Assembly (NCBI GenBank): GCA_024180945.1 | Contig: JAKSGN010000036.1 | Span: 62,001 to 126,000 of the forward strand | Length of the DNA: 64,000 nt | Source of the DNA: Macrophomina tecta | Lineage: Eukaryota; Ascomycota; Dothideomycetes; Botryosphaeriales; Botryosphaeriaceae | Reading direction: 5' to 3' | In this document: piece by piece, positions 1-64,000 of the stretch | How positions within the stretch are numbered: position 1 is the stretch's first letter | Layout of the letters: the number at the start of each line of letters is the position of its first letter | Position numbers and translations under genes: made by a program | The notes under the pieces: generated by a model | Seen by the model: only the letters and a program-made list of their open reading frames with translations | Database searches by the model: none | What the model was told of the DNA's origin: nothing

Positions 1-1377
1 GGGAATCTCTCCGGTAGGGTATAGTCATTTTATAGGTTTACGGCTAGTATAGAGAAAGTGCGTCTACCTACGATATAACTACGGCTAGTTAGAGAGACTT
101 ATGGCGTTAGATGTTTACACACATACTCTCTTTAACCACGGCTGCTAGGATTCCACCAATTGGATTCTGCTGCAGGGTGAATACTACTACTAATAACTAC
201 TTCACAAGCGAGTGGGTCGCACAAGCGAGTAGGTCACCCCAACACCGAAACTCCTTACTAAACCACTTTAAATACGAATTTTTCGCTCCGTTGAGCCGGT
301 TTGTATCTTAGCACCTGCCGTTTGGCCTTCGTTGCATAGCTTTGACCTTATTCTGTCCATATTTACTGCGTCTGGACCGGGTGAAGTTCCCTGTAGTCTG
401 TGCTACACAGTGCATACCGATTTCAAAGCGCCGTACTGGCAGTGCACGCTCGTGTCAGATTGGAGCACACCATTTTCATGAATTAGCACGGCCGAGGTCT
501 TAGAAATACCGTATCGAGGTCTTGAGGCCATCTCCGACCCAGATGCCTTACTGCTCGGCTGCGGAGTCCATTAAGTTTCCACCGGCTTCATAAGCTCTTT
601 TATCGGCGAACCTTTTAAAGCTTCATGGGATCCTCGTCCTCTAGAATCCACGGACTGCTTACAGTCGGAGTTAGGACAGGAAGATCCGGGATCAATGGTA
701 ACAGAGGTCCGGTGAAAATCTTGTCCCCGACCGATAGAACGCCCGTAGGACCGCTTGGAGCACAAGCCTAGATTTAATGTATTGCTCCCATTTACAATAC
801 ACGCCACACCTCTTTCCTCTCTCATACCTGGTTCTTGGATCATAGCTGATTGGCTATCTCTGAATTAATCGCGCAAGGAACTGTCACTAAATCTATTGCA
901 GTCTGCCCAACCATAAACGCACCAAATGGGTGTTATATCCTGGCTTTGCCAAGGCACTAATGTCGCTGGCTTTGTAAGACGCTCGCGGGATGGAGTTCCG
1001 ATGCATTAGTTAGCCTCCTATGGCGTTCCTAATGCCAGCCGGCAACGCTACTGTTCCGTCTCTCTAGCAATCTGTTCCATAAGGAGGCGTGGCAAGCATT
1101 TATGGCTTGTTCTCTTTGCTGGTGGCGTGGTTAAGGCGAAGCTCTCGTTGCATCGTCAGCTGCAAGCTGCTCCGAAGACACCGAAGGCCTGAAAAGCAAA
1201 CAAAATCTTGAGGCTGTTCCAACTGGGGAGTTCCGAAATTGGTTTTGGGGGAAGGATTCGTACTACCTGTCTTCCAAACCATAATTCCGGCGAAATATAA
1301 TATTTAAAGTGCACTGGTGTCTAGATCTCCCCGTCACAACTTACCAATCTGCGGTAAAGTCGTCGAAGTCCCTATTA
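1..1377. other. AT-rich intergenic DNA, no gene seen
   Basis: No reading frame here has convincing coding character; the longest are 60-90 codons and unlike any family I know. The segment holds short direct repeats of the form AAGCGAGT[G/A]GGTC near 205-235, a motif that recurs near 11,310. It reads as old transposon-derived sequence. Confidence 0.5.
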
Positions 1378-1382
1378 GTAAT

Positions 1383-1635
1383 TGTTGGAATAAGTGTAGT
1401 GACGGCTTGATTAATGATAAAAGAATCAATTGGAATGAGTGGCATATCTAGTAGAGGGAGGCCGTACGGGCTTCCCTTATACCTATTCTACCTACTAGGG
1501 TAAAACGGGTATGTAACTTGCTTACCTGCTGAGACAGGTGTGCAACGAGTATAAGACATAACTAAATCCAAAACACTACTGAATCAAATATTCCAACAAC
1601 TTGGCAAAAGCCAAATACACGTGATTGATCCAACA
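1383..1635 (+). mobile_element. Solo LTR, copia-like family, long variant (253 bp)
   Basis: It starts TGTTGGAA and ends GATCCAACA, and is flanked by perfect 5-bp target-site duplications GTAAT (1378-1382 and 1636-1640). No internal gag/pol is attached, so it is a solo LTR left by recombination. Its first ~60 bases align with the LTR inside the NmrA-like gene (15928-16088). Its middle (about 1446-1597) is nearly identical to the LTR at 14637-14845. Assignment to Ty1/copia rests only on the TGTTGGAA...CCAACA termini and the 5-bp TSD. Confidence 0.8.
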
Positions 1636-1640
1636 GTAAT

Positions 1641-3128
1641 GTATCCTCATTTCCTTTCGCCGTGAGAGGAAATCTATAGGGCCATTCCTCCGCCGCGGGG
1701 CGTCATACTGTTATGGTCTAGAAGCCCAGTGGTAAAAAAAGAAGCCTCGAAGGAACCCTCGGCCGAAACAACCGACGAATAGACTCATGCCTGCGCAGGC
1801 ATGAGCGTCACGTAACCTTACCCGATCCGTGTATTTAAATAGACTCTACTCCCTTTTTCCTTTTTTTCTTTCTTCTTTTTTGCTTAAGTTTTAGATCTAC
1901 TGCCATAGCAATGGTGATTGAGACGGGCGACAAAAAATAATCTACGCATGCGAACCGGTCGCCCATATCATTGCACTGAAGGGGCCCTGAGTTCGACACT
2001 TCGCCGTGGACCCAGTTCTGTTATCTCTTTTAGTCGGGAGAGCGGACGTCTCGACCCCGTTCAGTCGCGGTTCACCTCCGCATCTCCGGAGTAGTTGCTA
2101 GTTCGGAGCTTAGGAACTATTTTTCCTTGGTTTTACTGACACTTCTAATTGTTTGATTTACTATTTGCGTGGCGATTAGAAGGAGAGTCTGGTAAAACTT
2201 TGCTTAGGTATGGGGCTGAAATCAAAATAGTCAGCGAAATAAGCTTGCCTCTAGCACAGTATCAGCGCTATTAAGGACAGACTGAAAACCGATTACCAAA
2301 AGACTGCTCCCGCACAAGCGACTGATAAGCAGCAATCGAATGTGCGCCTTCGAAGTTGCACAGTCTGCCAAGGACCGAGACTACCATCTTATCAGCTCGA
2401 ATAGCCGCAGAACTGGTCAACGAACCCAAATACGGCACTGTGACGCATCTTGGCACCCGCTTCCCATGAAATGCTTCTGAAACGTCGCTCCAAGCTTGCA
2501 TTCTCCGATCGCTAGGCTCTGCTTGACGCCGTACGGGCGCTCAATAATGGCTCTGCACCCATCGCTCCTCCTGCGTACCCTGTGGACATAGCGGCCTGAG
2601 CATGTTTCTCACGGAGCGGAAGACAGTCGTGTGCGCGACCTATTCTGCGCCAGGCTCATTCTGCATGATTATTGTACCCCGTCTCTCCCTCTTACCGTCC
2701 AGTTGCTTGTACCCCGCAATTCCTCGTCCTCAAATCGGTTCCTTAGGCTGAGCGCACCCTTCATTCCCCTGCCAGAGTGATTCATCACCCTGATAAATAT
2801 GGCGAGAAGCAGAGCTTGGCGCAGCGTCAGAGAGACACGGAAAGAGGCTTTACCTCGATTCGAGCTCAAGCATGGTCTTCTCAAGCGTTCTCCACCGTCG
2901 CCTCGCATTGCACGCTCGTTAAGACATTCCACTACTACGACGAGCGGCGTGGTGTATAGGCGCGTGTTATCCACGCTAAGCTAGCTCGTCGGCGGCTATA
3001 GAGAGTACGTCAGTGCCTCCGCGTATAACGACTTTAGCGGCACGGTCTTAAAGTTCGTAGTACTTTATCTAGCAGCCTACGTCTTTTAAAAAAAAAATAA
3101 TATTTCGGAGCTAAGTTTGTGACGCCGC
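1641..3128. other. Intergenic relic sequence, no gene seen
   Basis: Contains a polypyrimidine stretch (about 1851-1881), a 22-bp palindrome and an A-rich run near 3087-3100, but no convincing open reading frame. Short frames on both strands (for example minus 2669-2974) have no recognisable domain. Probably decayed mobile DNA. Confidence 0.5.
1784..1805. repeat. Perfect 22-bp palindrome
   Basis: The sequence reads CTCATGCCTGC followed by its exact reverse complement with no spacer. It sits about 150 bp after the solo LTR and about 45 bp before a T-rich tract. No function can be assigned. Confidence 0.7.
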
Positions 3129-3133
3129 GCTTG

Positions 3134-3610
3134 TGTTACGGCACAGCCTTTACAGGGTTAGGAAACTGCAGAGTAGGAAGACAAGCGGGGAGCGTAGCTG
3201 CGGCACGGAAAGGACCTATAACGGAACACGTGGCTCACGTGACGCCAAGAGATTGATCTGTTTGATCTTACACGCCTCAGGCATCCACGGATAGATTAAC
3301 TAGATTAAAGGCACTATTGATCTATTAGTACTCTAACCCCTACCCAGATTAGGAATAGATTAATACTAGATTATAGACCTTTTCTATGTGTATATAAACT
3401 ATACTCCTTAGATAGCTTTGACCTTCGTGGTTAACTTTAATAATAATTTAGTATATTATTAGTAATACGGCCTTCGCACGTAGTGCTTAGTCTTATTACG
3501 TGTTTGATTTACTCTTACCCTCTTCTTATACCTACTTAAGGAAAACCCCTTAATAGGTTTTCTCCCTCTTTGGTGTTTGGATTCTTAGAGGCAGAGGCCC
3601 GCTCGTTATA
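3134..3610 (+). repeat. 5' LTR of the RIP-degraded chromovirus
   Basis: Starts TGTTACGG and ends CTCGTTATA (CA mutated to TA). It is the same length as the 3' LTR (477 bp), against 489 bp for the young element. The region from the TATA box to the end (R-U5) matches the young LTR apart from RIP changes, whereas the U3 is strongly different. Confidence 0.93.
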
Positions 3611-3701
3611 CTTTAACTACTATTCTTATAAGGAGAGGAAGGCTCTAAAATTAAGTTTTATCGGGTAAGGTATTACCCCCTAACGAGTTTAGGAAATAGC
3701 A

Positions 3702-5522
3702 ATGGCACTAGGATCTTAGATAGAGGTCGACCCGGCCGAGGGTTAGGTTTAGGGTGTCTAGGGGCTAGCTTAACCTATATAGTAAACGGAGCCTACTAGA
3801 GCTAAGCTCTTATAGCTTATTAAGGAGCTAAAGACTTAGAACGCTTAACTAATCGAGTATACGATAAAGCGGAGCGCTACTAAGGTTAAGGTAGCGGCAC
3901 CCGAGAAGTTTAATAGAAATAGAAAGAAGCTCTAATTCTTTCTATTCTAGATATAACGCTACCTCTAGTTTAATTAAGCGTAATTTAATAGCGACGCTGA
4001 GGAAGTACTCTTCGTATTAACCTACCTTAGAGGAACGATAGAGGTATAGATAAAACTATATCTTCGCGATTATCTAGCTAACGAATACTCTCTCGAGAAG
4101 AGACGAGAAAAGACTAAGAAAATCTTCGGTATCTATACGAAATTTATAGATAACCTTAGGGCTACTTTTAACGATTAAGATAAAGTCTATAAAGCCTCTA
4201 ACGATATTATAACCGTTAAATAATTAGGATTTGTAGCTATTTACGTAACTAAGTTTTAATAGCTTGTAGTCTACCTCGAATAGTTAGACGAGACTTTTCG
4301 CGACCTCTTCTATAAAGGCCTAAAGAAAGAAGTTAAGAAGAATATAATTATCTACAAATATCTATCTATCTTCTAGAAGATAGTAGACCTTACATCTTAG
4401 ATCGACGGTTATATATACGAATAGAAGATAGGTTCTTAATAAGCTAATACCTTAAAGCCTCGCCGTAAAAGAATAACCCTCGAAGGCGGAGACGCTATAG
4501 CCCTTAACGCGGCTAACCGATAGGATTCTAAGAAGGGTAATAATAATAGTCGAAATAATAATAAGAAGCCCAAAGGACCTAATCCGAACTAAACGAACGA
4601 GTAGAAATAGCGCTATAAGAATCGACTCTATATTACCTACGGTAGTAATAAGCACTTTTCTCCTAAGTGCCCGCAGAACCCGCGTAATAAGAAAGATAGA
4701 AAGTAGACCTCGAGCGCTTAATATAAAGTATCGGTTATATTTTGTTAAGATAACTATAATATGCTATACTAGACGGCCTACTACGACGATGACTACTAGA
4801 TATACTAAAGTAGTAAGGATATATCGGAATAATACCCCTATAAACTACGATAATTTAGTATAATAACTAGGAACGAAGAAGTTACCGAGACCGACGATAT
4901 TATTAATAGCTTTCCCTTGGACGAGGAGCTCGTAAATAGCGAAACCGGAGAACTATACGACTTAACGGATAGTAAAGTAGAAGCTATATTAGATTCTATA
5001 GCTCTTTTAGAACTCGAGCGCCTCGTAGCTAAGTATAGAATTAGCGTAGAAATAACGAACGAGAACGACTAACTCGCCTAGATAATTTAGATTTCCTACG
5101 AGAGAGGATTAGCCCTTATAGTACTATAGATATAGCGCTAAGGGACCCTCTAAGAAATCTAAATTAAGTAAGATAGAAAGAAGTATAAACTTATTATTAT
5201 AAAGAAAACCGCACTCGTAACGCTTTACTATTAAGAAATAACTACTCGATAGTAAGCGGACTACGACTTTCTTTAAGAATTAGTACGGATTCTTTATTAG
5301 TATAGCATAGTAACTATCTAGAATTACACGCTCTAGTAGATACCGGACGAGAAACTTAATATACTAACCTTTCGATACTAGGTGCGAAAGAACATAGTCT
5401 ACTAGCGAAAATAGTTACGCACTAATAAATAAACTAACTAGAAATAAGCATACCTTTAAGTTAATAAATAGAAAGACTATATATATAGTAAAGTTTACGG
5501 CTATCCGAAACTAAAAAACTAG
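3702..5522 (+). pseudogene. gag relic (RIP-inactivated)
   Basis: Aligns with the 605-codon gag of the intact element from its initiator ATG to its stop. Glutamine and tryptophan codons have become stops through CA-to-TA and TG-to-TA changes. The zinc-knuckle region (about 4633-4680) is recognisable but the frame is not translatable. Confidence 0.88.
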
Positions 5523-5574
5523 ACGGCCCTACGGTATTAGAATCGATCTAGGGGCTATAGTCTAGGTCCCTTTA

Positions 5575-8500
5575 TATGGTATTACGTACATCGGAAACGG
5601 AAACTCTTACCGGAAAGAAACTTTAGAGATAATTTAAGATTACTGGAGTTCTACGAGAACGTACGATCTCGATACTAGTCGATAGCGGATTAAGCGGAGA
5701 TTTTATCTATAATAAACTAGTATAAGAATTAAATATTCCTTATTAAAAAAAGAAAGAACCCTACTCTCTTAGCGGATTTAACGGACGAAACGCCGACTAC
5801 GGAGGAGAATAGATACGTATTAAAATAGAAGAAGTCTTACTAGAAATTAATAGATATACTAATTAGGTTATTCTAGATGTCTAAAGGATTCTAGAATACG
5901 ACGTTATTCTTAGAATATCTTAGCTTAGGACTCGCAACCCCCTTATTAATTAGGCGAGCGATATACTCTTTCTACGATAGGAAATTTAGAACATTATCGA
6001 AAACCCCGAGAGTAGTTATAAGAATATTAAATAAGAACTACTAGATATCTTCTAAGAATATATCTTTAGTATAAAACGGGAAGTAGCTAGTGTAAGGCCT
6101 AAATATAGTAACTATATAGGCGACTTCGATAGTAGTATAAGTTAGGACTAGAACTACGACGTAAAAGATGAAGCCTTCTTAGTAAAATATAACCCTATTA
6201 TAGGAATAAGCCCTACTAAGCGAAACGATACCCTCGAATTATTAGAAGAAATATAAGACTTAAACGATAGCGTAAGGCCTAGTAATGGTAGTATTAACGG
6301 TAACCTTAAGAAAGGCCTAAGATAGGACTAGAACTATAGCGTACGAAACACCGCCCCCTCGGTAAAATATAGCGCCTTAAGCGGAGTAAGCCCTACCGAG
6401 TTAAGTATTTCTAAAGATTAGGTATAATACTTATTATGAAAGACTACGCGGAGAAAACGTAAGATTAAAAGTAAGGCTTCGCGAAAGTAATTAGTAGCCC
6501 TAGAATCTTTCGTAGACGTCTAGATAATCTCGAGAGAGGTATTTAGGCGTATACGACGCTAAGGATAATAGGTCTGTTTTATATATATTAAACCCTTACC
6601 GGCGGTGTAATAGAGAGCACTAGCTAGGGCCTAACAGAAAGGGCTAAAGAATAAGAACTATCTAACTTCTATTAGAGGAGACAATCCTGCGAGAATTAAG
6701 AGAGAATAATACGGTAGTTTAGAGATATAGTAGTAACTATAAGGAATATCTCTAATACTAGAAATAGAAACGGTATCCGATGAGTATTAGAACTTAGTTG
6801 CTGTTTACTAAGAAAGAGGAAAGGGAGACTTACCTAAGTATTAACTATAGGACTACGAAATTCCGCTTAAGCTAGAAACGAAACCGGCTTATAAGCCTAT
6901 CTACTCCTTATTAAAGAAGGAAATGGAGGCTTTAAGGAAATATATCAAGAAGAACCTCGAACGAGGATATATTTAGCTATTAACGTTATTAGCCGGATAT
7001 CCGATTCTCTTTATTTCTAAGAAGAATAGTAAGTTACGCCTTTATATTAACTACCGATAACTTAACGATATTACGATTAAGAATCGCTACCCGCTTTTAC
7101 GTATTAATGAGCTCTAGGATAAGTTAGGGAATATAAAGTACTTTACGAAGCTAGACCTCTAGAACGGATATTACTTAGTTAGAATTAAAGAAGGGGAAGA
7201 GTAGAAGATAGTCTTTCGTACGAGGCTAGGACTCTACGAGTATATGGTTATACTATTTAGGCTTACTAACGCGCTAGTAATCTTCTAGAATCTCGTTAAT
7301 AATACGCTGCGCGACTACTTAGATATTCTCTATATAGCTTACCTCGACGATATTCTTATCTTTTTAGAAATACTCGAGGAATATAAGAAGTATATTAGAA
7401 AGATTCTAGAAACCCTCTAAGTAAAAAATTTATCTATCGCACTAGAGAAGTACGAATAGCACGTATAAAGAATAGAATTCTTAGGCTTTATTATTACCCC
7501 CGGATATATTAGTATAGACGACTCGAAACTGGACTCTATTAAGAAATAGCTAGTACTAAAAACGATTAAGGAAGTATAGTTCTTTCTTAAATTTATAAAC
7601 TTCTGTAGGAAGTTTATCTAGAACTACTTAAAGATTATAAAACCTTTAACGCGACTTACTTAAAAGGAGTATAGTTTTTAATAGAGAGACGATTAGTAGC
7701 AAGCCTTTAATTCGCTAAAGAGGATGTTTTGCGAAGTACCCGTCTTAGAAATATACGATCCCGATAAACTGATTAAAGTAGAAACTAATGCGTTAGGATT
7801 CGCCCTAGGAGTATATCTTAGCTAGCCTAACGATAAAGGTAGATAGCATTCGATCGCATTCTATTTAAGAAAGTTCACCCCGGTAGAGCTTAACTACGAT
7901 ATTTATAATAAGGAGCTCTTGGCTATTGTCTTAGTATTTAAGCACTAGAGACACTACCTAGAAGGAGCCGAATAGTAGGTAATAGTATATTATAACTATT
8001 AGAATCTTACGCGCTTTACTACGACTAAAGAGCTGAACCGGCGATAGATTCGCTAGTTATAAGAATTGGTATTCTATAATTTTAAGATTACGTATAGAAA
8101 AGGTATAGATAACGCCGCCGCTAACGCGCTTAGCAGGAGAGTAGACTATATAAAAGAAAGAATCGAGCCGTAACCTATAGTATTATAGTAGATAAGCGAT
8201 GGATCGCTTACCCTTACTAGATAGTCTTTTCTAATACTTCGTATCGAGTTAAACCCGTGGCATTAGAAGATCTAAGAAGTATACGCTTAGAACTTCTTCG
8301 CGTAGGAACTTTTAGCGCTTAAGAACGACCCGCGTGTTGCTTAAGATAGGGAAGGAACACTTCTCTTTAAAGAATTAATCTATGTCCTAATAAGACTACG
8401 AGAAGCACTCGTTAAAGATATATACGTAGTACCCGCGTATAGATATTAGGGCATCGATAGAACGACCGAGAGGATTATATAAAACTTCTACTTTCTAGGA

Positions 8501-9730
8501 TTATAGAAAACGGTCTAGCGTATAGTTTCATAATACGACCTTTATATCCGAAGTAAAGCCGCGATACACGCTTCGTACGAATAACTATAACCCCTAGAAG
8601 TACTAGAACGACTATAGCAATAGATTACGCTAGACTTTATTACGAAGCTACTAGAGTCTAGAGATTTACTTATAGGAGTTAAGTTCGACTTAATTCTAGT
8701 CTTCGTCGATAGACTTACGAAGTACGTATACTTCTTACCCTATCTCGAGGTATTAAATATAGAATAGCTAGTCTATACGTTTCTCCGATACATCTTCGTG
8801 GATTACGGAATGCCGGAAGTATTAGTTTCAGATAGAAATAAGCTAATAAGATCTAAATTTTAGTAAATGCTTATGCGCTAGCTTAGAGTAAAGAATAAAC
8901 TCTCGATAACCGTATACGCGTAAACTAACGACTAGATAGAACGGATAAACCGGACTCTCAAATAGTATTTTCGCTGTTATATTAACTATCTATAGGATAA
9001 CTAGGCTATATAGCTATCTATAGTATAATTCGCCTATAATAGCGCTAAATAAGAGTTAACTAACGTATCCCCATTCTTTGCTAACTATGGATTTGAACTA
9101 GACGCGTATAGAGAAGCTATTCCGAGTAGGAAATTAGCCTAGAAAGGCGTTCTTAAAGCCGAGTAGCTAAGAGGATTATATAAAGCTATTAGTCTCAACT
9201 TCGAATACGTACGAATTATAATATTTAAATACTATAATAGACGGTACTAGGCGGCACTAAACCTTAAAAGAGGAAATAAAGTATACCTCCTTATAAAAAA
9301 TATTAAATTAAAGCGACCGAGCGATAAATTAAATTTTAAGAAAATCGGTCTATTCGAAATTATAGAAAAACTTAGAGAAGTCACGTATCGACTTAAATTA
9401 TCTAATATACGGATGAATTCTACCTTTTACGTAGTATTACTCGAGCTAGTACTAGAAAACGCCACTATTCTAGAAATATAGGAAGAAATTGTACCGGAAA
9501 ACCCTAACGCCGAAGAAGACTAGTACCTAGTCGAAAAGATTCTAGACTATAAGTGGTTTAGTCGTTAGCTTAAATATCTCGTTAAATGGAAAGGTTACGG
9601 GAATAAAGATAACTAGTAGGTGTTAAAGAACGATATATACCTAGACCTTATTATAGAGTTTTATCGCTAGAACCCTAACCTCCCGCGAAAACGGGGTCGC
9701 CCTAGAAGAACGGATTTATCTATAACTTAG
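5575..9730 (+). pseudogene. pol relic (protease, RT, RNase H, integrase, chromodomain)
   Basis: Co-linear with pol of the intact element and destroyed by RIP stops. At the RNase H/integrase junction (8098-8101) this copy has four adenines where the young copy has five. The relic therefore keeps the pol frame continuous there, apart from RIP stops, while the young copy is shifted. The chromodomain region lies at about 9520-9680. Confidence 0.85.
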
Positions 9731-10300
9731 CCCTAGATAGAAACGTAATCCTAGCTACTAAATTAGGCGGAGGACCTCTAAAGCTCGAGAACGCCTTAGT
9801 AGTAGAAAGACTCGGAGAGCGCTTTAGAGTTAGTATATTCTTACTAGTTACTCGTCGCGTAGCGCGGTCTTTCTTTTCTAGCTTCTCTAACTCCTCGATA
9901 GAAGATAACTCGCGCTTAAATATTTTCTTGCGACGCTCGTTTAAAAACCCAAGCTAACGCTTTAAATGACGAACCTTGGAACGAGCCTCTAAGCGACATT
10001 TCTAGATTAATATCTTCTCTAGGAGAATTTACTCTTCTAATTCTTACGCCTTCTCTAACTGTCGCTTAAGGTTATTTATCTCGGAATAAATCTTATTTCC
10101 TAGAAACGGTTAGCTAAAAACATTAGTTAAAAGAAATACGTATAATTACGCTGCGTAACTACTAAATCGCACCTTTGGTTCTTCTGGATGTAGCGGCTAT
10201 ACCGACTAAAATCTAGGCTTATAAAGTACTAAGCCTTCGCCGACCGATAAGCGCTATAGAAGGTAGGCATTCTATAAGGCTTCCGCGCGACCGAATCCGT
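9660..10300 (-). pseudogene. Relic of the antisense Cys6/coiled-coil gene
   Basis: Read on the minus strand, this region aligns at protein level with the antisense gene 32697-33376. The coiled coil near 9850-10070 retains the stretch SIEELEKLEK, and the Cys cluster near 10145-10240 retains a KN..CDLVV block. Former Cys codons appear as TAC/TAT and former Gln codons as TAG/TAA, as RIP would produce. Many remaining differences fall at antisense third codon positions. Boundaries are approximate. Confidence 0.7.
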
Positions 10301-10457
10301 AAGATAATGACAACGAGAAGTGGAGGAAGTAGGAGCCCTACCTATAATAAGTGAAAGGTGAAGAAACGCGTAGAAACGATATAAGGGCTACCCTAAGAAC
10401 TTATACCCACTGGCGTAGAAGAATCTTCGGGCCGAAGATCCTTAAAGGGGGGGATAG

Positions 10458-10934
10458 TATTACGGTATAGCCTTTATAGGGTTAGGAAACTATAGAGTAG
10501 GAAGATAAGCGGGGAGCGTAGCTGCGGTACGAAAAGGATCTATAACGGAATACGTGGCTTATATAACGCTAAGAGATTAATTTATTTAATCTTACATGCC
10601 TTAGGTATCTACGGACAGATTAACTAGATTAAAGGCACTATTAATCTATTGGTACTCTAACCCCTACCTAGATTAGGAATAGATTAATACTAGATTATAA
10701 ACCTTTTCTACGTGTATATAAACTATACTCCTTAGATAGCTTTGACCTTCGTGGTTAACTTTAATAATAATTTAGTATATTGTTAGTAATACGGCCTTCG
10801 CACGTAGTGCTTAGTCTTATTACGTGTTTAACTTGCTCTTACCCTCTTCTTGTACCTACTTAAGGAAAACCCCTTAATAGGTTTTCTTTCTCTTTAGTGT
10901 TTGGATTCTTAGAGGTAGAGGCCCGCTCGTTACA
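10458..10934 (+). repeat. 3' LTR of the RIP-degraded chromovirus
   Basis: 477 bp, matching the 5' LTR apart from RIP-type changes. It is preceded by a purine run (about 10444-10454) equivalent to the polypurine tract of the intact element. It ends CTCGTTACA, followed by the TSD GCTTG. Confidence 0.93.
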
Positions 10935-10991
10935 GCTTGGCGTATTTAGTATATATACGTTACGCTAAGCTGGTCTAAAAGAACGTATTAC

Positions 10992-11236
10992 TATAACGAG
11001 CGGGCCTCTGCCTCTAAGAATCTAAACACTAAAGAGGGAGAAAACCTATCGAAGGGTTTTCTTAAGTAGATATAAGAAGAGGGTGAGAGCAAGTTAAATA
11101 CGTAATAAGACTAAGCACTGCGTGCGAAGGCCGTGTTACTAATAATATACTAAATTGTTATCGAAGTTAACCACGAAGGTCAAAGCTCTCTAAGGAGTAT
11201 AGTTTATATATAAGTAAGAAAGTATATATAATCTAT
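10992..11236 (-). repeat. Truncated LTR of the chromovirus family in inverse orientation
   Basis: This is the reverse complement of the R-U5 part of the chromovirus LTR, running from the LTR terminus (TATAACGAG, from TGTAACGAG) through the TATA region and stopping shortly upstream of it. It lies only 57 bp from the 3' LTR of the degraded element, so the two LTRs face each other. The upstream-of-TATA sequence resembles the young element's U3 (…AAGTAAGAAAG) more than that of its neighbour. RIP-type changes are present. Confidence 0.85.
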
Positions 11237-12347
11237 ATACTTAGTAAAGGTGTTGCGCTTAGTAACTAATCGCGACCCTTCTACTAATCGGTTGGGTTAG
11301 TCTACTTAATCTCTTAGCGAGTGGGTCTAACTAATCGCGGGGTCACGTGACCCTTGGCCCATATTTCTTTGGTTCTGCCCGTATCTGGTGGGGTTTCTCC
11401 CTTCTTCATCAACCCGTGCAGGCTGCACCGTAACAATTACTGGCTCAGCAGACCGACGACGGGACAAGCGCCACCATCCCAAGTTTATCGCCCCTGCTAC
11501 AGCATCTCAGCATCAATGAGAGCGCCGTATGCGTCGTACATGGCCGCGAGAAAGCTAGTGAGCTCGCTCTCGCCGACGGCGGACGAGGCCAGCAGACATG
11601 CCGACCAGGGGATCGAAACAGCCCTCGTCCTTCGCCGGGACCACCTGCGTGTGGCAGATAGCTGGGCGAGGGAGACCGGTCGCACGGCCTTATCTCCGAT
11701 ATTATACCAGCTCCGCACGGCAAGCGGCCGTGGCGAGCTAGTAGGTGATGGTTTGCTGCCTGGACCCGGATTCCTTGCACCCGCGCTGTCTCAGTAATAC
11801 TAGCAGCAGCGCTGGCAAGCAGGCAATTTAAAACAAGGTTATTACTGAGTATTAGCGATACGAGTGTTCCACTGATACCAATCAATGATTAAGCATCCAA
11901 TAAAGAGATCTTTGGATCATTGGAGGCGGAGACCCGCCGCCTAACCTAATAGTTATTCTAAGTAAGAACACTAGGAGTTCTTTTTTCACTATTATATGAA
12001 AACCTTAAAGCCTATGGTTGCCGTATACTGCCTAGCTATGCACTATGTTAAGTGGGTGACTTCGAAGATTACCTCTGGCTGGAGAGCGCTGGATTTTTAA
12101 TAATCCAATTAATCGGTCAACGAGTAGTATAAGAACCGGGAGGACGCTTATCGGAGCCTCCTTACCTGTCACCTTGCGTAACTAAGCCAAAGATTACTAT
12201 AGAAACACGTAAAAGCATGCAAGCTCTAAATTTTGCGCCACTGTGCTAGAGTAAAGTATTTTACATGCTCGAAACTCTTCTCCGTTTACTTGCTCTCATG
12301 AGGAACACTATAACTACCCTCCCATTCAACCTGCCTCCTAGCAGTGA
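11237..12347. other. Intergenic; GC-rich patch 11,440-11,790 of unknown origin
   Basis: A GC-rich island sits in otherwise AT-rich DNA. Overlapping open frames exist on both strands (plus 11354-11797; minus 11445-11885 and 11497-11718) but none has a recognisable domain or a clear codon bias. It could be a fragment of a former host gene. The remainder to 12347 holds nothing I can name. Confidence 0.4.
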
Positions 12348-12707
12348 TTAAGCCTCCGAGATCTCGAACTGCGAAGAGTACTGGAAGCTACCATCAGCGG
12401 CGTCAAGCTTCACCGCATAATCCGCGGCCTTGGCCAGGCTCTTCGGCGGCGTCCACGTGTAGGTGCCAGAGTTGTCGATGTTCTCGGCGATGTTGGTGAT
12501 GTTTTGAAGGTTGGTAGTAGCTCCCTTCCAAAGCGTAAGGCTGACCTTGCCATCGGTGGTTGGCTCCCATTTGATGTCGAAAGGCTTGCCGGCCGGATTG
12601 ATTTGCTTGGCGGCCGGGACGGTGATGGGGTTGCCGGATTGAGCAGAGGCAACGGCAGCCAGACCGGCAATAAGGCCAGTGAGGAGGGTCGTCGTAGGGA
12701 AGTACAT
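12348..12707 (-). CDS. Small secreted Kre9/Knh1-N-domain-like protein
   Basis: 119 aa, single exon. Residues 1-22 form a signal peptide (hydrophobic core after a short N-terminus, Ala-x-Ala cleavage region near residue 22). The rest resembles the N-terminal domain shared by yeast Kre9/Knh1 and fungal Ser/Thr-rich GPI-anchored proteins: an opening …ITVPAAKQINPAGKPFDIKW strand, a TVTLxLWKG-like strand and a closing YAVKL..GSFQYSSQFEI. Those proteins act at the cell surface, in beta-1,6-glucan assembly in yeast. Here there is no Ser/Thr-rich tail and no GPI signal, so the protein is probably freely secreted or wall-associated. It is isolated among transposon relics. Confidence 0.82.
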   Translation of the reverse strand: MYFPTTTLLTGLIAGLAAVASAQSGNPITVPAAKQINPAGKPFDIKWEPTTDGKVSLTLWKGATTNLQNITNIAENIDNSGTYTWTPPKSLAKAADYAVKLDAADGSFQYSSQFEISEA

Positions 12708-12809
12708 GGTGAGGATGACGATGGTGTGGTTTGTTCTTATCGAAATGAGGGTCGAGAGTTGGCTATAAGAATTGTTCTTCTGATCAGGGGTGGGAAGAGA
12801 GAAGTGTGA

Positions 12810-14577
12810 TGGAAGTTAATAGACTGCTGCTACTGCTAGCTCTTAAATACTTGGGTTTCGTTGTTCAAGCAGCGAGTCGGCATGTAGAGGGATAGCGATC
12901 GACGTTTACAGGGGCGGCAATCTATCTCTACCTGACCACTGTCCGGTGCCTGTAGATCTGGTTGCGACATAGCGCCTCGGAAGATTCCGGAGTCTACTAT
13001 GTACTCGACGGACTCGTCAAACTCTAACCGCGAAGCCGCTTAACAGTCCCCCAACTTCTTGCAAGACGGGACGAAGAATATAGAAGAAGACGGTCTTTCT
13101 ATTTGCGGCAAATTTCTTGGTGCTGAAATCCGTTTCCAGGAAGTTTCACTGTAACCATGCCGTTCATGAGCTTACGTCAACCCCAAATGTGGCCAAGCAA
13201 AGCTGGGATCCATATGAGGCACCAATAGGCCCCGTCGGCCGCAGATGGTTATTTCAGCTGACCGCTGTCACCACATGTTTTGAGGATTTGCTTCAAGTTG
13301 AATGAGTTATTCCTCAAATCTGATTCGTCGTAATTACCCATGTCGCTCTTTTTGATAGCCGACCCCGGCGGTCGGCTCCATATCCTCCAGTATCACCGAG
13401 AGGAAGACCCACAAAACGCAACAGCCGTCACCACTCAATTACCGAAAACAGTCTCACGCTAGTCAGTAACATTTTGCGCTCCTATTGCTCCTGGCTCGAC
13501 CACGTTATACCTACATCTTATTAAGCTTGACGCTATAAAGATTTCTCCATAAACCTTATTGCCAAGAATTCCGCTTAGCAATTCACGTCCAATCATGAGA
13601 CCATTTCAACCGAACTGGTCCAATCATGCCCCTGTTTAGACTTGTTAAATTCTCGAAATAATGTGAGCTGCGCGAAAGATACAAGTGACTACTAAGAACG
13701 ACTAAGTTCTTTTCACGCATGCCCCGCAAGGCCCGCTATAAAAGGACCATGAAATTACTTATGGTTTTAATTTAGCCAATAATAAGCCCCTGCAACGGAC
13801 TCTTCTAACTAAGCTGATTAACGGATAGCCTTCTATACATACGGGCGTAGATATAATGAAATCGAAGATACCCTTTCCTAATACTATTCATGTAGGTCCC
13901 CGAATAGGCCTATCGTTCATGATTAGCCTAATCACGAGCCACTCGTGGAGACACGATGCAAACATAGTAAGGTATTAGTACAAATTAATATATAAATGCT
14001 TAATGAATTAGTAGCTAACTATTTAGGTATAGCTACAAAGCTATGTTAAGATTAAGTAACCTATTTAAGAGCAATACGGCTCTGCTATAAGTAGACGTAT
14101 CTAAAGCTTCTCAAAGCAGTGGAGGAGGTAAAGGAGGCTATTACAGAGGAGCAGTCAAGTAACCTACTTAATACTATGCTGCAACGTAAAAAGGACACGA
14201 TAGCGGCGAATAGTAGGCACAAAAAGTGGTGGGGTGGGAACTATTAGCTGATTTTGTATATTTTACAAGTAAATAGCTGAAAAGAGCCACCATCGATGAG
14301 TAAAGATTCCTTGCTTGATTTTCTTTACTATATAGGGCCAGTCCTACCTAAGTACGCATGGCTTATTAGGCAGCCATATGATAATTAATAGTAGTTTAAG
14401 ACAAAGCACAAACGCCCGGAAGTGGATGGGTCCCGGAAGGGATCCCACCGGCTAGAAGGAGGCTCCACCGTGATATAGAACGTGATTACCCTACCAAGAC
14501 TTATATATCGCGCTCGAGAGCCCGGGCGACATAAGGCAATTGTCGCCCATAAGAGCTACGGCGACACTGCGCAACGT
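12810..14577. other. AT-rich intergenic relic DNA
   Basis: No open frame with coding character was found; the only one above 60 codons is plus 13117-13305. The sequence around 14,100-14,280 has an A-rich, lysine-like frame that could be the tail of a dead DNA transposase, but this is not strong enough to call. Confidence 0.45.
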
Positions 14578-15047
14578 TAGATTATATAAACTTTCCTACT
14601 ATATATAAACCATGCTCTTTAGATAGTGTTGGAAAATGACTAATTGGCAGCCTTAATTCAACTAATAAAGATAAGTTCCCATAGATTAGCATATCTAGTA
14701 GAGGGAGGCCGTACGGGCTTCCCTTATACCTATTCTACCTACTAGGGTAAAACGGGTATGTAACTTGCTTACCTGCTAAGACAGGTGTGCAACGAGTATA
14801 AGACATAACTGAATCCAAAACACTACTGAATCAAATATTCCAATAGATAGCTTTGACCTTCGTGGTTAACTTTAACAATAGAATTTAGACTCTATTAGTA
14901 ATACGGCCTTTATATATAGTGCTTAGTCTTATTGTGTGTTTGACTTGTTCTTATCCTCTTCCTATACTTAGTTGAGGAAAATCCTCGACCGATTTTCTCC
15001 CTCTTTGGTGTTTGGATCCTCAGAGGCGGAGGCCCGCAGTTGCACGA
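14578..15047 (+). repeat. Chromovirus LTR remnant, interrupted by a copia-like LTR
   Basis: The left part (about 14578-14636) matches the LTR around its TATA box, and the right part (about 14851-15047) matches R-U5 up to …GAGGCCCGC near the LTR end. Between them lies the nested LTR 14637-14845. The start of U3 and the last few terminal bases are lost, and RIP-like changes are visible. Confidence 0.8.
14637..14845 (+). mobile_element. Nested solo LTR, copia-like family, 209-bp variant
   Basis: Starts TGTTGGAA and ends TTCCAATA (CA to TA at the terminus). It is flanked by perfect 5-bp duplications GATAG (14632-14636 and 14846-14850) that belong to the host LTR sequence TTAGATAGCTTTG. The segment from about 14688 to 14843 is nearly identical to 1446-1597 of the other copy. 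It inserted into an already present chromovirus LTR, which gives a relative order of events. Confidence 0.88.
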
Positions 15048-15554
15048 ATAATGCACGGTCTCCGTGGCTACCCAGCGCCAAGCTAAACACAACTTATGCT
15101 TGCGCCACAGTAGACGAAGGATCTAGGTGGCCCCCAACACATCGCTGGATTACTAAAATAACGATGCAAACTAACTAGCACTAGACGCGAATAGGAGTAA
15201 GGCGCGTTATCGCCAAGGAAAATGATTATTGATTAATAACTATAGACTAGATATGTAACCCAAGCAGCTTTAATTTCAACCGGTTAAGGTTTAGATGAAC
15301 TTTAGACGCATCTGAGATACTCTAGTGCTTATATCTATACTAGAAGAACGAGCGTCTTTGCAACCACGTATCAGAATTATGAACTGATATGCAAAGAATC
15401 ATGGCTGACGATTACTACTTAGTATAGATATTCCTTTTTCCTTCTGATTAATATACTAATACGTGGCGCGCCTAACCCGCTCGACGTAACATAAATCACT
15501 TCTCTATGCTACATTCGTTTTTCAGCATCAACACTTACAATTCTGCATTGAGCT
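15048..15554. other. Intergenic, upstream of the NmrA-like gene
   Basis: Contains no gene. It changes from AT-rich relic DNA to the probable promoter and 5' leader of the gene starting at 15555. No specific regulatory site is recognisable. Confidence 0.4.
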
Positions 15555-16818
15555 ATGTCGAAGATCTCTAAAATTTTCGTTGTAGGCGCGACTGGCGCCC
15601 AAGGCATTCCCGTGGTGCAAGGCCTCGTCAAGGACAAAGCCTATTTTGTCCGGGCTTTAACACGCAACCCCGAATCTTCACGAGCCAAAAGCCTTCTCGC
15701 GCTTGGAAACGTGGAACTGGTCGAAGGTACGTTTGCGAGCGAAGAGGATCTCCGAGAGGGCTTTAGAGGCTGCGACGGAGCCTTTGTCAACATCGATGGA
15801 TTCAACTGCGGCGAGAAGACCGAAACATTCTGGGCTATCCGCGCGTACGAACTCGCGATAGAGGAAGGAATCAAGTTCTTCGTCTACGGCAATCTGGACT
15901 TTGTCTACAAAAAGTCTGGTTACAATCTGTTAGAACAAGTGATGGGACAGCTTATTCAGTAGTAAAAGGCATTGATTGGCATGAAGAGGAAGAGGGTTGG
16001 TGACCCGACCGCCTCTTATACGAGTGATTGTAGCTAAGCGATGTGGTGTGATAATAAGGAGACCTTGAAACACGTGATTGATCCAACACAATCCCATCTT
16101 TCGCACCGGACATTACGATGGCAAAGGCCGTATTGCCGAGTGGATCCTACAGCAGACCAAGCAAAACGGTTCGAAAATGGGGGCTGCGATATTCACGTCG
16201 GGGCCATACATGGAGATGACTATTTCAAAGGGTACCCCTATGAGCCCTATGGTGGAAGACGGCGTCGTCACGTGGCAAGTTCCGCTTGGAGATGGTGCAG
16301 TGGCGCATGTGGCGCTCGACGACTGCGCGTATTACGTACGCTGGCTTTTCGACAATCCGGGGAGAGCAAATGGGATGGATCTTGAGGTTGCCATTGATCA
16401 CATCCCTTACTCGGAGCTAGCGCGGGCATTCGAAAAGGTTACCGGCCGGCCTGCCAAGTATGTCGATACGGACATGGATACGTATTGGCTTTCTGGTCCC
16501 ATGTCTTTTGTGGCAGAGATGCCCGCCGGATATAACTCCGATGTACGCGATCCTGCTGCCATGACTACCCGCCGGAACTTTACGGGATTTTGGACAATGT
16601 GGACCCATTCGGGCGGCAACCGAGGAGTTATTCAGAGGAACTATACCCTTCTGGATGAGATACACCCGAACCGAATCAAGTCTGCCGAGCAGTGGCTAAG
16701 AAGAGAAGATGCTAAGGCGAAGGCAGACGGTCTTGGAGGTCTATTCGAGCGTGTAGAATCAGGTGGCCCAGGGCCTCTTCTGAAGATGGTTGAAGATGGA
16801 TTGCAGGGAAGACTTTGA
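15555..16818 (+). pseudogene. NmrA-like NAD(P)-binding protein interrupted by a solo LTR
   Basis: The N-terminal part (15555-15927) has the Rossmann motif VVGATGAQG at residues 10-18 and the NmrA-type FVYGNLDFVYKKSGY block. The C-terminal part (16094-16818) continues FRTGHYDGKGRIAEW. Leaving out the 161-bp LTR and one 5-bp duplication gives 373+725 = 1098 nt, an intact 366-codon frame, so the insertion is the only lesion. With it in place translation stops at 15962 after 135 aa. The insertion has no GT/AG at its ends and cannot be precisely spliced. Intact relatives are atypical short-chain dehydrogenases binding NAD(P) and often act as redox sensors or isoflavone-reductase-like enzymes. Confidence 0.9.
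15928..16088 (+). mobile_element. Short solo LTR (161 bp) inside the NmrA-like gene
   Basis: Starts TGTTAG and ends GATCCAACA, with perfect target-site duplications CAATC (15923-15927 and 16089-16093). The start and the end align with the solo LTR at 1383-1635, including the shared ACACGTGATTGATCCAACA end. It lacks the ~150-bp central block shared by the other two copies, so it is a third length variant of one family. Confidence 0.92.
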
Positions 16819-17759
16819 GGTCGCAATGTGTGTACTTCTCAGTGAATACATCGCAGCTTTTACACTGACTTTAAGAGAAATTTGGAATGCGATATCTATA
16901 CGTTTGGATGTAATAGCGCGACGGCCGTGTTGAGTTTTAGTTATTGGGCCATCTGTATACCTACCATCGGGCTTCTTCGTGCCCGACTATCCGGCCAGGA
17001 TAAGCGCAAGTCTATATCCCAGGCCGAATACCCGCGTATTTACCTCGCGTTGCTGCTGTTGGCGGCACTCCCTCCGCCACGATTGCACGTGCGAGCCTCA
17101 TCCGCCAAGCCCCCAACCTCCTCAATTTCGGCCGCGCCAGCCTGCGCCGCCCACTCCACTCTGCGTCCCTCTCCGCCATCATGACACGCCCATGGTCGCG
17201 CAGCTCCTCCTGCCTGCTTTCGCTACGACTCTAGGTGAGCCATCACTTACCGTCTGCCCCTTTTCGCCTGCACACGCCTGCTGACACTGCGCGGGCCATC
17301 CCTCCGTCGCCGCTCCATCCACGCCGCACCCGCCTCAAAAAGACTCTCGTCGAGCCCAGCACCACGCTGCGTCGCCGAGCCCGATCCGCCGTGGTTCGCA
17401 TCTCCAGAGCTGTCGGACGCGCTCAGGCAGGCCACCCGTCGCCAGCTCCTACCGCGTCAAACATTCCGCCTAACCGGCGGGCTCCCTTTGGCGCGAAGGG
17501 CTGGGGTCTGTAGGGACAGGAAACTGTTGCCGACTGTGTCGCTCTCGCTGTGGCTGAAGCCTTCTGCTGGCCGGACAGGGGATGGGAGTTCTTGGAGAGG
17601 AGGGCACCGAGAGTCAAGGCTGCTCTCTGCTGAACACTGCCAAAGCCTGGGCGGGTGGGCTGCGCGCTTCGCTGTAACACGCGGGCGCGGGAATTCGCTT
17701 TTTCGTGTCTCTGTGCCTGCCGCTGATTCATCTCTGCGTCGCCATAGGTAGTCAATGCT
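16819..17759. other. Intergenic region / long leader before the coiled-coil gene
   Basis: GC content rises towards 17,000-17,750 and several overlapping open frames exist on both strands, none with a recognisable domain. Probably promoter and 5' UTR of the gene at 17760; a non-coding first exon with an intron is possible. Confidence 0.4.
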
Positions 17760-19019
17760 ATGACCTCCCCCCCGCGCGACAAGTTCCATCTTTCGAATGT
17801 GACCGTGGTTGCCGAGTGGAAAGACGCGAATCGCGAAGTGCGCTTTCTGGGCCAGCGGACGGCCTTGACCTTGGACGCGCGTCTTGACGTCGCCAGCCAC
17901 ACGGCGAGCTTCAAATTGCGCTCCATTGCCAGCCTCAAGTCCTCGAACGACAGAGTGCCCTTGTATCTCTTCATCCAACCAGACCGTATCACTGCGCTGG
18001 CAGAAGACGATGGGCCGCCACAACAGCCCGTCAAGGACGGCTTGATCCACGCCGGGAAATGCCGAAGCACGGCAGACATCTTGCGCCTGCGCTTCACCCT
18101 CGCCGAAGGCGCGCTTCTAGATGTCGGCCCAGCCGATGCTGGCAGTCCTCCACAGCCGAGGACCAGCCCATCCGCTCGCATACTCGACGCTCTACGATCG
18201 CTGCGTCGCGCGACCATCTTGACCCTCGCCTTGCCCCGCAAGAACATAAAGCCCAGCTTCCTCGAAGCGCTATGCACGCACGCGAAGGGCGCACAGCTGA
18301 AGCCACTCCAGGGCGAGGTCGCGAGTCTCTACAGCGGCAAAGGCGGGAAACCACTGGAATGGATAGACGACGACCTTGACAACTTCGATCCCCTCGGTCG
18401 CGGGGAGTCGCCCCCGTCTTACGATGAGCTGGGTCCGTCTCCACCTTGTCAATCCGCCAGGAAGCGGTTACAGAGTGCGCGGTCGTCCCCAGAGCGCGAC
18501 GAGCCTCCCCACAAGAGGAGGGAGAGATCCGCGGCGGGAAACCCACCGTCAGTCGGATTTGTGGCCCAAGACTGGAGCAGAGGCATCGACGAGCGCATCC
18601 TGGCGCTGACGGACCAGTTGGAGACTCTGAAGAAAGCCGTCAGTGCCATGAACGGGGAGCCACGTGTCCCGGCTCAAACTGTTTCGACGCGGCTAGCGAA
18701 GCTGGAAGGCGAGATGGCTGCGCTGCGTGCGGAAGTTGCGGTTGCTAACACCAAACTACAAGAGATATCGGACAAGTTGTGCGAGCAGACTGATCTTGAT
18801 GACTTGAGGCACGACATCATGGAGGACGTCGAAGCGAGGCTGGCGGAGACAAGGGATGAGATCGTTGAGGAAACAGAGCTCAAGATCGAAGAGCGTATGA
18901 TAACAGCGAAGGAGGATCTGCGAGAAACAGTTGAGGAGGAAGTCGAGAATGCGGAGGCGAGGATCAAAGACCGGCTGGAAAACGGCACGGTGGGCGTATA
19001 CTTTGAGTTTCAGAGATAG
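17760..19019 (+). CDS. Uncharacterised coiled-coil protein (419 aa)
   Basis: I do not recognise the family. Residues ~1-180 look like a folded, beta-rich domain (FHLSNVTVVAEW, VPLYLFIQPDRI, ILRLRFTL) with alternating hydrophobics. Residues ~205-265 are disordered and Pro/Ser-rich, with a PPSYDE motif and a basic PPHKRRER stretch that could be a nuclear localisation signal. Residues ~275-410 have heptad character and many Glu/Lys/Arg, predicting a long coiled coil. No membrane segment or signal peptide is visible. Codon use is strongly GC3-biased across the whole frame, supporting a real gene. The start is the first ATG of the frame. An intron near the C-terminus cannot be excluded. Confidence 0.75.
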   Translation: MTSPPRDKFHLSNVTVVAEWKDANREVRFLGQRTALTLDARLDVASHTASFKLRSIASLKSSNDRVPLYLFIQPDRITALAEDDGPPQQPVKDGLIHAGKCRSTADILRLRFTLAEGALLDVGPADAGSPPQPRTSPSARILDALRSLRRATILTLALPRKNIKPSFLEALCTHAKGAQLKPLQGEVASLYSGKGGKPLEWIDDDLDNFDPLGRGESPPSYDELGPSPPCQSARKRLQSARSSPERDEPPHKRRERSAAGNPPSVGFVAQDWSRGIDERILALTDQLETLKKAVSAMNGEPRVPAQTVSTRLAKLEGEMAALRAEVAVANTKLQEISDKLCEQTDLDDLRHDIMEDVEARLAETRDEIVEETELKIEERMITAKEDLRETVEEEVENAEARIKDRLENGTVGVYFEFQR

Positions 19020-19446
19020 TGATACCAATCGATTGATAAGCCAAAGTCTGCCATATGTTCAATCTCTGAAGGCAGCTTTGTGCCGATCTACACCCGGTGC
19101 GTCTAATAAGCCTCGTTCCAGCCCGAGCTGAGGTTTCTCATTTCGCGACCCTCGTCTTCTGCCTGCAACTAATTCCGGCCCCCCACGGCTTCGTTCAGAG
19201 GGCGCACTCTTTAATCCCGATCCGGCTGCCAAGTAGCTGCCAAAACGCCACCTGAAGTACAGGGCCCATTTTGGGCGCCGCGTGGTCTTTTCCCAAGTCA
19301 AGCTCCAGGTCTAATTATAAGATCTGCCCAACGTCAGCCTACCAGCCGTCTTCTCGAACTCCGCGCTGTGCACTCTGTACCAACGTCAGACAAGTTCGTA
19401 CTGAGAACCATGTAAAAACACGTAAAGTCGAAGGGACAATACCAAC

Positions 19447-22400
19447 ATGAGCTACAACCCACCTTATCAGAACTACCAGCCGGCTGCGTACCCGCCGCCT
19501 CCTCCGCCGCGGCAATCCTCAGCGTCGTCGTACGCACCAGCCCTCCCGCCACGACCGCCTCCGACTCCAGGCACTCCGGGCACTCCAAACGTGCAAGACC
19601 TTACCTCCGGATTCGCGCACCTGAACACTGATGGCCGGTCACCATCCCAGCAGACTTATGTGCCACATGCGGAGTATCACCAGGCTGTATCTACGTATAC
19701 TTGGCCAACGGATCACGGCGCTTCCATGAGCTCCGCATCTCAAGCAAAATGGGATACACCTGCCCCGCTTCCACCGCGCCCATCTACTCACTCTCCATGG
19801 CAAAGCTCCTGGCAGGCATCACAGTCTCCCCCACCTCCCTCTTACACTCCGCAGCAGTCCAGGCACCCGGTACCAGCCCCTCAAAGCTCATGGGCAGCAT
19901 CGCACGGTCAGCCAAGCCCGCAGACTCCTCCTTCACACTGGACGCACCATGGGGCCTATAACCGGCCACCTCCGCCGCCGCCCGCAGAACTGCAGCCTGA
20001 ATGCAGGCCACCATACCAGTATGGATGGGTCCCACAAGGCCATGCGCATCCAACTTCGCCAACAAAGGTATCTCCAATCGATTCTTCGGGCCAGACAACA
20101 TCCGCATTAGCTCTCGCTCAATTCTCACATCCTCAGCAGCCGCATCAACAGTTGCAGCATCAGCAACCGTACTGTTCACCTTCTCAGCAGAGCAATGTGT
20201 CGGAGCTGCCCGCCGAAGGGTCTCCACCAGCTCATGATAGTCGGATCCAATTGGCGCAGCATCAGCCGCATCCTCCAACTACGCAGCAAGCAGGACTGTC
20301 GCACTTCGTATTTGAGATGGAAGGTTCCACACCCGGAGTTCAGGATCAAAAGCAACCATCGGAGGAGAAAAAGAGCGAGGAATCCAACCACGAATCCGTC
20401 GTACGGAAGCTACAGAGAACATTTACCGATACTCTGCGCCAAGCAGGCCCTTATTTCTATGCCCCACCAACGCCAACCATAGTAAAGGAAGAAACTGCAG
20501 TTGATAGCCAGGACACAGCCAAGCAGGACCCCGCGGCATCCGCCACAACCGGCGCCAACCAAAACGCTGGGTTCCGTCCGGAGCCAGGTTCGCGGCCAGT
20601 TGCCCGTGACAATGAGGCACAGGCCTACGAGCCAGCCCATCAGACAATAGGCGAACAGCTTCTGGGTGGCGCTGTCCCGTCCTGCTACTACATGAAGATA
20701 CCCAACCCGCCAGCGGAGGTCCACTCCGACCAAGCTGATAGGTACTTTGTCCCGTACAGGTGTGAGTACCCGGAGGTCAACGATTACGCCGATGTCTTCT
20801 ACTTCCATCACAAAGACGTAGCTGATTTCTGGCTATGCGGGTTTTGCTTCGAAACTCGCATAAGGCATACTGAGTTCGCTTCATCCTTCGAGGGAGGGAT
20901 CAAGCCGAAGGACAACAAGCTGAAGTGCTCATTCGGAGCCCCGAGGATGCTGGAGAATCTGTGGCCTCATGCGTTGCAAACGAAGGACCTGAAGGCCGTG
21001 AAAGAGTACATGGAGAAACGTGTGCGGATCAAGGATTGCTATGGCGCTACAGGAGTACTGGGGCAAAACGCCCAGGGCGTGCGATGGCTCGGGATGAGAA
21101 ATAATGACGTTCCGGGATTCTTGGCCTGCGAGGCTTGTTACGAAGAGATGCTTGTCGGCACCACCTTCCAGGACAATTTTGCGTTTTATCCGCATGCTCA
21201 GGGCCCAGAGGATAAGTGGTCCTGCGATTTGGCACTAGAGTACATTCGTCATGGCCTTGTCCGCGCCTTGAAGACGTCAGATTGGAATGCATTCGTTTCG
21301 ATGGCATCCCGCCGAACCTCTATCCCTGCCTGTGCTGGAACACAAGGAGTCGCGGCACACTCCAGGAAATGGTACAAGCCTGCAAATCCAATCGATGGGG
21401 TGGTTACCTGCGAAGCTTGCCACCTCGACTACTTCGGCTTCACGCAGTTTGACCAGCACTTCATCGACTGCCCTGTCCAGGACGACAGCGCATCCAACCA
21501 GTGGTCCTGTGATCTTGCTCCGATTCCCGTCAAAAATGCCATCGAAGCGGCGAAGAAGAACTCGGACTTCGCGCCCATCCACGCCACACTCACCAGCCTA
21601 GCAACCATTCCCATATGCGCCAATGGTGCCGTGTCCAGCAGCACGTGGTACAACCTCACCGACGGCACCCCAAACTTCGACGTCTGCCCAACATGCTATA
21701 CCGGGCTCTTCGCCTGCGTCGGCCTCTCCCATCTGTTCCGCCCGAGCACCACATCCCAAACCACCACCCGCGTTTGCGACCTCTCCCAGCACAGTCCACG
21801 CTTCAAAGAATACATCACCAACTACCTCTCTCTCCTCAACACCCCCGGCGGCCTTCCCACCTTCCTCGCCCACATCGCCCGCTACGCCCCGATCCCCAAA
21901 TGCGCGCGCCGTGACCCGGTCCGCAACCAGCGCCGGCACCTTCTCAACGGACTGGCCGCAGATCTTGTGGTCTGCGACGAGTGCCACGCGTCCTTTACCT
22001 CCGTCACCCCTCTCGCGGACCTCCTCGTCGCCTGGCCGCCCTCCTCCTCTTCCCCCAACAACAACAACACCACGACGGACCCCGTCCCCCGCGTCCGCGA
22101 CATGTATCCCGCCACTACGCGCGCTCGCTGGACTGGACTCTGCGCGACCTACAATCCCTCCAACCCTTCGACCACAGCATCCCTCGACGCCTTCGTCGCG
22201 TTCTCTCGGCACCGCCACCGTGTCTATGAGGAGACCATGCCCCACTGCCGTGAGCTGCTGCAGGCCGCCAGGCTGCGCGGCGAGCAGCAGAGGCTTGCCA
22301 ATACGATGGCCACGCACTACCACTCCATGGGTCTGATGACTGGTGGAACGGGGTACGGACTGCACGGCGGCTATGGCGGACTGTATGCGGGGCAGGCGGC

Positions 22401-22497
22401 GGCGGCTGGAGCGCAGGGGGTTGGCTTGATGATGGAGACTGGGGCGGATATGGGGAGGGTGGCGGTGTTGGAAAAGAGGTGGGAAGAGGTAGAGTGA
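19447..22497 (+). CDS. Large protein: disordered Pro/Gln N-half and tandem Cys modules
   Basis: 1016 aa, single exon. Residues ~1-300 are low-complexity Pro/Gln/Ser/Tyr. From ~400 the protein carries repeating modules of ~100-120 aa, each with a lone Cys (IKDCYG, IPACAG, IPICAN, IPKCAR), a CxxC pair (CGFC, CEAC, CEAC, CPTC, CDEC) and, in the middle ones, a closing CDL motif (WSCDLA, WSCDLA, RVCDLS). The last ~60 residues are Gly/Ala-rich. The periodic Cys suggest zinc-binding or structural modules, but I know of no characterised member. There is no signal peptide or convincing transmembrane helix. Similar fungal proteins are often labelled 'integral membrane protein' without evidence here. 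Confidence 0.85.
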   Translation: MSYNPPYQNYQPAAYPPPPPPRQSSASSYAPALPPRPPPTPGTPGTPNVQDLTSGFAHLNTDGRSPSQQTYVPHAEYHQAVSTYTWPTDHGASMSSASQAKWDTPAPLPPRPSTHSPWQSSWQASQSPPPPSYTPQQSRHPVPAPQSSWAASHGQPSPQTPPSHWTHHGAYNRPPPPPPAELQPECRPPYQYGWVPQGHAHPTSPTKVSPIDSSGQTTSALALAQFSHPQQPHQQLQHQQPYCSPSQQSNVSELPAEGSPPAHDSRIQLAQHQPHPPTTQQAGLSHFVFEMEGSTPGVQDQKQPSEEKKSEESNHESVVRKLQRTFTDTLRQAGPYFYAPPTPTIVKEETAVDSQDTAKQDPAASATTGANQNAGFRPEPGSRPVARDNEAQAYEPAHQTIGEQLLGGAVPSCYYMKIPNPPAEVHSDQADRYFVPYRCEYPEVNDYADVFYFHHKDVADFWLCGFCFETRIRHTEFASSFEGGIKPKDNKLKCSFGAPRMLENLWPHALQTKDLKAVKEYMEKRVRIKDCYGATGVLGQNAQGVRWLGMRNNDVPGFLACEACYEEMLVGTTFQDNFAFYPHAQGPEDKWSCDLALEYIRHGLVRALKTSDWNAFVSMASRRTSIPACAGTQGVAAHSRKWYKPANPIDGVVTCEACHLDYFGFTQFDQHFIDCPVQDDSASNQWSCDLAPIPVKNAIEAAKKNSDFAPIHATLTSLATIPICANGAVSSSTWYNLTDGTPNFDVCPTCYTGLFACVGLSHLFRPSTTSQTTTRVCDLSQHSPRFKEYITNYLSLLNTPGGLPTFLAHIARYAPIPKCARRDPVRNQRRHLLNGLAADLVVCDECHASFTSVTPLADLLVAWPPSSSSPNNNNTTTDPVPRVRDMYPATTRARWTGLCATYNPSNPSTTASLDAFVAFSRHRHRVYEETMPHCRELLQAARLRGEQQRLANTMATHYHSMGLMTGGTGYGLHGGYGGLYAGQAAAAGAQGVGLMMETGADMGRVAVLEKRWEEVE

Positions 22498-23463
22498 GGA
22501 GATTGAAGAGAAAGATAGGAAGACCGAAAATCGGAAAGATTAATATTGTCGAATTCAATGCGTTGGTGGAATATGACGGCTAATCTTTTGCCTCGGCATT
22601 TTTGAGAGTAATCGGACATGCAGGCCAAGGAGACCTAACATCGATAACGCGAGTGAATACTGACATCCTTATTAGCTTACCAGCCTCGCAGGCTTTGCTC
22701 TGCCACGTGTCGTGCTGATTAAATGAACGAAGATGACACATTTATGGAACGGCGAGAGCGTAAATGGCTCCTTTTTTTGGGCCTTAGAAGTGGGCACACG
22801 CTTGACAACCCGTGTTTCAGCATGTGAATGGTCAGTAGAGAGCTGTCGACGGAGCTAAATGAGGAGTAATCCATGGCGTTCAATCTTCAGATTTGTTAAT
22901 AACAATAATGAGCTCCAGAACATGCCCAGGCAAGCACGCTGTGGTTAGGGGTTATCTGCAAAAATAATACATTCGAGACAACGCGCTTTCCTTTCCGCTT
23001 GCTTTCCCACATGCTTACCCAAGGCCAAGTATTTTCCTTGGCAAATGCGGCAGCTAATTCGGTTGTTGCTTAGTGAGATCCCTGCTCAAGTTCCCCAGAC
23101 CGAAGATTACTGAACATCAATACCCTGCCTTAGGACACAAGCGGAATGGAGAAAATCCACCCGAGGTCTTTCGCATGCTCTTGACTCATTGGAACTTGTT
23201 TATCAGCAACCAGATGTTGCTAATCCTATTTCGGTACGCGCAGGGTCATCATGGCCACTCGTGTCGGGCGTGGAACTACATGTCAGCCGCATAATCGGAG
23301 AAGCGCTGGTTTCGGCCTTAAGGATCAGCCACGCGGATGGATCAAATGGCGAGACGCCGAATTTCGCTATCCCAGTGATGATCGCGCCATCATAGGAGGT
23401 CGTTTAAAAGCCCTGCCACCACCATGGAATATACGTGGAGGCGGTCGCGGCAATTCTCCCCAA
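22498..23463. other. Intergenic, upstream of an MFS gene
   Basis: No gene seen. An open frame continuing upstream of the MFS start (from 23251) has no recognisable content before the ATG at 23464 and is taken as 5' leader. Confidence 0.45.
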
Positions 23464-25303
23464 ATGGGTTCCATCGGAGACATCTACCCTACAACACATT
23501 CAGCGGATAGTGCGAATCTCGAGAAGCCATCAGCCTCAACCACTAGCAGCCGCAATGATGACGGGACTTTCTTGCAGCGATCAGAAACTGGCACATCAAG
23601 CTTACATGATGCAGAGGCGACACCAGTTCAGACGCCAGGGGCGTTGGAGTGGGACGGCCCAGATGACCCAGATAATCCGTTCAACTGGAGCCATGCTAAA
23701 CGTGGCCTCATTACTCTCACCGTAGGTTTGATAGGGTTTACGGTGTGAGTGTTCTGTCTCTTACAGTGTGGGTGTGGCTGACGGAAGATTCAGAACGCTG
23801 GGATCTTCAGTGTACACACCGGCTTCAAGTGAAGTCGCTCAAAAGTTCAACGTATCCAAGACAGCTGCCCTTCTCGGATTGACTCTCTACACTATCGGGT
23901 TGGGATTCGGCCCAGTGCTAGCAGCGCCAATAAGTGAGATCTACGGGCGCAATGTGGTCTATAAGACTTCCATTCCGGTTGCAGCCTTGTTTACTCTAGG
24001 CGCCGGCTTTTCAAACAACTTCGCGTCACTACTGGTCTGCCGGTTCTTCGCCGGCTTCTTTGCAGGGCCTGTTCTAGCCGTTGGGGCCGGCACAAATGCA
24101 GATATGTGGCCGGAGCGTTACGCCACTATAGGGGTAACCGCATTCGTTTTGTGGCCCTTCGCTGGACCTGCCCTTGGGTGAGTACAGCGAAGATGTGTAT
24201 TCTCGGATTCCACTGACATTGAAGGCAGACCCTTCATCGGCGGTTTCGTTGCCCAATACAAAGGTTGGCGCTGGACCCAGTGGGTCATTCTATTCGCCAG
24301 CGCTGGGGTGTACCTCATGCTCCTGTTCGTCCCGGAGACCTACAAAAAAGCGATCCTCAAGAAACGTGCCAAAAATCGTGGACTTGGTCCCCCCAAAACT
24401 GCTGGACCCCAAGGTGCCGCTGCCATCAAGTTCCTGCTTACCGTCACTCTACTTCGACCCGTCCATATGCTGTTCACTGAGCCGATCGTCACATGCATCA
24501 GCTTGTATGTTGCTTTTGTCTTCGCGGTGCTGTTCGCATTCTTCGCGGCCTTCCCAATCGTGTTCGGAGGAGTATATGGGTGAGTTTACGCGCCCTCATA
24601 TTCGTCACCTTGATTTCAGAATGCTTATCTCCACTTCAGATTTGATACGGCACAGACAGGCATGACCTTCCTTGCTGTCGGCCTCGGTGTCGTGCTTTCC
24701 GGGCTGACCGCTGTGGCTTGCGATTTGTGTCTCTATCAGCCTACATATCGTCGGACAATAGCTGCGGGCAAGACAGCCACAGCACCAGAAAACCGGCTCT
24801 ATGTCTCGATGATGGGATGTTTCGGGGTACCCGTCGGTCTCTTCTGGCTGGCTTGGTCCGCGCGGCCAAGCGTGCACTGGGCAAGTTGCGTCGTCGCGGC
24901 CGTGCCTTTCGCCTGGGGAAACCTGAGTGTTTTCGTTCGTCCCCTGAGCATCTCTCGCATGCGGTGATACTAATAGGCGAGACAGATTGGAACCTCTCAA
25001 TATCTGGTCCACGCATATGGACCTCTGACCGGCGCCAGCGCGATTGCTGCAAACGGCCTCGCGCGATACACCATTGCCGGAGTTTTTCCTCTCTTCACCA
25101 TACAAAGTGTGCCTCCCAGGGACAGGTTATCCATTAGAGAAGAGTGCTAACAGCGCGCAACAGTGTACGAAAAACTCGGCATCGATTGGGCGACGAGTCT
25201 ATTGGGCTTCATATCTCTGGCTATGTTGCCTATCCCCTGGGTCTTGTTTAAATGGGGACCGCAAATCCGAGCGAAGAGCCGGTATGACACGGTCAATGCC
25301 TAG
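23464..25303 (+). CDS. MFS transporter, DHA1 drug/polyamine-type, six exons
   Basis: Exons: 23464-23744, 23794-24177, 24229-24579, 24640-24934, 24977-25106, 25164-25303; introns 42-60 nt. Branch-like CTGAC/CTAAC is visible in introns 1, 2 and 5; intron 4 (42 nt) is the least certain. After a ~90-residue acidic, Ser/Thr-rich cytoplasmic N-terminus ending DPDNPFNW, twelve membrane segments follow, with EIYGRNVVYK (loop 2-3, motif A) and a VCRFFAGFFAGPVLAVG helix. The middle loop has the basic ETYKKAILKKRAK, and the C-terminal half contains LTGASAIAANGLARY and LPIPWVLFKWGP, typical of fungal DHA1 carriers of the Flr1/Tpo group. These export drugs or polyamines by proton antiport at the plasma membrane. 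The substrate cannot be read from sequence. Confidence 0.88.
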
Positions 25304-26164
25304 CAAAATTCAACATAAGTAAATATTACTTAACGGCTATTAAAGAGCTACGTCTTATTTCATTTACTTTTTTAGACTTAGAATTTTGAAGGCGGGATAA
25401 TACAATACACGTACTCTTGGCGGGTTAATACAGGACTTTGCACGCTTGCGTAGCGAAGCACACACCTGTCCGGCCATATTTTAGCTTCATACAACAGCCC
25501 GAGCCTTATTTAGGCCGCTACGCTAGAGGGGCGGAAGGGCTGAGCCGGCGGTAGGCAATAGATCACCAGAGTATTCTAGTTAAAGGTGTGCAAACCGTAA
25601 TACCCCTTTTTTTTTACATTTAGTAAGCTATAAATGCGTGGCTTGATAGGTTTATATATTGCTATGCGAGTGTATGAAGTGTTATATTACACGCTAAGCG
25701 TGTGCAAGTTGTTTCTTCCGCTTTCAACAGGTATAAGTCCTATATCATGACTGACCTACTTGATTAATTCTCGTTGCTGCTCGCCATCCTCAAGGCGCCG
25801 GAGCGGGACGCGCGCACGCATGCCCTCGTCGAGCGCCTCGCCTCCGTCCTGGCCGCCGCGGCCGACCCTACTGGGTTGTTGCCGTCCGTCGCGCGCTCGC
25901 TGGCCGCGCTGAGGACGCTGCCCGGCGGCCCGGATGACGCGCCCGCTGGGCAGCAGAAGCTAGCCACGGTGCGGTACTTCTTCCCATGCGGGCTTTCCGC
26001 CCGTGGGGTCATAAAACCCCTAAGCTCTAGAGTTTCTAATACTTATTAGACCGCGATGAATACTGCGCTAAGAAGTGCTTCGAAATATCCTCCAACCATT
26101 AGACTAGCCTAAGTATAGGCGGGGACTATTAGCTATGGTTATGTAGGAGCTAGTATACTGGTGG
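25304..26164. other. Intergenic with an isolated GC-rich coding-like fragment
   Basis: 25304-25770 is AT-rich with no gene. 25774-26049 is a sharp GC-rich patch with one open plus-strand frame whose first ~65 residues look like amphipathic helices (LLAILKAPERDARTHALVER and on), then degenerate. I cannot assign a family; it could be a fragment of a larger gene carried in by a transposon. The chromovirus begins directly after. Confidence 0.4.
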
Positions 26165-26169
26165 CTCTG

Positions 26170-26658
26170 TGTTACGGCGCAGCCTCCACAGGGTTAGGGA
26201 ACAGCAGGATGAGGTAGTAAGTGGGGAGCTCGGGTGCGGCGTGGAAAGGACCCACGCGCGCTCACGTGAAGCACGTGACGCCAAGATAGTGCTCTCACTG
26301 CTCCGAAGGCGCTCGGACCGGAACACCACAGAGCACCCAGAGCAGGACAAGCTACTCTGTCTGCTCCCAAGGTCACCGCCCTCCCGAGGGACAGAGCAGA
26401 CGGATCAGAAACTAGATTGTATACACTTTCCTACTTGTATATAAACCACACTCCTTAGATAGCTTTGACCTTCGTGGTCAACTTCAATAACAATTCAGCA
26501 CATTGTTAGTAACACGGCCTTCGCACGCAGTGCTCAGTCTTGTCACGTGTTCGACTTGCTCTCACCCTCTTCTTGTACCCACTCAAGGAAAACCCCCTCG
26601 ACAGGTTTTCTCCCTCTTCGGTGTTTGGATCCTTAGAGGCAGAGGCCCGCTCGTTACA
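26170..26658 (+). repeat. 5' LTR of the young chromovirus
   Basis: Runs TGTTACGG…CTCGTTACA, 489 bp. U3 holds a TATA box (26438-26445). R probably begins near 26474. A small hairpin, TTGACC-loop-GGTCAA, lies at about 26465-26481. Confidence 0.96.
26438..26445 (+). promoter_or_regulatory. LTR TATA box (TATATAAA)
   Basis: Perfect TATATAAA in the LTR; the same box is at 33742-33749 in the 3' LTR. About 36 nt downstream is GTGGTCAA (26474-26481), a plausible transcript 5' end because it is complementary to the primer-binding region. Confidence 0.75.
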
Positions 26659-26670
26659 CTTTGACCACCA
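26659..26670 (+). other. Primer-binding region, probably self-priming
   Basis: The bases after the 5' LTR do not start with TGG, so they do not match a tRNA 3' CCA end. TTGACCAC (26661-26668) is the exact reverse complement of GTGGTCAA (26474-26481) at the predicted mRNA 5' end. In Tf1/sushi-group elements the first bases of the mRNA anneal to the PBS and prime reverse transcription; this arrangement fits that mechanism. Confidence 0.6.
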
Positions 26671-26749
26671 TCCTTGCAAGGAGAGGAAGGTTCCGAGATC
26701 AAGTCTCATCGGGTAAGGTATCACCCCCTAACGAGTTTAGGAAACAGCA

Positions 26750-28567
26750 ATGGCACCAGGATCTCAGATGGAGGTCGACCCGGCCGAGGGTCAGGTTCAG
26801 GGTGTCCAGGGGCCAGCTCAGCCCGCACAGCAAACGGAGCCCACCAGAGCTGAGCTCTTGCAGCTCATCGAGGAGCTGAAGACTCAGAACGCTCGACTGA
26901 TCGAGCACACGACAAAGCGGAGCGCTACTAAGGTTAAAGTAGCGGCACCCGAGAAGTTCGATGGGGACAGGAAGAAGCTTCAATCATTCCTACTCCAGAT
27001 GCAACGCTACCTCCAGTTCAATCAAGCGCAATTCGACAGCGACGCCGAGGAAGTACTCTTCGCATCAACCTACCTCAGAGGAACGGCAGAGGCATGGATG
27101 GAACCATACCTTCGCGACCACCTAGCCAACGAACACTCTCTCGAGAAGAGACGAGAAAAGACCAAGGAAATCTTCGGCACCTACACGGGATTCGCAGACA
27201 ACCTTAGGGCCACTTTCAACGATCGGGATGAAGTCCGCAAAGCCTCTAACGATATCATGACCGTTAAACAACTAGGGTCTGTAGCTGTCTACGCAACCAA
27301 GTTTCAACAGCTTGCAGCCTACCTCGAATGGTCAGACGAGACTTTCCGCGACCTCTTCTACAAAGGCCTGAAGGAAGAAGTCAAGAAGAACATGATTACC
27401 CACGAATACCCATCCACCTTCCAGAAGATGGTAGACCTTGCGTCTCAGATCGACGGTCGCATGTACGAATGGAAAATGGGTTCTCGACAAGCCAACACCT
27501 CGAAGCCTCGCCGTGAAAGAACAACCCTCGAAGGCGGAGACGCTATGGCCCTCGACGCCGCCAACCGTCAAGATGATAAGAAAGGAAATAAGGGTCGAAA
27601 CAGCAACAAGAAGCCCAAAGGACCTAATCCGAACTGGACGGACGAACAGAAACAGCGCTACAAGGATCGACTCTGCATCACCTGCGGCAGTGACAAACAC
27701 TTTTCTCCCAAGTGTCCGCAGAACCCTCGAAACAAGAAGGATGGAAAGCAGACCTCGAGCGCTCAGCGCGAAGCATCGGTCGCATCCCGCCAAGACAACC
27801 ATGATACGCTGCACTGGACAGCCTGCTACGACGATGACTGCCAGATGCACCAAAGCAGCAAAGACATATCGGGATGGTACCCCCACGAACCGCGACAATT
27901 CGGTATGATGACTAGGAACGAAGAAGTCATCGAGACCGACGATATTATTAACAGCTTCCCCTTGGACGAGGAGCTCGCGAACAGCGAAACCGGAGAACTA
28001 TACGACTCAACGGACAGCGAAGCAGAAGCTGTGCCGGACCCCACAACCCTTCCGGAACTCGAGCGCCTTGCAGCCAAGTACGGGATTAGCGCAGAAATGA
28101 CGGACGAGAACGATCAACTCGCCCAGGTAATCTGGATTCCCCACGAGAGAGGATTGGCCCTCACGGTGCTGTGGACATGGCGCCAAGGGACCCTCTGGGA
28201 AACCCGAATCGAGCAAGATGGAAAGAAGTACGAACTCATCGTCACAAAGGAAACCGCACTCGTGACGCTCCATCATCAAGGAATGACTGCTCGACAGCAA
28301 GCAGACTACGACTCCCTCCGAGAGTTAGCAAGGATTCTTTGTCAGCATGGCACGGCAACCATCCAGAACCACACACTCCAGTGGATACCGGACGAGAAAC
28401 TCAACATGCCAACCTTCCGATACCAGGTGCGAAAGGACATAGTCTACCAGCGAAAACAGTTGCGCACCAATAAATGGACCAACTGGAAACAAGCATACCT
28501 TCAAGTCAACGAATGGGAAGACTACATGCACAGTGAAGTCTACGGCTATCCGAAGCCAAAAAACTAG
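26750..28567 (+). CDS. Gag polyprotein of the chromovirus
   Basis: 605 aa from the first ATG after the PBS. A Gln-rich N-terminus with a short coiled coil (~residues 35-60) is followed by the retrotransposon gag capsid domain (~70-245; EKFDGDRKKLQSFLLQM, YLRGTAEAWMEPYL). A basic segment then leads to one CCHC zinc knuckle, CITCGSDKHFSPKC (C-x2-C-x4-H-x4-C, ~residues 311-324), which binds the genomic RNA. The C-terminal ~250 residues are an acidic extension of unknown role. Pol follows in a different frame, its first ATG 53 nt past the gag stop, so Pol needs a frameshift, reinitiation or another device. Confidence 0.95.
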   Translation: MAPGSQMEVDPAEGQVQGVQGPAQPAQQTEPTRAELLQLIEELKTQNARLIEHTTKRSATKVKVAAPEKFDGDRKKLQSFLLQMQRYLQFNQAQFDSDAEEVLFASTYLRGTAEAWMEPYLRDHLANEHSLEKRREKTKEIFGTYTGFADNLRATFNDRDEVRKASNDIMTVKQLGSVAVYATKFQQLAAYLEWSDETFRDLFYKGLKEEVKKNMITHEYPSTFQKMVDLASQIDGRMYEWKMGSRQANTSKPRRERTTLEGGDAMALDAANRQDDKKGNKGRNSNKKPKGPNPNWTDEQKQRYKDRLCITCGSDKHFSPKCPQNPRNKKDGKQTSSAQREASVASRQDNHDTLHWTACYDDDCQMHQSSKDISGWYPHEPRQFGMMTRNEEVIETDDIINSFPLDEELANSETGELYDSTDSEAEAVPDPTTLPELERLAAKYGISAEMTDENDQLAQVIWIPHERGLALTVLWTWRQGTLWETRIEQDGKKYELIVTKETALVTLHHQGMTARQQADYDSLRELARILCQHGTATIQNHTLQWIPDEKLNMPTFRYQVRKDIVYQRKQLRTNKWTNWKQAYLQVNEWEDYMHSEVYGYPKPKN

Positions 28568-28620
28568 ACGGCCCTACGGCATTGGGATCGACCCAGGGGC
28601 CACAGTCTAGGTCCCTTCAC

Positions 28621-31170
28621 ATGGTATCACGCACATCGGAAACGGAAACTCTCACCGGAAAGAAACTTTGGGGGCAATTCAAGATCACCGGAGTCCTGCG
28701 AGGACGCACGATCTCGATACTAGTCGACAGTGGATCAAGCGGAGACTTCATCCACAACGAGCTAGTACAAGAACTGAACATCCCTTATCGAAAAAAGAAA
28801 GAACCCTACTCTCTCAGCGGATTCGACGGAAGAAACGCCGACTACGGAGGAGGATGGGTGCGCATCGAAACAGAAGAAGTCTCACTAGAAATCAACGGAC
28901 ACACCGATTGGGTCACCCTTGATGTCCAAAGGATCCCGGGACACGACGTTATCCTCGGAATGCCTTGGCTCAGGACTCGCAACCCCCTCATCGACTGGGC
29001 GAGCGATACACTCTTCCTACGACAGGATATTTGGGACATCATCGAGAACCCAGAAAGCAGTTATAAGAACATCAAACAGGAACTGCTAGACATCTTCCAA
29101 GGATACATCTTCAGCATGAAACGGGAAGTAGCCAGTGTAAGGCCTGAATGTGGCAACTGTGTAGGCGACTCCGATAGTGGTGTAAGTCAGAACCAGGACT
29201 GCGACGCAGAAGGCGAAGCCTCCTTGGTAAAATGCAACCCTATCGCAGGAATAAGCCCTACTGAGCGAAACGATACCCTCGAATCATCAGAAGAAACGCA
29301 AGACTCAAACGATGGCGTAAGGCCCAGTGACGGCAGCATCAACGGCAACCTTGAGGAAGGCCTAAGACAGGACCAGGACTGCAGCGTACGAGACGCCGCC
29401 TCCTCGGTAAAATGCAGCGCCTCAAGCGGAGTAAGCCCTACCGAGTCAAGTATTCCCGAAATTCAGGTACAACACTTATCACGAAGGACTACGCGGAAAA
29501 AGCGTAAGGCCAAGAGTAAGGCTTCGCGGAAGCAATTGGCAGCCCTGGAACCTCCCGTAGACGTCCAGACAATCTCAGGAGAGGCATTCAGGCGTATGCG
29601 ACGCCAAGGACAACAGGTCTGCCTCATGTACATCAAACCCTCACCGGCGGTGCAACAAAGAGCATTGGCCAGGGCCCAACGGGAAAGGCCAAGGGATGAG
29701 GACTGTCCAACTCCCATCGGAGGAGATGATCCTGCGAGGATCAAAGGAGGACAACACGGCAGTTTGGAGATGTGGCAGCAACCACAAGGAACACCTCCAA
29801 TACCAGAAATGGAAACGGTACCCGAAGAGTATTGGGACTTAGTTGCCGTTTGCCAAGAAAGAGGAAAAGGAGACTTGCCCAAACATCAACCATGGGACCA
29901 CGAGATTCCGCTCAAGCCAGGAACGAAACCGGCTTACAAGCCTATCTACTCCTTATCGAAGAAGGAAATGGAGGCTTTGAAGGAATACATCGAGAAGAAC
30001 CTCGAACGAGGATACGTTCGACCATCAACGTCATCAGCCGGATATCCGATCCTCTTCGTCCCCAAGAAGAATGGCAAGCTACGCCTCTGCGTCGACTATC
30101 GACAACTCAACGACATCACGATCAAGAACCGATACCCGCTCCCACGCATCGATGAGCTCCAGGACAAGTTAGGGAATGCAAAGTACTTCACGAAACTGGA
30201 CCTCAGGGACGGATATCACCTGGTTAGGATCAAAGAAGGGGAAGAATGGAAGACAGCCTTCAGAACGAGGCTAGGACTCTACGAGTACACGGTAATGCCA
30301 TTCGGGCTTACAAACGCGCCAGCAACCTTTCAGTCGCTCGTCAACGACACGCTGCGCGAATACTTAGACATCTTCTGCCTGGCATACCTCGACGATATCC
30401 TCATCTTCTCAGAAACACTCGAGGAACACAAGAAGCATGTCAGAAAAGTCCTAGAAACCCTCCAAGCCAAGAACCTGACCATCGCACCCGATAAGTGCGA
30501 GTGGCACGTACAAAGAACAGAATTCTTAGGCTTTGTCATCACCCCCGGACATGTCGGTATGGACGACTCGAAACTGGATTCCATCAGAGAATGGCCAGTA
30601 CCAAAGACGATCAAGGAAGTACAGTCCTTCCTTGGGTTCGCGAACTTCTACAGGAAATTCATCTGGAACTATTCAAAGGTCACGGAACCTTTAACGCGAC
30701 TCACCCAGAAGGAGCATGGCTTCCAATGGGGAGACGATCAGCAACAAGCCTTCGATTCGCTGAAACGGATGTTTTGCGAAGCACCCGTCTTGGGGATATA
30801 CGATCCCGACAAACCGATCGAAGTAGAGACTGATGCGTCAGGATTCGCCCTAGGAGCATGTCTCAGCCAGCCTGACGAGGAAGGCAGATGGCACCCGATC
30901 GCGTTCTACTCAAGAAAGTTCACCCCAGCAGAGCTCAACTACGACACTCATGATAAGGAGCTCTTGGCTATCGTCTCAGCATTCAAGCACTGGAGACACT
31001 ACCTGGAAGGAGCCGACCAACAGGTGATAGTGCATTGCGACCATCAGAATCTCACACGCTTCACCACGACCAAGGAGCTGAACCGACGACAGGTTCGCTG
31101 GTCACAAGAATTGGCATCCTACAATTTCAAGATCACGCACAGAAAAAGGTGTAGACAACGCCGCCGCTGA
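28621..31170 (+). CDS. Pol part 1: protease, reverse transcriptase, RNase H
   Basis: The open frame extends from 28582; the first ATG is at 28621. The retropepsin active site VDSGSSGDF lies about 20 residues after that ATG. RT carries FVPKKNGKLRLCVDYRQLN, LDLRDGYH and the catalytic YLDDILIFS (about 30,385). RNase H begins VETDASGFALGACLSQ and ends around ITHRK, where an extra adenine in the run 31143-31147 shifts the frame and gives a stop at 31170. The older copy has one adenine fewer. A long linker between protease and RT (~220 residues) is rich in acidic and Ser residues. Confidence 0.93.
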   Translation: MVSRTSETETLTGKKLWGQFKITGVLRGRTISILVDSGSSGDFIHNELVQELNIPYRKKKEPYSLSGFDGRNADYGGGWVRIETEEVSLEINGHTDWVTLDVQRIPGHDVILGMPWLRTRNPLIDWASDTLFLRQDIWDIIENPESSYKNIKQELLDIFQGYIFSMKREVASVRPECGNCVGDSDSGVSQNQDCDAEGEASLVKCNPIAGISPTERNDTLESSEETQDSNDGVRPSDGSINGNLEEGLRQDQDCSVRDAASSVKCSASSGVSPTESSIPEIQVQHLSRRTTRKKRKAKSKASRKQLAALEPPVDVQTISGEAFRRMRRQGQQVCLMYIKPSPAVQQRALARAQRERPRDEDCPTPIGGDDPARIKGGQHGSLEMWQQPQGTPPIPEMETVPEEYWDLVAVCQERGKGDLPKHQPWDHEIPLKPGTKPAYKPIYSLSKKEMEALKEYIEKNLERGYVRPSTSSAGYPILFVPKKNGKLRLCVDYRQLNDITIKNRYPLPRIDELQDKLGNAKYFTKLDLRDGYHLVRIKEGEEWKTAFRTRLGLYEYTVMPFGLTNAPATFQSLVNDTLREYLDIFCLAYLDDILIFSETLEEHKKHVRKVLETLQAKNLTIAPDKCEWHVQRTEFLGFVITPGHVGMDDSKLDSIREWPVPKTIKEVQSFLGFANFYRKFIWNYSKVTEPLTRLTQKEHGFQWGDDQQQAFDSLKRMFCEAPVLGIYDPDKPIEVETDASGFALGACLSQPDEEGRWHPIAFYSRKFTPAELNYDTHDKELLAIVSAFKHWRHYLEGADQQVIVHCDHQNLTRFTTTKELNRRQVRWSQELASYNFKITHRKRCRQRRR

Positions 31171-31195
31171 CGCGCTCAGCAGAAGGGTAGACTAC

Positions 31196-33748
31196 ATGGA
31201 AGGAAGAATCGAGCCGCAACCTGCAGTATTGCAGTGGACAAGCGATGGATCGCTCACCCTTGCCAGACAATCTTTCCCAATGCTTCGCATCGAGTCAAAC
31301 CCGTGGCATCAGAAAATCCGAGAAGCATACGCTCAGGACTCCTTCGCGCAGGAACTTTTAGCGCTGGAGGACGACCCGCGTGTTGCTCGAGATAGGGAAG
31401 GAATGCTTCTCTTCAAAGGATTAATTTATGTCCCGACAAGACTGCGAGAAGCACTCGTCAAGGACATGCACGTAGCACCCGCGCATGGACATCAGGGCAT
31501 CGACAGAACGACCGAGAGGATCACGCAAAACTTCTACTTTCCAGGATTACGAAAAATGGTCCAGCGTATAGTTTCACAATGCGACCTTTGCATCCGAAGC
31601 AAAGCCGCGACACACGCTCCGTACGGACAACTACAACCCCTGGAAGTACCAGAACGACCATGGCAATGGATCACACTAGACTTCATCACGAAGCTACCAG
31701 AGTCCAGAGATCCGCTCACAGGAGTCAAATTCGACTCGATCCTAGTCTTTGTCGACAGACTCACGAAGTACGCATGCTTTTTGCCCTACCTAGAAGCATC
31801 GAATGCAGAACAGCTAGCCTACACGTTTCTCCGATACATCTTCGCGGATCACGGAATGCCGGAAGTATTGGTCTCGGACAGGGACAAGCTGATGAGATCG
31901 GAATTTTGGCAAACACTTACGCGCCAGCTTGGAGCAAAGAACAAACTCTCTACAACGGCACACGCGCAAACCGACGGCCAGACAGAACGGATGAACCGGA
32001 CTCTCGAACAATATCTCCGCTGTTACATCAACTACCCACAGGATGACTGGGCCACATGGCTGCCCACGGCACAATTCGCCTATAACAGCGCCAAACAAGA
32101 GTCAACCAACGTATCCCCGTTCTTTGCCAACTATGGGTTTGAACCAGACGCGTATAGAGAAGCCATCCCAAGCAGGAAATTGGCCCAGAAAGGTGTTCTC
32201 AAGGCCGAGCAGCTAAGAGGATTGCACAAAGCCATCAGTCTCGACCTCGAATATGTACGAATCATGATGTCCAAATACTACAACAGACGGCACCAGGCGG
32301 CACCGAACCTTAAAAGGGGGGATAAAGTGTACCTCCTCACGAAAAACATCAAATCAAAACGACCGAGCGACAAATTGGATTTCAAGAAAATCGGTCCATT
32401 CGAAATTGCAAAAAAACTGGGAGAAGTCACTTATCGACTCAAATTGCCTAACACACGAATGAACTCTACCTTTCACGTGGCATTGCTCGAGCCAGCACCA
32501 GAAAACGCCACCATCCCAGAAACTCAAGAAGAGATTGTACCAGAAAACCCTGACGCCGAAGAAACCCAGTACCCAGTCGAGAAGATCCTAGACTGCAAGC
32601 GGTTCGGACGTCAGCTCAAATATCTCGTCAAATGGGAGGGTTACGGAAATGAAGACAACCAGTGGGTGCCAAAGGACGACATACACCCAGATCTCGTCAC
32701 AGAATTCCATCGCCAGAACCCTGACCTCCCGCGGAAACGGGGTCGCCCCAGAAGGACGGATCCATCCACAACTCAGCCCCAGACGGAAACGCAATCCCAG
32801 CCACCGAGTCAGGCTGAGGACCTCCAGAATTCGAGGAGCCCGCAACAACAGGAGGACTCGGAGAACGTTCCGGAGTTGGCACGTCCTCGCCAGCTGCACG
32901 TCGCCTGTCGCGATCCTCCTTTTCGAGTTTTTCCAACTCCTCGATGGACGCTAGCTCGCGTTCAAACATCCCCTTCCGCTTACGCTCAAGAAGAGCGAGT
33001 TGCTTCTTTAAGCGATGACGACGAGCGTACACCTCGGAACGACGCTCCTGGAGTTTTAACTCCTCCACCAGAATTTGACGCTCATCCTCATGAAGGCGCT
33101 CCAGCTGATCCTCCACCTTCTCCACTTCCGCGTCAATTTTCGCCCCTACAAAAGTCAGCCAGGACAGAGAACAAGCGGGGAAGACACACAGTCGCGCTGA
33201 GAAACCACCAAGTCGCATTTACGGTTCTTCGACAAACAGCGCTTGCAGTGCCCCGAATCCAAGCTAATGAAACACTTCGCACCAGCGGCACGACAAGCGC
33301 TGCAGGGGGAAGGCATCTCGTATCGGCAGCGACTGACGAGCGCGTGGCGACGTTGCGTCGAAGAAACCTTGGGCATGATGAGCGAAAGTCACGGAAGGAA
33401 GCGAAGGTCACCTACCAAGAACTTATACACGTCACGGAATCCTTCGGGCCGAAGGACCTAAAAGGGGGGATAGTGTTACGGCGCAGCCTCCACAGGGTTA
33501 GGGAACAGCAGGATGAGGTAGTAAGTGGGGAGCTCGGGTGCGGCGTGGAAAGGACCCACGCGCGCTCACGTGAAGCACGTGACGCCAAGATAGTGCTCTC
33601 ACTGCTCCGAAGGCGCTCGGACCGGAACACCACAGAGCACCCAGAGCAGGACAAGCTACTCTGTCTGCTCCCAAGGTCACCGCCCTCCCGAGGGACAGAG
33701 CAGACGGATCAGAAACTAGATTGTATACACTTTCCTACTTGTATATAA
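31196..33748 (+). CDS. Pol part 2: integrase and chromodomain (frame-shifted)
   Basis: The frame is open from just after the homopolymer; 31196 is its first ATG. The HHCC zinc-binding region (HGHQGIDRTTERI … CDLCIRSK) precedes the DDE core (WITLDFITKLP, VLVSDRDKLM, TDGQTERMNRTLEQYL). A C-terminal chromodomain (about 32,570-32,720; YPVEKILDCKRFGRQLKYLV, WVPKDDI) is expected to target heterochromatin. Beyond it the frame runs on for ~340 codons, across the antisense gene, the PPT and into the LTR. That tail has no pol-like content and is probably open because of the antisense gene. True Pol likely ends soon after the chromodomain or is undefined in this copy. Confidence 0.85.
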   Translation: MEGRIEPQPAVLQWTSDGSLTLARQSFPMLRIESNPWHQKIREAYAQDSFAQELLALEDDPRVARDREGMLLFKGLIYVPTRLREALVKDMHVAPAHGHQGIDRTTERITQNFYFPGLRKMVQRIVSQCDLCIRSKAATHAPYGQLQPLEVPERPWQWITLDFITKLPESRDPLTGVKFDSILVFVDRLTKYACFLPYLEASNAEQLAYTFLRYIFADHGMPEVLVSDRDKLMRSEFWQTLTRQLGAKNKLSTTAHAQTDGQTERMNRTLEQYLRCYINYPQDDWATWLPTAQFAYNSAKQESTNVSPFFANYGFEPDAYREAIPSRKLAQKGVLKAEQLRGLHKAISLDLEYVRIMMSKYYNRRHQAAPNLKRGDKVYLLTKNIKSKRPSDKLDFKKIGPFEIAKKLGEVTYRLKLPNTRMNSTFHVALLEPAPENATIPETQEEIVPENPDAEETQYPVEKILDCKRFGRQLKYLVKWEGYGNEDNQWVPKDDIHPDLVTEFHRQNPDLPRKRGRPRRTDPSTTQPQTETQSQPPSQAEDLQNSRSPQQQEDSENVPELARPRQLHVACRDPPFRVFPTPRWTLARVQTSPSAYAQEERVASLSDDDERTPRNDAPGVLTPPPEFDAHPHEGAPADPPPSPLPRQFSPLQKSARTENKRGRHTVALRNHQVAFTVLRQTALAVPRIQANETLRTSGTTSAAGGRHLVSAATDERVATLRRRNLGHDERKSRKEAKVTYQELIHVTESFGPKDLKGGIVLRRSLHRVREQQDEVVSGELGCGVERTHARSREARDAKIVLSLLRRRSDRNTTEHPEQDKLLCLLPRSPPSRGTEQTDQKLDCIHFPTCI
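32697..33376 (-). CDS. Antisense gene: Zn2Cys6-type cluster plus coiled coil
   Basis: Two exons on the minus strand: 33376-33190 and 33145-32697, joined by a 44-nt intron (GTGTGT donor, CTGAC branch, TTTGTAG acceptor), giving 636 nt or 211 aa in frame. Residues ~24-53 contain six Cys spaced C-x2-C-x6-C-x8-C-x2-C-x6-C, exactly the fungal binuclear zinc cluster spacing. Residues ~63-140 form a highly charged coiled coil (VEDQLERL … SIEELEKLEKEDR). The tail is Pro/Ser/Gly-rich. It overlaps pol antisense downstream of the chromodomain, and its start lies ~100 bp from the 3' LTR, whose U3 could serve as a reverse promoter. The frame is conserved in the diverged copy at 9.7-10.3 kb. I infer a DNA/RNA-binding or regulatory protein of the element; expression is untested. 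Confidence 0.72.
33460..33470 (+). other. Polypurine tract
   Basis: AAAAGGGGGGA directly upstream of the 3' LTR (TAG then TGTTACGG), the expected primer for plus-strand DNA synthesis. The degraded copy has an equivalent purine run at about 10444-10454. Confidence 0.85.
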
Positions 33749-33962
33749 ACCACACTCCTTAGATAGCTTTGACCTTCGTGGTCAACTTCAATAACAATTC
33801 AGCACATTGTTAGTAACACGGCCTTCGCACGCAGTGCTCAGTCTTGTCACGTGTTCGACTTGCTCTCACCCTCTTCTTGTACCCACTCAAGGAAAACCCC
33901 CTCGACAGGTTTTCTCCCTCTTCGGTGTTTGGATCCTTAGAGGCAGAGGCCCGCTCGTTACA
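33474..33962 (+). repeat. 3' LTR of the young chromovirus
   Basis: 489 bp, read as identical to 26170-26658. Followed by the target-site duplication CTCTG. Confidence 0.96.
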
Positions 33963-34123
33963 CTCTGTAGTACTTTCTTAATGCAAAGAAATCAGCATAA
34001 AATAGTAGAGAAAAATCTTTGAAGCCTATAGAATCAGTAAGCTGATCTATACGCCTCACTGTATATGGATATATTTCTATACTGCGCCTTGACGTGCTTG
34101 ATAGGCAACACTACCCTCATCCA

Positions 34124-35953
34124 TCAAGCCCTGACGGTGACACGACACGGATACTTGTGCGCCGCATGAGCCCCGCCCGCTGTGTCCGACACCCCAAACG
34201 CACGGTCCCCAAAGGCCGTTTTAATCCGGCCCCCATCAGGGTGCAGCCTGTCCCACTCCTCGTACGCAGGGACGATGTCGAACTCCCGCACTGTCATGGC
34301 GAGCACGACCTTGATTTCCAGCATCGCCAGCGTTTGCCCGATGCAGTTGTGCGCGCCGTGCTCAAAGGGCCGGAACGCCTCCCTGGGCGGGTGCAGCGGA
34401 TGCTCGGGCCCGACCAGCCAGCGCTCCGGGTTAAAGACGTCGGGTTGGGGGAATGTGCAGGGGTTACGGTGGATGGCGAAGTGCAGGCTGTAGAGGACAG
34501 TATTCGTCGTCGGGTAGCGCGTGCCGTCCTCGTCGGTCAAGACGACGTCAGGGCTGCCGAGGCGGACGACGGAGGCGGCTGGGTAAAGGCGCAGGGTCTC
34601 TTTGATGCATGCGGTGGTGTATGGTAGCTGATTGGTTATGAGCGGGTCACTAGAGAGACGTGTCCCGGCGGCGTGGACGTCGGGACCGAGGAAGGCGTCG
34701 AGTTCCGCGCGAAGGCGGGTGAGACAGTTTGGGTTCTGCGACAGCAAATTGTACGCGTAGATGATGGTCGAGGAAGTTGTGTCGTGGCCGGCAAACATAA
34801 AGAGGCGGAGTTGGGTGGAAGCTTGCTGTTTGAATGTTGGATCAAGCGTCTCCTCGTCGGCTTTGTTTTCTGCCATGTAGCCATCCAAGGCGCAGGCGAT
34901 GATGGATTTCGCCCCTTCTCTTGGAGTCCTCTGCTCTTCCTTACGCTTTGAGAAACACTCGTCCAGCACTTTCTCAATCTCTCGGCGGAGGATGCGATCA
35001 TGATACGCTAAATGGAGAGGTGGAAGAGGATTGAGTTTCTCCAGAAACTGGTATTTCCTCTCAAGACGCGTGTTCTCAATCATTTTGCGGAGGCTCCTCG
35101 GAATGGCTGCATCCTTTCTCTGATAGTCCCACTCCTTGTTCCTACCTCTTATAAGTATCCGCCACACTATCCACATATCGTGGAAACTTACAATGTCACT
35201 AATCCGATCACATCCAAGGCTAAGCGGAGCGTGTCTTCCTCTAGTTGGATTAAGGCCTTCGCCTTTGCATGGGTGCGAAGCTTCTCCACAAATGTCTCCG
35301 CGCAGCGGACGATTTGCGGAGTAAGGTCCAATATATAAGATGGGTTGAAGGCTGGGTTGAAAGTGGCGCGCCACGGTTTCCACAGCTTGTGTGGCAGCGT
35401 GATTAAACTGGGGCCTCCCGTGATGCCGTCAATGCCTTCATTAACTCCCGGTGTCCTTCTGGACTCGGTTACTTGTTCTTTGATCTGGGCGGCCATCATC
35501 GGGCTGTTGATGACAAGAACCGGCATTGAAAACGGCCAGAGATCGGCGTATATGGCTCCTCTGTTGCTCTCCAGCGACATCTGGGCAAACGCGTACTTTG
35601 TTGATACGCCTTTAGGTAGCCTGTCCATGTACTCCTTGAATGAGGACAAGCTGCCGACAAGCCAGCTCCACCCTGCTACCGGCTGAAAGATTTCTCTTAA
35701 CACGAGAAAGTCATTCTCATCATAAGCAAGTACATACCAGCCCCTGCTTACGCAGGTCATTGACAGCTTTCCGGGCACAATACCACTTGACAGTGGCGTA
35801 AAGAATGAGACAAGCAAAGGCAACTGCCATGATGTGCGCATGCATGCTCAACTCAAAGGAAGTCGTGGTCATCATCGTCGGGACTGGCATCAACAGGGCG
35901 CGAAGGGTGAAGTGCGCAAGGACGAAGTTGTAGTGTAGCGCGGCATCTGCCAC
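34124..35953 (-). CDS. Cytochrome P450 monooxygenase (microsomal), three exons
   Basis: Exons 35953-35738, 35682-35192, 35141-34124; introns 55 and 50 nt; total 1725 nt, 574 aa. The N-terminus has a hydrophobic segment (~residues 33-55; HIMAVAFACLILYATV) followed by basic residues, an ER anchor. I-helix AGHDTTSS (oxygen-binding), K-helix KETLR (ExxR), NPERW, and heme loop FEHGAHNCIGQTLA with Cys as the iron ligand are all present, so it should be an active haem-thiolate enzyme. The substrate and CYP family are not readable. The gene lies just downstream of the young retrotransposon, in convergent orientation, about 160 bp from its 3' end. Confidence 0.9.
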
Positions 35954-36439
35954 GCGAAATAGTGGGATGCCAGAAGTTTTATAATCTCTTACTGCGGGGC
36001 GCGTTAACCTGCGGGCTGAGCAAAATCTGCTCCAGTGATGTTACGCCGCCCAGGCCAAAAGCTTCGAGCAGCTGTTCGCTGAACCGCGAAAAAGCTCAAA
36101 TGTCTCAAAGTCAAAAAACACGAGCTCCGTTTGGGTTCTATCGAATCATTTGATACGCGTTACGAGACCAACGTTCCTGCTTCGCGGAAACATGCCATAA
36201 TCCTGACCAATGCGGTTATGTTTCCCGAAGACAGTCCTCGCCCGCCCGCAGGGGCGCGTCAATTCGCGCACCCACCAATCATCAACTCCACGCTGCATGA
36301 GCTTGTTGGAAGGCACGCCCCCAAGTAGCCTTATTCCATGCTTGACTCCAAGGTGTTGGGCAAGCAAACAGCCTGGTTTCGCTAGATTGTTAATTTACTA
36401 TTTTGTGCGGCGACAGAGCGTTAGTCTCAAGGGAGTGCC

Positions 36440-37250
36440 TGGGTCTGCCGGCGAGGTACGCCCTGATGAAGACTGTTTCAAGCTCCACGGCCGCGCTTTC
36501 AAGGCCATGGAGATGCTCTGAGATAGCGCGGACATCCGTGAAAATTCAGCACCTCTGCGCCACGACAAGCACTCGACTAGTACAAGCCATCTCATCCACG
36601 TGAAAGTGTGATCCGGAGGACCCAATCTGTAGATGGTTCAAGCCAACCGGGAGTTGCGACCTGGTCTTTAACGCTACCGGATACGTTTGCCTTGTTGGCC
36701 AGACGGACATCAGCTTCTGCAGAAACGTCAAATGCGTCAAGAAAGTATGCCAGCTCAGGCTTGAACAAACACCGTCGACCTGAACTGCACCCACTGCATC
36801 CTTAGCAAGACACCAATTGAACACACAATGCAGGCCATGGCCAACCTCAAAGCGTTAGCGTTCTTTTCCGGCACCACCAAAGAAAAACGCGCACGGATAA
36901 ACAGGCAGGGCAAGATCAAGTACCTCAGCCGCTTTGAAATCTCGACAGCGACTCGGAGCCGTACCCACGCCGCGCAGAGCGAGGGCAGCCCCTTCTTCAT
37001 CGTCACTGAGGATTTGGCCAAAGATTTACTCGCCGCCTGCGGCAGGCTGGGCATCGCAGTGGCAGCCTGTTCACCCACCCCGAGCAAGCGGACTGTTGCT
37101 TGCAAATACTGCGACGACGGCAACTTCGTGGAGAGGTGCATTCGCCGCTTCATGACGCGCTCCTCGGTGGGCATCTTCCGAAGAATCCCGTGTGGGCAGA
37201 TTTGCTGCACGAGATCGCGAGCGCGAAGTGGTGCACGCCCGGGCAGTTGA
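36440..37250 (+). pseudogene. Decayed Cys-containing gene of unknown function
   Basis: Codon choice looks coding (GC-ending) but moves between frames. One frame carries RPDEDCFKLHGRAFKAMEML followed by a TGA near 36,520; a second, from about 36,610, has PICRWFKPTGSCDLVFNATG and several more Cys. A third, about 36,780-37,230, reads CTHCILSKTPIEHTMQAMAN and later EDLAKDLLAACGRLGIAVAA. Either introns or frameshifts separate them. I do not recognise the family. The stop after MEML is what a C-to-T change of CGA would give. It may be a real multi-exon gene I could not assemble. Confidence 0.4.
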
Positions 37251-39216
37251 CTCGGGCTTGGCTGATGGCGTAGAGGGGTGGTATTTCCACAGCTCCTGGT
37301 TGGGGGCCTCTTTTCTCTGTCTCACTTGGGATGAACCGGCTCTTTGTTGGCCTGGCCGGGTTCGTTTTGAAGTAGAACTCGGAGTATCGGTACCGGGAGG
37401 ACGTCGGCTCCTTTGGCATGGCACTGAGATCCGCGAGGCTATGGACGGCGCCGCTGTCGCTGAAAACACGTACCCGATGGAAAGGGGTTTGCAGTTGTCC
37501 GCTGGCGCTTTGGGGGTGTGAGTGGTGGATTCTTGGGTATTTCCATTGCCCTGCGCCAAAAGCGGTTCACCGTATAGTCAGCAAAACGTTATGCCATTGT
37601 GCCAGTTCCTGGTGGGAAGTTGTTGCATCGATGCTGACGCTGCTAAACGCGCGATGAAATGCAGGGGACCCTCTTTACAATCACTGGCGGAAGACGTGTT
37701 GTTGTACAAGTGAAGTAATTAAGGCTGGCCCATCTGCGAAACCGTAGTCAGCTAGTGTTGACGTGTCACCTGGATCAGGCAAAGGCAGCGTTGCAGGGCT
37801 ATACGGAGAAATACTCTGCAAAGGCTAAGAGAAGCGAGAGATGCTGATCGTTGCCGGGCAAAGCTGCGCCGCGCATCCGCCTGGCGGCCGCTATTCGGTT
37901 CCGGAACAACGGGAGGGAGCAATTTACATGGATGACCAACGTCTGGGACAGCGTGGCTTGCCGAGGAAAGACGCGGCAGTTCGTCTCGTGTTGGAATTGT
38001 GGAGAAGGATTGGCAGTGTGCAATGCCGGATCTTCACTCGCATGAGCATCAGGAGCGCTGACGGGTGGCAGAAGCCGCCGGTTCTGCGGTCTCAGGAAGA
38101 GGAAATAGGCTATATATTAAACGTTTAAGCAGTTGTATTAACCTGGAAGGATCCACACTCGTGGCCTTGCACGAGCGGGCGAGGAAGCCTACCCAACACT
38201 TGCCGGCCAATCAGGCGGGGGCAGATAGACGGGGCGGACCGCGTGGCTCCTCATTGGGAGGGCGAGCCGACTCTTTTCCTTTTCATCCATGCCGCTGCTC
38301 GCTCCGCGTTGGCCCCACCACCATCGGGCTTTGTCGCTCGATCGTCGGGCTTTAGCCAACACCCGAGCCGGCTTACTGCTGCGCGCAGCTGGGAGCGCCG
38401 ATTCGAAGCTGCGAAGACAAGAGCATGGCGTAGTGCGCTCCATTGCGTGTGTGGTGAATGGACGGAAGCGGCGACGGAGGAGGTTCGAGTTGTAGCAGGC
38501 CTCGTCTGATGCTCGGCCCACATGCGGAGATTACCGTGTCCGTTGAGCCACGATTCGTGGGACGCGGTCAGCTCGCCAGCGAAAATAAAAAGAAAAAAGA
38601 AAGGTATTTCCTCCGCGCCGCCGGCCTCGCCAGAGCGCTTTCACGAGGCCCAGGTGGTCGTCTGAGATGGAACGCTGGCACTTGGCGCGGAGGTGTACGG
38701 CCGGGTAGAGGCGAGGGCTGACGCGGCGTCGGCGGCTCCGATCATCGAGACTCGAACAGGCCGGGTGCATGAGGCCGCGGAAGAGGGCCATGTTCTGGAC
38801 GATGGTGCTTGCAGCTGCGCCGCCTGTGCCGAGGCGAGGGACGGGCGCGGGCGCCGCAGTCGGCGGCACAGTGCTTCGAAAGCTTCTTCGCCCTTGCAGG
38901 CTTGGCCTGCATCAGACGGGCACTGGCAAGCAGCGTCGGCGACCGCGCGGACGTGGGCTCTGCGGGCCAAGTGACATGGAGCTGAGGAGAATCTTCACGT
39001 CACCTCTCGAGCAGCGTCGCATCGGGCGGCAGATACCGGGCCGGGCGATGGCACGGATCAGATTAGATCCGGCGACAGCTTCGATTCAAGACTTATTGGC
39101 GGAACTAAGGCGTTGGCGGTGGCGCCTTTTATGCACTTGGCCCGCCCTGGGCCCATTGTCGGCGCCCACACTGCGCCCTCATTCGCCTGAGATGCGCCGA
39201 CGTCGCGGCCCCAGGA
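37251..39216. other. Long intergenic region upstream of the siderophore transporter
   Basis: Nearly 2 kb, GC-rich from about 38,150. Many short overlapping open frames on both strands (for example plus 37192-37521, minus 38531-38869) have no recognisable domain and look like chance frames in GC-rich DNA. No RNA gene was recognised. Confidence 0.4.
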
Positions 39217-39226
39217 TTATCTTATC
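39217..39226 (-). promoter_or_regulatory. Double GATA site upstream of the siderophore transporter
   Basis: TTATCTTATC on the plus strand (GATAAGATAA on the minus strand) lies about 210-220 bp before the ATG at 39439. Tandem AGATAA matches HGATAR. Iron-repressing GATA factors of the SreA/Sfu1/Urbs1 type bind such sites in siderophore-uptake promoters; binding here is inferred. Confidence 0.5.
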
Positions 39227-39438
39227 TTATTAGATGAAAATGTCGCTCTCCAGCCAGGCCACCGACATCGTGGGCGACCCCGGGGCATGGTCGTCGGCAA
39301 AAGCTCTGCTAGTCGCCCTTCTGCAGGGTAGGAGGACGGGTAGATCAGTCATTTAAGCTCTCCGGCTCCCGCCCCGTCGTGCTTGCGTCTCCAAGCCTTC
39401 CCGCTCGCCATCCTGCCGTGCCGCAACCCGCAACAGCC

Positions 39439-41365
39439 ATGGGCGTCTTCTCTAACCTCAGGGGCCGCAAGGACGCCGTCGTCGCCGAATCGGCTGTCAA
39501 CCCGCAGACCGAGCACGAGCCCAAGAACGATGTCACTGTCGACCACCCCTCGAGCAGCGACGCGGACACGTTGAGCCTCGAGGCGCGCAATGAGCGCGAG
39601 ATCCAGCAGCACCCCGACCAGATTACCAAGGAGGCCGAGGAGGGCGTGCAGAAGGTTGAGGCCGCCGCCCTGGTCTGGAGCAAGAAGACCGTCTGGTTCA
39701 TCTACGCATGGTACGTTTCAACTGTCGTGAGTTCGGTCCGCAACACTCGCTGACGGCACTGCAGGATCTGGGTCTGCTTCTTCATGCTGGCGTTCCAGCA
39801 GTCCATTGGCAACAACGTCAACTACCTTGCTTACTCGAACTTCTCCACCGCTCCCCAGATCTCCACCGCCAACATCCTCTCCAGCATCATTGGCGGTGTT
39901 TTGAAGCTGCCGATTGCAAAGACTCTCAACATCTGGGGTCGTGCCGAGGCCTTTTCCTTCTTTGTCGTTGTCTACCTGGTCGGCATGGCCATTATCTCCG
40001 GTTCCGACGGCCCTGATAGCTACGCTGCCGGCTATGTCCTGTACTGGATTGGCTACGATGCCATTTACCTCATCCTCGACGTCTTCATTGCCGACACTTC
40101 TGGCCTCCGCAACAGAGCGTTTGCGTTCGGTTTCGTCAGCACGCCCTTCATTTGCACCGCCTTCACCGGCCCCCTTGCTGCGCAGTCATTCCTGGGCATG
40201 ACGACATGGCGCGTGGCGTACGGCGTGTTCATCCCCATCATGTTCGTCGTCTTCGCCCCGCTGGCCATCGTCTTCAAGTACTACCAGAGGAAGGCCGTGA
40301 GGCTGGGCATCTACAAGACAGAGGCCAGTGCCCGTACCGCCATGCAGTCTATCGTCCATTACATCAAGGAGTTTGATGGTGCGTCCCAACCTTTTCTTCA
40401 CGCTCCATCTTCCCGCTAACACTTCTCCAGTCATTGGCGCTTTTATCCTCATGGCCGCCTTCGTCCTCTTCCTGCTGCCTTTCAGCTTGGCCTCCTATGG
40501 AAGGTCCGAGTACCACAGCGCCACATTCATCGCCATGGTCGTCATCGGCATTCTTCTCTTCCCGGTCTTCTACGTCTGGGAGAGATTCTTCGCCACCAAG
40601 CATTTCGTCCGCTGGGAGCTGCTTCAGGAGCGCACCGTTCTCGGCGCCTGCGTCGTGTCTGCAGTGCTCTACTTCAGCTTCTACTCGTGGGATCTCTATT
40701 TCTACTACTTTGTCATGGTTGTCTACAACCTCAACATCTCCATGACTGGCTACATGACGCAGATCTACAATGTAGGCTCGTGCTTCTGGTCACCCATCTT
40801 CGGTCTGTGGGTGCGCTGGACCAAGCACTTCAAGTGGACCTGCTTCGGGTTTGGTCTGCCCCTGATGTTCCTCGGCGCTGGCTTGATGATCCATTTCCGT
40901 GGCACCGACAACGACATCGGCTACATCATCATGTGCCAAATCTTCATCGCATTCGCCGGTGGTACCCTCGTCATCGGCAACGACATGGCCGTCATGGCTG
41001 CCGCCGACCACCAGGGCGTCCCCATGATGCTTTCGATCCTTGGTTTGATGTCCAGCATCGGTGGCGCCATTGGACAGGCAGTCGGCGCTGCGATCTACAA
41101 CAACACGTTCGGCGAGGCGCTCAGGTCGAAACTGCCCGCTGATCAGCAGGCCAACTGGGCCGCTATTGTTGCTGGTGGCTACACCACCCAGCTCACTTAC
41201 CCCGTAGGCAGCCAGACCAGGGACGCCATCAACTACGCTTGGGGCTACGCTCAGAAGTACGAGTGTATCGCTGCCACCGCCGTTCTCATCCTTGCCATTC
41301 CAGCCATTGCCATCTGGAAGGACTACAACGTCGACAAGAAGCAGGTCAAGGGTACCGTTATTTAG
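39439..41365 (+). CDS. Siderophore-iron MFS transporter (SIT/ARN family)
   Basis: Exons 39439-39710, 39765-40378, 40431-41365; introns 54 and 52 nt; 606 aa. A ~85-residue charged N-terminus is followed by about 14 membrane segments, as in Sit1/ARN and MirB-type ferri-siderophore/H+ symporters. Characteristic stretches are [16 protein letters not shown] in the first helix, [20 protein letters not shown], and the C-terminal [20 protein letters not shown] and [19 protein letters not shown]. These proteins import Fe(III)-siderophore complexes at the plasma membrane. A tandem GATA site upstream suggests control by iron status. Confidence 0.9.
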
Positions 41366-41616
41366 ATCTACCAGCGGGGTTTGTTCAGTAGGAGTGCGTA
41401 ATCATTAATAATGAAAGATGCCGAACAAAAGCTGTGGGAAGGGTTCGGGGGTATACATATGCACACACAGCAATAGGCAAGTCTGTATATCAACGCAAGG
41501 CGCTTTACGAACTGTCCAAGTGAACTTGCCAAAGCAGCGGATTCTGTTAGGTGTTCCGTCCACGATACTTACCGAATCCCCCGTCCTTATGTTTGCCTCT
41601 TTCGGCTGTGGGCCAA

Positions 41617-43377
41617 TCAGCCCTCAGCGACGGCCTCATTTCCCTTTTTCCTGAGCCCTGTCTTGGTTTCCGTGTGGTCTTTGCTCAGAACCCTTCTCTC
41701 GATAAACAAGGTTGCCGCCGCGCCGCACGCAGCTACGCATGCATACATGATCCAAAGGTTCCGCAGGCTCCACGCAAACGCGTCCTTGACCACCTCCCGC
41801 TGCCCAGCATCCTCAATCCTTCCGATCAAGCCCACATTCGCCGCTGCATCGGGCCCCACCAGCTCCCGCGCCGCCTCCGCGCCCATCCCGGCCTCCCTCA
41901 ACGCGCCCTCGCGCAACGCCACCCCGTTCTGGAACAGCGCACCGCCAGCCACGACACTCACCGCGGTGGCCAAATTCCTCAGGAACACCAGCGCCGCCGT
42001 TGCGCTGGCAACGTCATCCTGGTCGGGTACGACGGCCTGCACCGCGATGACGGGCGGCTGGAAGCACGCGCCCACGCCGATACCAGCCACGACCTGCAAT
42101 CCAACAACAACCGCGACGCTGGTGCGGGCGTCGAGCAGCGTCCACAGGGCAACGCCCAGCGCCGTGAGGACCATGCCGGCCTGCAGCACCTGGCGATACT
42201 CGCCGGTGCGGTGGATCAGCATGCCAGCCGCAGTGGCAGCGGTGGCCTCGGTCAGGATGAGCGGCAGGATGAGCAGGCCGGAGCGCGTCGGGGATGCCAG
42301 CTGGGCGGACTGGAGGTATAGTGGCAGGTAGTACTCGGCAGCAATGGAGACGAACTGGTGGAGGCAGGAAGCGGTGATGGCGGCGACGATGGTGCGCTGC
42401 GAAAGGACGGAAATGGGGACGAGCGGGCGAAGGGTGGCGGCAGCCCCCAGCCGCTTCTCGCCGACAACGAACAGAACGGCGAGGAGGGCGCCGGCGACGA
42501 GCAGGCAGATGACTTTGGCGGAGGACCAGGACGCCACGACGCCGCCGAAGTTGAGGCCCAGCAGCAGCATCAGCGTCAGTCCAAGGACGGACACGGTGCC
42601 GAACCAGTCCACGGCGCGCAGGCCGTCGGAAAGGCGGGTGCGTGGATCGTGCACGTCGAGGAAGAGGAGGATCAGAACGAAGGCGGTGCCGGCGATGGGC
42701 ACGTTGATCCAGAAGATCCATCGCCAGGAGACGTGCTCCGCCAGCACGCCACCGAGGACCGGGCCTATCCCGCCGGCCACGGCCCACACGACCTCGGTGA
42801 GGCCGAACAAGAGGCTGCGTCGCCGGAGGCTGAAGAGGTCGGAGATGGTGATGGTGACCAGGGGCATGGCGCCTCCGCTGCCCACGCCCTGGACTGCGCG
42901 CCCCGCGATCAGCGCGCTCATTGTGGGGGCGAGCGCGCAGAGGATGCTGCCGCCGAAGAAGAGGACGAGGCCGAGCAGCATGATGGGCTTGCGGCCCCAG
43001 ATGTCCGACAACTTGACCCAGACGGGCGACACTGAGGCCGAGGCCAGGATGTACGCACTGCCGATCCACGTGTAGCCGGACGCTGAGTGCAGCCGGGACG
43101 TGATGGTTGGGATGGCTGTCGACACGATCGTTTGGTCCAGCGCAGCAACGAAGATGGTTAACTTTTGTCGCGGATTTAGCCGAAGCATCGTCGGGATGAG
43201 CGGTGGTGTTGAACTTACAAACAGCGCAACCACGATCGCCGTGATTCTGAAGCTGCTGCGTGGCGGGGATGCTCGCTCAAGTGCAAGAGGCTCAACGGCT
43301 GCTGCAACAAACGCCGGCTCTGGCGGTGGACGGTCCTCCACCGCCCGTGTGACCGCCAGGTCTTGTTCCCGATCCAT
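41617..43377 (-). CDS. MFS transporter, DHA2 (14-TM drug:H+ antiporter) type
   Basis: Exons 43377-43219 and 43161-41617. The 57-nt intron (GTAAGT … AAAAG) is a multiple of three and would read through, but removing it restores the usual ALFLTIFVAALDQTIV helix; the protein is then 567 aa. Motif C of this family is present (AVAGGIGPVLGGVLAEHVSW), as are VKLSDIWGRKPIMLLG (motif A) and the AVQGVGSGGAMPLVTITISD segment. About 14 membrane spans are predicted. Relatives export toxins, azoles or own metabolites (for example aflT, TRI12-like carriers). It converges on the siderophore transporter and diverges from the P450 at 44391. Confidence 0.9.
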   Translation of the reverse strand: MDREQDLAVTRAVEDRPPPEPAFVAAAVEPLALERASPPRSSFRITAIVVALFVSSTPPLIPTMLRLNPRQKLTIFVAALDQTIVSTAIPTITSRLHSASGYTWIGSAYILASASVSPVWVKLSDIWGRKPIMLLGLVLFFGGSILCALAPTMSALIAGRAVQGVGSGGAMPLVTITISDLFSLRRRSLLFGLTEVVWAVAGGIGPVLGGVLAEHVSWRWIFWINVPIAGTAFVLILLFLDVHDPRTRLSDGLRAVDWFGTVSVLGLTLMLLLGLNFGGVVASWSSAKVICLLVAGALLAVLFVVGEKRLGAAATLRPLVPISVLSQRTIVAAITASCLHQFVSIAAEYYLPLYLQSAQLASPTRSGLLILPLILTEATAATAAGMLIHRTGEYRQVLQAGMVLTALGVALWTLLDARTSVAVVVGLQVVAGIGVGACFQPPVIAVQAVVPDQDDVASATAALVFLRNLATAVSVVAGGALFQNGVALREGALREAGMGAEAARELVGPDAAANVGLIGRIEDAGQREVVKDAFAWSLRNLWIMYACVAACGAAATLFIERRVLSKDHTETKTGLRKKGNEAVAEG

Positions 43378-44390
43378 GCTGAGTATATCCTCCTGCAGGC
43401 TGCAGAATGCCGACGGGCAAAGCTTTTGTTACTCGTGGGCGGGCGGAGGCTCTATGCCATGGCTTTATGCGCCGCCTGCAGGATTCGCACGGTTCGCAGA
43501 CGCGCGCCCTTCTACATCTGCGCCCTGTGAGTACATGCGGGGCACAAGGAGCGCATCGCAGCACTCCTACCCTCCACTGGAAGCGCAGCGCACGGGTTCA
43601 TCAGCTCTGTGATTCAGTGATAGAGCGGATATCCAATGAAGGAATCCGGGCAAGACTTCGATATCCGCCGCGCGCATGCCGGCGTCGCGGACCAAGACGT
43701 GGGACGCTCCGATCGTCGTGACACAACTCCGGGCAGAACGGTGAAAGACGAAGAAGGCTGGCGGCGATTGCGATCTAAACGCATTCGCACGAAGCTGTCT
43801 TGTCGGATTCGAATTGCTGCTGGCTGCTCTCTTCGGCAAAAGCGGTGCTGGGTTGAAGATCAGCGCGTCGGGGAGCGGGTGGCCCTGCGCAAGACCCACA
43901 TTTTGTAGGCTGCTGCCTGGACTTCGGAACAAACTTTTGCGATGTGCGGGCGGATTCACCACGCTTGCCCCGGCAGATCGTGCCTCATCCTTCACTTGAC
44001 CGTCGTACGAGACGCGCCCGAAAGAGCAGGTCCCACGCCAGGACGGGCGTCAAATGCGGCGCGGGCTGCCGGTCACTGCAGCGGTATTGGCTGGTATGGA
44101 GATTCCAGGAGCTCAGCGTGCGGCGTAGCTTCTCCTTCCAAGCGCAAGCCGCGCCATTGATAGCCGCCGGGACGCCTGGGAGCGGGCCGGCAGTCTCTCA
44201 GCACTGGTGATGTGCTGCGCTTTCGGGGCGGAAACAGGCACATTCAAGACCGTCCGCCCGGCCCGTTGGGCCCGCCGTTGCGGCACAACTGCTGAGCCGC
44301 ATCGTCGCAACGGCTATAAAGGCCCGGCCGCTGCAGCATAACTGTCCGCAGTCTCGGACCCGTTGGCGCGGTCGCTCTCTCGTCTGCACA
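43378..44390. other. Shared divergent promoter region
   Basis: About 1 kb between the DHA2 transporter (minus) and the P450 (plus). GC-rich; several short frames on both strands (for example minus 43567-43995) but none recognisable. A common regulatory region for the two genes is plausible. Confidence 0.4.
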
Positions 44391-46190
44391 ATGTCCCTCA
44401 GCCTTGCCTCTCCGGTAGGAGAACTAAGTCCGATCCCGGTCCTGTTTGCCTTTGCCGCCTTATCAGTTGCCTGCTTGGTGTATTACTTGGAGGAACGACC
44501 GTTCGAAGGGTTTCCGGTCGTCGGGCTGGATCAGAATGGCCTTTTCAAAATGGCAAAGGCGAGAGCCAACTGGATAGTCAATGGATGTCAGATTCTGGAG
44601 GCGGGGGCCAAGCAGGTACCACTCGACAATCTCTGCGTGCACGGGATAGCCCAGCTGACCCCATCAGCACAAGGGCGCGTTCCAAGTGATCACTGCCAGC
44701 GGGCCCAAGATCGTGCTCCCCAACCGATATGCGTACGAGATCAGAAACAATCCGCATATGAGCTTTGGCAAGATCATCACCAGGGTAGGTCTCTTCCGCT
44801 TCGCAGACTGTTTCCAATCTTCTGATACTCCAAGGAATTTTTCTCCTCTTACCCCGGATTCGAGCCGTTTGGCACCCTGAACCAGCACAACGTCATCCAG
44901 GATGCGACAAAGAACAAGCTTACCCAATCGCTAAGTAAGAGTGCAGATGAGCATTCAGTTTACAATTTCCCCCTAAGCTGACCAGAATGCAGCGCTTTTC
45001 ACAGAGGAAATCTCGCAAGAGGTCACCAAGATCCTCGACGAGCTGCTGGGAAGCGATGAAGGTAGGCTTTGCCGGCCCCGCGTCCTTCTCCGTCTCTGAC
45101 AATCTCGTGTAAGGATGGACAGAAGTTGATCTCCGCGGCCTGATCGCCCGGGTGATTGGCCAGGTGACCTCGCGCGTCTTCCTCGGCCCTGAGCTCTCCC
45201 GCAACAAGGAATGGCTTGAATTGTGCCAGACGTACGCCGTCGCTGGGTTTGCCGGCCAACAAGCTCTGTTGTCCTGGTCTCCCGTCCTCCGCCCCTTCGT
45301 CTACTGGTTCCTTCCGCCCTGTCGGCAGCTGCGGGAGCTGTCCAAGGTCGGGCACCGCGTCATCCAGCCCTACGTCGACGCGCGCAGACAAGCTGTCCAG
45401 GATGCTGTGGCCGAAGGCAGGGAGCCTCCGAAGGCCGACAACATGATCGGCTGGATGGACGAGACTGCCAAGGGACGGCGCTTCAACATCGCCGACGCGC
45501 AGATCATGCTGTCGGTGGCTGCCATTCATACGACAACGGAAGCGTCGAGCTGGCTGATGGCTGATTTGATCAACCACCCCGAGTATGCGGGTCCGCTCCG
45601 AGAGGAGGTGGTTTCGGTGATTGGCAACGAAGGCTGGCAAAGAAATTCGTTGAGCCGGATGAAGCTCCATGACAGTTTCATCAAGGAATCGCACCGCAGA
45701 CATATGGTAGATGCCCGTGAGTATTCTCCAGCAAGGGAGGTCCCCCGCAGCTTGCTGACGGCGACTAGTGGTCATGGACCGCTACGTCGAGAAGGCAGTC
45801 ACGCTGTCCGACGGCCTGACTCTTCCCGCCGGAAGCGCCCTCATGGTCCACGCGACGAACAACCTCGACGAGGCTCTCTGGCCCCACGCGAACCGATTCG
45901 ACGGCTACAGATTCCTCAGGCTACGCTCGCAGCCGGGCGACGAGTCAAAGTACCAGTTCGCGAGCATCAGCCCCGAGCATTTGGGTTTCGGTTTGGGCGT
46001 CCACGCCTGTCCGGGCCGCTTCTACGCTGCCAACACGATGAAGCTAATGCTCGCCCACCTGGTCATGAAGTATGACTGGAGGTTTGTGGACGAGAACCCG
46101 CAGCTCCGCGCTCCCTTCGGCTCCAGTGTTTACGTGAATCCGGTGCTAAAGGTTGCTGCCAAAAGGAGGAAGGAGGAGGTGAGCCTCTGA
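44391..46190 (+). CDS. Cytochrome P450, ent-kaurene-oxidase-like group, six exons
   Basis: Exons 44391-44615, 44674-44784, 44835-44934, 44993-45061, 45114-45716, 45769-46190; introns 50-58 nt, several with CTGAC; 1530 nt, 509 aa. An N-terminal membrane helix (~residues 14-32) anchors it in the ER. The I-helix region reads AAIHTTTEASSWLMADL, the ExxR motif is KESHRR and the heme loop is FGFGLGVHACPGRFYA. The VITASGPKIVLPNRYAYEIR segment and heme loop resemble fungal P450s of the CYP503/CYP68 type that oxidise terpenoid skeletons. No terpene synthase is in view, so the substrate is unknown. Confidence 0.9.
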
Positions 46191-47055
46191 GCGTCTCAGG
46201 GACGCTTCGGCAGAGGATGCTGTTGCTGCGGTGCTCTCTCGCTCCGCCGGCGTCCTTGGTCGACAGGGGAAGGACGAGTTGTCGGGTCCCGAGCGAACAA
46301 GGGATAGGCGGTGCGCAATGCGAAAAATGCGGTGTCCAAACCACGGGCCGGTAGGGGATGCATCCCAGTGAAACCGGACGTTCTTCGGACCGTGAACGGA
46401 CTGACCGCCGTGGTATGTACATCGGTTGGTTGGGTGCGGGCGTCGAGCGGTGGGAGGAGAACTGGCTGGTTGGAAGTTAAAAAGGCCGCTCAAGAACCGA
46501 GGCCTAGAAGAAAATCTTTTGTTCCGCACCGTCTCACAGCGTTAAGCTTGGCACAGGCCTTGTCGCAAAGGGGCAACGAATTCCAGCAAAGTCAGCCCGA
46601 GTGGACGCGCGGAGGGCTTTTTGTGGGACGGGGACCAGCGACCAGCAGCCCTTCCCCGGCCCTACACGTGGGCCTCCCTTAGTTTTGAGACCTGGCCACG
46701 CACCTCTCCAGCAACGAGAGCCAAAGCTGCAATGGCTCGTGCGTGGCGGTCATACCTAGCAGCCGCCTGAGCCATAAAACGCGTCGAAGGCATCATTTTG
46801 CGTGATTGCACAAAAGGATCGCGCGAAGCCGCCTCGTAAACGGCCCAGCTTGAAAAGCAAGTCACTGCCGCCGTACATGCCTGGACCGAGACGAGCTCGC
46901 TCTTCATTACCGCCAAATCAGAGCATCCAGGCCAGCTCTCGCAGACCGGCCGCCCAAATCTTCCCTTGAGTACTTTGGAAACCTTCAGCCCCTGGCCATT
47001 CCCCCAACGGCCCTGACGCTCAGCGCGCCCCAGGACAAAGAGCACTCCCGCCGCC
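46191..47055. other. Intergenic region, nothing recognised
   Basis: No supported gene. Open frames up to ~130 codons on both strands (minus 46063-46422, minus 46662-47063) lack domains and codon bias. Confidence 0.45.
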
Positions 47056-47871
47056 ATGAGCACCGCCGCCGTTGCCGATCACCCGCCCGCCGCCATCCCC
47101 CCAACCGAATCCAACAGCACCGCCACAGCAGATTCTGCCGCCATCCAACAGGGAAAGCCGCAGCAGCAGCAGCAGCAGCCCGCGATCGTTGATCGGCTGC
47201 AGCTCGTGCACCATCTCAACAATCCGGCCGTCGCCGCATGCGAGCTCCTGCCCGGCCACATCATCGCCTCGCCCTACCCCGGCCGGACGCACACGCTCGA
47301 TCTCGCGCGCCTGCCGACGGCCTCCGCCCTCTTCGCCCGCGCGCTGCAGTCCCTCGCGCCCGTGTCGGACGACTTTGCGACGCTGCCGTACGAGCGGGCC
47401 TTCGACTTCGGCGCGCTGTTCGCCGAGCTGCGCAGGCTCGTCGCGCAGGAGCACGGGTTCGCGTGGCCGCGCTCCGAGTTCTACGTCGTTGCGTTCAGGA
47501 GCGTGCTCAAGGACGCCATCGACCGCGACCGGCTGGGCTTGCTGGACGAGAAGAGCCACGAGGAGGCGGTGCGGAGCGGCGGCCTCCTTAAGTACTGGTT
47601 TGGAGTGCCCGATGCCGAGAGGCGGAACCTCGCCACCTGTGCGTCCACCCCCCCGGCGGCTCCTCCCTACGCAGAGAACGCCAATTGCTGACATCTCGGC
47701 GCAGGCTTTTGGCATTTGAGGCAGAATGCTGCAGACGGCGGGAAAGGCCCGTGGCATAAGCAGGCCAGGGGCGCCGCTGTCATGTACGAGGCCATCAGGT
47801 TTGAAACCAGGCGGCTGACGGTGGAGGAGGGCGTGAGCGGTTGGAGATGGGAAGACTGGAAGGATAGGTGA
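47056..47871 (+). CDS. UPF0643-like fungal protein of unknown function
   Basis: Two exons, 47056-47638 and 47705-47871, with a 66-nt intron (CTGAC branch, GCAG acceptor); 249 aa. After a Gln-rich, poorly conserved N-terminus (~residues 1-45), the conserved part begins IVDRLQLVHHL and has a …GGLLKYWFGVPDAERRNLATC core straddling the intron. A C-terminal helix-rich part (HKQARGAAVMYEAIRFETRR … WEDW) follows, as I remember for fungal UPF0643 proteins. No catalytic residues can be named and no signal peptide or membrane helix is seen. Family assignment is from memory of these blocks. Confidence 0.75.
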
Positions 47872-48215
47872 TTTTGTGCGGTCCTGGGCGCGGCATCACT
47901 TCAAAGACGCAGGCGACGGCGTTGGTGTTTCATTTTGGGCCTTTTTCTTTTTTGGGTGCGACGCATCTCCGGGTGTTTGCGGCGTGCGGATTTTGGGAAA
48001 ATGAAGCTCTATCATATACGTTGAATGTCTGCAAACTACTCTTTGGCATGGATCTACTTGCGTCTGAAACTGCTCTACAATGTCCCTTGAGTTGGTGCGT
48101 ATGCGGGATGAGGATCTTCTAGCACAGGTCATAATAGTGGTCGTTCTCTGATGAACAGCGCCAAAAAAGTGCATACAGCTGACAAAGCAATGGACAGGAC
48201 TGCGAATACATAAGC
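47872..48215. other. Short convergent intergenic region
   Basis: 3' ends of the UPF0643-like gene (plus) and the VBA-type transporter (minus) face each other here. Nothing else seen. Confidence 0.5.
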
Positions 48216-50293
48216 TCATGGTCGCGGATACAGGGCTTGGGGCTTACTATAGATTCCATCGAAGCCTCGAAGGTAGATTTGGACAATCTTGTTCTTCATG
48301 GGCTCCTGTAGACGTTGAATGAAGCCAATGTCCTCGAGACATAGTCGGATGAACTCGTCGCGATCGGCTACGTCGGGCGCGACGACCCTCTGCAAGCCGT
48401 GCCGCACTACCGACTGCAGAACTGCAGAACTCGACGCCATACCGAACAGAGAACCAACCGAGGTAGACAGGTACATGCTTGAGCTACCGATCGCCACCAT
48501 TGAGGGATCAATGGACGCAGTCAGGGCAATGAAGAGGGCCGATCCAGCCAGTCCGGTCCCGAATCCACTGCTCAGGAAATTAGTTTCATAAGAAAAACAT
48601 GGACTGAGTGGGGATTTCTCCTAACCCCGGGATAACGTAAAGGCCCTCCCAGAGATTGGTATGGCCATCCCACCGCAAAAGCAAAAGGAAGTAGCACACT
48701 GAGGTCAGGGACGTCCCTACCGGGGCGAGGAACTTGTATCGGCCGGTCCGCCCAATGAAAGCTCCGCTTATCAATTGGCTGATTGTGTTTCCCATAACCG
48801 CCGGAAGGAGATGTGCTCCCGCTTTGGTCGAGCTGGCGGCTTCGGTGACCTGAAAGTAAAGCGGGACGGTGAACATCATGCTTGACTGCGCGCCCATCTG
48901 CAATCCGAAGACAATGAAACTGATGACGAAGTCTTTCACCTTGAAAAGCCCGAGTGGGAATACCGGCTCTTTTGCTCTTTTCTCTGCTTGCACGAAGAGC
49001 ACACCCGTCACCACAGCCAGTCCGCCAAGCACAAAAATCATTGGATGCGACCAGGGAAGCTTTTGGCCGCCCAGCTCCAATGGCAACATCAGGAACAGGA
49101 TGGCCGATGCGAGGGTCATAGAGCCGGCAATGTCGAGCCGTGACAATGGCTTTCCTTTATCGTCGTCCTCGGCAGGCTCACGCGCATACGCTGGAGGAAT
49201 GGTGGCCGGGATGAGAAACCACGCAAGGACAGATGCCACTATCATAATTGGAACTTGGCCGAGAAACATCCTGAAGTCCTGAGAAGCAGCTTCTACGGCA
49301 GCGCCAGGGAGCGGAAGAGCTTACCATCTCCAACCAATCGTGTCTGTGAACCAGCCGCCAACTGGTCCGCCCAAACATCTTCCAGTCGTTGAGAATATGT
49401 TGACATAACTACGCCATACAGCGACGTCACGCAGTGGCACAAGATCTGTATGGGGCGTAAGCGGCTGCTTTCGGGGGAGGGGAGACAGTGAACAACCAGT
49501 TATGATGATGGACACCAAAGCGCTCATCCCCGCGCAACCAATTCCAGATATCACACGGCCTAGTATGACAACCCCGAGAGAAGGCGCAACGCCGCTGTTT
49601 CAATGATCAGTGATGCCGAAAACCACTCGGACCGCGTCGTCGACTCACATGATTGCGCTTGGGACGTCTCAATTAGCCCACGTGCAACAACTTGGAAGCG
49701 AAGATTACTCACCAGCCTAGCGTGAACAGTCCATATGTGGTGAGGAGAACATATTTGCGGCCGTAAATATCCGACAGCTTTCCAATCTGGACGATGTGAG
49801 CATGGGACGGCTGGCACGATGCGCTCAACAGTGCTCACCAGCGGTTGCGCAGCGGTGGCGGCGAGCCCAAAGCTGACGAAGATCCAACTTGAATTGGCGA
49901 GGTCGTTGAATTCAGACGCGATCAGAGCATGAGTTGCAAGTACGATGGATATATCGGCGTTTGAAAGCAGGACACCTGAAGTGCGTTATCGATGAGTGAG
50001 TGCTGCGGGGCATGGAGAGCAATGAGTCATGGGCCCTTGAGCAACCTACCAATCAGGAGTACCGCCAATATGCTTATGATCTTTTTGCGCGATGTGGTTG
50101 GGCGGATGTAATCATCTGCGGGCAGTTTCCGGGTTGACGCTGCCGTCTCATCTTCCTCTTGAACCACCGTTCTAATGCCGGGCCTTTCAGCAGACAGCAG
50201 CGGAGCTCTCTCATTGATTCCACTATTCCATCTCGAGGGAACCCCGACGCTGGAGGCAGTTGAGGAAGATGCTTTGCTCGATATGGACGCCAT
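48216..50293 (-). CDS. Vacuolar VBA-type MFS transporter with a 9-nt microexon
   Basis: Eight exons: 50293-50050, 49975-49839, 49786-49713, 49657-49649, 49594-49497, 49445-49325, 49270-48626, 48567-48216; total 1680 nt, 559 aa in frame. Exon 4 is only 9 nt and supplies the residues between FTLG and GVAPSLG. The N-terminus carries ERAPLLS, an acidic dileucine-like vacuolar sorting signal. Motif A (GKLSDIYGRKYVLL), ILGRVISGIGCAGMSALVS and a 14-TM layout fit the yeast VBA family, which moves basic amino acids into the vacuole. Introns 5 (GTTGTT donor) and 7 (GTTAGG donor) have weak donor sites and are the least certain. Confidence 0.86.
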
Positions 50294-51103
50294 TTTCCAC
50301 CGTGCAGAGTCGAGCGGAACTCAGGTTGCGCAATTGAACATGGAACTAGGTGAGTGGTGAAAATTTTCGCTTGACTGGCGTCTTAGGACTGTGGGAGTTA
50401 CCGGCTCCAGGTGTCGCTAGCGGGCTGGGCTCGTGGTTTGAATGACTGGAATATGCGGGTGCCTATCCGCGGCGATGGCGTGCTTGTTCGTCGAAGTTGC
50501 GCGAACGCCCCGCTTTGCGAATCGAAATGCGGAATCTGGTAGCAACCAGAAAATTCCGAGAGAGCCTCCCGCGAAGTTGAGAGGGAGAAATGGATGCCGT
50601 TTAGGCTTATATATAAGCATCGCGGATCAGGCTGCTGGCGAAATGACTGTTCACGCTCTCCCAATGCCCCGTCCCGCCCCGTGGAAGGTCAGCAACTGGA
50701 CACAAGAGGCAGAGATGCGTGCTTGCTCATGCTGTCTGCCAATGGCTGCTGCTACTGAGTTCTCCCGAGTGACTCGCGTCAAAATGCTCGGCGAAAGGTG
50801 CGCGGTCTGTGCGAGCCAGCCCAGGTACATGATCGGCTGCGGTTCAAATATTCCAATCCCTCGTATTTGCAAGCTACAGGCACTTTGAAATCTAATCCTT
50901 AAATGTTCACTCAAATTCATGTTATCTGTATTGGCCCCGTTGTTTCACAGTCTTTTCATTCCTATCCACACTTCCCGCCTTTATAAGCCTACACTCCACA
51001 CCCCTCCCACTACGCATCATTATCAGTGATGATTTTCACTAGCATTAGGGGCCAAGTACAGCCTTTACTCACCCTTGCCGTGCCTACATTGATAGATTTG
51101 CAA
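50294..51103. other. Intergenic region, nothing recognised
   Basis: Promoter side of the VBA-type gene and 3' side of the small secreted protein. Open frames such as plus 50442-50888 have no recognisable features. Confidence 0.45.
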
Positions 51104-51373
51104 TTAGGCCAGTAATGTGAACCGCATTGACACTTGCTGGGAGTCAGTAATGGCTCGGAAACTATTGCCCCCTAAACTCACAGCGGTAGCTCCGTCACGA
51201 GTGCACGCGGTGGAAGTGTATTGGCAACACCAGTAAATGATTGTACCTGTGTGTATCTCGAAGCAGCGCAGGGCCCTCGGATCACTCTGGCGGATTTCGA
51301 GCTGTCCATTTGGGCTCGGTGCCGCCGAGGTCGCTCCAAGTAAGAAAAAGCTAATGGCTGCATAAAGAATCAT
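51104..51373 (-). CDS. Candidate small secreted protein, 89 aa, four cysteines
   Basis: The N-terminus is a good signal peptide (MILYAAISFFLLGATSAAPS, cleavage probably near residue 18). A short pro-like segment has a possible basic processing site (EIR, residue 28). The mature part contains Cys37, Cys49, Cys50 and Cys57. No family is recognised. A TATA-like sequence (TTTATATACT, about 51442-51451) lies upstream on the minus strand. Its position against an AT-rich, repeat-bearing island is typical of fast-evolving secreted proteins in fungi, but nothing shows an effector role. The C-terminus may be affected by an unrecognised intron. Confidence 0.55.
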   Translation of the reverse strand: MILYAAISFFLLGATSAAPSPNGQLEIRQSDPRALRCFEIHTGTIIYWCCQYTSTACTRDGATAVSLGGNSFRAITDSQQVSMRFTLLA

Positions 51374-51457
51374 GTTGACAGGTAAAAGGATATCAAGGTA
51401 TATTTCTTGTTTGGAGAGAACAACGCTGGTTGTGCACAGTCTTTATATACTGCTTAG

Positions 51458-52185
51458 TACGAGTCAGCGTAAATGGTATGACTTGAAACCCTTGATTACA
51501 CTTTCTTCTTGGAGGGTGTAGATTAACTTATAATTATATTTTTCTTTTTAGCCTACATACTCTGAGTAGGAAAACGGATTGCTGCCTTAAACATTCTTTT
51601 AATAGATTAAAAGCAAAACTAGAGTACATCTCTTATTTTAAGACAATGAAATCTTATAAACTACTTAGTTACTACGTTCCACTTGGCAAAGATAAGCGTG
51701 TATGTTATACAGTAAACACCGATTACAGTAAACTAGGCCGTCACAAGGGGGTGCGCGTTATACTCAGATAAACGGTGTTGCCGATTAGATGACTAAACTG
51801 AAACATCGCCGGGTAGTGGGGAACTTGCGTCTAGCCCGAATATTTTCGAGGCTCCGCCGCTCTTAGTTACCCTAGGCTAGGGAAAAAAGGGCTCTAATTC
51901 TAATAATTTTACGCGGTGGGGGGTCCTCTACATCACGGTATGACCAGATATGCGCTATTTACCCGGGAAAACCCGGGTGGAAGGGGGTTTGATCGGTATA
52001 CTCAGATAATCGTTATTGGAAGGATCGCCCTATCGAGGGTTACCTGTCTCTTGATTTAGATTATAAGTTCTTCCTGCGGGAATAAGATTATCTACTCACA
52101 TATCAGTCAGTATATACGAGTAAGCGTAGATAGTTTACTCGGAGACCTAGATTATACTTTCTTCTAGCGGGGATGAACATCATCC
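51458..52185 (+). repeat. AT-rich island with diverged direct repeats
   Basis: The segment at about 51458-51520 (TACGAGTCAGCGTA … CACTTTCTTCTTGG) recurs in diverged form at about 52112-52175 (TACGAGTAAGCGTA … TACTTTCTTCTAGC). A further partial match lies near 52050-52090, and CAGATAA-containing half repeats lie at about 51765 and 52000. Some differences are RIP-type (C/T, G/A). Probably a decayed transposon; no open frame. Confidence 0.5.
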
Positions 52186-53100
52186 TACGTTTATCATCCC
52201 TTGAGCGTTAAGCTATGATGTACTCCCTACTCAATAGGCATATAGTCTGCAAACCTTGTACGTATCTCAGGCCAAATCGTTTCACATTTCTGTACTTCCT
52301 GAGGCGGCCGTTCTGCAGACTGTTCTAACAACTTCGGGGAATACCAGATGCCAATCTTGTCGAAATCTTGTATTCTGACGCCAACCAAAATCAAGAAGAA
52401 ATGAACACGTCATTGCCAGGGCTAGAGCCCCAAGAAAACATTAACCTCTCTCCACGTCAAACTTTATGAGCTAGGTTTTAAGTGAGCCCCAGAAATGAAC
52501 CTTATCCGGGTAAACGCCGTCCAAGGAGTAGTGCCCTCGCTTAACTGCAGCCTTCCGATCTGCCTATCAGGACCCAACGGCAGCATGGCTGGACCCTTAC
52601 CATCATCGAGGCCTGCCCCGAGTTTTCTAGAATATACGTCGGAACTGAGGCAGCCAAAGTATTGCCACGCGCACGTGTAGAAAGCATATCTGATTTCTGT
52701 TCTAGATCTATTTTAACAGGCTCTAAGGGACTTCAAGGCGGGAAGCTCATCATATTGAATGAGAATATCAGTGGATATGCATGAATGCAACGCTGCGTCC
52801 GACAAAGTTCACTGCGTTCAATTAAATGGCCCTGTGGCAAATCTGCATGCCGCGCGTACTTGGGCGCAGAAGGATCGGAGGGACACTGATGGGAATTGGC
52901 AGTACCCAATCTCGAAACAAGCCGCCGGGGCTCGCGTAGGTGGCGCTTGATGCTGCCCAACTGACTCGGTCCACGCGCCGCCAACGACTCCTACAGATGT
53001 GATGCGCGGAGTGCCAGATGCGGCTTGTCCAATACTTTGACCATACCGTGTCGTGACTCTCTCCGCTCGATACTTGCCGAGAAGGCCATTACTCAGCGGT
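52186..53100. other. Intergenic region, nothing recognised
   Basis: Short frames only (plus 52495-52680, minus 52733-52984). No domain or RNA gene seen. Confidence 0.45.
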
Positions 53101-55310
53101 TCAGAGAACTCCATCAAGGTAGTTCATCATCTCTGGAGCCTCTTCCAGGTCACCAAGCCATCCAATATACTGACCAGGGCGCATGAGAGCCACAGCACCT
53201 CTCTTTCTGTTTAGACCCCACTTGTCCAAGGCCATTCCATAGGCACCCCGGTCAAAATCCTGGTCCTCGTCCACCCATATTTTGTAGTAACAAACCCCTT
53301 TGTCGTCCATGGTGCGCAGTACCTCCGGAAAATCGAAACGGTCAAGACTTGTCCTTGGAGCAGAGTTTATGGCGATGACGTCGATGACTGAGTTAATCCT
53401 CCTTTCAGACGGTGTGAAGCGGCGCCTGATGGAATCCTCACCCTCCTTGCTCAAGGTGCGTCCAGAGGCTCTGCAGACGTGCCCTCTGGGCGGGAACAGA
53501 TATGTCACCGGCGAGGACAACGATGTGCCAACGCCCATCACTTCTTCATGATGGTTGTTGGCCAGGCGGCCAGTCCGTCCGCATGAGCTGTCAACTTGGC
53601 GGGCCAGAAGCGCTCGCCTGCAACGAGCTTTGCAGCAGTATCGGCCGTCCACCGGCGGTCCACGAGACTGCTGTTCGGACACACTAGCAGGAGGCCTTAG
53701 CAAAGTCACTGTATCTTTCGTCGCGGGCCTTGAACTCCTCGGGGCTGATTTTGTCGTTGGTGAACAGATCAGACCATGTCTGGCCAAACTGGAACAGCGT
53801 TTTTGCGACCGGATGGCGCTCAAGCTAGTACGTGGGCAGGATGGCCTCCGGCTTCGTGGTTCCAGCAGCGGCAGACGCAACTTTCCAGCCGAGGTTGAAG
53901 CCATCTTGGATCGAGATGTTCATGCCCACCCCAGCCTTGGGTGTATGTGTGTGCCGCATCGCCGGCAATGAAGATGCGGTTGCATCTGGTGAGCTTTGAG
54001 GCGACGCGCCGACCAACCTGCAGCAGTCTGCATTAGTGTGCGCCTGACTAACAAACATGAAAATGCTTGCTTGGTACGCAGACCACCCTGCCGGTACATA
54101 TCAGTATGCGATCCGAGCGCGGGGCTGGCATGATGGCACAATGACTTTCACTCGCAGACTCTAAAGCCGAAGTCATAGGGCTTGAAAGTTGCTTTTGGAA
54201 TTGCTTTTTGCCCAAGGCCAAGTCCACGCCCCATCTCTGAGAGAGAGATGTCGAGACGCATAAGATTGTCCTCTCGGCCAAAGGTCAAGGTGGATCCGGC
54301 GCCGCTCTTAATCATGCAGCTTTGACGTAGGTCGGCTTGATTAGATTAGCACGGAGCCAGGAGCGCTGATGAGGCAGACATTACTCACGGAAATTTGATA
54401 TAGGTACCACGTCCATGACGCCCCTACTGCAATGAGCGTGGGTGATATGGAAAAGGGTGCGGGCGCATGCCAAACAAAATCCGAAGCCTCTCCCTCCATC
54501 TTTGCCCCCATCTGCTTTCTCGTGCAACTGTGTGCACCATCTGCACCAATTACATATATGGCTTTAATGACCTCGACACGGCCCGATTTGGCTTTGGCTT
54601 GCATTACTGAGCTCTTCCCAGTCGTCCGGAGATAGGTTGCTGCGAAAAAGTCCGTTTCGGACTTCTGCAGAAGAAGATTCATATACTGACAAAGGGTTTG
54701 CTTCTTCATCGCTGAGCGTTCTGACTGTGGCCGTTGCAGAATACGCCTGGTGGTCATTTTCAAGCCTTTCATCACACTCAAGCCACTCTGCAACCACTCC
54801 GCGCTCGATGTGCAAATTAGGATTGGCTTCCTTGGATGACGTCTAGCAAGAAACGCATTACCCGACCTTGGCTCAAGCCTGAGCTGAAGAAACGTGACTT
54901 GGCGTATGATTTCTTGGCCCTGTGGATTGCGGATACTCTTTGGATGCCTCCGTTGCCATTGGGGCCCTATTCGCGCCAGCCAACATCAGCTAGGTAAAGC
55001 CCCCGGAATCTGACGATCGCATACCCAGACGCGAAACTCGTTCACTACTTGGGCCTCTTGTTCCACTCAATGCAGGATTCCCATGCCATCGAACAGCTCT
55101 TGGGTTCGGGCTCGAAGACTGTCGGCCTGGCCAGTGAAGAGTTTCGTGCCGCGCTTATCGATAATACGAGCGTTTACCTCGTACTTCGTGTTGGATGAAA
55201 AAAAAGCACAGCGCCGCACTTTGATTCAGTGCGAATTGGTTGAGTTATAATCCAACACTTTGCCATCCAGTAGGCCGCCGCCACGCCGGCCGGCCCAGCA
55301 CCAATGATAA
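53101..55310 (-). pseudogene. Phenol 2-monooxygenase-like FAD enzyme, decayed
   Basis: Read on the minus strand, all landmarks of a PheA/TfdB-type aromatic hydroxylase appear in order but in different frames. They are the FAD-binding LIIGAGPAGVAAAYW near 55,300; ARIIDKRGTKLFTGQAD near 55,160; the DG motif YVIGADGAHSCTR near 54,560; GMNISIQDGFNLGW near 53,910; and a C-terminal thioredoxin-like part ending at 53,101 with LMRPGQYIGWLGD. An in-frame TGA (55070-55068) follows GMGILH, and several further frame changes, for example near 53,700 and 53,530, cannot all be introns. It was once a cytosolic flavin hydroxylase for phenolics and is now almost certainly inactive. RIP or point decay is likely. 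Confidence 0.82.
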
Positions 55311-56131
55311 GCCTGTTAAAGTGCTAATTCATAGCAATATCTGTAGAGGGGAGAAGCCACCACCTTACACATCAGTGCGGGACTCAGGAACACGTGAGTC
55401 ACCCATACCGCGGATGTATTTATGGAGCAGAGACAATTTTCCAAATAAAACCGCCCAGGATGTCTGCTCAAACAGGAATGCACTCTGGCTCGCACTCATG
55501 TGTTCGCACAGCTTTATATTAGTTAAAGCCTCCCCGCTTGGAACACCTGCGCAGATGAAGTTAGGTTGGCCTTACGTCTCGGCCGAAGCCTCGTCTCATT
55601 TACCGTAACTAACCGAGGACATAAGCCAGACAACACACCTTGCGTTGAGCTTGCCCTGGCCATCCATGGCATGTGTGCACATGAATATCCAAAGTAGAAG
55701 AGATTATGGGCCACTCTGAGTCGAGTAACGGCCGCCCTCCATCATTGACTGCTCGGCGCACTGCTCCTCGCCTTAGTCTCAAAGTTCCCATAAATCCACA
55801 TGGCGAGCCCGGTGGCTGAATCTAAAAAAAAAAAAAAGCACGTCTTTAGTGTCATACAGGCGGCTCATAAGCCAGACTGGCGGCTCTAAAAAAAAACCCC
55901 CCACCGAAGAGTTTGGCGCTGTTTTTGGTTTGAATGGTACTGTTTTGTGATGACAGCGGGATCATGCAGTAAATGTAATCAGCAGGTGAAATTGATCTCG
56001 TACTGCATTCTCGGTTCAGTGCGAAGGGGAATGGAAAAATAGTCATCTTGGTTCCATGATCAAGTCCCTCACCACTGAGTGGCATTCGGACTCTACGGCG
56101 TTAGACCACTCTATCGCTCTAATAAGGAAGA
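55311..56131. other. Intergenic region with A-rich tracts
   Basis: No gene. A 14-A run near 55824 and further homopolymers lie here. A tRNA-like A-box seen on the minus strand near 56,110 was rejected. Confidence 0.45.
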
Positions 56132-58413
56132 TCATGATGCGCTTTCGATACTTCTCAATGTGGATTCAAACTCCTCCCAGACCCTCAGCACGGTGTCGAG
56201 ATGAGATAGCCCCAGCCGCCCGCTTCCGCTTTTTGCAAGGGTCAAAGCAGTGTTCACTGCGTTTGAAATCTCGCGGCCGTTCATCTCAGCCTGGTGCATC
56301 ACACGCACACACAGGTCAATATCCAGATCCCTGTCCTCCTCGGACACACGCTCCAGCTTCTGCTTCCACAGCAGCTTCCTGCGTTCGGCGTCGGGCGCGT
56401 GATACTGCAGAGCAAGGTGCAGGCGGGATCGGATGGCCGGGTCGAAGGTATTGACGCGATTCGAAGTCATGAACAAGATGCCCTGGAAGTACTCCAGCTG
56501 CTTGAGGAAGACGGCGACGAGATTGTTCTGCTCGAAGCGATCTGGGCCGCTTTGCCTTGCTTCGAGGAACACATCGGCCTCATCGATCAAGACAATTGCG
56601 TGCCAGATTGACGCGTACGTAAGGAGGCGCTGCAGTTCGTATGCGATCCGACCACCCCAGCTGCCGAGTTCACCAGTAGAGATCTTCAGGAGGGGTCGTT
56701 GTGTCTGTTCTGCGGCAAGTTCGGCGGTCAACGTCTTTCCGCTTCCGGGAGTGCCATGGAGCAGGATGATTAAGCCTTTGCCCTTCAGGGCTGACTCGTT
56801 TCTTGCCTGGTCGGGGAATTGATGGGAGGAGACCAGAGCCTGGACCAGGTTTCTCTGGGCCTCCGAAACAATGAGGGAGCCCATGGCATCAGGGATCCAG
56901 TCTACAGGATGAAGGCAGTCGAGGAAGAACTTGCACCATTCTTTAGTCTCCAATGAGTAGCCATAGACGAAGGGCGGGCAAAGTAGAGGGTCTGCCACCG
57001 CGTCGAGCAGCGCTGACGGCTTGCTGTTGTTGGGCTTGCTGGTGCAACCATCCTCATCGCAGTCGCCGTCTCCGTCAAAGTTTTCTGCCTTCTTTGTAGC
57101 CTCCTCGATAAACGTCTTCGGATCAACCACGACGCGGTGATTTGCCTTCGCGTGATTAGCTACAGCCAAGGTAGATGGATCGCAGTGCTTACAGAACGTG
57201 GGAGCCACACGCCGTCAAAAGAGGCGCATTCGCTATAGAAGTCGTACGGGGGTTGTTTCAAATAGACGAAAAGTCCATCATAGTCCCAAGTCGAGACTCC
57301 GCGGATATCCAGGTACCGGAACCCTCTCTCGGTGAGACTTGCCTTCAAGGCTTCCTGATCCTGAGCGTAACGAAGCGGAAAAAGAGGCAAATGGTCAATT
57401 GCCGTGTTCTCCTTGCCGACAAAAACTTCGCTCTGCCACAACTTGATGCTGGAGGTGGCGGTGCCAAACTTGACGCCATCGCCATGTGTGAACTCGCATG
57501 TGACATCGAAGTACCTTCCATTGCGTTTGTCCTCACCGTACCCGGCCTTCCTGCAGTGGTACAGCCGGGGATTGCCGTATTCGGAAGCAAAGAGTAGATC
57601 TCCCGGCTTGAAAATTGCCCACAACAAGTCGAAGTTGATCAACCCAGCGTCAGTCAGCTTCTTCAGCGTTAGACCGTCGTCACCAACTTCAGTGTCGAGG
57701 AAATCGAGAAGCAGCTGCAGATGCGCCGTGGCAGTCTCTGCCTCGGGATGAGCAGACTCAGCCACTTTCGATACGTAGTCCTTCAGCTCTGGGCGGTGGT
57801 GGTGCAGCAGTGCATATGGCTTCTCGAAAACGACATCCTCCGGCGGGTCGAATTTGAGGGCTTCGGAAGGATAGTACTGGACAACCTCTTTCAGCGCTGT
57901 ACGGATGTGAGGCGAGTGAATTTCGACGGTGGTCTTCTCCAGCTTCCTGTCCGCATCGTAAATCTGCTTCGTTACCAGGGCGTAGTCGGCGAACTTTTGG
58001 CCTTTTTCGCGGACGAAGTATTTCTCCTTTTCGATGATCTCGGTCTCGCCAGAGTCTTTATTGGGCCGCTCAACCAGTGCCTTGACGGCAATCTTGCCTC
58101 CTGGAGCCTCATTGCCCTTCTCCGCCACAATATCCCCCTCTGATCCGGGAGTGTCCGCAGAATCACCAGATTCGGAGTTCCTGCGATTCGCAGAGTTGCC
58201 AACGGTTCTCGAGAGAAGCTCGTACAGCAATGGGATGAACTCATTGACGTCCTTGGGAGAAGTAGCAGCGTCAAGTGTTGCTGCTCGACTGGTGTCCTCA
58301 GCAGGCATCTTGGAAGCTGCCGTAACCAGCGGTGTGGAATATGGTGCAAGCTCCAGGTGACAGGACTGGCTGGACGAGGTCTCCAGAGGGAGGAGACAGG
58401 CGTTCTGCAACAA
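56132..58413 (-). CDS. AAA+ ATPase with long fungal-specific N-terminal region
   Basis: Exons 58413-57193 and 57145-56132; the 47-nt intron (GTAAGC … CGAAG, CTAAT branch) joins …VWLPRS to ANHRVVVDP in frame; 744 aa (709 if the second Met at codon 36 is used). Residues ~130-400 resemble the DUF7025-type region preceding the ATPase in many fungal AAA proteins. The ATPase has Walker A GTPGSGKT, Walker B IVLIDEADVFLE, sensor-1 FMTSNR and the arginine-finger stretch FDPAIRSRL, so it should hydrolyse ATP. No membrane segment is visible. The single AAA module resembles Bcs1/recA-like remodellers, but the client is unknown. Confidence 0.88.
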
Positions 58414-59443
58414 GTCAAACGAGTCTGGTGAGGCAGTATAAGTAGCAATGACCGACCCTCCACCTTGCGTTTCTGCCTGTTGTGGACGTAGACATCAATA
58501 TGCAGCGAAAAGGCTACTGTATGAGCAAACCGCAGGCAGCAAACTGCAGGCAGCAGCCGCTCCGTGCAGAGCTGAAAAGATGGGCCGGATTCGCTTTCCG
58601 GCTGCCGTGATTGGCTGGGGCTGCCGACACCGTCGCGGGCCTCGGTGTCAGCGGTGGCACACCGGTGCCTTGACAGTTGGCAACAAGGAGAAGCTGACCA
58701 GTCGGGTGAGCTACTCAGTTGCTAGGCTAAAAGACGACAACATAAGTGGCCTGCCGAGTTTTCGGCCTACTTCAGGGGCTGTGTTGGACAAGGAGACCGA
58801 CGCTTATTAGGCGCCCCGTCCACGAGTGCAACCAGTTGTAGAAACCTCCGTGGGCCGTCTGCCGTACGGTACTTGCAAGCTGTATACCACGTTCACGTTG
58901 GACGATTCATTCGTGGCATGGCAGGATGGAGAGCAACAAGGAACGGACAAATGCCCGGTGGCCACAGCGCCTAAAAGCCCGCTCAGCCTGCTCATCCAAA
59001 CGAAGTAAGTTTCCTGCATGATGAGAACCACATTTCATACTGTAAAATAGGTATCCACACCAGACCGATTGTAACGGCTTGGGTTAGTCCCGAAAAAAAG
59101 AAGTGAAAAAAAAAAAAAAAGAACGATGCGTAGGCAAACTACCGTTACCCTTTCCCTTCGCTGGCCAATTTCCTGGACTCGCAGTGGTGCATTTGCCGTG
59201 CTCTGTCACAGGTGATTCGTCTCCATATCTATGGCCGCGAGATGCAGAGCTGTAGTGTCGGTACCAATCAGCCCTATCTTCGGGGTCGGGCCGGCTTGAA
59301 TGAGCGCGATCAAGCTCGGGATCCAGATCCGAAGTGCGGCAGACGGACCCGGTCACGCCATTAGCGCAATAAATACACAGTTCCCGACCGCTGGCGCAAG
59401 ATCACTCAATCCATGTCTCCAGTATCAACTCTCCTAGTCCACG
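58414..59443. other. Divergent promoter region, AAA ATPase / dehydrogenase
   Basis: No gene; short frames only. Contains a 15-A run near 59107. It separates the minus-strand ATPase from the plus-strand dehydrogenase and probably carries both promoters. Confidence 0.45.
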
Positions 59444-60451
59444 ATGGCTCTTGCAGCGGTATCCGCCGCCAATTCTGTGCCTTCTCCCCTGAACCCTCCC
59501 CTGAACCCCAAGCCGACCGTCTACGTTATAGACAAATTCCACCCTGACGCCATTGAGTATGCGCGCACCATCTTCAATGTTATCCTCCAGGACGAAGTTA
59601 TTTCAGACTCCGAGGCAGGGTGCAAAGCGGCCACTGGCATCTTGATCCGCGGCTCGCCGTTGAGCGCCGCCGACCTTGCGGCCTATCCAAACCTGAGGGC
59701 CATCGGCAAACATGGGGTCGGCACCGACAAAATCGATACCGACGCATGCAAAGAGCGCGGGATTGCGGTGTTAAATACGCCCGGGGCCAATGCACGGGCT
59801 GTGGCCGAGCTGGTGCTGGCTTTGGGTATGGATGTCGCGCGACAGGTGTCCGACATTCACCGGAGACAATGCAATGGCGATGTGGTGGCCAAGGATGCCT
59901 GTCGTGGGCTAACTCTTTTCCGGAAGAAGATAGGAGTGGTCGGGATGGGACACATCGGCCGCGAGGTTGCCCGCATATTCTACGGCGCATTCGAGGCCGA
60001 AATTCTGGCTTACGATCACAATCCTTCTCCGGAAAAAGCATTGGCCTGGGCTAACGTACCACACCAATTCGTGGCCGATCTCGACGACGTCGTGGCGGCC
60101 GCGGATGTGCTAACGCTGCACATACCGCTCAACCCCGAGACCCGTGACCTATTCAACTATCCAAGGCTCTGCAAGATGAAACAGGAGGCCATTTTGATCA
60201 ATACTGCCCGTGGTGGTGTGGTCAATGAGAAGGATCTGGAACGTGTCCTCCGGGAAGGTCGCCTTTGGGGGGTTGGCCTCGACTGCCACGATGAAGAACC
60301 GCCTACCAGGGCGAGGTACGGCTCCATATGGGACCTTCCAAACGTCGTTTCAACCCCTCACATTGGCGCCATGACTGCAGAAGCTCGATTGGCTGCTTCC
60401 ATGGCTGCAGTCAACAATCTCCATCGATACTTTGTGAGGTGCAAGGACTAA
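59444..60451 (+). CDS. D-isomer-specific 2-hydroxyacid dehydrogenase
   Basis: 335 aa, single exon. The family's two-domain layout is complete: the N-terminal substrate domain with IRGSPLSAADLAAYPNLRAI and GKHGVGTDKID; the NAD(P)-binding GMGHIG (GxGxxG) near residue 168, followed by an acidic/neutral AYDHN that favours NAD; the catalytic Arg in NTARGG; Glu in HDEEPP; and His in TPHIGA. It reduces 2-keto acids to D-2-hydroxy acids or the reverse (glyoxylate, hydroxypyruvate or phosphoglycerate type). The exact substrate is not evident. No targeting signal stands out. Length is normal for the family. Confidence 0.92.
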   Translation: MALAAVSAANSVPSPLNPPLNPKPTVYVIDKFHPDAIEYARTIFNVILQDEVISDSEAGCKAATGILIRGSPLSAADLAAYPNLRAIGKHGVGTDKIDTDACKERGIAVLNTPGANARAVAELVLALGMDVARQVSDIHRRQCNGDVVAKDACRGLTLFRKKIGVVGMGHIGREVARIFYGAFEAEILAYDHNPSPEKALAWANVPHQFVADLDDVVAAADVLTLHIPLNPETRDLFNYPRLCKMKQEAILINTARGGVVNEKDLERVLREGRLWGVGLDCHDEEPPTRARYGSIWDLPNVVSTPHIGAMTAEARLAASMAAVNNLHRYFVRCKD

Positions 60452-61589
60452 TTCAGATAGCGGCGGGTCTTACACATCTATTGGTCTGGTAATATATAGA
60501 GAGACCGCAGGCAGCCTAGACAATATTCTTCCCTCCACGCAGCAATAGTACGCAGAGAGAATGGCTGGCATCGTATAATCCTTTCCGAGCAGCCAATCAG
60601 CATTCTACATGCCACAGATATCCGAAGCATCGGGTCTCCGGCCCAGGCCCCCTGGGTGCTTGGCAGCAGCTAACTTCGGTCACCACGCTTTTCATTTGCT
60701 CTCTGGTCTGGGCACCCATAACCTGGAAGCTTGAGTTATCGACTTCCTGGTGCATCCTAAGCTTTTGAAACGCATAGACCGTGTGAGTGCTGGTGGAACT
60801 AAGCACGCCAACTGAAAACACCATGCCGCTTTAGCGGGCCAAAATGCTAGCAATTTGATTCAACTTGCAAAGTGCTAGTTCCTCCAGCTTTTCGAAGAGG
60901 GCTGAACTGTGAGTACAGGGCAAAAGGCGGATATACACAGCCCGTTGGAGCTTCAAATGCCGACAGCAACTGCCGAAACTCTATTGATTCGGGGCAGTTG
61001 ACAAGCGTGTAGGTCCTCCGCATATACTTCTGACTAGCTCTGATGGGGTAAAAAGGCGATTGGTAGAGGCAGCGAAGGCAATGCCGAGGTCTCGAGGTAC
61101 AAACAAGCCATTCCACTCCCGAGCTTAGGCTCCACGTTTCTTGGTAGGTCAGCTTACTTTTCCTCGTAGGCCTCCAACGTACCCCACTTGGACCCCGCCA
61201 TCTGTTGACCTCCCTCATGTGGATCATGATCCTCTTCACGCATACTGGCTTAGTATGTACCTTTGTTGTGCAATTAGCAATGTAACGAAGAGCGCTCGAT
61301 CCTAACATCCACGCTGGACAGCCTGCAGTTTGCCACGTGAAGATGCTGTATCCCACAGAGCTTCGACGGAAAGCAAGCAACACAAAAGTATCTCCGTTTC
61401 TGCCCACACTACGTACCCCCGTTGCCTTCAACCGGAACTGCCGGATGCTCGTTTGGTGTTTCGGCAATGGGCTCATTGAAAGCTATGCATTTTACCGGCA
61501 TTGAAAAGACCGCCAGGCACGTCTGCTCGCACAGTATTTATACGACGATGCTCAATGATTTCTGAACGATAAATCCATCGCGAGAACTC
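60452..61589. other. Intergenic region with one doubtful minus-strand frame
   Basis: Minus 60847-61476 is open for 209 codons, but codon choice is not biased, no domain is recognised and it holds intron-like GTAAGCTGAC. It may be chance or a relic. Nothing else is seen before the MFS gene at 61590. Confidence 0.4.
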
Positions 61590-63301
61590 ATGATGGAAAC
61601 CAAGGACATCGAACCCTTTCCGCAGGCTACCCGTAATGCCAACATCTCCCTTGATGTGGTCCTGATGTCGGCTCCGATGAAGAGTTTGGAGACTTGAAGC
61701 TCGCCCCGGATGGCCACACTGTTCTTATCCCGCAGCCCACGGACGATCCGACGGATCCGCTGAACTGGTCATGGGGAAAAAAGCACACGATGCTTGCAGT
61801 GATCTCCTTCACAGCCTTCCTTGGGGATTTTTCAAGCGCCGCTGGTGTGCCTCTCATCATCTTGCAGGGCAAAGAATGGAACATGTCACCATCTCATGTC
61901 AACGAAGCTGGCAACCTGAACGTTTTGATGCTGTAAGCCCTATTCGTCTTCAAAATGCTTGGGTGCTGACCTATTCAAGCGGGATCGGTAGCATCATCTG
62001 GATTGTCCTCTCCTCCTGGTGGGGTCGCGCTCCTGTCATGTTCTGGAGTACATTCCTGGGCGCGCTTTGCACGCTCGCCTGCGCTCTGACCACCAGTTTC
62101 GACACCTTCTACGCCTTTCGAGCTCTCATGGGCCTCACCTTGACTGCGTATCAAGTGACCGGCTTAGCCTGTATCAAGGATATGTTCTACTTGCACGAAC
62201 ACGCCCGTAAGATCAACATCTGGGCGGCTTCTTTCGTACTCTCCCCGTACCTTGGGCCCTGCCTGGCCAATTTTATGATTTCTGGACTCGAGAAGTGGCG
62301 GCCGGTCATGTGGATGGTCCTGGGAGTCATCGGCCTGGATCTGGTCATAATACTCCTGTTCGCAGATGAGACGTTCTACAACCGGAATGTACCGGCTTCC
62401 CAGCTGCCTCCCAGACACTCCTCATACTACCAAAGACTACTCCGCATACTAGGTATCTGGCAGATTCAGCATCACAGTGGCTACCTTCCGTTTTTCTCCG
62501 TAAGTGTCAGGCGGCTCGCCTTCACTATTCTGAAGCCAGTAGTTCTTCCAGCGATGCTCTACTAGTAAGTCAACCCCTTGCGATCCATCCTTGTCTGACA
62601 GTCCGCACAGCTGCATGTCCTTCATGTGGGCTGTCGGTATCAACATCACTTCGTCCCTACTGTTGGAGACTCCCGTCGAGGCCGGAGGCTACGGCTTTTC
62701 TTCAAAAGGCGTAGGGTTCCTTTACTTCACTCCGATGGTTGCTGTCGGACTTGGAGAAGCCTTTGGGCATTGGTTCAACGACTTCGTCGCCGCATGGCAT
62801 ATCCGTCGCCACCACGGCCGCTTTGCGCCGGAATCTCGCTTGTGGACTTGCTATCTCGCCGTCATCTTCATGGTCCCAGGGTTAGCTGTGGTTGGGTGTA
62901 CTTTGCACGAGCACCTCCACTACGTTGGAATTATCATGGGGTGCGTTTGCAGCCGGCCTTGGTAGAGTTTCTTCTTGCTCACAGCGTGCAGATGGGGCCT
63001 TTACATCTTCGGTGTCATGCTTGCCACTGTTGCTATCACGGCCTATTCGTTAGACAGCTTCCCGTCTGCTTCGCCAGAAATCGCGGGCCTGCTCAACTTT
63101 TCCAGGGTCATAGGCGGTTTCGCAGTCGGCTACTTCCAAGCCCCTTGGGGAGAAAGAGTGGGATATAACGTTAGTTTTGGCACCCAGGCAGTCATCGTGG
63201 CTGTCGCTGCGTCTATCGTTGTGGTCATTCACCGGTGGGGCGCCCCGCTTAGAGTGAGGGGGCTAAAGATAGGCGAGTCCTTGCAGCTCGAAAAGATCTG
63301 A
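61590..63301 (+). CDS. MFS transporter, DHA1/HOL-like, five exons
   Basis: Exons 61590-61632, 61683-61932, 61980-62564, 62611-62940, 62992-63301; introns 46-51 nt, two with CTGAC; 1518 nt, 505 aa. The short first exon (14 codons) is the least certain part. The N-terminal LAPDGHTVLIPQPTDDPTDP and LNWSWGKKH, then SSWWGRAPVMFWS (motif A) and the TAYQVTGLACIKDMFYLHEH helix, mark a fungal DHA1 carrier of the HOL group. The C-terminal half carries CMSFMWAVGINITSS and VGFLYFTPMVAVGLGEAFGH. Such carriers move polyamines, cations or small metabolites at the plasma membrane; the substrate is not readable. Confidence 0.87.
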
Positions 63302-64000
63302 GCTATCTGAGGTCGTATTACGAGCATTAGCGCAGCGGTGGACATGTCGCATGCTCTCATTGTGTAGTGAGAGACGTGCGGCTTTCTATTGCACTGTCCT
63401 CACACGGATGGACTAAAGCCGCTTGAGAATCTGATCAATAGCTTTTGCCCTTTCCTTCGGCGCTATAAATGAAGGGAAACAACACCAAGAGAACACACAA
63501 ATCTTATCCTGGCGGCAAAGGCGACAGATCCTATGAGAAATAACTTCCCCCAAAGTCCTAAGAGGAAGGCAGAAGCGTCGTGAAGTTCAAGCACCTAGAA
63601 GAGCCTTACAATGTCACATGGAAGGGCTTCCGGCTTCATCACCCGTCAAGTTTACTCAGCGCTTTGACTCTTTTGTGACCACGCCTTCGCGGGCGAGGTA
63701 GGTAGAGCCGAGGTCACACGCATTGTTGAAAACGCTCTCGCAATCGCATACTGAAAATTCGCCAGTACCAAATCTCTTGAACATGTAAATGTAGCCGGTG
63801 CCGAGTTTGAGCCGAGTACATGGCAATTTCCGCTTGCGCCGAGGAATCTCAGCGGCTCGTGCGGCTACTGCGTGAAATGGACGCAAGAAAGTATGTTCCC
63901 CAGGTCATTCCCTTATCGAGCATTATGGCGCGAGAACGAGAAGTTCCGCAGTGACTGCGTCTTCGTGAAGAGGTACAACCAGGCCGCCGGGAGTTTATCC
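63302..64000. other. Downstream region to window edge, no supported gene
   Basis: A minus-strand frame of 76 codons (63656-63886) and a plus-strand reading towards the edge have no recognisable features. A gene truncated by the window end is possible. Confidence 0.35.

Follow-up and report, generated by a model that had tools for sequence, protein, structure and literature searches.

A predicted antisense gene for a Zn2Cys6-like protein appears to be exchanged together with distal U3 sequences between chromovirus subfamilies of Macrophomina tecta

Judged from its sequence, the antisense gene at the 3' end of a Macrophomina tecta chromovirus is a real, two-exon, conserved gene. Alignments indicate that its N-terminal part and the distal U3 of the neighboring LTR are exchanged jointly between otherwise nearly identical elements. 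We lean towards the view that the protein would be a homodimeric, Zn2Cys6-like regulator that is specific to its element and acts on that element's LTRs.

Results

The host element is a Ty3/gypsy chromovirus

The window, i.e. the whole stretch of 64,000 nt that was analyzed (contig JAKSGN010000036.1, positions 62,001 to 126,000), contains a Ty3/gypsy chromovirus with gag, reverse transcriptase (RT), RNase H, integrase, and a C-terminal chromodomain between two LTRs. Pfam scores are above cut-off for RVT_1 (134 bits), RT_RNaseH (139), Integrase_H2C2 (63), Chromo (41), and Ty3_capsid (46), and the rve profile alone is below it (16 vs 32.6). The element has the following features.

26165..26169 (left) and 33963-33967 (right): target-site duplication CTCTG
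26170..26658, plus strand: 5' LTR, 489 nt, TG...CA, identical to the 3' LTR
26278..26413: site array in the 5' LTR, identical to that in the 3' LTR, upstream of the gag-pol TATA box
26741..28567, plus strand: gag, with Ty3_capsid and Retrotrans_gag matches
28537..33748, plus strand: pol (protease, RT, RNase H, integrase, chromodomain), frameshifted in the window copy between RNase H and integrase
32715..33748, plus strand: pol-frame extension past the chromodomain, stop-free across the antisense gene and U3 up to its end in the TATA box
33457..33469, plus strand: polypurine tract adjoining the 3' LTR, by sequence
33474..33962, plus strand: 3' LTR, 489 nt
33567..33581: two CACGTG boxes in U3, by sequence
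33582..33717: distal U3 site array of the 3' LTR, with TGCTC/GAGCA at 33594, 33603, 33635, 33644, 33666, and 33698
33715..33962, plus strand: TATA-R-U5 block, with TATATAA at 33742, 95-98% identical to loci B, C, E, F, G, H, and I

CACGTG is found in the U3 of every type examined. The pol frameshift is present in three of five copies of the window class, the other two being uninterrupted, and its being shared suggests that a defective copy was mobilized in trans.

A two-exon gene lies opposite the 3' end of pol

The original prediction described, on the strand opposite pol, two exons joined by a 44-nt intron and encoding 211 aa with a six-Cys cluster and a coiled coil. Our analysis recovers the gene exactly as first described.

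33190..33376, minus strand: exon 1, 187 nt, ATG at 33376, encoding a basic N terminus and the six-Cys cluster
33146..33189, minus strand: intron, 44 nt, GT donor, CTGAC, TAG acceptor, phase 1
32697..33145, minus strand: exon 2, encoding the coiled coil, the RELASIEELEKLE motif, and an acidic/aromatic C terminus, stop codon included
33215..33304, minus strand: Cys cluster C-x2-C-x6-C-x8-C-x2-C-x6-C, residues 25-54
32889..33145, minus strand: predicted long coiled-coil helix, residues about 63-148, aligned to a homologue model

The extent of the helix was transferred by alignment from an AlphaFold2 model of homologue P0019, in which it spans residues 63-140. The 3' end of the gene overlaps the last chromodomain codons examined by 17 nt, and its ATG is 97 nt away from the 3' LTR. 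Read on the minus strand, the region of the polypurine tract (33437-33480) is similar to a splice acceptor, with TAACAC, a run of pyrimidines, and AG; a 5' UTR intron of the antisense mRNA might end there.

The gene is found at every chromovirus 3' end read

A query covering integrase and chromodomain has at least 97 matches in the genome (96 of 746 candidates scored), of which at least 40 are stop-free. The 3' ends of 17 of 40 stop-free copies were read: the window copy, its identical sisters L042-L045, and loci B, C, C2, and E to M. Locus D, a C-type copy with one stop in the pol row and an interrupted antisense exon 2, was read as well. At each of the 14 chromovirus 3' ends read there is an antisense six-Cys gene in the same position and orientation. 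A pattern scan retrieves an antisense ATG frame with six Cys in 13 of these 14 loci, the one that it misses (J) having a longer loop. The genes fall into nine types: W (the window type), B/I, C, E/G, F, H, J, K, and L/M. All 12 gene models, 11 automatic and J built separately, have a phase-1 intron of 44-49 nt in the same place, the best-scoring GT-AG pair having been chosen among existing alternatives. In the C-type copy L069 (C18:701429-704605), an insert with another open frame of 341 aa interrupts antisense exon 2.

The 680-nt antisense region has 42 matches in its own genome, of which five show no difference along all 680 nt. Nineteen of the 24 gap-free translated copies are relics with stops, which together show 2,613 differences from the window copy, 2,425 of them C>T or G>A. 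These changes are enriched at CpA (1,195/2,425 vs 79/389 available sites) and are the product of RIP. Relics are therefore uninformative on selection and were left out of the selection tests; for the same reason, we rejected both the relic copies as evidence for selection and their gap-free alignment as a sign of length constraint. Some relics, such as C7:988319-990901 (L026) and C18:217065-219633 (L032), represent at least two more subfamilies of the antisense gene, which are present in RIP-mutated form only.

The protein is Zn2Cys6-like and has homologues in other fungi

Gal4-type clusters have a spacing of C-x2-C-x6-C-x5-12-C-x2-C-x6-8-C. The window protein matches it exactly and types B, C, E, F, and H fit; in J, K, and L, the second loop is longer. 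The Zn2Cys6 identity proposed at the outset is supported only in part, by this spacing and by weak matches: the Pfam Zn_clus profile (PF00172) scores 14.8 bits for the exon-1 ORF and 12.5 bits for the spliced protein, below the cut-off of 21, and we therefore call the protein Zn2Cys6-like rather than filing it as a member. In common with fungal Zn2Cys6 factors (Gal4, Hap1, Ppr1, Leu3, Put3, and Pho7), it has the Cys spacing and a cluster followed by a coiled coil, and fold comparison with these factors gave weak matches. Unlike them, it is below the Pfam cut-off, is borne by a retrotransposon, and has candidate sites that are not of the CGG type.

Protein searches returned 9, 22, and 46 matches. 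Several of these homologues, among them P0012, P0013, P0015, P0016, P0018, P0019, and P0020, carry in a single frame the Cys cluster, the coiled coil, and the RELASIEELEKLE motif, in agreement with the splice model. The NCBI-named ones may themselves be spliced predictions; those on short metagenome contigs probably are not. In an alignment of ten sequences, C35, C44, C47, and C54 are invariant and C25 and C28 are at least 90% conserved; the Cys are thus kept in homologues, as they are in the other chromoviruses of the genome, which bears out the prediction on this point. Named sources are all ascomycetes (Botryosphaeria dothidea, Watsoniomyces, Monosporascus, Cordyceps, and Cryphonectria), and the acidic/aromatic C termini of some homologues show repeated D-W/F-D patterns. 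A public "hypothetical protein" of B. dothidea (P0005, GTA08_BOTSDO08750) is apparently exon 2 alone, annotated without exon 1.

Selection acts on the antisense protein and probably keeps the pol frame open

In the antisense frame, pN/pS is 0.39 for C-F, 0.28 for E-H, and 0.48 for K-L, with bootstrap intervals below 0.6. Values in these three close pairs are not near 1, the outcome that would have spoken against a gene. Whole-gene values in distant pairs are 0.60-0.86, and the intervals for C-E and C-G extend up to 1. For exon 2 alone, pN/pS is 0.39 (C-F), 0.37 (E-H), 0.49 (K-L), and 0.79 (B-E), constraint being weak in the last of these close pairs. The pol frame of the same DNA gives 1.07, 0.96, 1.28, and 1.03 in the same four pairs. 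These ratios indicate that the conserved protein of the overlap is the antisense one, not the pol-frame one.

The pol frame is nevertheless stop-free across the antisense gene in all 11 models, and the J tail is open too. Summed over W, B, C, E, F, K, and L, there are no pol-frame stops opposite the gene, where synonymous shuffles of the antisense codons lead one to expect 23.8; the other two sense frames, which served as a control, have 40 and 51 stops for 40.8 and 47.3 expected. Single types are moderately significant (P 0.001 to 0.05, with E and B about 0.05). Dinucleotide shuffling of the stretch from the antisense ATG to the TATA box predicts 32.7 stops in the pol frame, in which four occur, and 33.2 and 32.4 in the other frames, in which 44 and 25 occur. 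In W, the pol stop codon sits inside the TATA box. We infer from these counts that selection keeps the pol frame open without regard to amino acids. Our guess is that the open tail spares the mRNA the decay triggered by a long 3' UTR; alternatively, it may be a flexible tail.

The N-terminal part of the gene and distal U3 are exchanged jointly

In pol, W is 98.6% identical in DNA to B, 96.1% to C, and 95.4% to F (over 1,255-1,295 nt); for E, G, H, and I, the figure in protein is 97%. In contrast to the about 95-99% seen in pol, exon 1 of W is only 26-36% identical to that of B, C, E, F, and H. When W was compared by blastn with B, C, E, F, G, H, and I, there was no match over 32757-33436, which is most of the antisense gene, or over about 33506-33714, which is the distal U3; an island at the polypurine tract and LTR start matches the seven loci at 87-92%. 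Breakpoints are variable. B and E are 91% identical over the last 270 nt of the gene, and their N-terminal parts and distal U3s do not align. Locus H (L080) is a recombinant, with a 3' end like that of C (L076; 95% over 266 nt) on a gene and U3 like those of E (L078). These breakpoints suggest that the distal U3 moves along with the part encoding the cluster and the coiled coil, and that the C-terminal part can be exchanged separately.

Distal U3s contain private arrays of short repeats

Arrays were scored in the region from the last CACGTG to AGATTG, a rule set after viewing the U3 sequences; J was scored later by the same rule, its sequence having already been seen. A private 5-mer occurs in 5-8 copies in the distal U3 of eight of the nine types, for an expected maximum of 2.3-3.2: GAGCA in W (six copies), GTTCA in B (eight), GAGCC in C (six), ACTGA in E and H (five), GGATA in K (five), and GATCC in L (five). 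The W array has six exact copies vs an expected maximum of 3.2 (0/200 shuffles), and J has six GATCC with a 14-nt period (0/1000 shuffles). The count test gave P ≤ 0.005 in seven of eight types, and the same test was positive in 0/40 pol blocks, 0/3 R-U5/leader blocks, and 1/128 host blocks. F has no significant 5-mer array (P 0.40), and a 7-mer with one mismatch gave P 0.035.

The eight B sites form four direct-repeat pairs with an 8-nt period and alternating orientation. Exact pairs have a 9-nt period in W and a 10-nt period in C; the L period is 17 nt. A strict paired-repeat test is clear for B (0/500) and C (0.006) only, so that the main array claim rests on the 5-mer count; K is weak (0.042), W and F scored on CACGTG only, and E, G, H, L, and M did not score. 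CGG half-sites are the typical motif of Zn2Cys6 factors. As candidate sites we rejected CGG/CCG pairs: a scan of U3 located them in W, B, C, and H but not in E and F, with no common pattern.

E and H have a motif and exon 1 in common (96%), J and L have the same motif with 67% identity in exon 1, and the K motif is one base off that of L, with exon 1 60% identical. Because the U3s of E-H and those of J-L share ancestry, similar motifs within them do not count as independent, and this agreement of motif and exon 1 is co-segregation, not proof of recognition.

Discussion

Among the roles first envisaged for the antisense protein, regulation of LTR transcription is, from the sequence comparisons above, the best reading; targeting belongs to a lower-ranked rival. 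The protein would be made from the 3' LTR, whose U3 sits just upstream of its ATG, and would dimerize via its coiled coil. The dimer would then bind the U3 array in both LTRs. The same U3 in the 5' LTR drives gag-pol, and an array-binding dimer would act on both LTRs, controlling gag-pol from the 5' LTR and its own gene from the 3' LTR. The sign would most likely be that of an activator or anti-silencer; the acidic/aromatic tails lead us to prefer this to repression, although our confidence in the sign is low. Heteroimmune phages diverge jointly in repressor and operators, and chromovirus subfamilies would, much like them, diverge in regulator and sites together.

Several observations count against a regulator. 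The array adjoins the gene, and a single tract of recombination could move the two together even if no binding takes place. In addition, the F array is not significant, the strict paired-repeat test is clear for B and C only, the motifs are non-CGG, and Zn_clus is below cut-off. Private repeats co-varying with the protein, as expected for a VANC-like system, were found in eight of the nine types, with adjacency as a confounder. Adjacency is also central to a rival that we regard as unlikely, though the strongest of the rivals, namely that the protein is real but has its role elsewhere (in chromatin targeting jointly with the chromodomain, in nuclear entry, or in the particle), the U3 arrays binding host factors and varying to escape silencing or tune expression. 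Co-variation would then come from adjacency only, and the gene does adjoin the LTR, with 97-107 nt between ATG and LTR in 11/11 models; moreover, the U3 of plant Tnt1 differs among subfamilies, which are not known to have an antisense gene of this kind. The predicted DNA-binding architecture and the dimer-like geometry of the arrays speak against this rival, as does the comparison of B with E, in which it is the DNA-binding part that goes with U3.

Somewhat less likely still, the same regulator would have the opposite sign, as an autorepressor or a copy-control/immunity factor limiting related copies. The cassette logic with private sites is reminiscent of phage immunity regions, and the sites are flanked by the CACGTG boxes on one side and the TATA box on the other, but the C termini, with D-W/F-D repeats in homologues, are more like activation tails. 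It is improbable that antisense RNA alone matters, through dsRNA or interference, with incidental open frames. According to passages in reviews, some antisense transcripts of LTR elements code for no protein; here, however, antisense pN/pS is well below 1 in close pairs, and the Cys and the intron phase are conserved. Least credible of all are chance open frames mirrored from pol codons: the pol frame is indeed open on the opposite strand, but its pN/pS of 0.96-1.28 contrasts with antisense constraint in three of four pairs, and homologues exist across fungi.

More tentatively than the regulator itself, and at slightly less than an even chance, we propose that the antisense spliced gene for a Zn2Cys6-like dimeric factor and its private U3 dimer sites form an exchangeable cassette for subfamily self-recognition, opposite a pol frame kept open without amino-acid conservation. 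The same DNA would serve as antisense protein gene, stop-free sense tail, and U3 promoter, and the tail may keep the genomic RNA from having a long 3' UTR.

The original prediction held that an antisense regulator in a retrotransposon would be unusual; uniqueness is not supported, since brtn had already been reported and the gene is regular in each chromovirus subfamily read. Zhao et al. (2011, Virology 417:248) are said to have made the original report of brtn. In the titles and passages that cite it, brtn is the antisense gene of Boty-like Ty3/gypsy elements of Botrytis cinerea (PMC8365987, PMC7264820, PMC4227169, and PMC5987419). By these passages, both Boty (gag, RT, IN, CHROMO) and the elements studied here are fungal, chromovirus-type, and equipped with an extra antisense gene. 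In position and orientation, the genes of all 14 loci share the layout of brtn, and no BRTN-named protein is among the 9, 22, and 46 homologue matches. Plant LTR elements also carry antisense ORFs, as far as the cited passages go; in Retand, whose TRP28 is predicted to bind DNA, place and orientation are the same as here, but the protein domain is another one, the repeats are in the internal region, and these passages describe no exchange of regulator and U3. Passages on VANC of Arabidopsis VANDAL elements (PMC5735166) describe a sequence-specific protein encoded by a transposable element (TE), with private, fast-changing repeats that vary between related TEs, as here; binding was measured there, and VANC differs in being an anti-silencing protein with other domains, from a DNA transposon of a plant. 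Foamy virus Tas (PMC4929722), in the passages available, is a retroelement-encoded transactivator that binds its own LTR promoter, as proposed here, but it is on the sense strand, has another domain, and belongs to a vertebrate virus. When the literature was searched for fungal LTR elements with a zinc-cluster gene in antisense or with a regulator that binds the element itself, the open-licence matches listed were citations of brtn and antisense ORFs of plants only. LTR elements with antisense genes and TE proteins with private target repeats are thus already known, at least from the passages cited; new, within the literature searched, is the combination of three features: a Zn2Cys6-like gene in antisense, its exchange along with a matched U3 array, and a pol frame kept open on the other strand.

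Passages in reviews treat the function of antisense genes in LTR elements as an open question. Here, the candidate targets adjoin the gene, are short and repeated, and are distinct among nine types in one genome, so that specificity is testable by swapping. If our reading is true, retroelements evolve self-recognition by trading a regulator and its sites, and these chromoviruses would offer a ready-made natural set of DNA-binding domains, each paired with its sites. The pol frame, without stops where it runs opposite a conserved gene, would be a clean example of selection that preserves openness and not the encoded residues.
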